From Antedon mediterranea (taxonomy: Eukaryota; Echinodermata; Crinoidea; Comatulida; Antedonidae): a stretch of DNA of 64,000 bases. Both the position numbers and the translations under genes were made by a program. Shown one piece after another: positions 1 through 64,000 of this stretch. Within the stretch, counting starts at the first letter, position 1, and each line of letters opens with the position of its first letter. The DNA lies in assembly GCF_964355755.1 (NCBI RefSeq), contig NC_092679.1:17164932-17228931 (forward strand), read 5' to 3'. Below the pieces are notes generated by a model. The model was not told the origin of the DNA and ran no database searches. It was given only the letters and a program-made list of their open reading frames with translations.

Positions 1-165
1 AGTTTTTGATCGCAATAGCTGAATGTTAATATCTATTAATTGTTCCACTAATATTAGTTTCAATTTGTGATCGCAATAGTTGCGTGTTAATTCTCTATTA
101 ATTAAAAAAAATAGTTTTATTAATTTTTGCAATTGTTAGGTATCAATTATCTATTAAAAGTTGAC
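1..165. repeat. Degenerate short tandem repeat downstream of poly(A) polymerase
   Basis: Two copies of a ~61-bp unit are visible, each starting with GATCGCAATAG (near 8 and 69) and continuing into a TCTATTAATT segment. A third, more diverged ATCTATTAA-bearing copy follows. It lies in the 3' flank or 3' UTR of the minus-strand gene. No coding potential seen. Confidence 0.4.
116..121 (-). promoter_or_regulatory. Candidate poly(A) signal of poly(A) polymerase gene
   Basis: TTTATT on the plus strand reads AATAAA on the minus strand, about 190 nt after the stop codon at 311-313. The region is AT-rich, so this hexamer could occur by chance. Confidence 0.3.
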
Positions 166-310
166 CAAAAAAAATATCATTTTCTGTTCACAGAAGTGAA
201 TGATGTATTAATGAGAAATGAGTATTAACTATCTATTCATTTTCCAATCAAATTAGTATCAATTGGTTTGCAGTTGTTATATTACAAGTAGAACGGAAAA
301 ATGAAAAAGA

Positions 311-11796
<11,486 letters not shown>

Positions 11797-12052
11797 GTTT
11801 ATGCTTCTCTTTCTAGGCAAAAACAATCTAAATCTCTACATTTTTCTAAAGAAAAGCTTTGTAAAATGTGAATATATGAGGATCTTATCCTCGTAACATA
11901 AAATCAAAACGAAAATTCATGTCTTTCGGATCCAAATCCTTTGTCCAATTTTTGGTTCACAGGTTGTGTGTGGTCCGCGTCCGATTCCGCGAGCGAGAAT
12001 TTAGAGATGGTTAAAAATGGCCAATTGAGGGCGACATTAGTCTAAATATTGT

Positions 12053-12065
12053 AAGCCTTTATAGT
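12053..12065. repeat. Direct repeat (target-site duplication) left of foldback element
   Basis: AAGCCTTTATAGT here is repeated exactly at 27910-27922. Four of the 13 bases on the right overlap the maximal inverted repeat, so the duplication proper may be the 9-bp CTTTATAGT. Confidence 0.7.
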
Positions 12066-12218
12066 GCTTGTGTCAAGCTAGCCGACAATAAGCCAGCCGA
12101 CAATAAGCCAGCCCACTTTTATTTTTTCCAGCCGACAATAACTATGAAACGCCGTTTGTGTATTTTTCACATTTTCAGTATTGCTTAAGGTTTTTATAGT
12201 ATTAGAAATTCAATATTT
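12066..12218 (+). repeat. Left terminal inverted repeat of foldback element
   Basis: Begins GCTTGTGTCAAGC, itself a hairpin (GCTTG-TGT-CAAGC). Then AGCCGACAATAAGCC occurs twice in tandem and again in part near 12131. It then runs through CACATTTTCAGTATTGC and into the first satellite unit. The complement is at 27762-27913. Confidence 0.8.
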
Positions 12219-12220
12219 GT

Positions 12221-15200
12221 GAGAAAATGGCGGATTGCTCCTGGGAGTCACTTGGTGGGATTATACTAGGGTACCTCCTTAGTCGTCCAGTATAAGTTAG
12301 AGTAGGACCGCTGGTCCTGTTTACTCAGCCCTCATCTTTTAAATCTGAGTGTAACTCAATTACGATTTTTAATATTATAGTGAAATTTGATATTGTATTT
12401 GTGAGAAAATGGCGGATTGCTCCTGGGAGTCACTTGGTGGGATTATACTAGGGTACCTCCTTAGTCGTCCAGTATAAGTTAGGGTGGGACCACTGGTCCT
12501 GTTTACTCAGCCCTCATCTTTTAAATCTGAGTGTAACTCAATTACGATTTTTTATATAGTGAAATTTGATACTGTATTTGTGAGAAAATGGCGAATTGCT
12601 CCTGGGAGTCACTTGGTGGGATTATACTAGGGTACCTCCTTAGTCGTCCAGTATAAGTTAGAGTAGGACCACTGGTCCTGTTTACTCAGCCCTCATCTTT
12701 TAAATCTGAGTGTAACTCAATTACGATTTAAAATATTATAGTAAAATTTGATACTGTAGGCCCTATTTGTGAGAAAATGGCGGATTGCTCCTGGGAGTCA
12801 CCTGGTGGGATTGTACTAGGGTACCTCCTTAGTCGTCCAGTATAAGTTAAAGTAGGACCACTGGTCCTGTTTACTCAGCCCTCATCTTTTAAATCTGAGT
12901 GTAACTCAATTACGATTTTTAATATTATAGTAAAATTTGATACTGTATTTGTGAGAAAATGGAAGATTGCTCCTGTGAGTCACTTGGTGGGATTATACTT
13001 GGGTACCTCCTTAGTCATCCAGTATAAGTTAGAGTAGGACCACTGGCCCTGTTTACTCAGCCCTCATCTTTTAAATCTGAGTGTAACTCAATTACGATTT
13101 TTAATATTATAGTGAAATTTGATACTGTATTTGTGAGAAAATGGCGTATTGCTCCTGGGAGTCACTTGGTGGGATTATACTAATGGACCTCCTTAATCGT
13201 CCAGTATAAGTTAGAGTAGGACCGCTGGTCCCGTTTACTCAGCCCTCATCTTTTAAATCTATCTGAGTGTAACTCAATTACGATTTTTTATATAGTGAAA
13301 TTTGATACTGTATTTGTGAGAAAATGGCGGATTGCTCCAGGGAGTCACTTGGTGGGATTATACTAGGGTACCTCTTTAGTCGTCCAGTATAAGTTAGAGT
13401 AGGACCGCTGGTCCCGTTTACTCAGCAGCCCTCATCTTTTTAAATCTGCGTGTAACTCAATTACGATTTTAAATATTATAGTGAAATTTGGTACTGTATT
13501 TGTGAGAAAACGGCGTATTGCTCCTGGAAGTCACTCCGTGGGATTATACTAGGGTACCTCCTTAGTTGTCCAGTATAAGTTAGAGTAGGACCGCTGGTCT
13601 TGTTTACTCAGCCCTCATCTTTTAAATCTGAGTGTAACTCAATTACGATTTTTAATATTATAGTGAAATTTGATACTGTATTTGTGAGAAAATGTCGGAT
13701 TGCTCCTGGGAGTCACTTGGTGGGATTATACTTGGGTACCTCTTTAGTCGTCCAGTATAAGTTAGAGTAGGACCGCTGGCCCTGTTTACTCAGCCCTCAT
13801 CTTTTAAATCTGAGTATAACTCAATTACGATCTTTAATATTATAGTGAAATTTGATACTGTATTTGTGAGAAAATGGCGGATTGCTCCTGGGAGTCACTT
13901 GGTGGGATTATACTAGGGGACATCCTTAATCGTCCAGTATAAGTTAGAGTAGGACCGCTGGTCCCGTTTACTCAGCCCTTATCTTTTAAATCTGAGTGTA
14001 ACTCAATTACAATTTTTTATATAGTGAAATTTGATACTGTATTTGTGAGAAAATGGCGGATTGCTCCTGGGAGTCACTTGGTGGGATTATACTAGGGTAC
14101 CTCCTTAGTCGTCCAGTATAAGTTAGAGTTGGACCGCTGGTCCTGTTTACTCAGCCCTATTCTTTTAAATCTGGGTGTAACTCAATTACGATTTTAAATA
14201 TTATAGTGAAATTTGGTACTGTATTTGTGAGAAAACGGCGGATTGCTCCTGGAAGTCACTCGGTGGGATTATACTAGGGTACCTCCTTATTCGTCCAGTA
14301 TAAGTTAGAGTAGGACCACTGGTCATGTTTACTCAGCCCTCATCTTTTAAATCTGAGTGTAACTCAATTACGATCTTTAATATTATAGTGAAATTTGATA
14401 CTGTATTTGTGAGAAAATGGCGGATTGCTCCTGGGAGTCACTTGGTGGGATTATACTAGGGGACCTTCTTAATCGTCCAGTATAAGTTAGAGTAGAACCG
14501 CTGGTCCCGTTTACTCAGCCCTCATCTTTTAAATCTGAGTGTAACTCAATTACGATTTTTTATATAGTGAAATTTGATACTGTATTTGTGAGAAAATGGA
14601 GGATTGCTCCTGGGAGTCACTTGGTGGGATTATACTAGGGTACCTCCTTAGTCGTCCAGTATAAGTTAGATTTGGACCGATGGTCCTGTTTACTCAGCCC
14701 TTATCTTTTAAATCTGAGTGTAACTCAATTACGATTTTAAATATTATAGTGAAATTTGGTACTGTATTTGTGAGAAAACGGCGGATTGCTCCTGGAAGTC
14801 ACTCGGTGGGATTATACTAGGGTACCTCCTTAGTTGTTCAGTATAAGTTAGAGTAGGACCGCTGGTCTTGTTTACTCAGTCCTCATCTTTTAAATCTGAG
14901 TGTAACTCAATTAAGATTTTTTAAACAGTGAAATTTGATACTGTATTTGTGAGAAAATGGCGGATTGCTCCTGGTAGTCACTTGGTGGGATTATACTAGG
15001 GTACCTCCTTAGTCGTCCAGTATAAGTTAAGGTAGGACCACTGGTCCCGTTTACTCAGCCCTCATCTTTTAAATCTGAGTATAACTCAATTACGATTTTT
15101 AATATTATAGTGAAATTTGATACTGTATTTGTGAGAAAATGGCGGATTGCTCCTGGGAGTCACTTGGTGGGATTATACTAGGGTACCTCTTTTGTCGTCC

Positions 15201-18200
15201 AGTATAAGTTAGGGTGGGACCACTGGTCCCGTTTACTCAGCCCTCATCTTTTAAATCTGAGTGTAACTCAATTACGATTTTTAATATTATAGTGAAATTT
15301 GATACTGTATTTGTGAGAAAATGGCGGATTGCTCCTGGGAGTCACTTGGTGGGATTATACTAAGGGACCTCCTTAATTCTTCCAGTATAAGTTAGAGTAG
15401 GACCGCTGGTCCCGTTTACTCAGCCCTCATCTTTTAAATCTGAGTGTAACTCAATTACAATTTTTTATATAGTGAAATTTGATACTGTATTTGTGAGAAA
15501 ATGGCGAATTGCTCCTGGGAGTCACTTGGTGGGATTATACTAGGGTACCTCCTTAGTCGTCCAGTATAAGTTAGAGTAGGACCGCTGGTCCTGTTTACTC
15601 AGCCCTCATCTTTTAAATCTGAGTGTAACTCAATTACGATTTTAAATATTATAGTGAAATTTGGTACTGTATTTGTGAGAAAACGGCGGATTGCTCCTGG
15701 AAGTCACTCGGTAGGATTATACTAGGGTACCTCCTTAGTTGTCCAGTATAAGTTAGAGTAGGACCGCTGGTCTTGTTTCCTCAGCCCTTATCTTTTAAAT
15801 CTCAGTGTAACTCAATTACGATTTTTAATATTATAGTAAAATTTGATACTGTATTTGTGAGAAAATGGCGGATTGCTCGTGGGAGTCACTTGGTGGAATT
15901 ATACTAGGGTACCTCCTTAGTCGTCCAGTATAAGTTAGGGTGGGACCACTGGTCCCGTTTACTCAGCCCTCATCTTTTAAATCTGAGTGTAACTCAATTA
16001 CGATTTTTAATTTTATAGTGAAATTTGATACTGTATTTGTGAGAAAATGGCGGATTGCTCCTGGGAGTCACTTGGTGGGATTATACTAGGGTACCTCCTT
16101 AGTCGTCCAGTATAAGTTAGAGTAGGACCACTGGTCCTGTTTACTCAGCCCTCATCTTTTAAATCTGAGTGTAACTCAATTACAATTTTTTATATAGTGA
16201 AATTTGATACTGTATTTGTGAGAAAATGGCGGATTGCTCCTGGGAGTCACTTGGTGGGATTATACTAGGGTACCTCCTTAGTCGTCCAGTATAAGTTAGA
16301 GTAGGACCGCTGGTCCTGTTTACTCAGCCATCATCTTTTAAATCTGAGTGTAACTCAATTACGATTTTTAATATTATAGTAAAATTTGATACTGTATTTG
16401 TGAGAAAATGGCGGATTGCTCCTGGGAGTCACTTGGTGGGATTATACTAGGGTACCTCCTTAGTCGTCCAGTATAAGTTAGAGTAGGACCGCTGGTCCTG
16501 TTTACTCAGCCCTCATCTTTTAAATCTGAGTGTAACTCAATTACGATTTTTAATATTATAGTGAAATTTGATATTGTATTTGTGAGAAAATGGCGGATTG
16601 CTCCTGGGAGTCACTTGGTGGGATTATACTAGGGTACCTCCTTAGTCGTCCAGTATAAGTTAGGGTGGGACCACTGGTCCTGTTTACTCAGCCCTCATCT
16701 TTTAAATCTGAGTGTAACTCAATTACGATTTTTTATATAGTGAAATTTGATACTGTATTTGTGAGAAAATGGCGAATTGCTCCTGGGAGTCACTTGGTGG
16801 GATTATACTAGGGTACCTCCTTAGTCGTCCAGTATAAGTTAGAGTAGGACCACTGGTCCTGTTTACTCAGCCCTCATCTTTTAAATCTGAGTGTAACTCA
16901 ATTACGATTTATAATATTATAGTAAAATTTGATACTGTATTTGTGAGAAAATGGCGGATTGCTCCTGGGAGTCACTTGGTGGGATTGTACTAGGGTACCT
17001 CCTTAGTCGTCCAGTATAAGTTAAAGTAGGACCACTGGTCCTGTTTACTCAGCCCTCATCTTTTAAATCTGAATGTAACTCAATTACGATTTTTAATATT
17101 ATAGTAAAATTTGATACTGTATTTGTGAGAAAATGGAAGATTGCTCCTGTGAGTCACTTGGTGGGATTATACTTGGGTACCTCCTTAGTCATCCAGTATA
17201 AGTTAGAGTAGGACCGCTGGCCCTGTTTACTCAGCCCTCATCTTTTAAATCTGAGTGTAACTTAATTACGATTTTTAATATTATAGTGAAATTTGATACT
17301 GTATTTGTGAGAAAATGGCGGATTGCTCCTGGGAGTCACTTAGTGGGATTATACTAGGGTACCTCCTTAGTCGTCCAGTATAAGTTAGAGTAGGACCGCT
17401 GGTCCTGTTTACTTAGCCCTCATCTTTTAAATATGAGTGTAACTCAATTACGATTTTAAATATTATAGTGAAATTTGGTACTGTATTTGTGAGAAAACGG
17501 CGTATTGCTCCTGGAAGTCACTCCGTGGGATTATACTAGGGTACCTCCTTAGTTGTCCAGTATAAGTTAGAGTAGGACCGCTGGTCCCGTTTACTCAGCA
17601 GCCCTCATCTTTTTAAATCTGCGTGTAACTCAATTACGATTTTAAATATTATAGTGAAATTTGGTACTGTATTTGTGAGAAAACGGCGTATTGCTCCTGG
17701 AAGTCACTCCGTGGGATTATACTAGGGTACCTCCTTAGTTGTCCAGTATAAGTTAGAGTAGGACCGCTGGTCTTGTTTACTCAGCCCTCATCTTTTAAAT
17801 CTGAGTGTAACTCAATTACGATTTTTAATATTATAGTGAAATTTGATACTGTATTTGTGAGAAAATGGCGGATTGCTCCTGGGAGTCACTTGGTGGGATT
17901 ATACTTGGGTACCTCTTTAGTCGTCCAGTATAAGTTAGAGTAGGACCGCTGGCCCTGTTTACTCAGCCCTCATCTTTTAAATCTGAGTATAACTCAATTA
18001 CGATCTTTAATATTATAGTGAAATTTGATACTGTATTTGTGAGAAAATGGCGGATTGGTCCTGGGAGTCACTTGGTGGGATTATACATGGGGACATCCTT
18101 AATCGTCCAGTATAAGTTAGAGTAGGACCGCTGGTCCCGTTTACTCAGCCCTTATCTTTTAAATCTGAGTGTAACTCAATTACAATTTTTTATATAGTGA

Positions 18201-21200
18201 AATTTGATACTGTATTTGTGAGAAAATGGCGGATTGCTCCTGGGAGTCACTTGGTGGGATTATACTAGGGTACCTCCTTAGTCGTCCAGTATAAGTTAGA
18301 GTAGGACCGCTGGTCCTGTTTACTCAGCCCTATTCTTTTAAATCTGGGTGTAACTCAATTACGATTTTAAATATTATAGTGAAATTTGGTACTGTATTTG
18401 TGAGAAAACGGCGGATTGCTCCTGGAAGTCACTCGGTGGGATTATACTAGGGTACCTCCTTAGTCGTCCAGTATAAGTTAGAGTAGGACCACTGGTCATG
18501 TTTACTCAGCCCTCATCTTTTAAATCTGAGTGTAACTCAATTACGATCTTTAATATTATAGTGAAATTTGATACTGTATTTGTGAGAAAATGGTGGATTG
18601 CTCCTGGGAGTCACTTGGTGGGATTATACTAGGGGACCTTCTTAATCGTCCAGTATAAGTTAGAGTAGAACCGCTGGTCCCGTTTACTCAGCCCTCATCT
18701 TTTAAATCTGAGTGTAACTCAATTACGATTTTTTATATAGTGAAATTTGATACTGTATTTGTGAGAAAATGGAGGATTGCTCCTGGGAGTCACTTGGTGG
18801 AATTGTACTAGGGTACCTCCTTAGTCGTCCAGTATAAGTTAGATTTGGACCGATGGTCCTGTTTACACAGCCCTTATCTTTTAAATCTGAGTGTAACTCA
18901 ATTACGATTTTAAATATTATAGTGAAATTTGGTACTGTATTTGTGAGAAAACGGCGGATTGCTCCTGGAAGTCACTCGGTGGGATTATACTAGGGTACCT
19001 CCTTAGTTGTTCAGTATAAGTTAGAGTAGGACCGCTGGTCTTGTTTACTCAGTCCTCATCTTTAAAATCTGAGTGTAACTCAATTACGATTTTTTAAACA
19101 GTGAAATTTGATACTGTATTTGTGAGAAAATGGCGGATTGCTCCTGGTAGTCACTTGGTGGGATTATACTAGGGTACCTCCTTAGTCGTCCAGTATAAGT
19201 TAAGGTAGGACCACTGGTCCCGTTTACTCAGCCCTCATCTTATAAATCTGAGTGTAACTCAATTACGATTTTTAATATTATAGTGAAATTTGATACTGTA
19301 TTTGTGAGAAAATGGCGGATTGCTCCTGGGAGTCACTTGGTGGGATTATACTAGGGTACCTCTTTTGTCGTCCAGTATAAGTTAGGGTGGGACCACTGGT
19401 CCCGTTTACTCAGCCCTCATCTTTTAAATCTGAGTGTAACTCAATTACGATTTTTAATATTATAGTGAAATTTGATACTGTATTTGTGAGAAAATGGCGG
19501 ATTGCTCCTGGGAGTCACTTGGTGGGATTATACTAAGGGACCTCCTTAATTCTTCCAGTATAAGTTAGAGTAGGACCGCTGGTCATGTTTACTCAGCCCT
19601 CATCTTTTAAATCTGAGTGTAACTCAATTACAATTTTTTATATAGTGAAATTTGATACTGTATTTGTGAGAAAATGGCGAATTGCTCCTGGGAGTCACTT
19701 GGTGGGATTATACTAGGGTACCTCCTTAGTCGTCCAGTATAAGTTAGAGTAGGACCGCTGGTCCTGTTTACTCAGCCCTCATCTTTTAAATCTGAGTGTA
19801 ACTCAATTACGATTTTAAATATTATAGTGAAATTTGGTACTGTATTTGTGAGAAAACGGCAGATTGCTCCTGGAAGTCACTCGGTAGGATTATACTAGGG
19901 TACCTCCTTAGTTGTCCAGTATAAGTTAGAGTAGGACCGCTGGTCTTGTCTCCTCAGCCCTTATCTTTTAAATCTGAGTGTAACTCAATTACGATTTTTA
20001 ATATTATAGTAAAATTTGATACTGTATTTGTGAGAAAATGGCGGATTGCTCGTGGGAGTCACTTGGTGGAATTATACTAGGGTACCTCCTTAGTCGTCCA
20101 GTATAAGTTAGGGTGGGACCACTGGTCCCGTTTACTCAGCCCTCATCTTTTAAATCTGAGTGTAACTCAATTACGATTTTTAATTTTATAGTGAAATTTG
20201 ATACTGTATTTGTGAGAAAATGGCGGATTGCTCCTGGGAGTCACTTGGTGGGATTATACTAGGGTACCTCCTTAGTCGTCCAGTATAAGTTAGAGTAGGA
20301 CCACTGGTCCTGTTTACTCAGCCCTCATCTTTTAAATCTGAGTGTAACTCAATTACAATTTTTTATATAGTGAAATTTGATACTGTATTTGTGAGAAAAT
20401 GGCGGATTGCTCCTGGGAGTCACTTGGTGGGATTATACTAGGGTACCTCCTTAGTCGTCCAGTATAAGTTAGAGTAGGACCGCTGGTCCTGTTTACTCAG
20501 CCATCATCTTTTAAATCTGAGTGTAACTCAATTACGATTTTTAATATTATAGTAAAATTTGATACTGTATTTGTGAGAAAATGGCGGATTGCTCCTGGGA
20601 GTCACTTGGTGGAATTATACTAGGGTACCTCCTTAGTCGTCCAGTATAAGTTAGGGTGGGACCACTGGTCCCGTTTACTCAGCCCTCATCTTTTAAATCT
20701 GAGTTTAACTCAATTACGATTTTTAATATTATAGTGAAATTTGATACTGTATTTGTGAGAAAATGGCGGATTGCTCCTGGGAGTCACTTGGTGGGATTAT
20801 ACTAGGGTACCTCCTTAGTCGTCCAATTTAAGTTAGAGTAGGACCACTGGTCCTGTTTACTCAGCCCTCATCTTTTAAATCTGAGTGTAACTCAATTACG
20901 ATCTTTAATATTATAGTGAAATTTGATACTGTATTTGTGAGAAAATGGCGGATTGCTCCTGGGAGTCACTTGGTGGGATTATACTAGGGGACCTCCTTAA
21001 TCGTCCAGTATAAGTTAGAGTAGGACCGCTGGTTCCGTTTACTCAGCCCTCATCTTTTAAATCTGAGTGTAACTCAATTACGATTTTTTATATAGTGAAA
21101 TTTGATACTGTATTTGTGAGAAAATGGCGGATTGCTCCTGGGAGTCACTTGGTGGGATTATACTAGGGTACCTCCTTAGTCGTCCAGTATAAGTTAGATT

Positions 21201-24200
21201 TGGACCGCTGGTCCTGTTTACTCAGCCCTTATCTTTTAAATCTGAGTGTAATTCAATTACGATTTTAAATATTATAGTGAAATTTGGTACTGTATTTGGG
21301 AGAAAACGGCGGATTGCTCCTGGAAGTCACTCGGTGGGATTATACTAGGGTACCTCCTTAGTTGTTAGGTATAAGTTAGAGTAGGACCGCTGGTCTTGTT
21401 TACTCAGCCCTCATCTTTTAAATCTGAGTGTAACTCAATTACGATTTTTTATATAGTGAAATTTGATACTGTATTTGTGAGAAAATGGCGGATTGCTCCT
21501 GGGAGTCACTTGGTGGGATTATACTAGGGTACCTCCTTAGTCGTCCAGTATAAGTTAGAGTAGGACCGCTGGTCCTGTTTACTCAGCCCTCATCTTTTAA
21601 ATCTGAGTGTAACTCAATTACGATTTTTAATATTATAGTGAAATTAGATACTGTATTTGTGAGAAAATGGCGGATTGCTCCTGGGAGTCACTTGGTGGGA
21701 TTATACTAGGGTACCTTCTTAGTCGTCCAGTATAAGTTAGGGTGGGACCACTGGTCCCGTTTACTCAGCCCTCATCTTTTAAATCTGAGTGTAACTCAAT
21801 TACGATTTTTAATATTATAGTAAAATTTGATACTGTATTTGTGAGAAAATGGCGGATTGCTCGTGGGAGTCACTTGGTGGAATTATACTAGGGTACCTCC
21901 TTAGTCGTCCAGTATAAGTTAGGGTGGGACCACTGGTCCCGTTTACTCAGCCCTCATCTTTTAAATCTGAGTGTAACTCAATTACGATTTTTAATTTTAT
22001 AGTGAAATTTGATACTGTATTTGTGAGAAAATGGCGGATTGCTCCTGGGAGTCACTTGGTGGGATTATACTAGGGTACCTCCTTAGTCGTCCAGTATAAG
22101 TTAGAGTAGGACCACTGGTCCTGTTTACTCAGCCCTCATCTTTTAAATCTGAGTGTAAATCAATTACAATTTTTTCTATAGTGAAATTTGATACTGTATT
22201 TGTGAGAAAATGGCGGATTGCTCCTGAGAGTCACTTGGTGGGATTATACTAGGGTACCTCCTTAGTCGTCCAGTATAAGTTAGAGTAGGACCGCTGGTCC
22301 TGTTTACTCAGTCATCATCTTTTAAATCTGAGTGTAACTCAATTACGATTTTTAATATTATAGTAAAATTTGATACTGTATTTGTGAGAAAATGGCGGAT
22401 TGCTCCTGGGAGTCACTTGGTGGAATTATACTAGGGTACCTCCTTAGTCGTCCAGTATAAGTTAGGGTGGGACCACTGGTCCCGTTTACTCAGCCCTCAT
22501 CTTTTAAATCTGAGTTTAACTCAATTACAATTTTTAATATTATAGTGAAATTTGATACTGTATTTGTGAGAAAATGGCGGATTGCTCCTGGGAGTCACTT
22601 GGTGGGATTATACTAGGGTACCTCCTTAGTCGTCCAGTTTAAGTTAGAGTAGGACCACTGGTCCTGTTTACTCAGCCCTCATCTTTTAAATCTGAGTGTA
22701 ACTCAATTACGATCTTTAATATTATAGTGAAATTTGATACTGTATTTGTGAGAAAATGGCGGATTGCTCCTGGGATTCACTTGGTGGGATTATACTAGGG
22801 GACCTCCTTAATCGTCCAGTATAAGTTAGAGTAGGACCGCTGGTTCTGTTTACTCAGCCCTCATCTTTTAAATCTGAGTGTAACTCAATTACGATTTTTA
22901 ATATTATAGTGAAATTAGATACTGTATTTGTGAGAAAATGGCGGATTGCTCCTGGGAGTCACTTGGTGGGATTATACTAGGGTACCTTCTTAGTCGTCCA
23001 GTATAAGTTAGGGTGGGACCACTGGTCCCGTTTACTCAGCCCTCATCTTTTAAATCTGAGTGTAACTCAATTACGATTTTTAATATTATAGTAAAATTTG
23101 ATACTGTATTTGTGAGAAAATGGCGGATTGCTCGTGGGAGTCACTTGGTGGAATTATACTAGGGTACCTCCTTAGTCGTCCAGTATAAGTTAGGGTGGGA
23201 CCACTGGTCCCGTTTACTCAGCCCTCATCTTTTAAATCTGAGTGTAACTCAATTACGATTTTTAATTTTATAGTGAAATTTGATACTGTATTTGTGAGAA
23301 AATGGCGGAATGCTCCTGGGAGTCACTTGGTGGGATTATACTAGGGTACCTCCTTAGTCGTCCAGTATAAGTTAGAGTAGGACCACTGGTCCTGTTTACT
23401 CAGCCCTCATCTTTTAAATCTGAGTGTAAATCAATTACAATTTTTTCTATAGTGAAATTTGATACTGTATTTGTGAGAAAATGGCGGATTGCTCCTGGGA
23501 GTCACTTGGTGGGATTATACTAGGGTACCTCCTTAGTCGTCCAGTATAAGTTAGAGTAGGACCGCTGGTCCTGTTTACTCAGTCATCATCTTTTAAATCT
23601 GAGTGTAACTCAATTACGATTTTTAATATTATAGTAAAATTTGATACTGTATTTGTGAGAAAATGGCGGATTGCTCCTGGGAGTCACTTGGTGGAATTAT
23701 ACTAGGGTACCTCCTTAGTCGTCCAGTATAAGTTAGGGTGGGACCACTGGTCCCGTTTACTCAGCCCTCATCTTTTAAATCTGAGTTTAACTCAATTACA
23801 ATTTTTAATATTATAGTGAAATTTGATACTGTATTTGTGAGAAAATGGCGGATTGCTCCTGGGAGTCACTTGGTGGGATTATACTAGGGTACCTCCTTAG
23901 TCGTCCAGTTTAAGTTAGAGTAGGACCACTGGTCCTGTTTACTCAGCCCTCATCTTTTAAATCTGAGTGTAACTCAATTACGATCTTTAATATTATAGTG
24001 AAATTTGATACTGTATTTGTGAGAAAATGGCGGATTGCTCCTGGGATTCACTTGGTGGGATTATACTAGGGGACCTCCTTAATCGTCCAGTATAAGTTAG
24101 AGTAGGACCGCTGGTTCTGTTTACTCAGCCCTCATCTTTTAAATCTGAGTGTAACTCAATTACGATTTTTTATATAGTGAAATTTGATACTGTATTTGTG

Positions 24201-26292
24201 AGAAAATGGCGGATTGCTCCTGGGAGTCACTTGGTGGGATTATACTAGGGTACCTCCTTAGTCGTCCAGTATAAGTTAGATTTGGACCGCTGGTCCTGTT
24301 TACTCAGCACTTATCTTTTAAATCTGAGTGTAACTCAATTACGATTTTAAATATTATAGTGAAATTTGGTACTGTATTTGGGAGAAAACGGCGGATTGCT
24401 CCTGGAAGTCACTCGGTGGGATTATACTAGGGTACCTATTTAGTCGTCCAGTATAAGTTAGAGTAGGACCACTGGTCTTGTTTACTCAGCCCTCATCTTT
24501 TAAATCTGAGTGTAACTCAATTACGATTTTTTATATAGTGAAATTTGATACTGTATTTGTGAGAAAATGGCGGATTGCTCCTGGGAGTCACTTGGTGGGA
24601 TTATACTAGGGTACCTCCTTAGTCGTCCAGTATAAGTTAGAGTAGGACCGCTGGTCCTGTTTACTCAGCCATCATCTTTTAAATCTGAGTGTAACTCAAT
24701 TACGATTTTTAATATTATAGTAAAATTTGATACTGTATTTGTGAGAAAATGGCGGATTGCTCCTGGGAGTCACTTGGTGGAATTATACTAGGGTACCTCC
24801 TTAGTCGTCCAGTATAAGTTAGGGTGGGACCACTGGTCCCGTTTACTCAGCCCTCATCTTTTAAATCTGAGTTTAACTCAATTACGATTTTTAATATTAT
24901 AGTGAAATTGATACTGTATTTGTGAGAAAATGGCGGATTGCTCCTGGGAGTCACTTGGTGGGATTATACTAGGGTACCTCCTTAGTCGTCCAGTTTAAGT
25001 TAGAGTAGGACCACTGGTCCTGTTTACTCAGCCCTCATCTTTTAAATCTGAGTGTAACTCAATTACGATCTTTAATATTATAGTGAAATTTGATACTGTA
25101 TTTGTGAGAAAATGGCGGATTGCTTCTGGGATTCACTTAGTGGGATTATACTAGGGGACCTCCTTAATCGTCCAGTATAAGTTAGAGTAGGACCGCTGGT
25201 TCCGTTTACTCAGCCCTCATCTTTTAAATATGAGTGTAACTCAATTACGATTTTTTATATAGTGAAATTTGATACTGTATTTGTGAGAAAATGGCGGATT
25301 GCTCCTGGGAGTCACTTGGTGGGATTATACTAGGGTACCTCCTTAGTCGTCCAGTATAAGTTAGATTTTGACCGCTGGTCCTGTTTACTCAGCCCTTATC
25401 TTTTAAATCTGAGTGTAACTCAATTACGATTTTAAATATTATAGTGAAATTTGGTACTGTATTTGGGAGAAAACGGCGGATTGCTCCTGGAAGTCACTCG
25501 GTGGGATTATACTAGGGTACCTCCTTAGTTGTTAGGTATAAGTTAGAGTAGGACCGCTGGTCTTGTTTACTCAGCCCTCATCTTTTAAATCTGAGTGTAA
25601 CTCAATTACGATTTTTTATATAGTGAAATTTGATACTGTATTTGTGAGAAAATGGCGGATTGCTCCTGGGAGTCACTTGGTGGGATTATACTAGGGTACC
25701 TCCTTAGTCGTCCAGTATAAGTTAGAGTAGGACCGCTGGTCCTGTTTACTCAGCCCTCATCTTTTAAATCTGAGTGTAACTCAATTACGATTTTTAATAT
25801 TATAGTGAAATTAGATACTGTATTTGTAAGAAAATGGCGGATTGCTCCTGGGAGTCACTTGGTGGGATTATACTAGGGTACCTTCTTAGTCGTCCAGTAT
25901 AAGTTAGGGTGGGACCACTGGTCCCGTTTACTCAGCCCTCATCTTTTAAATCTGAGTGTAACTCAATTACGATTTTTAATATTATAGTAAAATTTGATAC
26001 TGTATTTGTGAGAAAATGGCGGATTGCTCCTGGGAGTCACTTGGTGGGATTATACTAGGGTACCTCCTTAGTCGTCCAGTGTAAGTTAGAGTAGGACCAC
26101 TGGTCTTGTTTACTCAGCCCTCATCTTTTAAATCTGAGTGTAACTCAATTACGATTTTTAATATTAAAGTGAAATTTGATACTGTATTTGTGAGAAAATG
26201 GAGGATTGCTCCTGGGAGTCACTTGGTGGGATTATACTAGGGTACCTCTTTAGTCATCCAGTATAAGTTAGAGTAGGACCACTTGCCTTGTT
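12221..26292 (+). repeat. Forward satellite array, 78 units of ~181 bp
   Basis: Starts of GAGAAAA-GGCGG blocks were counted by eye at 12221, 12403, 12582, 12771 and so on to 26193, giving 78 units with spacing mostly 179-184 bp. Each unit runs GAGAAAATGGCGGATTGCTC, then GAGTCACTTGGTGGGATTAT, GTACCTCCTTAGTCGTCCAG, GGACC-GCT-GGTCC (inverted repeat), TGAGT-GTA-ACTCA (inverted repeat), and an AT-rich linker. At least three subtypes occur: TTTAATATTATAG linker (~182 bp), TTTTATATAG linker (~179 bp), and a form with GAAAACGGCGG plus GGAAGTCACTCGG. No long ORF crosses the array. Confidence 0.95.
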
Positions 26293-26321
26293 TACTATAA
26301 TTTGTTTACTATAATTATTTC

Positions 26322-27770
26322 AATATAATATTTAAAATCGTAATTGAGTTACACTCAGATTTAAAAAGATGAGGGCTGCTGAGTAAACGGGACCAGCGGT
26401 CCTACTCTAACTTATACTGGACGACTAAGGAGGTACCCTAGTATAATCTCACCAAGTGATTCCCAGGAGCAATCCGCCATTTTCTCACAAATACAGTATC
26501 AAATTTCACTATATAAAAAATCGTAATTGAGTTACACTCAGATTTAAAAGATGAGGGCTGAGTAAACGGGACCAGTTGTCCAACTTTAACTTATACTGGA
26601 CGATTAAGGAGGTCCCCTAGTATAATCCCACCAAGTGACTCATAGGAGCAATCCGCCATTTTCTCACAAATACAGTATCAAATTTCACTATAATATTAAA
26701 AAGTCGTAATTGAGTTACACTCAGATTTAAAAGATGAGGGCTGAGTAAACAAGACCTGCGGTCCTACTCTAACTTATACTGGACAACTAAGGAGGTCCCC
26801 TAGTATAATCCCACCGAGTGACTTCCAGGAGCAATCCGCCGTTTTCTCACAAATACAGTACCAAATTTCACTATAATATTTAAAATCGTAATTGAGTTAC
26901 ACTCAGATTTAAAAAGATGAGGGCTGAGTAAACAGGACCAGCGGTCCTACTCTAACTTATACTGGACGACTAAGGAGGTACCCTAGTATAATCCAACCAA
27001 GTGACTCACAGGTGCAATCCGCTATTTTCTCACAAATACAGTATCAAATTTTACTATAATATTAAAAATCGTAATTGAGTTACACTCCGATTTAAAAGAT
27101 GAAGGCTGAGTAAACAGGACCAGCGGTCCTACTCTAACTTATACTGGACGACCAAAGAGGTACCTTAGTATAATCCCACCAAGTGACTCCCAGGAGCAAT
27201 CCGCCATTTTCTCACAAATACAGTATCAAATTTCACTATAATATTAAAAATCGTAATTGAGTTACACTCAGATTTAAAAGATGAGGGCTGAGTAAACAGG
27301 ACCAGCGGTCCTACTCTAACTTATACTGGATGACTAAGGAGGTACCCAAGTATAATCCCACCAAGTGACTCCCAGGAGCAATCCGCCATTTTCTCACAAA
27401 TACAGTATCAAATTTCACTATAATATTAAAAATCGTAATTGAGTTACACTCAGATTTAAAAGATGAGGGCTGAGTAAACGGGACCAGTGGTCCCACCCTA
27501 ACTTATACTGGACGACTAAGGAGGTACCCTAGTATAATCCCAGAAAGTGAATCCCAGGAGCAATCCGCCATTTTCTCACAAATACAGTATCAAATTTCAC
27601 TATAATATTAAAAATCGTAATGAGTTACACTCAGATTTAAAAGATGAGGGCTGAGTAAACAGGACCAGCGGTTCTACTCTAACTTATACTTGACGATTAA
27701 GGAGGTCCCCTAGTATAATCCCACCAAGTGACTCCCAGGAGCAATCCGCCATTTTCTCACAAATATTGAA
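26322..27770 (-). repeat. Inverted satellite array, 8 units
   Basis: The same monomer in the opposite orientation. CCGCCATTTTCTCACAAATA-type blocks recur near 26479, 26660, 26842, 27024, 27207, 27389, 27572 and 27751. The array runs straight into the right terminal inverted repeat. All three linker subtypes of the forward array recur here, so the inversion happened after they had diverged, or they are exchanged between arms. Confidence 0.9.
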
Positions 27771-27913
27771 TTTCTAATACTATAAAAACCTTAAGCAATA
27801 CTGAAAATGTGAAAAATACACAAACGGCGTTTCATACTTATTGTCGGCTGGAAAAAATAAAAGTGGGCTGGCTTATTGTCGGCTGGCTTATTGTCGGCTA
27901 GCTTGACACAAGC
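27762..27913 (-). repeat. Right terminal inverted repeat of foldback element
   Basis: Complement of 12066-12218, ending GGCTAGCTTGACACAAGC. Carries the tandem GGCTTATTGTCGGCT motifs. It is followed by CTTTATAGT at 27914-27922, the second copy of the flanking duplication. Confidence 0.8.
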
Positions 27914-27922
27914 CTTTATAGT

Positions 27923-28173
27923 ACTGAAAAATTAAACCACACTTGTTTCTACAGATCAAACAATTCAAATTACATAAAAGCTATCATAAGCATTGAACTT
28001 TGACCCAATCTCCAAACCTCCTGGTTTGTTTTTTTATCACACAGTTTCGACCTGTGGTGTATTGCACAAAAGTTGTCTTTGATTTTTGGACTAGCCTAAC
28101 TAACTTCTACAACAAAATCAGCAATTCTACACGTTTCTGTCGTTTTGTATAGTTATTAAACGAGATAAGAAAC
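27923..28173 (+). promoter_or_regulatory. Seipin upstream region, ancestral shared promoter half
   Basis: Only ~251 bp separate the foldback element from the seipin start codon, and ~269 bp separate its other end from the poly(A) polymerase start codon. Before the insertion the two genes were therefore divergent with about 0.5 kb between start codons, a spacing that suggests a bidirectional promoter. No TATA box is obvious. Confidence 0.45.
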
Positions 28174-30890
28174 ATGTTGGATTCTCTTAAACAATCCGTA
28201 AATTTAACCACACAGTGGATGTTGGATGAAACATACCTGTGGTATTTCTGGCTTCGTGACACAGTTGTGAAAATAACATTTGTTGTCTCAATTTTAGCAT
28301 TATTGTTTTGGATTTCAACATTTTTGTATGGTAGTTTTTATTATGCCTACATGCCTACTGCAATACATTCAAGGCCTGTATATTTGACTTTCAGGTAATA
28401 AGGAAATTCAAATGGCTCCCTGATTTGCAGTTTCTTCCGTCATCATGATGATCGAGTCAAAATATTTTTTTTAGTTTACTAGCCTAGTACTTGCTGGTAG
28501 TACAGTTGTTCAATTAAGATGTCGACTAAATCTTGTTTGTGAAAATTCCTTCTACTTCAACTTGTCAGAATAAACATAATATATGCTTTACGTTGATTAT
28601 ACAATGAAAAATATGTTTTATTTTAAAATCATTTTATCTACCGTAGGCATTATTCTAAAGGAAATAAAAAAATGTTCACTAAAATAATAATTTCTTTTGA
28701 ATTGTTTTTATTTTCAGTCCTTGTGAAGTTTATTCTGGATCCAAAGAATGTCATTTTCCATATGCAAACCTTACATTTGTAACACAATCAAAAACACAGG
28801 TAGGCCTACTTCAAAACATACACTTCATTGATATTTTTTAATTTATTTATTCAATCATTCAACTGCTTTCAGCATTTTTAAATTCTTTTCTAGTTTCTAA
28901 TGCGAGGCCAAAGTTACAACATCTTTTTACAAATGGACGTCCCGCAGTCCCCAACTAATGAAAATCTTGGTATGTATTGTTAAATCATAATTAAGCAAAA
29001 ATATTGAAAAATCTTTATTATACTTCATGGACTGATTGGATACCCATTTGCACACAAACATTAATCTAGAGACAGAAGGCAAACTATAGTAGTCACTCTG
29101 ATTCTTATACCATTGAATTTTATCTTGCTTTTTAATACCATTTCATTTTTCTTTTCTTGTAGGCATGTTTATGATTAACCTGGAATTGTTTGCTAAGGGT
29201 GGAAAAATTGTTGACAAATCATCTCGACCTGTAAGTGCTCTTATTGCCTGTCTTCACCATTTACATCCCTAGCTTCCTGAAAATTTGCAGTACATCCCTA
29301 GCTTCCGATATCCCTTTTCATTGTATTTTGTTACAATTGAATCATTTCAATTCAACAATTTATTTTTCAGGCTTTAATCAAGTATAGGTCTGCATTACTG
29401 AAGTATTTGGAGGTTATGATTTTTTCGCCGTTCTTGATGACAGGCTACAAACATGAAAAAGAGAGTTTAACGGTGGAACTTTACGACAATTTTATAGACA
29501 ATGTGGTAAGTATTGGGAAATGGAGTTTTGGTCACATTGGGGCTGGGACCTGAAGAAAGTATTGAGACTAGTTATCCAACAGTGTTCTGGTCAGCCAACC
29601 GTGTTCTGGTCAGTCAATCGTGTTCTGGTCAGTCAATCAGTGTTTTTATGTACAGTCAAAATTTGTATTTTTATAATATAAGCAAACAGAAATTGTAAAT
29701 ACATATAGTTTTGTCCTGTGTGATGTCAGTGTAACACATACTGTAAATCGGTAATTGCTATCAATTTTCTTTGTTATTGTAGTATCAACCAATTATTGGA
29801 GCAAATCTAATGATACAAGCACGTCGGATTGAAATGTACTCTTCGTCGTTGGAAGTTTACGCTCGCTTTAGTGGTCTCAGGTATTTTTACTCAACTTGCG
29901 TATCTGGACGCCATTTTCGAGCATTATGGTGGTGATATAATCATTTATATCATGTGGTCTGATATTATTGTGAACACTGTGTTAATTTGTATAAACTATT
30001 TTTGTCTTCAGGTATTTCATGTTCTTCTGGCCAGTGAGCTCTGCGTTCTTTGGCATTGTGGGGTTCTTCACCCTACTTTGTTTTGTCACAGCATTGTCCT
30101 GGTACAGATGCATAGGGTTGATATCAAAGCATACACAATCACTGATTCAGGCCTCCGGGCATGGTCCAGTACAAAATAGGTATGGTGAAAGGCTGCAGCA
30201 GGTACAGAGGATGGTGGAACAGGAAAGATTAGGTAAGTGACATTGGGAATGTGACATAATAGTGGCAGCCTCAGTACAAGATAAATTGATGTGTATAAAT
30301 GTGTGGGAATAACTCGTGTCTTGCAGCCAAACTGTGCTGAATTGCACACAGGTGTGAAAGACATATACAAATATGTACACTTATGTTCTACCACCAGAGC
30401 CATGCTCAAGGATAACTCTTCTTCACTTTAACCGCTCAACTATGTAGGCTACGTTCCTCTTCTTTGTTTTCCATTTGGTACAAAAGTATTTCTTATTTTC
30501 AATACAGCCGAGATACGAACTAGACCAGCTCATGTAACTGTTCTGGACACCGCGTCAAGTGTTGCCCCACCAGTTGGTAGAGTGTCTGGACAACCAAAGG
30601 CATCAAGACAGACTCACATGGAAGACGGAGAGGAAGATGGCACTTTAGCTGCTTCTATCAGACCTAAAAGTAATGTGCAAACACTCCACCAAGGATCAAG
30701 ACGACCAGATGTTTCAGAAGACACACCAGTTCATCTCTCGGCAAGTGATAGCAGTGGTAGTAGTGACAGTCTTGTAAGAGTTGGGGAAGAGGTTATGGCG
30801 GATGTCAACGGTATAAATAATGAACATCTGATCGAACCAGAAGAAGACGAAGAAGTAACAGTCAGACGTCGAAAACCTTTTGACCAATAA
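28174..30890 (+). CDS. BSCL2: Seipin, lipid-droplet biogenesis protein, 8 exons
   Basis: Seipin is an oligomeric ER-membrane protein that organises lipid-droplet formation and triglyceride flow at ER-droplet contacts. Exons: 28174-28394, 28718-28799, 28894-28969, 29163-29230, 29371-29505, 29783-29880, 30012-30232, 30508-30890. They join in frame to 427 aa. TM1 spans about residues 31-55. The luminal alpha/beta domain spans about 60-225 and holds the family segments NLTFVTQ, YNIFLQMDVPQSPTNENLG, GMFMINLEL and VELYDNF. TM2 spans about 233-257 (FFWPVSSAFFGIVGFFTLLC). The cytosolic tail is long and acidic, ending EEDEEVTVRRRKPFDQ. The start codon is the first ATG of exon 1; a short exon-1 leader is assumed. 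The acceptor and donor of every intron are GT-AG. Confidence 0.95.
30376..30450. repeat. Possible SINE remnant in seipin intron 7
   Basis: TGTTCTACCACCAGAGCCATGCTCAAG resembles TGTTCTGCCACCAGAACCATGGAGCAAG inside the SINE at 4143-4450. Short and diverged. Confidence 0.3.
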
Positions 30891-31040
30891 ACCACACATT
30901 CATTTTTTGCCATTTTTGTATTCTAGAAAATCGTAAGTGTGCGTATAGGTTTTATATTTTTGCAGTAAAATGAATTCGCAATATTATATCATATATAAGT
31001 AATTGTATTAATTATTGTTTTATATATATTTTTATGTTTA

Positions 31041-31046
31041 AATAAA
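31041..31046 (+). promoter_or_regulatory. Poly(A) signal of seipin
   Basis: AATAAA about 150 nt after the seipin stop codon, in an AT-rich 3' flank. The complementary-strand signal of the convergent PIGF gene (TTTATT at 31192-31197) is only about 150 bp further on, so the two transcripts end close together or overlap. Confidence 0.55.
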
Positions 31047-31453
31047 ACTGTAACTATTGATGAAGTTAATTTCTTATGGTAGGCAATATTTATTTGTTAA
31101 ATATGTTATTACGAAAACTATATTACTGATAATATTTAAGTTTCCAACACTTTTACTTAAATCTTAAATGAAAGTCTTCATTTTATTGTAATATGCAAAA
31201 CAAAACTAAATAATAAAAAATAAGTTAACATGGTGATAAAAATGAAAGCAGCTGAATTAATAATTAAGCTTAAAAAAAATAATAAAAGTATGAACTGAAT
31301 ACAAGACTGTTGATATCTTGTTCATCTACTTACTAACTAGATAGTGCTAAAACATGTCAGTTCCAAGACCAGGGCCAACCCAAAATACTAGCTTGTTATG
31401 TGGAAAGAACATAGATCAAGAGTGAATGTTCAGCAGAAGAAAGATTTAAGATG

Positions 31454-34400
31454 TTAGAAAAGTTTTGTCTTTCCTCTTTGGTATTGTCGAAGCTGCCTTA
31501 ATCCAGCATGTGCAGTACAGAAAAGTAGTCCTGCCCCGTGGCCAATCACAACACCAATTGAACATGATATAGGCCACACCTAAATCAGCAAAAAAAAACA
31601 GATAACATAAATAAAACCATTAGAAAGTTCTCGTTGTTCATGACAGGGGTTGGAATTAAAGCAAATAAGCAACTTGTACTGAAATCATTCGGAATAAAAT
31701 TGTGATTAGGATTTACCTGCCAAGGCCTATCCCAATCTAGTGGTATCGGTAAAGCTCCTAGCCACGCCCCTAACAAGCTACAACAGGCAACTGCTAATAC
31801 ATAGCTTTCCACTCCTGGTAAAGTACTGAAAATAAAGCAATAAACAGGTTGGTTTGGAAAAGTGTTCTCTGTGGAAATTATAGGTGGCAGCAAACAGGTT
31901 TTATTAAAGGCAAATAATAGAATCATGTATCTTTAATAAAAAATATAGGTGGCAGCAAACAGAGTTTTTTAAAAGGCAAATAATGAATCATGTATCTTTA
32001 TTATTCTGTACTCACCTTCCTATAATTAGTCTATTCCAAGCATCTTGATTAAGTTCATTAATTAATAAACATGGTAAAGAAACTAATGTTGACATTAACA
32101 CAGAGAAAACAAATGTCTCTTCTATATTTCTGCAAGAATAAACAATCCATGGTTTGTTATACATTTTGTTGAAGGTTATGAAAAATTTGCATAACATGTG
32201 GTTGTGTGAAATATGTGCCAGTCTGGTATTGTTACTTCCGAAGTGCGCAGAGTGTATCATGGTCAACTTCTGAGCACTCCAGACACGCATATCATATTAG
32301 GTTTAGGTGATTCTGATGAATAAAGATTTTCTTTAGTGAGTGATTGAGCAGACAAACTAGTAAGAAAACAATGGTACATTTTTAACATTTAAAATGTTTA
32401 ATATAAAATTTTCCTGTAATACTTACTCAAATATATAAGCACCATACAGCACTGAAATGACTTGGAAAGCAATACAACTGGCAACGTACAAGAAGAATAA
32501 TAAAACTACATTTCTTAACTTGATCCAAAAAGAGATTCTCGTCTGATAAAAAATAAATAATGCTTTTGTTACAAGGGAGTCACATAAGAGACATTAAAAT
32601 ATACTTTATTTTTGCTTTATATGTAATATTTAACTGATTTAAATTAATGTGAAAAATTCCCACTATATGTGAAAAATTACTAATTGCAAATCTACTCGCT
32701 GCATACGCGCATACTCTATGGCAATGATTTTGAGGAATGAAGGCCACTTTTTGGCAAAAAACTCATAAATATGAGTACTGTTGTAGTTGAACCGTACTGC
32801 AGAGGTATGGGGTTACTACAGACAGAGATCATGGAGGTTCACTATAATATTTCTATGGGTATTTTAAAAACCATAGAAGCCTAATAATAATTAGTTATCC
32901 GCTTAGTAGCGGATAACTCCTTGTAATCGTCCTGGATCTTTTTTTTTTTCTTTATATTATTCTTCTTTCTTTCTCCTCCATTTTTGTGTCTCGCGTATCT
33001 CAAAAACTTGTAAACATAACATTTCATAACTTTGTCAACATATGGGCATTTACGTGAAGTTGTGCACCTCCTATTTTGAATGACGTCAGAGTTGCGCAAT
33101 GTGACTTACGTGCGATTTTATGATTTTTTATGATTGATCATAGGCTAAAAACCAAGCATAATTTTATTTTGACACTTTCTGAAAATTTAAGTCATATCAA
33201 GGGCAAACTTTTTGTCGATTAAAAATGCCATGTTTTACAAGACGTTACGCGCGCACGCGCATTTCTCCTCTATTTTAGTGTCTCGCTTATATCAAAAATG
33301 TGTAAACATAACATTTCATAACTTTGTCAACATATGGGCATTCACGTGAAGTTGTGCACCTACTATTGTGAATGACGTCAGAAATGCGTAACGTGACTTA
33401 CGCGTGATTTTATGAATTTCCCGTATTCAACATAGATTGAAAACCATATAACTATGTAAGTTGAAACTTAGCAAAAGTTTAATTTATATCTTGCGCTAAC
33501 TTTTTGTGCACTAAAAATGGCATTTTTTAAACGAAGTTACGCGCGCACGCGCATTTAAAATTTAAAATGCACAAAATTAATTTCTAATCAACTTTCTACG
33601 CTGATCATGAAATTTTGAGCATGTCAAAAATTCCCACGCGCGCGAACAATTTTACGCGCGTGGTCCGCACGTAGCGCTAAAAACATCTGTTTTTGCGTGA
33701 ATTATGTCTTTCCAGCCTTTTATAGTAATTTTATCAAATTTTAAAACAATTTAGACTTAAAATTACGTCATACGAGCACGTCGAATTATACAATTTGTGC
33801 GTGTTTTTAAAGAAAAAATTCAAAAATTCGTCAAAATTATGCCTTTTTTTAAACAATCATAGATTCTAAACTACGTGGAGAACTTTTTTTTACTTACATA
33901 TTCTGGAAGGTGATGAGTTGTAGATATCGGATCATTAATCAATATGGCTAACCGGACATTGTGACGTCATCGTATGGCCACGCGAATATAAAATATAGGA
34001 TTTTTGTCTCTTTCGTCATAGCTCATCACATTTAATAGAGCGCATCTCCACTTATTCGTTGTCCATTTTCACCCCGATTTTAATATATTCTAGGTCAATC
34101 AACTATCTTTTGCATGAATTAAATTTTTTAAAATTTTTTTAACGTCATCATGCCTACAAATTTAAATTACGTTGGTCATTAATTTCATCTTTACAGTAAA
34201 TTTTAATCTGTTATAGCTCGTAAGAATAAAATGTGATAATCACGAATAAAACGTTTTCAGGAAGCTATTGTATTGTAGATACAAAATCATGTGAAAATTG
34301 TGCCAATTGAATGTTGTGACATCATCATATGGCCAGTTAAATAAAAAAAGTCGTATTTTCATCTTTTGCCTTATATTTCATTACATTTAAAAGAGCGCGC

Positions 34401-35233
34401 ATTAATATTTCACGTATTCAAATTTCTTCTACACGTTAATATGTTGTTGCTGAGATAATTTTATTCTGAAATTTCTACTTTTGCATTTCATTTTGAAACC
34501 GTCAAGATGTTAAAAATTACAATAAAATACCGGTCCCGTAATTTCACCTATTTTACACTGTTTGTGATATGTATACAGATTGTACTGTGTATACTATATG
34601 ACACAAAATTACAGAATTCAGAAATAACAACATATCATATTCTTCAGTTCAGGTCATAATGCCTTAATATTTTTCTGTGTGCAATATTCTAACGTATGAC
34701 ATGCACGTGGCGTTTGTCGAGCGGATAACTAACTCGTCAAAGTGACGAGTTTCATGTCTAGTTAATATTATTATTATTAATAAGTATAATTATATTTATT
34801 TCAAAAAATAAAATATCCATATTTATAATAAATATTTATGTATAACAAACCTACATAAAAAACAGCATTGATTGAAACATTGAATAAAAGAGGTAAAGTG
34901 TCGCATATTGCCATTTGTAGGCCCAAAAACACAAACCTTGTAAATCAATACACCCGTACTACTGCGATGGCTAGCTGCCTTGCCCACGCCTGCCAACTTG
35001 ACCAAAACAAACAGCAACAGCTGAAACACGGCCCACGAACATGCTAGGGTTTTTATAAGAAAAAGAGGAGTATATACTTCCTCAATATCTTGAATTTGTA
35101 AAGAAACTAATGCAACAATTATATAAAATACAGATGTGATTGTAGCGAGTAAAGCAAAAGTATTAGTTACGGAATATGAGCCGGTTTTTCCATCATTAAT
35201 TCTGCCTTCTACACTTCTACTGGGTGCTGCCAT
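31454..35233 (-). CDS. PIGF: PIGF, GPI-anchor ethanolamine-phosphate transfer subunit
   Basis: PIGF is the multi-pass ER partner that stabilises PIGO and PIGG, the enzymes adding ethanolamine phosphate to mannoses of the GPI precursor. Exons 5'->3': 35233-34937, 32542-32427, 32129-32016, 31825-31717, 31579-31454. They join in frame to 253 aa (human about 219), the extra length being mainly at the N-terminus. The diagnostic C-terminal block GAWLGALPIPLDWDRPWQ followed by VWPISC is almost identical to vertebrate PIGF. Upstream blocks QVISVLYGAYIFEN and ETFVFSVLMSTLVSLPCL also align. Hydrophobic stretches through the whole protein are consistent with about six membrane segments. Intron 1 is ~2.4 kb and holds a Helitron-like element. 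Confidence 0.93.
32891..34761 (+). mobile_element. Helitron-like non-autonomous element (tentative)
   Basis: The left end begins TTAGTTATCCGC and forms a hairpin AGTTATCCGCT-TAGT-AGCGGATAACT. GCGGATAACTAA, complementary to the left end, lies near the right end at 34721-34732. A second hairpin (AACTCGTCA-AAG-TGACGAGTT, 34731-34751) follows immediately, and the element ends CTAG before T (34758-34761). A 3' hairpin about 7-10 nt before CTRR is the Helitron hallmark, and paired subterminal repeats recall Helentron/HINE elements. The interior is rich in ACGCGCGCACGCGC and holds a ~293-bp duplicated segment (32988 and 33281). No Rep/helicase ORF was seen. Exact 5' boundary uncertain. Confidence 0.5.
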
Positions 35234-35863
35234 CTTGTTTACGAGCGAGCGCCCTCCTACGTTTAAAAAGTTTTGGGTGCGTGTGACAATTTTTCAAAAT
35301 AATGTATTTGTGTTTGAACAAAGAAAATTTGCATAATAAATGAAAAAAGACAAAATTTGACAACGAAAAAATAAAATTTATTTTTCCATTAATAGGCTAA
35401 TCAATAAGTTATTTAAAAAGGCAGAGAGAAAATAATTCAAAATTGAGTTTCAAAGACAGGTCTATGTTAAAAATGTTAACCAGTTTGTTATTTTTAAAAC
35501 CTCCCCAACCCCAATAATTAGAACATACATATATACTTCATAAATAAATAATCATAATAATACTAGGCCACTAGGCCTACATAAGCATACATTTATACAG
35601 TAGAGTAAAATAAATTGTTTTTCACCTTGTCGGATAAAGAAAATCAGTAGTCAGTATCAGTACTGTAGAAACAAGCCTAATAAGATATGCATAACTTTAC
35701 AATAAAAAAATAATTGCACATATCAAGTCAAAAAAAGAATTATCCTTAAAACTTAAAAAAGGGGTGGAAAATATGTGATTTAATTACTAAAAATTTACGA
35801 ACGAAAAAATCCCTCCTCACGAGTGTTGAGCAGGGTGTACTCTAAACTTTACAATATATAATA

Positions 35864-35869
35864 TTTATT
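35864..35869 (-). promoter_or_regulatory. Candidate poly(A) signal of SYVN1
   Basis: TTTATT on the plus strand (AATAAA on the minus) about 80 nt after the SYVN1 stop codon. The surrounding sequence is AT-rich. Confidence 0.35.
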
Positions 35870-35944
35870 TTATGAATTTTTATTTATGATTATGAATAAA
35901 AGAAAACGAAGATAATTTAATATAATCTATGATCTAAAAACTGA

Positions 35945-38900
35945 TCATTGTAACGATGAATCCTCCTCTTGATTGTTTTCAATTTTTTCTAATTGTTCAC
36001 TAGATAACCTTTGTATTCTACGTCGTCTAATTTCTTGGTGATCATGCTCCCCAGGAGTCATTTCAAATTTGAGTTCATAATCATCGGAAATAATCTCTGG
36101 CACCGGCTCATCTTGTCCGCCAGTGGCTCCTAATACTGTTGCTGAAAATAGAATTACAAAGCAAATGTTACTTACTGTGAACAGTCAAATCTGGAACTTT
36201 TCGAATTTGGAAAGTCTACCAAAAGCCAGATTTTTATAAAAAAGAATTACAGTACATCTACCCCTCCTTTGGGAAACCCCTAATCAAGGGACACACTATT
36301 AATCGGACACTTTCATGTTAAAGAACAAAGAGAAATATATGTTTTAACACCCCAGCCAATCAATATTCAAGGAACACCTCTAATTTGAGGACACCCTTAT
36401 TAAGTGGACAATTAGGTGTGTCCCAAAGGTATTCTCTTAAAGGCCAGGTGCAGGCAAAAAATGTCTATTGATCATACATTCCAATAATTATCGATCTATA
36501 GTTTCCCCTATGTTTCATAATTTTTGGGATTTTATTTGTGTTACATGAGCTTGTTGAAAATAAGCACTTTCTTATCAGTGGGGGGATAGTTCAAATTACA
36601 CAGTAAAATCTCTATTCTTTTGTACACACATTTTGTAAATAGAGAGGCATTTTAAAAAGCTATGAAAAATAAACGGTGTGGTAAAAAATGTTATCAGATG
36701 ACTAAATATAGGTAATATAACTTTAATATTACATTTCTGATATTTTTATTCAACTTCAGATTTTTATTTTCATGCTATAGCAAAAATTATCCACCGTATA
36801 TCCACCATCTTTTTTCACTGTCTAGGGAGTCACCAGACATGTTATTACATTAGGTTAACTACATAACAACTGAAAAAAAGTCTTCCTGGTTTTTAGGATA
36901 TTGCTAAACACCGCAAACCCCGCAAACCCCCGCAAACCTCCAAAAAAACATAGCAAACCCCATCGAACCAACATAAAAGTGATTGAATCATGTAGTGTAC
37001 AACCCACTGGGTATATCAATGTAAAAAAAAAATTAAATTTCTACATTTAACAACTTATTTTTGGGGTAAAACATCATTTTTTGGTCAAAAATGATTGGTA
37101 AACCCCGCAAACCTCCAAAAAACCATAGCAAACCCCACCGAACCAACATAAAAGTGATTGAATAATGTAGTGTACGACCCACTGGGTATATAAATTATTA
37201 AATTTCTACTGTTAACTACTTATTTTTGGGGATAAAACATAATTTTTTGGTTAAAAATTAGCAATCATTTTTGACCAAAAAATGATGTTTTACCCCAAAA
37301 ATAAGTAGTTAACGGTATAAATTTAATATTTTTTTTACATGGATATACCCAGTGGGTTGTACACTACATGATTCAATCACTTTTATGTTGGTTCGATGGG
37401 GTTTGCTATATTTTTTTTTAGGTTTGCAGGGTTTAGCAATCATTTTTGACCAAAAAATGATGTTTTACCCCAAAAATAATTAGTTAACAGTAAAAATGTA
37501 TTATTTTTTTTTACATGGATATACCCAGTGGGTTGTACACTACATGATTCAATCACTTTTATGTTGGTTCGATGGGGTTTGCTATGTTTTTTTGGAGGTT
37601 TGCGGGGGTTTGCGGGGTTTGCGGTGTTTAGCAATACCCGGTTTTTATGGAAGAATTTTGCCAAATTTTGTATTTGACCATATTAAGGGAAATTCATGTT
37701 TTTTCGTCTCGATTTCTGTTACAAATATTTGATTTATGTACAATTAACCATATATTATATTTAAAATTCATGCCTGTACCTGAGCTTTAATATGGGATCT
37801 ACTGGCCAGCTAAATAATAGGGTATTTCCTAAAGTTGGCAAATGGAATGTGCATATTATTGTATTGTTTATAATTAATTAACCTATACAAAACAATAATA
37901 CATACAATCAATTTCAGTTCCTTTGGTGGAACTATCTGCAGCTGCTGTAGTTTTACTTGTACTTGGTTGTGAATCTAAATCTGAAGTTGCCGAGGCTACT
38001 GGTGTTGTCACTGTAGTAGTGGCGGATACCGTAACAGTAGAAGCCGTACTGCTACTAGCTGGTACATTTATTCTATCAAAAATAAAAGAAATTGAGTGAT
38101 GCAGAGAACTGAGGCCCCTGATCCCTCTAACACTGGAGGCCTAGGGCATTTTTAGCCTTTTTTGACATATTTTAATGAATTTCTTCTGCGCACTGCTCAG
38201 GGGTTTAGCCAGTGAGCGCTCATAGGCGTTATGCCACTGGATGTACAGAAGAACCGAAAGTCTAATAATTCCTCAACTTTGTTGGGTCCTGAAGGTGTCC
38301 CTCTTAATAGAGGTTTTACGGTACTACAAACAAGTCAGTCTCAAGATTCCAAAACAAATAAAATAAAAATAAAAATAAAAAAATAAAATAGATTATTTGA
38401 AGCAGGTATATGAATACTTACCCCAGGTTTTGCATTACTGTTGTATACTGTTGTATTTGTATCATAGCTGCATCTAGGAATGTGTGTATACTACGAAGGC
38501 ATTCGATCCTCGCCTCCATATGAGATCTTTCTGTACCCTCCATAGCTCGTAATTCTTCATCATTCAAGCCTTGGAAATCTGGAGGAGGTCTAGGTGGTGG
38601 AATATCTGGCAAATCAAACACAAACAAATTATTTTTAAAATCGAAAAACTGTGGATAGCTACATATTATAGAGTAGAGTTGTGGCTTGGTGGTTATGATG
38701 CTTGGCTACCATTCCAAAGGTCCTGGGTTCAAGTCCCGTCACATGTCAGGATTTTTTCTAAGGACAAAATTACAACTCCACTCCCAAAGACTTGTAATAA
38801 GACTTTGTTTGTGTAGAGCATCTTGTGCATATGTTTGTCTTGTGAACCTCTGAGGGTCCCTAATGATCAGCAATTGCTGGATGGATCACCCTCATTAAAT

Positions 38901-41900
38901 ATGGTTTTTAAAAAAATGAATTGTTTTGTGTGATGTTTTTCTTGTTATTTGTCCATGTTTTTTACATTGTATTTTTATGGAGACAAAATAAATGAAATGC
39001 ATAATTAAGTCTAACCTACCTACTAAAAAAATGTGGAAAATAAAAGCAGAAAGTTCAATTACTTACTAAATGGTGGAATCATAAAAGGTGGAGGCATCAT
39101 AAATGGAGGGGGCATCATTCCCTGGAACAGTGGGGGCGGTGCAGTTGTTGTACTATCTGCTTCTGATGTACTAGTAGTGCCTAAATATAAAATAAAACAT
39201 TTAAACAAAGGTAAAAAACTGGTGATCAACTACAGTAAATTTAATGAAGTCAGTCAGTGTTAGGCGGTAGGAAACAAAAGGTAAACCATTTATTTTATTT
39301 CAAAAGGCTTGAACGAAGATTGAATTGAAAGTTTGCGTTATGAAAATAAAAATATCAGAGATGTCACAAGAAATAAAGTGTTTTCGCAAGAAAAGGGAAC
39401 AATCTCTGTTCAAGCCACTGGGTTGCCAAAGGCCTCTGTTAAAAAGTGGTCAGGTTGAAACCATACAACCGTACTGGTGGCTACAGCGCTAAATATGCAA
39501 AATAATCGATATAAATCGATAGGATTTTCGGATACAGTAAATTCATTTAGTCTAGAAAGCAAATTTATTTGTTCCAGTTACCTTGTGTGGCATCTGCATT
39601 AGCTTGAGTTTGTGCAGGCTGAGGTGGTTGTGGAAAAGCCATTCCAGGCTGTGGGAATTGACCAGGCTGTGGAAACTGCGGGAATTGTCCATGCTGCATT
39701 GGAAAAAACGGGAAGCCAGGAAATGGTGGCATCATGCCAGGAACTGCAAAGAAAATAAACAGAATTTTAGCTGATTCTTTGTTCTGTATCTATAATTTGT
39801 ACAGTATCACAGGCAAATTGTTTGATACATTGTCACATAGGTATCACATGTAACACCCTTTGCATACTAATCATACCAACCTTAACATAGTACAGGTGCC
39901 ACATGTGATAATTAATAAATATGTGACACTCTATTACAAAATTTGCATATGATATTGGACATTATTATGTATAATGCCATATGTGGAGGTACAGTACAGA
40001 GAATGTTTGCACACAAGGTCACGAGGTCAAGCCTTGTCTTACCATTTTGATTAGCATTTTGCTGTTGCTGAGGTGCCTGTGCTTGCTGCTGTGTTGGCGT
40101 TGTGGGCATACGCAATACATCCATACGGCATGTTGGGCAAGACTGTTGTCTTTGGAACCATGATCGAAGGCAGCTGGTGTGAAAGATGTGGTTGCATGGT
40201 AGCTTCTTACAGTTGGTGACCATCTCTTCACGGCAGATGATGCAGACGTTATCCCCAGCTGCAAGCTCTTCTGGTGTGGCATCTGGATAACTAAAGAGGA
40301 AAACATCATGACATGAGCCATTAAAGAGCTGAAAACCAATCACACATTATTGTAGTAGAACCCTCCCTTTGGACATTGGTAATCAGTAACACCTCTTAAG
40401 GGGACACTTTCCTGTTTAACAAACAAATTTTACAAACACTTATTTTATTTATTTCAGTTGACAACCAACAGCGATGAAACCGCCACTAACAGGTTGAATC
40501 TAAACATAATAAACTATAATAATATATTCAAATAAGCAACAATAACATAAACAAAGATTGGAACATTATAGACATTTAACAATTTTACCCTTAAATACAT
40601 TTAAACTATCATAAAATAAATCAATATCCAAACAATTAACAAATAACCTATTAAATGCATTCAACACGACCATACGAAGGAACACTTTGTTGGGTCTCAA
40701 AAGTGTCTCTTAAATAGGGGTGCTACTATCATTTCTCTAATATATACGAATGGATACAAATGTATGTTCTACTTACAGTGTATTCATATTTCTGATAGCT
40801 CTTCTAGACAAAACGACATCATTGAGTGCTTTTTTGAATGACCTATCATAAAAGCAATATGTATATTAATAAAAATAAAATCATAATTTATTAAATGTTT
40901 CATATACTCAAGGATACACTGCTAAGTATATTTTTGAAAGAATGACATTTCTAATTAAAAAAGTGACTGTTCAATTTATTATTAATACCATATAAATAAT
41001 CTACAATTTTATCTTTTAATCAATATGCAAAACCTTTTACTTAACTTATTACTTATAATAATATTTATTCGGTCATCAATGTAAAAATAACCAGGAATGA
41101 GAATAGACTAAAGCCCAAACAGATTCTGCACTCACTCCATACAATACAAACAGTTAAGATAAAAAATTAACATGATATATATTTACTTTCCGTTTGTAAA
41201 ATTATAAAAAAATAAGTCTACGCAAGGTCAGCAATTAATCACACTAACGTAGTCAATAATTTATTTTCGCACTCCCTTAAATTTGAAATAAATCTGGTCC
41301 GGTATTGTTATACATTGGAACCTAATTAAAGATGAGCGTAATAAATAAAACTACCAACCATTAATAGTAAGTCATTTATTTTTCCACACACTAACATAAA
41401 AATACATTTCCTGGTTTGTTAAATATTGAAACATATTAAAGATGAGTCTATTGTAATAATATATATTAATATTAGAACTTATTATTTTCGCACTTAAATT
41501 CTACGAAATATGATATTTCCCTAGACCATTATTACAGTACATCATAATGTTCCCTTTTAATGTTCATTTATCTAATAATGACATTTTATATGTATTTTAC
41601 ATATTTATATACATTGATAAATGTCACTGAAGGTCCGTATATTATTTACATTTTATGTCATTATATAGATAAAAGTTGATATATTTATTGTATCAAGTTT
41701 TTTTCCAATCAACCACATTTTAAATTGCCTTGTTAATTTAAATTTTGATTTGAAATTATAACAACAAAAAAAGAATGTATTGTACTAACCTCATTGCAAG
41801 ATACATTGGCCTGATCGCAAACAATGGGAAAGTGTGCACTTTAATCATAATAGCCATAAATGCTGTGTATAATATCACCTTTATGAAGCCTGACAAAAAA

Positions 41901-44829
41901 GTTCCATATAAAAATTATTGTTAAATATATAAATATTTGTAACAAGCTAAACTATCCAAGGAAATTAAGGTGGTGGCAGACTAAAGAATTATCTTTTGAC
42001 TCAAATATTTGGGCATATCACTACCATATTTGGGCACATCACATGATTATTATACTTATATAGCATGGTTTTACTAACACTAACAGTTATAGATAAAATC
42101 AGACTTGCTATTTCATATGTAATTAAGAAACCACTAAAGCCTATGGTTGACAAAAACAGTGTTTTTTTTATGATTTAAAAAACAGTTTATTCAACCGTAC
42201 ATTCGATACTGGGAATTTTCAGTGTTTTAGTATTTTCATTTTCCTTATAATACACTCTTTGCTATCATTACTAAAAATGCGATTTGCAAGGAGCCTCTGT
42301 TAAATATTAATATATACTACTTCAACTTAAAAATATTATTAATATGAATATTTTCAATATTAATGCGAGTATTCTTAAATATCAATATGAATACTAAATG
42401 ATAAACATCCATTACACCAAGATTATGTATGGTTAAGGTCACGAAAGCGACTACGTAGCACACTATATAGAACTAACAGATATCTTAATTCATTCGTCCC
42501 TTTTTCCATCCATGCTTTCAATGACAAATACAGTACTGTTGAATCACCTTGTAGTTTATTTTGTATTGTATATCTTTCTCTTTACTTGTTATATTTATTT
42601 TACTTATATATATTTTGTATGTTATTGTAATGTTATGTGAGCGATTTGTGGCTGTCATGAATTTCCGCAAGGGCCAAATAAATCTGAATCTGAAACTTAC
42701 CCATGACAAGCTCTGTATAGAGTAGATAAACAGCCTTATTCTCCCATGGATTCTCACTTTGTAAGTCAATTGAATGCAAGCCGTACTTCAAGAAGACATT
42801 AACTACAACACTCAATAAAATAGCATACTGTACCAAAGAAAAAATGATTATAATATTATTCAAAATTAAAAAACACAAGCAAATAAATGGTATCTAAGGC
42901 TGAGTTACATACAGTTAGTTGGTTTAACTCCTGTATGTGGCATAGGCGGACTCAGGATTCCTGCAGTCAAACACCATCTAACCACAAATCCCACCTCACC
43001 CCCCATTCTCACACACATTTTAGTAATTACAATAAGAAGGATAGGATGATGTCCACCCACCCCCTTCTTCTATTAGAGTCCTTTAATGTGCAAACATATT
43101 AGAGTACTTTAATGTGCAAACATATTCGAGTCCTTTAATGTGCAAACATATTAGAGTCCTTTAATGTGCAAACTTATAAGAGCATAGTAGTAGTGCATGT
43201 CTGTTGGTCACATTATGCAGCCAAGCTTCTACCTAAATTCTTAAAATCTGTCACACGTTTCGTTTATTTTATTAGTTTCATTTATATCAGAGGAACATTA
43301 GATTTTTATTATTATTATTAGTATTATTTTTACATTTACATCACATGTTACATCACATGTTAAAAATAAAGCCTTACCTCAAAGCCAAAAACAAGCTGAA
43401 CTGATGCGCCCTTAGTCAGCGTATAGTGGTAAGCATTGTGAATAAACAACATATCAAGACAACACAAAACCACCATTATCACTGAAAAAAAACCAAATAA
43501 TCACACATGAATACTGTATACTAGTACCTAGCAACAACTGAAAATTCAATAGACTCACTGCATCCATGTAAACATTGATATGATTATAATAAACATTGAA
43601 TGATTTAATTAAAATTAAATGAATGATGTACTTGGTAAAAATGAGAATACTTACTAATGGCTCGAAGATGGAATATCCACGATATTATTGGGCTTCTTTC
43701 CATCTAAAAAATTTTTGGGAAAATTGCATTATTTAAATCTTCTTTTATAAATTTGTTACACAAACAATAAAAAAAAAATGTTTAACCATCAATTAGAAAT
43801 AAATTAAATTTATCATATTTAATTTTTTTAAATTTAAAATGGTAATTACATAATCTACTCTGTCTTCTGCCAGCCAATGGAAACACTTGAGAAACAAAAG
43901 AAGAGTGAACATGGCAACAAAGCGCGGACTGAAATCATCACGAAACACGGTGAAAGCAAGGCAGGTTTCCGTCACTGCATACCAAGACCGCTCTATCATG
44001 TGCTTAAAAAAACAAAACACAGTAATTTAAAGTATATATTTAGAACACTATATTTGAAATGATTGACATTTAGTGACTGGGGTGTATATGGTTGAATATT
44101 TTATTAACTTTTCGATTACGTACTTCCATTTCTGCATCCCGTAATTGACCGAAAAACACTTTCTTGAAAAGTTTTCCCATTAGGACAACAAACACCAAGG
44201 CTTGCGAGTATAGTACCTATAACATAAAATAAAACATTTATTTAATATTAGTACAGTAGTATGTAGAAAAACAAGGCTTTGTGAGGGTACGCCTAGTTAC
44301 AGTAGCCTACTGTAGTATAGGCTAGCCTCTACTACGAGTACTATCTAGGGCCTAGCCTACCTAGCACTAGGTTTTAATGGTAGAGAGTAAAATTATTATA
44401 TTATTTTATGATAAATCAAAATAAAATCATCAACAATAATTTTAATAAAGAAAAGACAAGCAATCTGACTGACTAATAATTAATATTAAAACATAAGAAC
44501 TTCATACATTTATTTCTCTACTCTAGCCTACTTGACTATTCTAGGCCTCCTCTTACAACCCGAGCCAACTTCGCGAGGCAGCCAGGAGGAAAGGCGGACA
44601 AGGATGAAAATAGTGTTTTAATAGCCTAGGCCTAGGCCTAGCCTAGGCTAGATTATTTTTATACTTTATCATCAGCCGTTTTTCATCTTCACATACTTAC
44701 CGCCATGCTTGCATTTGATTTTGTAATATACACCATTGACGGGTAAAATTGTTTCTTTTGAAAATATGCATGGCCAACGACTGCAAAAGTAAGCACAAAG
44801 CTTAAAGATGTAACAATTGCACCCCTCAT
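35945..44829 (-). CDS. SYVN1: E3 ubiquitin ligase synoviolin/HRD1, 14 exons
   Basis: HRD1 is the central ER-membrane ubiquitin ligase and retrotranslocation channel of ER-associated degradation. Exons 5'->3': 44829-44701, 44216-44124, 44002-43850, 43703-43655, 43481-43378, 42827-42701, 41889-41790, 40842-40777, 40290-40043, 39743-39582, 39180-39067, 38605-38422, 38072-37906, 36141-35945. They join in frame to 630 aa (human 617). The N-terminal multispan domain is strongly conserved (AEMEHMIERSWYAVTETCLA, FRDDFSPRFVAMFTLLLF, GASVQLVFGFEYAIL). The RING-H2 finger spans about residues 290-329, with zinc ligands C290, C293, C306, H308, H311, C314, C325 and C328 all present. A Pro/Gln/Met-rich linker follows, then a HAF-H-like segment (LNDEELRAMEGTER...LRSIHTFLDAAMIQIQQY). 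The tail ends in IRRRRIQRL and an acidic stretch. Confidence 0.96.
36255..36440. repeat. Dispersed GGGACA-rich repeat, family Q
   Basis: CTCCTTTGGGAAACCCCTAA, AAGGGACACAC, AATATATGTTTTAACACC and GAGGACACCC...GTGGACAATTA occur in order, matching the copies near 3655, 40355 and 57225. In the last intron of SYVN1. Confidence 0.5.
36899..37636. mobile_element. 738-bp foldback element with tandem units in each arm
   Basis: The ends TATTGCTAAACACCGCAAAC and its exact complement at 37617-37636 continue inward through CCCCGCAAACC. Each arm holds about two ~190-bp units (AAAGTGATTGAATCATGTAG, ACCCACTGGGTATAT, TTTTTGGGGTAAAACATCAT), inverted around a centre near 37260. Imperfect direct repeats flank it (CCTGGTTTTTAGGA left, CCCGGTTTTTATGGA right). 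In the last intron of SYVN1. It has no coding capacity: the open stretches in it are by-products of the repeats. Confidence 0.75.
38255..38330. repeat. Fragment of dispersed repeat, family Q
   Basis: TTTGTTGGGTCCTGAAGGTGTCCCTCTTAATAGAGG matches TTTGTTGGGTCTCAAAAGTGTCTCTTAAATAGGGG near 40690, so these are ends of the same family. In SYVN1 intron 12. Confidence 0.4.
38675..38906 (+). mobile_element. tRNA-derived SINE in SYVN1 intron
   Basis: tRNA-like head with A-box-like TGGCTTGGTGGTTATGATGC and B box GGTTCAAGTCC about 40 nt later. The tRNA-unrelated body ends near GGATGGATCACCCTCATTAA. Its tail differs from the SINEs at 4143 and 49743, so it is a separate family. It is antisense to SYVN1. 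Confidence 0.6.
40355..40730. repeat. Family Q repeat interrupted by AT-rich segment
   Basis: Left part: GAACCCTCCCTTTGGACATTGGTAATCAGTAACACC and AAGGGGACACTTTCCTGTTTAACA (each read in pieces). Right part: TTTGTTGGGTCTC and AAGTGTCTCTTAAATAGGGG (~40690-40722). About 240 bp of unrelated sequence lies between, probably a later insertion. Between SYVN1 exons 8 and 9. Confidence 0.4.
42002..42046. mobile_element. MITE family P core fragment
   Basis: ATATTTGGGCATATCACTACC followed by ATATTTGGGCACATCACAT is the core of family P; terminal repeats are lost. In SYVN1 intron 6. Confidence 0.45.
42530..42698 (+). mobile_element. LINE/SINE 3' end in SYVN1 intron
   Basis: The 3' part reads GTGGCTGTCATGAATTTCCG, then CAAGGGCCAAATAAA, then a (TCTGAA)n-like end. 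This is the usual form of short CR1/RTE-like LINE 3' ends in animals. Antisense to SYVN1, next to exon 6. Family not determined. Confidence 0.5.
43073..43182. repeat. 27-bp minisatellite, 4 copies
   Basis: Unit TTAGAGTCCTTTAATGTGCA plus AACATA is repeated four times with single-base changes (one copy reads GAGTACTTT, another CGAGTCC). In SYVN1 intron 5. Confidence 0.85.
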
Positions 44830-45687
44830 TTTCTTGTAGGCATTTAAGCTAGGCTCGTCGTCGTGTAAATTCTTCTAGCGAAAAACGTCGAGTTGACACG
44901 GTTTATTTGAGAAAGTTCAAAGTTCATATTTATTACACGTCGTATAACTTTCTAATTTACATATGCCTTATATGGTAACTCATTTGCCTTTTATAAACAA
45001 TAAAGTCTATTGCGTTTATGATTGGTTCAAAAGTACAGAATTGTTCCGGATGAGTAGTTACGCAGCAGCAGCAGAGAACCAGCTGAAAAAACAGCAGCCA
45101 CAGCCTAAAAAGTTACAGAGTTAGGAAATCATTTCAACATTATGTAAGTTATTACTATTTATGTTATTAAATTCGATCCGACAGTCTTTACTGTTATATA
45201 TGAAGCATTGCAAAATTGAATAAATGCTAGCCTATTTGTTATCTCTTTTATATAGGCCTACCTACCTGCTGCTGACTTTCGGGCGGGCGAGAGCAGACGT
45301 GCTGGGCATGCTGTGTGTAGTTCATATGCGCGTAAAAAAGCAGCCGATGCGTATATAAAAAACATAGCGCCTTCATTTACCTAGAAATGACAGCGTTATT
45401 CTTTTACTTTGTATTATGTTTTTTGTTTGCAATTGAAATACAATCTTATTTAGTCGTTGTAGAAATACCGTATAGGCTATTCCACATACGTTTTACAGAA
45501 TTTTGTATTTCTGTTTAAAGTTTGATATATTTTAATAATGTATTTCATTGTTTAAAAAGTTTGATAGGGCCTACTTCTACTGTCTGTCAATAAAAGTAGC
45601 CTAGGCCTAGGCCCATATACAACAAGGAACAATCATAGCCATCTGTCTATGTGACCTAAATACCATTTAAAGCACCGGACTTGAAAA
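44830..45687. promoter_or_regulatory. Divergent promoter region of SYVN1 and Speedy
   Basis: 858 bp separate the start codons of two divergent genes. A TATATAAAA at 45352-45360 faces Speedy. The part near SYVN1 is AT-rich with no clear TATA box. Noncoding 5' exons cannot be excluded. Several AGGCCTA palindromes occur (45253, 45571, 45602). Confidence 0.4.
45352..45360 (+). promoter_or_regulatory. Candidate TATA box for Speedy gene
   Basis: TATATAAAA, ~330 bp before the Speedy ATG. It would give a ~300-nt leader. The AT-rich context makes chance occurrence possible. Confidence 0.3.
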
Positions 45688-48152
45688 ATGGAGGGCAACA
45701 CTGAACGCATCTTTGAGCCATTGAAAACATTTATTGTAACCCCACCATCATCAAATGATGGTATCGAAAGTGGTCATCAGAAGATTGTAGAACGTGTCTT
45801 AGTAACTAGTGTACCAGATGCTAATGGATGGAAAAGAAGACATGACTGGCAAGGGATCGATTCGGACATGGTTGGTTCTCTAGCACCCATTAAAAGATTG
45901 AAGAACTCATCAATGACAGTAAAAAGCAAAGAGATGAATGCTTATTTTAAACTTTTTGGTATGATATTTTAAATTATTAATGATTAAACACAGATCTTGC
46001 TATTGTATTGATCAGTCTTTCAAATTTGAATATCCATATGTTTTATAAATTATTATTATTTTAACAGAAAATGAAATAATTCAGGATTTCCTATGGATGG
46101 ACAAATGTGCAAAAATAGCTGACAAGGTACGGTATATTACCAAATCCTTTCAACTTTTCAACTACTTGAAATATGTATTAAAACATTTTATTTTTTGTGT
46201 TTAAAATGTAATTATAGTAAGAAGAAAGTATATAAGTGATAATCAAGTTTCTCAACAATAAGTTAGTTTTTAATGTTTTTTTTTCTTACAGTACCTTTTA
46301 GCAATGGTCTTTGCTTATTTTAAGAGAGCAGAATTTAAGATCAAACAGTTCACCAAAATAAATTTTTTTATTGCATTGTAAGTTTAAAAAGTTTATTATT
46401 GCTTTAAATAAATGTTTATTGTTTTGTAAGTTTAAAAAAAAAATTTTTAATGTTCAATACAAAATTGTGTTTACATTTTGTTTTTTTTTTATATAAATTG
46501 TAGAGTGTGTATTTTGTACCTTGCTAAAGGTAAATGTAATAAAAATATGAATATGTTAATATGATTTTACTTACAATTTCTGAATTGTATTAATACAAAT
46601 TATTAGGTACCTTGCAAATGATATGGAAGAGGACGAAGAGGATTTTAAATATGAGATCTTTCCATGGGCTCTTGGCAGAGATTGGAGACATAAATACACT
46701 AGGTTTTTACGCAAAAAGGACCTTTTCTGGAAGTCGATTAACTTCAGAGCTGCAGTTAGTAGACGATGTTGTGAAGAGGTAGGCTTTTAATATATTACAG
46801 CCATTATTTAGTACACACAAAATGTGTATTCAGTACGAAAAAGCCACTTGATTCTCTGTACTGCATCATCACATTTGTATAACATGTGATGCCTGTATTA
46901 TGTTGTTATATACACTGCTGCCAATGATTTTCACAGCTAATTTCAATAATATAATATGTCCTTACTGCTATGTATTAACTTTTGTAAAGGTTGCCCTATT
47001 AATGGGGCAAAAGAACATTTTAATTAAACATTACTATAAACTGCTAAAGGTTGCCCTATTAACTTTTGTAAAGATTGCCCTATTGATGGCACAAAAGAAC
47101 ATTTTAATTATACATTACTATACACTGCTAAATGTTGCCCTATTAACTGTTGTAAAGGTTGCCCTATTGATGGCACAGAAGAACATTACAAATATCTATT
47201 ACTATAAACTGGTAAAGGTTCTCTAATGATGATAGTATTGAACAATACAAATTTATGCTTGGTTTGCTAACTAATACTACTTGTTTTAAGATAATGGCAA
47301 TTGCCCCATATCATGGGATTTGGCAACGCAATAGAGCCGACCACCATGGTGGAGCTTATAGGAACTATGACACAGACGATGAATTTCTGCCCCGTGGGCC
47401 TGGCGCTTCACCGGTCCACTGTGAGGCTTGTGCCAAGAAAGGAACTTATGTATACACACCATCAAGTTCTGAAGAGACAGATGATGGCTACTTACTTCTG
47501 TATTCTTGCACCGATACCTCAGATGAGGAGACTGACCAAGCAGTACCAAAGAGTTTTGATATGAGAGGTGCAGTAATGTTTTCTTTAACATTTTCCAATT
47601 ATCTAAAACTCTGTCCAAACAAACTTTATGTGACAAAAAATGTAATGTGCCCATATATGACATGATGATATCATATCACTACCATATTTGGACGTATCAC
47701 TACCATATTTAGGCACACACTTTTTTTGTCAAACTAGTTTGATAATATAGACGGGGCTTTATTCAGATTTTGAAGGACTTTGAACTATCTACCTTTTGGC
47801 TCTTATTTTTAATACACTTTTACAAATCATTTAGTTATAGAATTGTCAGGTTCTTGAAGTGCTTGTTCAGACTTAATTCTTTACCAGGCTAGGTTGGCTT
47901 CTTCAGACCAATTATTGCTAACTTTTAAGTAGGTAGTTCACCAACTTACTTGGGTAAACTATGGAGTATTCTTTACTCCATGAGTAAACTAAGTGTGAAA
48001 TGCACCCACATTTAAGTTATTCTTTCACCATTAAACCAGTTACCACACCGTGCCTGTTTACCAATATTTGTTGTATTTTTACAGGTCTTCAGAACACATT
48101 ACAAACCAGTGATGACTCCTACTCATACTTTTGGGCTGATAAAGATGAGTAA
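45688..48152 (+). CDS. SPDYA: Speedy/RINGO cell-cycle regulator A-like, 6 exons
   Basis: Speedy/RINGO proteins bind and activate CDK1/CDK2 without cyclin and drive meiotic maturation and G1/S progression. Exons: 45688-45958, 46068-46126, 46292-46377, 46607-46778, 47291-47567, 48085-48152. They join in frame to 310 aa (human SPDYA 313). The RINGO box spans about residues 83-220 and includes [87 protein letters not shown]. All of these align with vertebrate Speedy A. The N-terminal 80 residues and the acidic C-terminal tail (ending SYFWADKDE) are lineage-specific. The start is the first ATG of the open exon. Confidence 0.94.
46978..47228 (+). repeat. ~90-bp tandem repeat in Speedy intron 4
   Basis: About 2.7 copies of a unit with AAGGTTGCCCTATTAA, GGCACAAAAGAACATT and TACTATAAACTGCTAAA. 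Because the unit length is close to a multiple of 3, a spurious 108-codon open frame spans it. Confidence 0.75.
47604..47761. mobile_element. MITE family P, copy 5, in Speedy intron 5
   Basis: TAAAACTCTGTC at the left, ATAGACGGGGCTTTA at the right. The core has CATATCACTACCATATTTGG and a second ACGTATCACTACC unit. Arms are more diverged than in copy 2. Confidence 0.65.
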
Positions 48153-49081
48153 CATTATAATAAAGTTGTGCATTCTTCACCAATTCTTGTTGCTGTATCT
48201 CCACATACAGCAATATGTGTTTAGTATCATAAGCAACTTCCACAATAAAGCATCACATGTGGTGCCTCTATCATGGAAGGTTAGGTAAAGGGTTAGGCTA
48301 GGGTGTATGATACAGGCATCACATATGAATCACATGTGATACAGTATCATGGAATTTGCCTTGATACTGGACGAATTTAATACTAAGAAATGACTGGAAT
48401 CTACTGTAATACAGCAATAAATAACATATGGAAGAGGAATACGAATCTTTCAATTATGAAAGAAATTAAGTTACAATTTTGTTGAATAAGTTAACAGTTA
48501 ACTTTTTAAAGAAGAGTGGGGATTTATATAATAATATTTAAAACAATATTTTTTTTCCTGCTAAAATAGTATTGTATTATGTTTAGTTGTATACATGTAG
48601 AATGTATAGTACATGTAAAATAAAAATACCAAGCAAAAAAAGGTCAAGGGTCAAGCTCTTTTTGTCCCTCTTTGTGGGTAGAGGACTGGGGTGCAAATAT
48701 GACCATGACCTTTTCAAATGGGGGAGTGCAGTATTTAAGTTTCTTAACAAATTAGTAAAACAAAGATCTCTATTTTTTGTTTAAAACTAAAAGATTAAAG
48801 AATATATAATTATTTATTCAAAATATTTGTTTACTTTCTAATAATTGAAAGTGATGAAAGTTTTATGTTTAGAGAATAGAAATAAATAAAATTAAAACTA
48901 ATTTTGAATGTTAAAAACTTAATAAATTATACATAGATAGAAAAGATTTTTACTTTAGAAGAAGTACAGATTATATATAAAAAACCTATTTATTTATTTA
49001 TTGTACTATTACTGTATTATAACAAGGGGAAGAGAAAAATTTGAATTTCACTCTTCCCTGGTACAGGTATAACATTTTTTT

Positions 49082-49470
49082 TTAAAGATGTACCTAGGCC
49101 TATTTTGTGCAAGGAGCAATGGGTTAATAAAACTAATATTTTATATAACATATATCTGTCCAATCAGAGACCGATGTTCTGTTGACTAGATGACCTTTAA
49201 AATGTTTTTAATTAGTGACATGTGCTGACCATATTTATTAACCATTTTTTTCTTATAGAAAAAAAGTACATAGACAAGTTACTGTATTCTATTTAAAGAT
49301 GTACCTAGGCCTATTACTTATGTGCAAGGAGCAATGGGTTGATAAAACTAATATTTATTACGAAATATATCCATCCAATCAGAGACCGATGTTCTGTTGA
49401 ATAGATGACCATATTTATTAACCCTTTTTTCTTATAGAAAAAAGTAGAAACAAGTTACAGTATTCTATTT
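49082..49470. repeat. ~200-bp tandem duplication downstream of Speedy
   Basis: Two copies (about 49082-49295 and 49296-49470) share AAAGATGTACCTAGGCCTAT, GTGCAAGGAGCAATGGGTT, CCAATCAGAGACCGATGTTC and a TTTTTTCTTATAGAAAAAA end. The second copy lacks a ~40-bp segment. The interval 48153-49667 otherwise holds only AT-rich DNA and several possible AATAAA signals (48244, 49586). Confidence 0.8.
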
Positions 49471-49667
49471 ATCTTAGTAGATGTACCATAATAATAAATA
49501 TCAGTAAATTATTTGTTTGTATGGTAAATATATGGTTACTTTAATGTGATTTAATCATATTTATGTGATTGTATAAAAAAAAGACAATAAAGTTATGTTG
49601 TTATTTATTATTGCAGGTTTAAACTTTTATTTTTTGGGGTCCAATTTAGAATTTAGAATTATTTCTT

Positions 49668-50123
49668 TAAAGCTCTGTCTGCACTATCAAACTAGTTTGA
49701 AAAAAAAAGTGTGATGTGCCGAAATATGGTAGTGATATGACAGGGGCGTGTGGCGCAGTGTGTTGGACGTTGGACTACCGATCGTCAGACCTAGGTTCGA
49801 ATCCAACTCTCGCCGCATTGCTTGTATCCGTAGGCAAGATACTTTACTTACGTTGCCTCTCTCCACCCAGGTGTATAAATGGGTACCCAGTTAGATCTAG
49901 ACACAACTTTGCGCTGGTTACCGGCTGCATTATGGGAGTATGTTTCCATACGTGTTTGATCCCAAAAAATACTGGGGTAATAATCCTTGTAAAGCGCCTT
50001 TGAGCATGATTACTCATGAAAAGGGCGCTATATAAATGTGGTATTATTATCATCATGTCCATGTAATGTATGGGTACATCTAATTTTTTTTGTCACATAA
50101 AGTTTGATGTAGACAAAGATTTA
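49668..50123. mobile_element. MITE family P, copy 6, split by a SINE
   Basis: The left half is 49668-49742 (TAAAGCTCTGTCTGC ... GTAGTGATATGACA). The right half is 50051-50123 (CATCATGTCCATG ... GTCACATAAAGTTTGATG ... TTTA). Joined, they give a normal family P element, so the SINE inserted into an existing MITE. This sets their relative age. Confidence 0.75.
49743..50050 (+). mobile_element. tRNA-derived SINE nested in a MITE
   Basis: tRNA-like head GGGGCGTGTGGCGCAGTGTG with A box TGGCGCAGTGTGTTGG and perfect B box GGTTCGAATCC at about 49793-49803. The body is ~170 bp. The 3' tail AAAGCGCCTTTGAGCATGAT ... GGGCGCTATATAAATGTGG and (ATT)n is the conserved tail style of many deuterostome and fish SINEs. 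Clean boundaries against the split MITE define both ends. No clear target duplication. Confidence 0.8.
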
Positions 50124-52977
50124 GGCTACTAGTATTAGCTTAAACAATATCTTCAGTCTTCAAAATCTGAAATTGCCTTCAAAGTCTTTTGTTGATGAAT
50201 GATGGTGTGTTTCTCTTTGATAGGCTACTTAGCTATTAAGTATTACCAATTTAAACAAACAACCACTTATTCATGATGATGTTGATTGAAACACCATCTA
50301 GAAAAACCGCAATTGGCCAATTGGAAAACACTATTTCTTTTGAAAGCCCAATCAGTTTGCCAAAAAGATGTTTTTATATTTCCACTCAATCTCTGATCGT
50401 TTGCATTTATCAGCATTTGAATATCTCTAGGCCAAGGGCCAATCTACAACTATGTGGCAGGGACAAATGCACATGCCTGGTGGAAATTCTTAATTCACCA
50501 AAGGATTCCAGTGAAAATTGATCCTCTGCTGTGTTGACAACGCTCAGAAATCTTAATCTGGTCTTAATACATGAATGTGTTTATTTAAATTTGTTTATTT
50601 AAATTTTTGAAATACATAAACAATATTTGAACAGCAATACATATTACTTTTTGCAGCAAAAACAAACAAACGGCACTACTGCTGTACTGAGATTACTCTA
50701 CTCGGCTGCATGTTTTCAAAACAAACGCACGTGTAGTGTTAAGTTTAAGCAAAACTATCTTTATTATAGAGGGCGCTCATACTAAGAAAGTTAAGATCAG
50801 ATCTATTTATAACAAGAAATATTTCTTACAAAAACCGCCGCTTAACTTGTTGACGTACAGTAACAGTTTAGTTATTGTTCTTTCTTCATCAAATGATATA
50901 TTTTTTTAATTGATATTCTATTCAATAATTTAAGAAATATTGATGTATTATCTGAAATGCTCTATTTAATCATGAAGCAGGGCATAACGGGTATTAAACA
51001 CGTAACTGTTTTAAGGATGTATTATTATGATTGGTTCCAGTTTTCCTTCTGTTGTTGATTTAGCTTATCAATTAATTAATTAAATCCGCAATCAGACAAT
51101 CAACTTTTATTGCATAACAAAGTCTGTGGTCTATCGATGTACTGAGAACAAATATAAAACTATATAGTAGGCCTACTGTTCATATTCCGGCGTAGGGTCA
51201 ACCAACCCCCAACATTCCAATTCCATCTATACACACCAGGGAAGCTTCCCAGAAACAGTACATACACAACTATTTACCATATAGGAAGGATTTGACCCGG
51301 CGTTATTCAATGATAAATGCCTACGTTAACAGCCAGATTACCTGTCTGATCTCATAGGCTATCTTTCCCCATGCATAAGGGTTTGAGTATTCTCAGTCCG
51401 AGTTTTCAATACCCATTTTTTCAGCCGTAGTATTGTCGTATTCGATTGGGAACTTTCGTTGTCAACGTAAAGATTCGTTGAGTACTTTTTGTATTCGAAT
51501 TGTAAATTTGTGCTCAACAGAAAGTCATTCGAATAGAAAACGTTGACAACGAAATCTTTTTCGTTAAGAACAATCTCAACGCTCAAAATACTCCGTTAAA
51601 GAAGTACTCAACGGAAAAACTGTACTCAACGGTGAAAGTCTAAATCGAATACGACAATTGTAATAAGCTCCCGCATGTGATACAGCTCCTAATATTTCAT
51701 CCTTAATATAACTGCGGCGCAAAAAAATGCCATGGTTGATAATTGAACCATTTGGGCCCAACGTTGGACATAAGAGGATAGGGTAACCAATAAACCGCAA
51801 AAGGAAGTTTTCCATACCGTTTTTAGGTTGTTTTCGTCGAAAAAATCTTTTCTTAGAAATTAGCCTAAGTTGTGATCAACGAAATTATCAGGACGAAATA
51901 ACGGAAGATAGCGGTTGATGTCACTGTCCCTGTACCGCATCAACAGTTATCTTTCTTAAAAGTAAAGAAGATTGAGATTAAATTAAATTTAATTGATTCC
52001 CCATTTAATCACACCTGAATTTTGCCTTAAACGATATATGCCCTCTTAAAATTATTTTGTAACAATTTTGTTAAAATACCATTTTTGTCATAATAACTAT
52101 GACCTGTGACTTTGACAAAAAAAACTGGATTAAAAAAAGTGAAAAACAACATAATTTAAGAATGGTTTGGCTATTTTAAATACCGGTACAGTATACGGTA
52201 ATTGTTTAAATTCAATTTTGGTCAAATTGAATACAGTAACTATTGGTTAAATTAAAATGGCATATTCAACAACAAAATGTTTTAATGTTAAGTTCATCTG
52301 TTGTGGACGGGATTGTGGATTGAATGGGTATCGAAACTGTGTGGTTAATAAACGTGCTCAAAATAAATTGTTGTTTTTCCCATTTAATTCATAATAATTA
52401 GAGTTCTGTTCATACAACCAGTCTTATTACAATAGTGATTCTTCTGTTCTGTTAGGTAATCATCCGATAACAACTCATGGAGGGAAACCGCAGTTTCCAG
52501 GGACCTTCTGCTTAGTGGTCACGTGCACACCTTTGACTACAATTTCTATTTCGGAGATTCCCTTTTCTTCTTAGAGTATGTGTCGTAGGCCTGTTCCGGA
52601 TATCTCAATTTAACAGTCAGTCTATCATTTCTATTCTTCAAGGAATATAGTCCTGATACATTTCCGTTTTATATGTTTGGGAATGATACCGGATATGATG
52701 ACAGTCGTTTGAGCTGTTATTAAGAGCACGGAAAACAATTATCGGGTCTCCATAATATTGGGAGATTAGATGTAAGACTGGTGGTATATGATTGATTGCC
52801 AGCCCGGTTTTTTGGGTGACTTTTTTCTGAATACGTGTAATAGCTGTACAAACAGTTCATATACTTGTGCTAGAGACCACCACCCCCTGAGAGGTACACT
52901 GTGGAAAAGCAAGACTTTTGAGTACAATAGTCTGATCTGAGACTGAAAGTACAGACGTGTAATTTGGAGGCTTAAAT
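50124..52977. other. Intergenic region between Speedy and TMEM26
   Basis: No gene model is supported. The only structured object is the inverted-repeat element at 51432-51658. Short open stretches at 50273-50521 and 51359-51815 lack recognisable domains. The 5' flank of TMEM26 has an in-frame stop 18 nt before its ATG, which supports that start. Confidence 0.5.
51432..51658. mobile_element. Small inverted-repeat element (MITE-like)
   Basis: ATTGTCGTATTCGATT (51432-51447) and its exact complement AATCGAATACGACAAT (51643-51658) bound a 227-bp segment. The interior holds further CGTTGACAACGA and ACTCAACGG repeats in both orientations. No definite target duplication. Confidence 0.5.
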
Positions 52978-55900
52978 ATGCTTCCTGACCAGGAGGAGGT
53001 GCTTACCTTGTTTGGGACGGATCGTGCTATGCGGAAACATGATTGGGTAAACATCTTAAGAGGCCTGGTAGCAAGACTGTTGTTTACGGGGCATGTTGTT
53101 ATCTGTGCAAAGCAATATTCTCAAGTTCTTTGTGATACCAAAGCCTGGTTTATGTTGATTTTGTTAGCTATTATATACGCTGAATTTATACTTCTTATTG
53201 TTCTTCGTCGGGGAAAGGAATGGAAATGGTAAGTTGGTATAGGAGGAGGAGGAGGTATAGGTGGGTCACGTCTATACAACTCACTGGGTAGAGGATATAA
53301 AATTCCTTTAAAGATGTATTGTCCCCCTGAAAAAATAATTCATTAACAACATTTTTGTTGAATATTCCATTTTACTGCAACATAATAGTTATCCACTTTG
53401 ACCAAGGATCGGAAAAAAAATGTATTTACCTGAAAAAACTGTAATTTAAAGCAAAATGGTCAATATTGGCTTCCAGCCAATGAGTTTTTGGTTGAATTTA
53501 ATCATTTCTTTTGTCATTTTATAAGTGAAAAAAAAATTTTTTTTTAAATATTTTTTTTCTACGGAAGTGATTCACTTTATTAAAACTACAAAATAACATA
53601 TTCAAAGTTTGATTTAATTAATCTTCATTTTTCATGTTTTTGGGGACAATACAACTTTAATTTATGACATATCTTTTGGCCACAATTAATATTCAATAAC
53701 AATTCATGAATTTAAAATTAAAACACTGGTCGGAAGGAATATACATTTAATATATCCGTGACAAAAATGGAGTGATTGACAACCGACTGATACACCAACT
53801 ACTATATTCTTTACCATCCATCACAGAAATATTAACTATGGAAACAGACAGCATTATAACATAGAGTGGTTGCATTATAAACCTGACAAAATTTTATTTT
53901 AATTGTAATGCAAATTTTGATATGACTCCATGGGATATTGTTTCATGCATTTGATATACTCACCAACCAGCATGTTAAGATTCTTCTGCATTTCTTGCAA
54001 TTAAACCAACACCTGGCCAGAAAAAATCAATATTAAAATTGATACACCAAACTCAACTTTAAAAAATGTTTTTTCTATGAGCTATGTCCCCTTAAATATT
54101 TGAACAAATTTAATACGCAATTCTTACAGTCTTGTGTAGGTTTGTCCCACTTTTATTATGATACTCTGTTACAAATATATATATGTGTATACATTTATAA
54201 TTTTTTTTAAACATATTGTTTTCTCTCATTTGTGTGTTACTGTTTAATAGGCAATTTTCATAGCAATGACCATCTTACATGATTATTCTCTTTGACAAAA
54301 ATTTGGATTAAAAAAGGAAAATTGTGTAGGCCTAGAAACCAGAAATACTGTACCAGAAGTTCATTTTCAGGTTAACTGCATATTTTATTTTGCTGTTTTT
54401 TTTATAAGAAAAAATCACTATTTTTTTTTTGTTTTTTTTTTTTTTTTAACATAATTGAATAATGTATTCAAAATGGCCAAGTAAGAATGCTTTATGATAT
54501 ATAAACTGTTTCATATTTTGTAGGTTTTTGCTCTCAATTCTGTGTTATCTACTGACTGTAGTTCCAACACTGTGGATTTTGGAAATCCGTTCCCTCAAAA
54601 TTTTGGTGGATGGTATGAATAACAATAGTTGTGGCAATGATAGCAAGATCTCTAACGAAACCTCAACCATTTTGGGATTACAGGTATATATTTTGATATA
54701 TGTATATTTATCCAAAGGCAAAATACTGAAAAAATGACAATGCTGTGGGTATCAGTGGCTGGATCTCAAAGGAGATACAAAAAAAAAGCAAAAAGCTAAA
54801 TCAAAACAATAAAGTAAAACAGCCAGAAAAGTTAGCAGAGCTTTCGGGCAACACTAGCCCTTCATCAGTGAAGATATATGTATATATATAAATGCTTTTT
54901 ATTTTGTATCTCCATTGCGATCCAGCCACTGATACCCACAGCATTGTCATTATTTTCAGTAATTAGCCTTTGGATTTGTTGATACACTGATGCATTTGTG
55001 AAGTGGTAGTGTTGACCGAAAGCTCTGCAAATAATTCTGGCTGTTTTACTTTATTGTTTTGATGTTAGCTTTTTACTTATTTTATTTTGTATCACCATTG
55101 AGATCCAGCCACAGCATTTTCAGTAATTTGTGTCCGGTGGGTAAAGCCTGTTTTCCTGTCGACGCTATCGTCGTTGATCGTTAACAGTTCAACGACGATC
55201 GTTTGAAAACGATCAAGTTGAAATAATAACGATAGCGAGTACCTTTTCCTGTAAATCGTTAACATTTCAATGTTTACGTAGAAGATCGCCGATTATTGTT
55301 AACGATAGCGTCGAATAACGTCGACAGGCTTTAGACTGCTTCCAAATAAACTGTTGCAAGTCAGGTAACTGTAACATACTCTTACAACTGTAAATATGCA
55401 ACCCTTTAATTGACTTGCATACAAATGTAATCTTTTTTTTTTAAGATGACGCACCAAGAGTGGTCTGTGACCCTTCAACAAATTCTTCTTTTTGTGCTAA
55501 TAATTGGTCGATGGATCCTACCGCGAGGACCAGTCACAAGTGACCAAATATCGCAACTGCTTCTAATCCAGATCGGCATAGGAGCAGATATCCTCGAGTT
55601 CTCGACCGAGGGGTTACGGCTGCCAGAGGTACAGGCCCAAAGTAGCGTTGTGTACGTTATTCTTGCGGTGTGGACTGCCAGCTTATTCCAGTTCACGTTG
55701 TGTTTGACACTTCGTAAGAGACGAAAACCACGGGCAAATGTTAAGGGTTTTCAAAAGTTTAAATCCTTTGCTGGTATGTGTTGTGCGACAGAAGTCTGGA
55801 GTATTGTCGTGACTTCTAGTCTTCAAGACGGCCCATTTTTACTAGTCCGCATCTATCTCATCTCGATTCAAGAAACTCAAAACCAGCTTCTAATCTTTTT

Positions 55901-56099
55901 TATGTTGAAAAACATACTTGTGTTACTTCTGCAGTGCTATAGATTATGGGTGTTGTTGAATAGGAGGCTAGACATGAGGCGTTCTCAGCGTATTGCTGTG
56001 AAGCTGGGGAAAGTTAGACATGGGGTGGGTGATGTTGGTACTTTAGATTCAAGAAATAATGGAACGCTGCGACCTGGCATTATGGATACAAAAGTATAA
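52978..56099 (+). CDS. TMEM26: Transmembrane protein 26 family, 3 exons
   Basis: TMEM26 is a conserved multi-pass membrane protein of unknown biochemical role, used in mammals as a beige-adipocyte surface marker. Exons: 52978-53228, 54524-54683, 55446-56099. They join in frame to 354 aa (human 368). Family blocks: VARLLFTGH near the N-terminus; YLLTVVPTLWILEI in exon 2; then LLFVLIIGRWILPRGPVTSD, QISQLLL, GIGADILEFSTEGL, VVYVILAVWTASLFQFTL, QDGPFLLVRIYLI and NILVLLLQCYRLWVLL. Membrane segments are spread over the whole length (about eight hydrophobic stretches). The basic C-terminal tail is not conserved. The exon 1 ATG is the first in frame after an upstream stop. Two repeats occupy intron 2. 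Confidence 0.92.
54735..55130. mobile_element. Penelope-like repeat units with hammerhead-like motif
   Basis: Three partial copies of one unit. One is on the minus strand (54735-54880); two lie in tandem on the plus strand (about 54890-55030 and 55016-55130). Shared landmarks are GAAAGCTCTGC, TCTGGCTGTTTTACTTTATT, GTATCTCC-TTG-GATCCAGCC, ACTGATACCCACAGCATTGTC. The minus copy contains CTGATGA, a stem GGGC/GCCC, then GAAA (54868-54842), the core order of a hammerhead ribozyme. Such motifs occur in the terminal repeats of Penelope-like retroelements. In TMEM26 intron 2. The element class is an inference. Confidence 0.45.
55142..55333. mobile_element. 192-bp TA-flanked MITE in TMEM26 intron 2
   Basis: TAAAGCCTG...GTCGACGCTATCGTCG at the left pairs with TAGCGTCGAATAACGTCGAC...AGGCTTTA at the right. 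Internal GATCGTTAAC and CGATAGCG repeats form further hairpins. TA at both ends suggests a Tc1/mariner-type duplication. Different family from P despite similar outer bases. Confidence 0.65.
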
Positions 56100-56106
56100 T
56101 CTATGC

Positions 56107-56320
56107 GACTATTTAAATTGTGGGAAATCATTTGAATTGTGGGAAACCATTTGAATTATAAAAACTTATTTAAATTGTGGGAAATCATTTGAATTGTGGG
56201 AAATTATTTAAATTGTGTGAGATCATTTGAACTATGGGAAATTATTTGAATTGTGGGAAATTATTTGTATTTTGGGAAATAATTTGAAATGTGGGAATTA
56301 TTTGAATTTATTAAAACTTC
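56107..56320 (+). repeat. 19-bp minisatellite in the TMEM26 3' UTR
   Basis: Unit ATTTGAATTGTGGGAAATC repeats about ten times with changes, starting 8 bp after the TMEM26 stop codon. A few more units recur near 56465-56530. It is likely transcribed as part of the 3' UTR. Confidence 0.85.
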
Positions 56321-56529
56321 ACTTAAATCAGTAGTACGCACTCATCAAAAAACACACAAATTGATACAATATCAATAACTTAAATAAAATAATTAAATAA
56401 ATAAAAGTTTTTGAAATAAAAAAAAGCTGACACGGCCGGCGTTTAACCATATAAATGATATTTCTGAATTTTGGGAAATTAACTGAATCATGAGAAATGA
56501 TTAAATTGTGGGAAATAATTTGAATTTAA

Positions 56530-58053
56530 CTGCGGAAAAAAATAAATAATATTAAATTCTAATTAATTTTATTACCTACATATAATAGATAAATTGCTTA
56601 ATTTTGATTAAGGCCTGCTATTGTTATATCTTACTTTGCTAAATCTTTAACTTTTGCGTGTTGTTATACAACACCAGAACAGGACAAAATAAATTATTAT
56701 ATACTATAATGAATTCGGCAATACATGGATTAGAAACTAAAAACACTTCAAAAATGAAAGAGGAAATTTATTGTTCTCTTTTTTAATGCATCAATTGATC
56801 AATTCGACAATTATTTTTGTAAAATCCTTTTGTAATATTGCTTTTGATCTATTTATTCGTAGCAAGGAACAAGGAAATTCCTTTCATAATACAGTAATAC
56901 TGTAGTATAGTAACAGGAAATTTAACATTAAATTTGAAATTTAAAATTGCTATTACGATTTTCCACATTTTTTCAAGGTCAAGCTCAACTCTGCTCAGAG
57001 ATATACTTTATTTGTATATAGGCCCTGCCCTAATATAAAAAAATATTAATTTAGTGTTCCTAATAATAATAATGATCGTTTTGTACTAGATACTACAATT
57101 TTAATTGATTAAATCAATTATTATTCCAACAAAGTCTTCCCAGTTGTATGTTATATATTTATACGTGTATTTTTAACAGCTTGTAAATAAGTTTTATCAA
57201 GATAATTTTACAGATTTTGTTTACATGTATAAAGTAAGTGTTCCTTTAATAGGAGTTTCCCCAGCTGAACAAGAGTTGGTAGTAGCATTAAAACATATCC
57301 CTTCATTAAGCAAATTCTCTTTAATAAGGGTGTACCATTGACATGGGCTAGTGTTAAGTGTTAAAAATGTGTATGATGGGAACATGTCCCTTATTAACTG
57401 TCCCCTTGATGGGGGTGTCCAAATGTGGTTCTGTAGCTGCAAACACGAAACTCACAAAACAATCATAATCATTATTAGGCATGTCACAATGTTTTTAATA
57501 CTTGCCAACAGTGTACTAATTTCAATATTGTGAAAATTTTTAATAATATATGGCCTACTGCATATTTATGGGATATTATGGTACCAATACCAAATGTAGG
57601 TCTACCCGTAAGGTGATTACATTTTTTGATAAACTATTTATATACATAATGCCAAATTTTCTTCCATATTCAATTTAATATGGAAATAGAATGGAAATAT
57701 TATATTAAATGTAAAGTATTTTTCGCTTTTGGTGCAAGTGATATGCTTGAAGAAAACTAGTTATAGTTGACATTTTAATGCATGCGCAGTTTGGTCGTTA
57801 CGATGTTGATTAGTAAGTCTAGCCTTTGGTCTCCTGAAAGGGGAAAGTCTATTAGGCATATACACTATTTATAATCATCATAATTCTTTATTCACCAAAG
57901 GCAAAACGGTATAATAATATGTACAACGAGCTAGATCTATTACCTTTTTACAATAAGCAACATATGTTTTTAATAATGTAATATTATAACTTATATAAAC
58001 CCATTGCAATAAAACATGATTTGTTGTACAACACTTCGTCTCATTTTTAAAAT
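56530..58053. other. Intergenic region, TMEM26 to C2-domain gene
   Basis: AT-rich, convergent 3' flanks. Contains the family Q repeat at 57225-57432 and a minus-strand AATAAA (57892-57887) that may serve the C2-domain gene. No gene seen. Confidence 0.5.
57225..57432. repeat. Dispersed GGGACA-rich repeat, family Q (antisense copy)
   Basis: AAGTGTTCCTTTAATAGGAG, GTTAAGTGTTAAAAATGTGT, TGTCCCTTATTAACTGTCCC and GATGGGGGTGTCC are the complements of blocks in the copies at 36255 and 40355. Confidence 0.5.
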
Positions 58054-61000
58054 CTAATTATATTGATTTATTTCCAGTGTTAAACTTTGTTTTTCTTTTG
58101 AAAGAATTAGGTCTTTCAAGTTAATAGCCTTCGATCCTATAAGTCTCTCCTTCGCCGACCCATCATTTAAAACCACCTTAAACGCAATAGAGTTCAACGT
58201 ATTAATATCAGAAAAACGAAACTTCTCCATAAATCGCACAGTCCATCCCTCGATCTTTCGTCGGGTGTAAGCCCGCTGGTTCCTTTCTGGCATCACCACA
58301 AGATGGACACGTACGTTAGATTTTCCCCCTGTTCTTCTATCTCTTGTCGTCAATCCATGCATCGATTTTAAAATCACGTATAGCCTTGAAGATTCAGACT
58401 TATAATCGAAGTCTAAATTTAACTTAACACTTGACATGTTATCCTGAAATAGACAAATATGTAAAATAATTAGACAGACATCTACTCAACACAAAATCCT
58501 CTGAAATCCTTCAATCGCATAATTCTGGGAGATTTCAAATTAGAATGTATATTCCTTTATACAAAACAAAATTGATTATTAATATTGCTTGAAGTGAAAG
58601 TGTATGGTAATAAGTATACAAATACTCACGTTATAACTTCCATTGCCGAATTCCATCATTTCAGACTCGTGCGTTCTTTCGTTGCTTGTTATAGTAGGCC
58701 AGTTTCTTCTCGATAAACTTCTGGACGATTCCATTCTACTGGATGAATTTGACATTGAATTTAGCGAGCTTGTTGACGATCCAAGTTTACTGGATCTGTT
58801 GACGGCTTGTGACGACCTGTACCTTGTAAAAGACCCCGATCCTCTATTGGACTCTGCCGATGACGAATAACTTGACAAGTTCCCTGTACTTGCGTACTTC
58901 CTTCCATTCCGATCGGCACCAGACAATCCTCGTGGTCTTGTTGATGACCTTGGTTCTCTCGTACTCCAGTGCCTCATTGAAGACCTCTCTAGACTTCCAT
59001 CTGACGGAATAGACCAGTGCGTACCTTCTGTATCAGCGCGACTGCCGCCATTCCTGGTCATTCTGGCAGCAGTATCGATGGCAGAATCTTCTCCGCCATA
59101 TGAGTACAGTCCGCCAGTCTTCTTGCTGTTTCCATCATATGATCCGCCTGTGGCATACTCGATCGGTGTTCCAGTCCACGGATATATTGGAACGCCGCTT
59201 TGGTAACTTATGCTACTGAGCCGTCGTCCGTCCAATGATGTTCCCCTGTAATCCACGACACCAGAATCAAAGCTGTTAAGACTACTGAAATCTTGATGTG
59301 ATTGGAACGTTGGTGTTTGTGACTGACTACGTTCTTCGTACGATCTTCTATCGTAAGGCAATGACCATAGTTTTGACTCGCTTAAAATACTGAAATTACT
59401 CTCTGATGCCGATTCTCCGGCTTCGTAACCATTTTCGGGTATCGGATCCTTAGACTCCTTTGAATCACTTAGTTTAAATAGCCGTGATAAACTCTTTCCA
59501 AACTTCGTAAGTAGTCCCTTTTCATTCTTCTTCTCCTCTTTTTTACCAGTTCCATCTTTACTTTTAAACGCTTTAACTTCTTCGTCTTTCTTGACTACAG
59601 GTATAACCTTCTTAGAGTATAAATTAACGTGTGCAAATTCATCAGAATCGTAGGACGTTTGAGAAATAGGCCTGGTGCCATCATTTGACCTTTCTACTCG
59701 CCCCCAACTACTAGTTGGTTTAATGTTTTCTTTTGATACCTGTGATCTTGCCACTGCGTCACTCTTTGTACCATGTGATCTGTGGTCCTCTGCACCTTAA
59801 TGAAATAAAAGTAAAATTTCTATTATATTTTTATTTTGTTCACACTACACGTAACCTTTATTTAATTTTACATATATTGGCCTATGCATTTGTATATAAA
59901 TTTTGTAATCTTTTTAACATAACATAATTTTATTTTTTTAACTGATTTTTTCAAATTTCTTAATGTTTTGTATAAATTTTTGTATTTTTTTAAATGTTTC
60001 TGTTTCCATATATTTATATATATATTTTTGTAAATCAACAATTTCAGCCTTCGGGCTGCATGTTTTTATTGTATAAACCTGAATAAATAAATAAAAATAA
60101 ATAAAGTAACATAGGCCATATTACATTTCGTTTAACACCCTTTTAGTGAAGCTATGCTATACACTATCAACATTGATGTGACAAAAAAATGTGATGTGCC
60201 CATATTATGTACATGATGATGTCATATCACTACCATATTTGGGCGTATCACTACCATATTTGGGCGTATCACTACTGTATTTGGGCGGTCACACCATACT
60301 TCACATCACATCATACTAGTTTGATAGTGTAGACATAAAATTAAATGTTAATATATCTAATTTTTCTATAGAAACTCATGTTTTTATGACGGAAGTTATT
60401 TTTGCAATAACAGGCTGTACATGATATTATATTAACTACTCTATTTTAGCCTGTTGGATTAGTTTTAAAAGGCATACTAAACGACGTATTATGGTCTGTT
60501 GCTGTTCCTTTGTACAGTACGGCTTTTCCTAAACACAATTTAGCAGAGATAACAAAAGAGATATCTCAGAGCTATTATTAACTGATTTCTATACTGTACT
60601 TACTGAAAAGTCGTGACGACTATTTTTACCACGTAACTAATTAGCTTTAATTTACTGCTTATGTGCTGTAAAATAGCAGCCTAGGGCTGCCGACAAATTA
60701 ATATGTTTAACGTTCAATTCTAATTGTATAAAGACATTATTTATTAATATTAATACCATAGGTTTTACACCACAATTTGTCTACATATACTAATAGTATA
60801 CTATAGTATTCAAAGTCTAATTTTCATCGGAAACAATTCTGATACTACAGATTATAATATATGCCTTCCGTTTCTGTCGGGCCATCCTCTTTTGTATAAT
60901 AAATAATTGGTTTTTACTAACAAATAACAGTGCATTGGCTATACTTACCATTCCAAGGTAAATATGGTGGATCTTCTTCATTTTCTGAGTTGTCTTTTAT

Positions 61001-61120
61001 CGGTTTGTCTTTTGTCGTCTGCTTCTTTTCGTCAAAGACCTTCTTTTGTAGAAGTTGATCGGCTGGTATATCGAGGAGCATAGCCGACTCTCGACAATTT
61101 TTAAAACACACGAGGCTCAT
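58054..61120 (-). CDS. Uncharacterised Ser-rich protein with C-terminal C2-like domain
   Basis: Exons 5'->3': 61120-60949, 59795-58630, 58443-58054. They join in frame to 575 aa. The N-terminus MSLVCFKNC has two cysteines that could be lipidated. A lysine-rich segment (KEEKKNEKGLLTKFGKSLSR) follows near residue 140. Residues about 180-440 are Ser/Arg/Gly-rich and probably disordered (YSSSAESNRGSGSFTRYRSS). The C-terminal ~120 residues fit a C2 fold: SSRLYVILKSMHGL, NVRVHLVVMPERNQ, TRRKIEGWTVRFMEKFRFSD, LNSIAFKVVLNDG, RLIGSKAINLKDL. Of the usual Ca2+-binding aspartates only isolated ones remain, so calcium binding is doubtful. The pattern recalls the first C2 of TC2N or synaptotagmin-14/16-type proteins, but only one C2 is present. 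Function not known. Confidence 0.8.
59940..60108 (+). mobile_element. LINE 3' end with ATAA-type tail
   Basis: CAACAATTTCAGCCTTCGGGCTGCATGTTTT (hairpin AGCC-TTCG-GGCT) followed by TTGTATAAACCTGAATAAAT and an (ATAA)n tail is the usual 3' end of CR1/RTE-like elements. In intron 1 of the C2-domain gene. Confidence 0.5.
60150..60341. mobile_element. MITE family P, copy 7, with expanded core
   Basis: AAGCTATGCTATACACTATC at the left, CTAGTTTGATAGTGTAGACA at the right. The inner unit ATTTGGGCGTATCACTACCAT occurs about three times in tandem, more than in other copies. In intron 1 of the C2-domain gene. Confidence 0.6.
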
Positions 61121-61295
61121 ATTTAGACAAACTACCTGTCGAAACTATTCCAATAAACTAAACCATGATCTTGTCACTTGTATTATTTGGTAGCGACTAT
61201 ATAATAAATGTGGAATGCAATTGTGTTTTCGAGGCGAGGTTGGACACGGACGAAAGCTCATCACGTTCGACGACTATTGTCTAGTCTTTTGGTCC

Positions 61296-61301
61296 TTTAT
61301 A
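61296..61301 (-). promoter_or_regulatory. TATA box of the C2-domain gene
   Basis: GATATAAAGG on the minus strand, about 175 bp before the start codon at 61120. A leader of ~145 nt would follow. This is the best-placed TATA-like element in the window. Confidence 0.5.
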
Positions 61302-62736
61302 TCTAAGCCTCACTTTAACAATTTATAGTGACAATTGATTGGAATCAAATTCAAGTACATTATCACTTTTAGTTAATCTGTATTTCGTACTAATATCTAC
61401 CCCAATCGCATACTTTAAATTTGACATTACAGTATTTGATCTGATGTATACTATAATGCTCGGTTCGAAATCATTGTGCATGCCCTAAAGGCTTTCACCG
61501 GAGGCCTATGTAGGTCTGATTTTCCCTTCTTCTTTCCCTCTATCCATAGGCTTAGTTATCAAAGCTATAGAGCATCAAAGAAATAAACCAATACGACACA
61601 GCCCAGAATATTGAACAGAGAGAATGATGTTCGGCATTGCCAACACTGATAAATTATTTTTGATGCGGGGACATTATACATCAAGTCGACAAATGTATGA
61701 TATTATCCCGTCGTTGACGAATCCATTATTAATGGCATAAGATCGTATATGTATATCTTATACCAAGGCAATCTATCAACAGGATGCTGAGCGCCGATCA
61801 AAGGGTTTATCTGTGACTGCGACACAACGCTTAACAGACACCGCGGAGAATATGTACATGGTACAGTATTGTTGGTATTTGTCGCAGCCAGACATGAGAT
61901 CGAATGACTGTTACGAGTTCCTATATCTTGGCAAGGCGGGCTCAGTGTCCTGTTGTTACGTTGCCTATATCTTACCAATTACTGCTTCTGAATGATGTTT
62001 ATTGTCTGAGAGAATCCCAATTCAGCCCGTTTTACTTTATTTGGGACGGAATATAACCAGCTTTCATCTCTATCTAGTACATAGACCTCTAATGGCATAT
62101 TATATCGTGGAAATTTGCACGTGTAGTGTTCGTGTTTTGAATTTTAAAGTCGGCCCGGTGTTTACTCAAGAAATAATAGATTCCTGCGATTGTTGTGTGT
62201 CTACTTGTAGTTAGTATTTTTAATCGCTTTTCAACATTTGTATAGTATTTTCTTGTTCATCTTCATGTATAATTTTTTCTGAAATACACAGTGTAAGCAG
62301 AACCTGACCTGCGAGTTTATGTATACTATATTCCATATATTTTCGATCAATAACAAATGATTACAAAAAAAGGAAAATGTGGACTAGCGCCACCAAGTTG
62401 GTTTGAAAGTTAAGTTACAGAAATAACTTCTTACCAACAAACGCATTTGTGCTTGTTCAAACGTGACACTATGTCTACATAACGATGCTTTTCAACTCGG
62501 TTACAATTGATATCATGATAATATAATTTTATAAACACACTGTAACACATTATATCCTTCAAACACAATATGTACAAACGTTTTTACTGTTTAAATATTT
62601 TTTCCATACGTGTTAATCAATGTTATCATTGAAACTTTAAATGGCTATAAAGCAAGTAATACATGGAAAACATCTTATAATGGAAAACAATGTACAGTTA
62701 ATTACTTTTTTACATCATGCTGATTGGAAAAAAATC

Positions 62737-62767
<31 letters not shown>

Positions 62768-63247
62768 CCCATTGTCAGAAGTTTACAAGTGGTTGTTTAC
62801 CACAAGAGGAAAAAAGAACATAGATTAATTTGCGGATAAGACAACTATTGCTACTTCCGCCAGAATTGCGAGAGGTTATGTGATCGATCTCGTGTGTTTG
62901 TGTTTCTTTCTTTCTATATGTTAGTTAGCAGGATTACTCAAAAAGTTATATGCCTGATTTTAAAGGAGGGTTTTATGGGAACAAGTTTTTAAATGTTCAT
63001 GCATGAGCGACGATCTGCGCGCTCTGAGTGCGCTTCTAGTTTAATTTATGTCTTAATTCATTAAACTTTAATCATTGTCTGTATCTAAAGCTAAATGTTT
63101 GGAGCAAACGTTAGTGTATTGAATTGATCTTGAATGGTTTTTTTTTTTTCGTTTAATAGTAGATTAAAGATTGATCTTGCTTTGGTCGTTTTTTTTTTAC
63201 TTTGTTAATGGCGGGCTACTTACTATTGAATGTAAATTGAAATAAAT
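61302..63247. other. Intergenic region upstream of two divergent genes
   Basis: About 1.9 kb before the inverted repeat. 61700-62220 is less AT-rich than the surroundings and has short open stretches on both strands (61703-61978 minus, 61813-61995 plus), but none has a recognisable domain or splice context. A (TA)n microsatellite is at 62740. Confidence 0.4.
62740..62767. repeat. (TA)14 microsatellite
   Basis: 28 bases of alternating T and A. The open frame crossing it is an artefact of the repeat. Confidence 0.95.
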
Positions 63248-63296
63248 AAGTGCTTACAGCAAGTGAGACATGCCATGCTGTAGGCCTACGAATGTT
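63248..63296 (-). repeat. Inverted repeat, left arm
   Basis: AAGTGCTTACAGCAAGTGAG ... GTAGGCCTACGAATGTT is the complement of 63684-63732 with a single mismatch in 49 bp. The arms are 387 bp apart. On the minus strand this arm carries an ATG and the same first nine codons as the gene at 63704, then diverges and meets a stop. Confidence 0.9.
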
Positions 63297-63683
63297 CTAC
63301 TGAATAACTAATAAGTTTTCAGAATGAAAAGAAAAAGATTATAGTCAACCTCAAACTAATGTCAGGGGTTATGACTTAAAAAGTAGTCCTTGACTTTTAA
63401 ACAGTGACAAGTTCAGAATGCAACTTAGTATGAATAAAAACTCAGTAACCGAACCATAATCACGATTGTGCAGTGCTTCAGTAATTTTGTAGAGAAATTT
63501 GCATGAGCCATTGTTTAAATTGTAAAGAAAGTATTAGGCAGCTAGAAACCATGTCGTAAAGAATAAAGAGATTTAACAATCGCACAACGTTCGATGACGG
63601 GGTCAATGAGACTTATTTGAGATTTACGAAATAGTTTCGTATAAGTAGAGGTTGTTGAGATTCGGTAAACTTTTATTCAGTAT

Positions 63684-63732
63684 AACATTTGTAGGCCTAC
63701 AGCATGGCATGTCTCACTTGCTGTAAGCACTT
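63684..63732 (+). repeat. Inverted repeat, right arm, spanning a start codon
   Basis: AACATTTGTAGGCCTACAGC ... TTGCTGTAAGCACTT. It includes the ATG at 63704 and the first codons of the terminal gene. See the left arm at 63248-63296. Confidence 0.9.
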
Positions 63733-64000
63733 CCCACTAGGTTTCGAAGGTTTGTCCATATTTGGTAAGAAATCAACAACGGTGCGTAAACGAGCTGCTA
63801 GGCCTAGATCTGATGATTCTGATTCAGATGGTACCGAAATTAACTTAGAAAGTTGGATAGTGGAACCACCGTTTGAGCTTGATAATCCGGCATTGTTAAA
63901 AGACGAAGACGAGGAGGAGAAGGTGTCAATCGCTACCAGTAAAGATTCAGGTCATTTTGAAGGCACGGTAGACCCGGTTACAGAGGCTACCACATCCTTT
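63704..64000 (+). CDS. Unrecognised protein, N-terminal part (cut by window end)
   Basis: An open frame of 99 codons from ATG to the window end with no stop. The N-terminus MACLTCCKHFPLGF is cysteine-rich and could be palmitoylated. A basic RKRAARPR stretch follows, then an acidic, serine-rich region (SDDSDSDGTEINLESW; LKDEDEEEKVS). Codon content and low AT compared with the flanks support coding. No domain is visible yet, and the rest of the gene lies outside. It is divergent from the C2-domain gene, which also has a Cys-containing N-terminus, but homology cannot be claimed. The first nine codons lie in the inverted repeat described above. Confidence 0.6.
   Translation, partial: MACLTCCKHFPLGFEGLSIFGKKSTTVRKRAARPRSDDSDSDGTEINLESWIVEPPFELDNPALLKDEDEEEKVSIATSKDSGHFEGTVDPVTEATTSF

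Follow-up and report, generated by a model that had tools for sequence, protein, structure and literature searches.

A satellite-bearing foldback transposon candidate and its family in the crinoid Antedon mediterranea

Introduction

Long arrays of tandemly repeated monomers can grow where they lie or be carried to a new site, and a ~16-kb block in the genome of Antedon mediterranea raises the question of which of these happened. The block was found in a window of 64,000 nucleotides (the whole stretch of DNA analysed here; G000:C10:17164932-17228931, in a 354-Mb assembly of 18 contigs). It occupies window positions 12066-27913 and consists of 86 copies of a ~182-bp monomer held between 148-bp inverted ends. 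An initial annotation, made from the sequence of the window, had read it as a foldback element that moved as one unit and that might show how a mobile element seeds a satellite array. We compared the block with the rest of the genome and with described transposon families. Our preferred reading, to which we give a probability of roughly 85%, is that it is a non-autonomous cut-and-paste foldback DNA transposon with arms of 182-bp monomers, moved by a transposase made elsewhere.

Results

Anatomy of the window element

The left terminal inverted repeat (TIR; 12066-12213, + strand) is 97-100% identical to other ends of its sub-family (A, see below) and matches the left end of the copy at C1:21703697 at 100% over 200 bp. 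The right TIR (27766-27913, − strand) differs from the left by one base in 140 (99.3% identity). A search of the window found the terminus GCTTGTGTCAAGCTAGCC once, at 12066 on the + strand, and its reverse complement once, at 27896-27913. Each end contains a 15-bp unit repeated 2.6 times according to TRF (AAGCCAGCCGACAAT at 12075-12113 on the + strand; 27866-27904 on the − strand), and a 5-bp hairpin (GCTTG-TGT-CAAGC) is possible in the first 13 nt of the element, GCTTGTGTCAAGC. The 9-bp sequence CTTTATAGT lies immediately outside both ends as an exact target-site duplication (TSD; 12057-12065 and 27914-27922).

The array occupies the whole interior, and its monomer has no coding capacity. TRF returned a period of 182, with 77.6 copies in the forward arm (12214-26296, + strand) and 8.0 copies of opposite direction in the reverse arm (26317-27765, − strand); anchor counting gave 78 and 8 monomers, and both sets of counts come from assembled sequence. 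The array reverses at a turn-round point (26288-26316) that is made of two copies of the 14-bp repeat TTGTTTACTATAAT and holds no loop sequence. The near-identical ends of ~150 bp and their boundaries, the perfect flanking repeat and the interior of a ~181-bp monomer running 78 times one way and 8 times the other, all claimed in the initial annotation, were thus confirmed at base resolution.

Left/right symmetry of ~99% is limited to the terminal 150-180 bp, and inward of this the monomers that adjoin the ends in either arm are barely closer to each other than random monomers are. This limit marks the 148-bp end as the conserved functional unit, and both arms draw on one monomer pool arrayed in opposite directions. 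Forward-arm monomers are most commonly 182 or 179 bp long, and mean pairwise identity among window monomers is 93.5%. Adjoining monomers are ~93% identical, which is the level of distant or random pairs, and no neighbouring pair reaches 99%. The array also contains exact internal repeats (672, 636 and 517 bp), offset by 7 and 23 monomers, which indicate block duplication at some time.

Two further repeat structures lie in the window outside the element. Just upstream, at 11074-11400, is a perfect 54-bp inverted repeat with copies 219 bp apart, and at 36896-37639 are nested inverted and direct repeats (arms 136-180 nt, 90-99% complementary) that are probably a small inverted-repeat element.

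A family of copies with different target sites

The 26-nt terminus, searched with up to three mismatches across the 354 Mb, gave 72 matches (40 forward, 32 reverse), and a reversed control gave none. Ends could be matched into 28 pairs, with spacings of 7.5-33 kb plus one of 79 kb. A perfect 9-bp TSD flanks 20 of the 28 pairs and a perfect 8-bp TSD another three; four have a 9-bp TSD with one mismatch and one has two mismatches. No 9-bp, 8-bp or one-mismatch match was seen in 756 mis-paired flank controls which, together with the empty reversed control, excludes chance. The TSDs differ at every paired copy, with no strong common sequence, and the flanks of the window element are single-copy. 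At least 27 similar copies besides the window element are therefore spread across the chromosomes, and they bear out the genome search proposed in the initial annotation: the same termini with different flanks and 9-bp duplications. The family has both the structure of a foldback element, with long inverted repeats containing tandem repeats able to fold back, and its mobility, with several copies (28 pairs) in different flanks and TSDs.

The two large sub-families, A, to which the window element belongs, and B, are one base apart in the 26-nt pattern and differ by 9% over 140 bp. A third, short sub-family (C) is embedded in another palindromic element. At C1:26631870-26638109, the ends of sub-family C sit within a larger palindromic element, which begins TGACAAACAAATATTGCCGTACGG and is inserted in a target, AATTCCTCGAGGAATT, that is itself palindromic; the inner terminus does not form the end of this larger element. 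Arm ratios vary within the family, being 78:8 in the window element and ~37:33 in E1, a member of the sister pair described below. The unequal arms that had been called striking are one point on a family range.

Some copies have altered ends or contents. Among the copies at C5:19064456 and C3:32277395, one right end lacks ~11 nt of the terminus and keeps its TSD, and one left end has its first 10 nt doubled. The A-type ends 79 kb apart (C6:18981631-19060520) have a TSD matching at 8 of 9 positions and enclose an interior (~67 kb) with four fibrinogen-C genes, an RT and a tyrosine-recombinase ORF; either a gene cluster was carried here by macro-transposition, or a large insertion has split an element. 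Big clusters of fibrinogen-related genes occur in this C6 set (L071), at C1:10.0-11.0 Mb and at C1:40.3 Mb.

Movement and origin of the arrays

Two copies, C1:21189257-21202419 and C10:3232243-3245223, align without gaps over 11,540 bp at 99.757% identity, turn-round point included, and otherwise differ by one 182-bp monomer near the left end. Their TSDs are different (CATTTTGAC and CCCTCGCAC), as are their flanks. A common array with different TSDs means that, in this lineage at least, the array moved together with the element. A third copy, C3:32277395-32289109, is 99% identical to the sister pair over the outermost 1.7 kb or more of one arm. The array of the window element had no match above 98% among the family ends compared, and a search for an empty site with the joined flanks of its insertion matched only the locus itself. 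Its neighbouring monomers, at ~93% with none reaching 99%, and its ends, one base apart in 140, indicate an array that was already diverse before a recent insertion, so that it appears to have arrived full-length. Movement as one unit, as the initial annotation had it, is thus directly documented for the sister pair, and for the window copy we infer it.

The satellite itself was followed with two probes. A monomer 24-mer has 1,270 exact matches in the genome, the first 100 of which (C1 to 21.2 Mb) fall in two elements only. A 40-mer has 165 matches, and the first 100 (C1 to C7:1.17 Mb) lie in elements apart from those at C4:17.145-17.158 Mb, where the array turns from + to − and holds the inner part of a TIR. 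No match on chromosome C2 is among those listed. In the ~220 Mb sampled the listed matches thus confine the satellite to the transposon, and arrays independent of a mobile element, such as define a classical free satellite, are absent among them. The idea that a mobile element here seeds a satellite array is not supported by these data, since the satellite was not seen outside the element among the matches listed over ~220 Mb.

These observations bear on three other accounts of the block. The array might have grown in place, a short element inserting and its monomers then multiplying by unequal exchange or slippage. The wide variation in array length among copies (7.5-33 kb), the single monomer that separates E1 from E2 in the sister pair and the exact internal repeats of 517-672 bp in the window array would all suit such growth. 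However, the sister pair has a whole array and its centre in common at 99.76%, and growth from a few monomers after insertion predicts near-identical neighbours, whereas those in the window stand at the random-pair level of 93% between ends that are 99.3% identical. We consider growth in place improbable, if the most serious of these three accounts. That a satellite existed first and independently, and that an array of it was caught by chance between two inverted ends, would account for a noncoding monomer that fills the whole interior. This is very improbable: the listed monomer matches over ~220 Mb all lie inside elements with these ends, the extra locus on C4 also turns round and carries part of a TIR, and C2 has none of the listed matches. 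Finally, palindromic arrays are difficult to assemble and the window copy number is assembly-derived, so a collapsed or mirrored tandem array has to be considered. Mis-joins cannot explain matching TSDs at 28 loci or the unique window flanks, and only the exact copy number could suffer; an assembly artefact as the source of the block is scarcely credible. Insertion of an element with its array already in place remains our preferred reading.

A coding copy on C3

One copy of ~33 kb lies at C3:8279859-8313032, with ends of type B and a perfect TSD, ATGTGCGAG. Its + array extends to 8289867 and its − array begins at 8305627. The interval between the arrays contains two uninterrupted ORFs, one of 1,108 aa at 8298808-8302131 and one of 774 aa at 8302388-8304709. 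A predicted GT-AG intron, with donor CAG/GTATTT at 8302121 and an acceptor at 8302464 preceded by a pyrimidine tract, joins both ORFs in phase into one predicted spliced protein of ~1,850 aa. Pfam detects in it a PHD finger (3e-5), a UCH/USP domain (1e-19) and a Peptidase_C48/ULP1 domain (4e-20), and the PDB relatives of the two protease domains are USP46/USP12 and SENP1/SENP2. Catalytic boxes NNCWFN and GHY are present in the USP domain, as are the H, D and Q-C boxes in ULP1. The middle of the protein contains a zinc-finger-like stretch (C-x4-C...H), IDATG (D868), NMD (D944) and CTSH (C991-H994); the last three make up a D-D-CxxH, transposase-like core (residues ~640-1060). A 117-bp tandem repeat of ~10 copies (C3:8299470-8300617) runs in the presumed transposase frame and encodes 39-aa acidic repeats.

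This copy holds the only intact core domain in the genome, and likewise the only intact copy of its USP domain. Distant or decayed relatives of the core occur on C2, C4 and C10; a scan of viral contigs found no relatives, and a PDB search with the core gave chance matches only. The decayed second copy at C4:12430401-12433567 retains both core and USP domain, 41-90% identical in pieces, which indicates that transposase core and USP belong together. The C3 copy is the probable autonomous partner of the satellite-bearing copies. Its protein is probably a transposase and may also act on the ends of sub-family A, although its own ends are 91% identical to the A ends of the window, which counts against this. 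An autonomous relative with the same ends and a MULE-type transposase had been suggested as a check; a coding copy with related, B-type ends was found, and its MULE-type character is indicated by motif and TSD length only.

Affinity to known transposase superfamilies

Mutator elements (MULEs) make TSDs of 8-11 bp, mostly 9, and the family agrees with this (20 perfect duplications of 9 bp and three of 8 bp). Of the Mutator layout D...D...CxxH...E, the C3 core has the parts up to CxxH in order (D868, D944 and C991-H994), the motifs being read by eye, and the succession zinc finger - IDATG - NMD - CxxH presumably fits Mutator-like cores. The MULE profile PF10551 matched neither any element nor the C3 protein, no Pfam transposase model matched the core, and hhalign of the core against four MULEs of the A. 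mediterranea genome was not significant, though in one such alignment the first Asp residues of the two proteins line up. We do not claim Mutator membership, given the profile and hhalign results. The element seems to work like a Mutator/foldback element, with TSD length and motif order pointing to the Mutator side.

A search for MULEs in the genome did not link them to the family. None of the 36 matches lies inside an element. An intact MULE at C4:19.22 Mb is bounded by its own TIR, perfect over 81 bp, and has a 9-bp TSD; its ends are unrelated to the family, and neither it nor three other MULE loci resemble the family ends or monomer. This MULE (C4:19.216-19.222 Mb; TSD GGCCGGCTA) has an intact 637-aa frame, and frames of equal length at other loci suggest recent activity of its type.

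The ends could instead be moved by a transposase from a different superfamily that makes duplications of 8-9 bp (P/Galileo-like, Merlin, hAT or KDZ), the C3 protein being a passenger or a member of it. We regard this as unlikely, while giving it real weight: the core has no significant match to the MULE profile, and in Galileo a foldback anatomy is served by a P-type transposase (PMC3573991). Against it, an intact multi-domain gene sits between perfect ends with a perfect TSD, its motif order presumably fits Mutator-like cores, and the TSD is exactly 9 bp in 20 of 28 pairs; the Mutator/foldback family Tm1 also has 9-bp TSDs (PMC3169594). P/Galileo elements have 7-8 bp TSDs and a THAP/P-type transposase; in this family 9-bp TSDs predominate, and no THAP or P-type Pfam domain was found in the coding copy. 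Helitrons and Helentrons, characterized by Rep/helicase and the lack of TSDs and long TIRs, do not fit a family in which both TIR and TSD are present, and no helicase domain was found in the two long C3 ORFs.

Discussion

The FB and FB-NOF elements of Drosophila melanogaster are foldback elements with inner tandem repeats and a 9-bp TSD, some copies having a coding segment between the arms. Compared by description, they differ in that FB repeats are short (tens of bp) and the elements a few kb. Helentrons move by rolling circle. In Crassostrea gigas they have spread arrays that resemble satellites (PMC7492417); the arrays described here, likewise carried by a mobile element, differ in having inverted ends and 9-bp duplications. 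Galileo, of the P superfamily, has long, internally repetitive TIRs of at most 1.3 kb, in which the count of ~210-bp tandem repeats differs from arm to arm, a 7-bp TSD and a P-type transposase (PMC3573991). Repetitive TIRs with repeat numbers unequal between arms are common to both, but here 9-bp TSDs predominate and the arrays are far longer.

The closest precedents are Tetris for anatomy and the satellite link, and Tm1 for 9-bp TSDs combined with a single coding copy. Tetris, a foldback transposon of Drosophila virilis for which Mutator affinity has been argued, has long TIRs in which a flanking domain is followed by ~220-bp tandem repeats, a noncoding middle domain, 8-10 bp TSDs and arrays of up to 66 copies, with allelic copies one repeat apart; three structurally complete copies are described, with no coding partner and with expanded heterochromatic arrays (PMC4079207). 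The likeness, in TIR-flanked tandem arrays, noncoding middle and TSD length, is one of anatomy. Unlike Tetris, the present family has 28 paired copies that are intact mobile units of tens to more than 100 monomers; it includes a coding copy, and the monomer matches listed over ~220 Mb show no array free of an element. Tm1, from root-knot nematodes, has composite TIRs with tandem motifs (~14-bp repeats), 9-bp TSDs and one coding element among many noncoding ones, with a Mutator-type (Phantom) transposase whose FLYWCH and MULE domains are recognisable by model (PMC3169594). Composite TIRs, 9-bp TSDs and a single coding copy unite the two families; ~182-bp repeats, the lack of a MULE model match and the USP/ULP1 domains, which Tm1 is not known to have, set the Antedon family apart. 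What is new is how large and how numerous the intact satellite-bearing units are, the direct evidence that an array moved whole, and a coding copy with several domains.

In the mechanism we propose, the 148-bp inverted ends would be the sites recognised by the transposase, and behind them two head-to-tail arrays of 182-bp monomers would meet head to head. The transposase would be supplied elsewhere, most likely as the C3 protein or by an extinct, A-type relative; it would bind the ends, excise the element and paste it where the target is cut with a 9-bp stagger. The array would be carried along as a passenger that may also offer further binding sites, a role suggested for the Galileo repeats (PMC3573991), and after insertion its length would drift by gain or loss of monomers or monomer blocks. 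USP and ULP1 may have roles in transposition. It is possible, if on balance doubtful, that the whole represents a satellite array kept in a mobile unit and moved whole at up to 27 kb, served by a single master copy whose one protein unites PHD finger, transposase core, deubiquitinase and deSUMOylase, the last two with their catalytic residues.

If this is true, the master could change chromatin and repair at a palindromic donor site while moving it. The family touches on the open questions of how satellites spread and what limits the inverted tandem arrays a transposon can carry. It catches an intermediate, with at least 27 other array-bearing copies of datable insertion and a sister pair whose array moved intact and has since changed in length by one monomer. 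It also has a candidate autonomous copy, which the comparable Tetris case lacked. Together, the copies, the sister pair and the candidate autonomous copy make array growth before versus after transposition directly testable within one genome.
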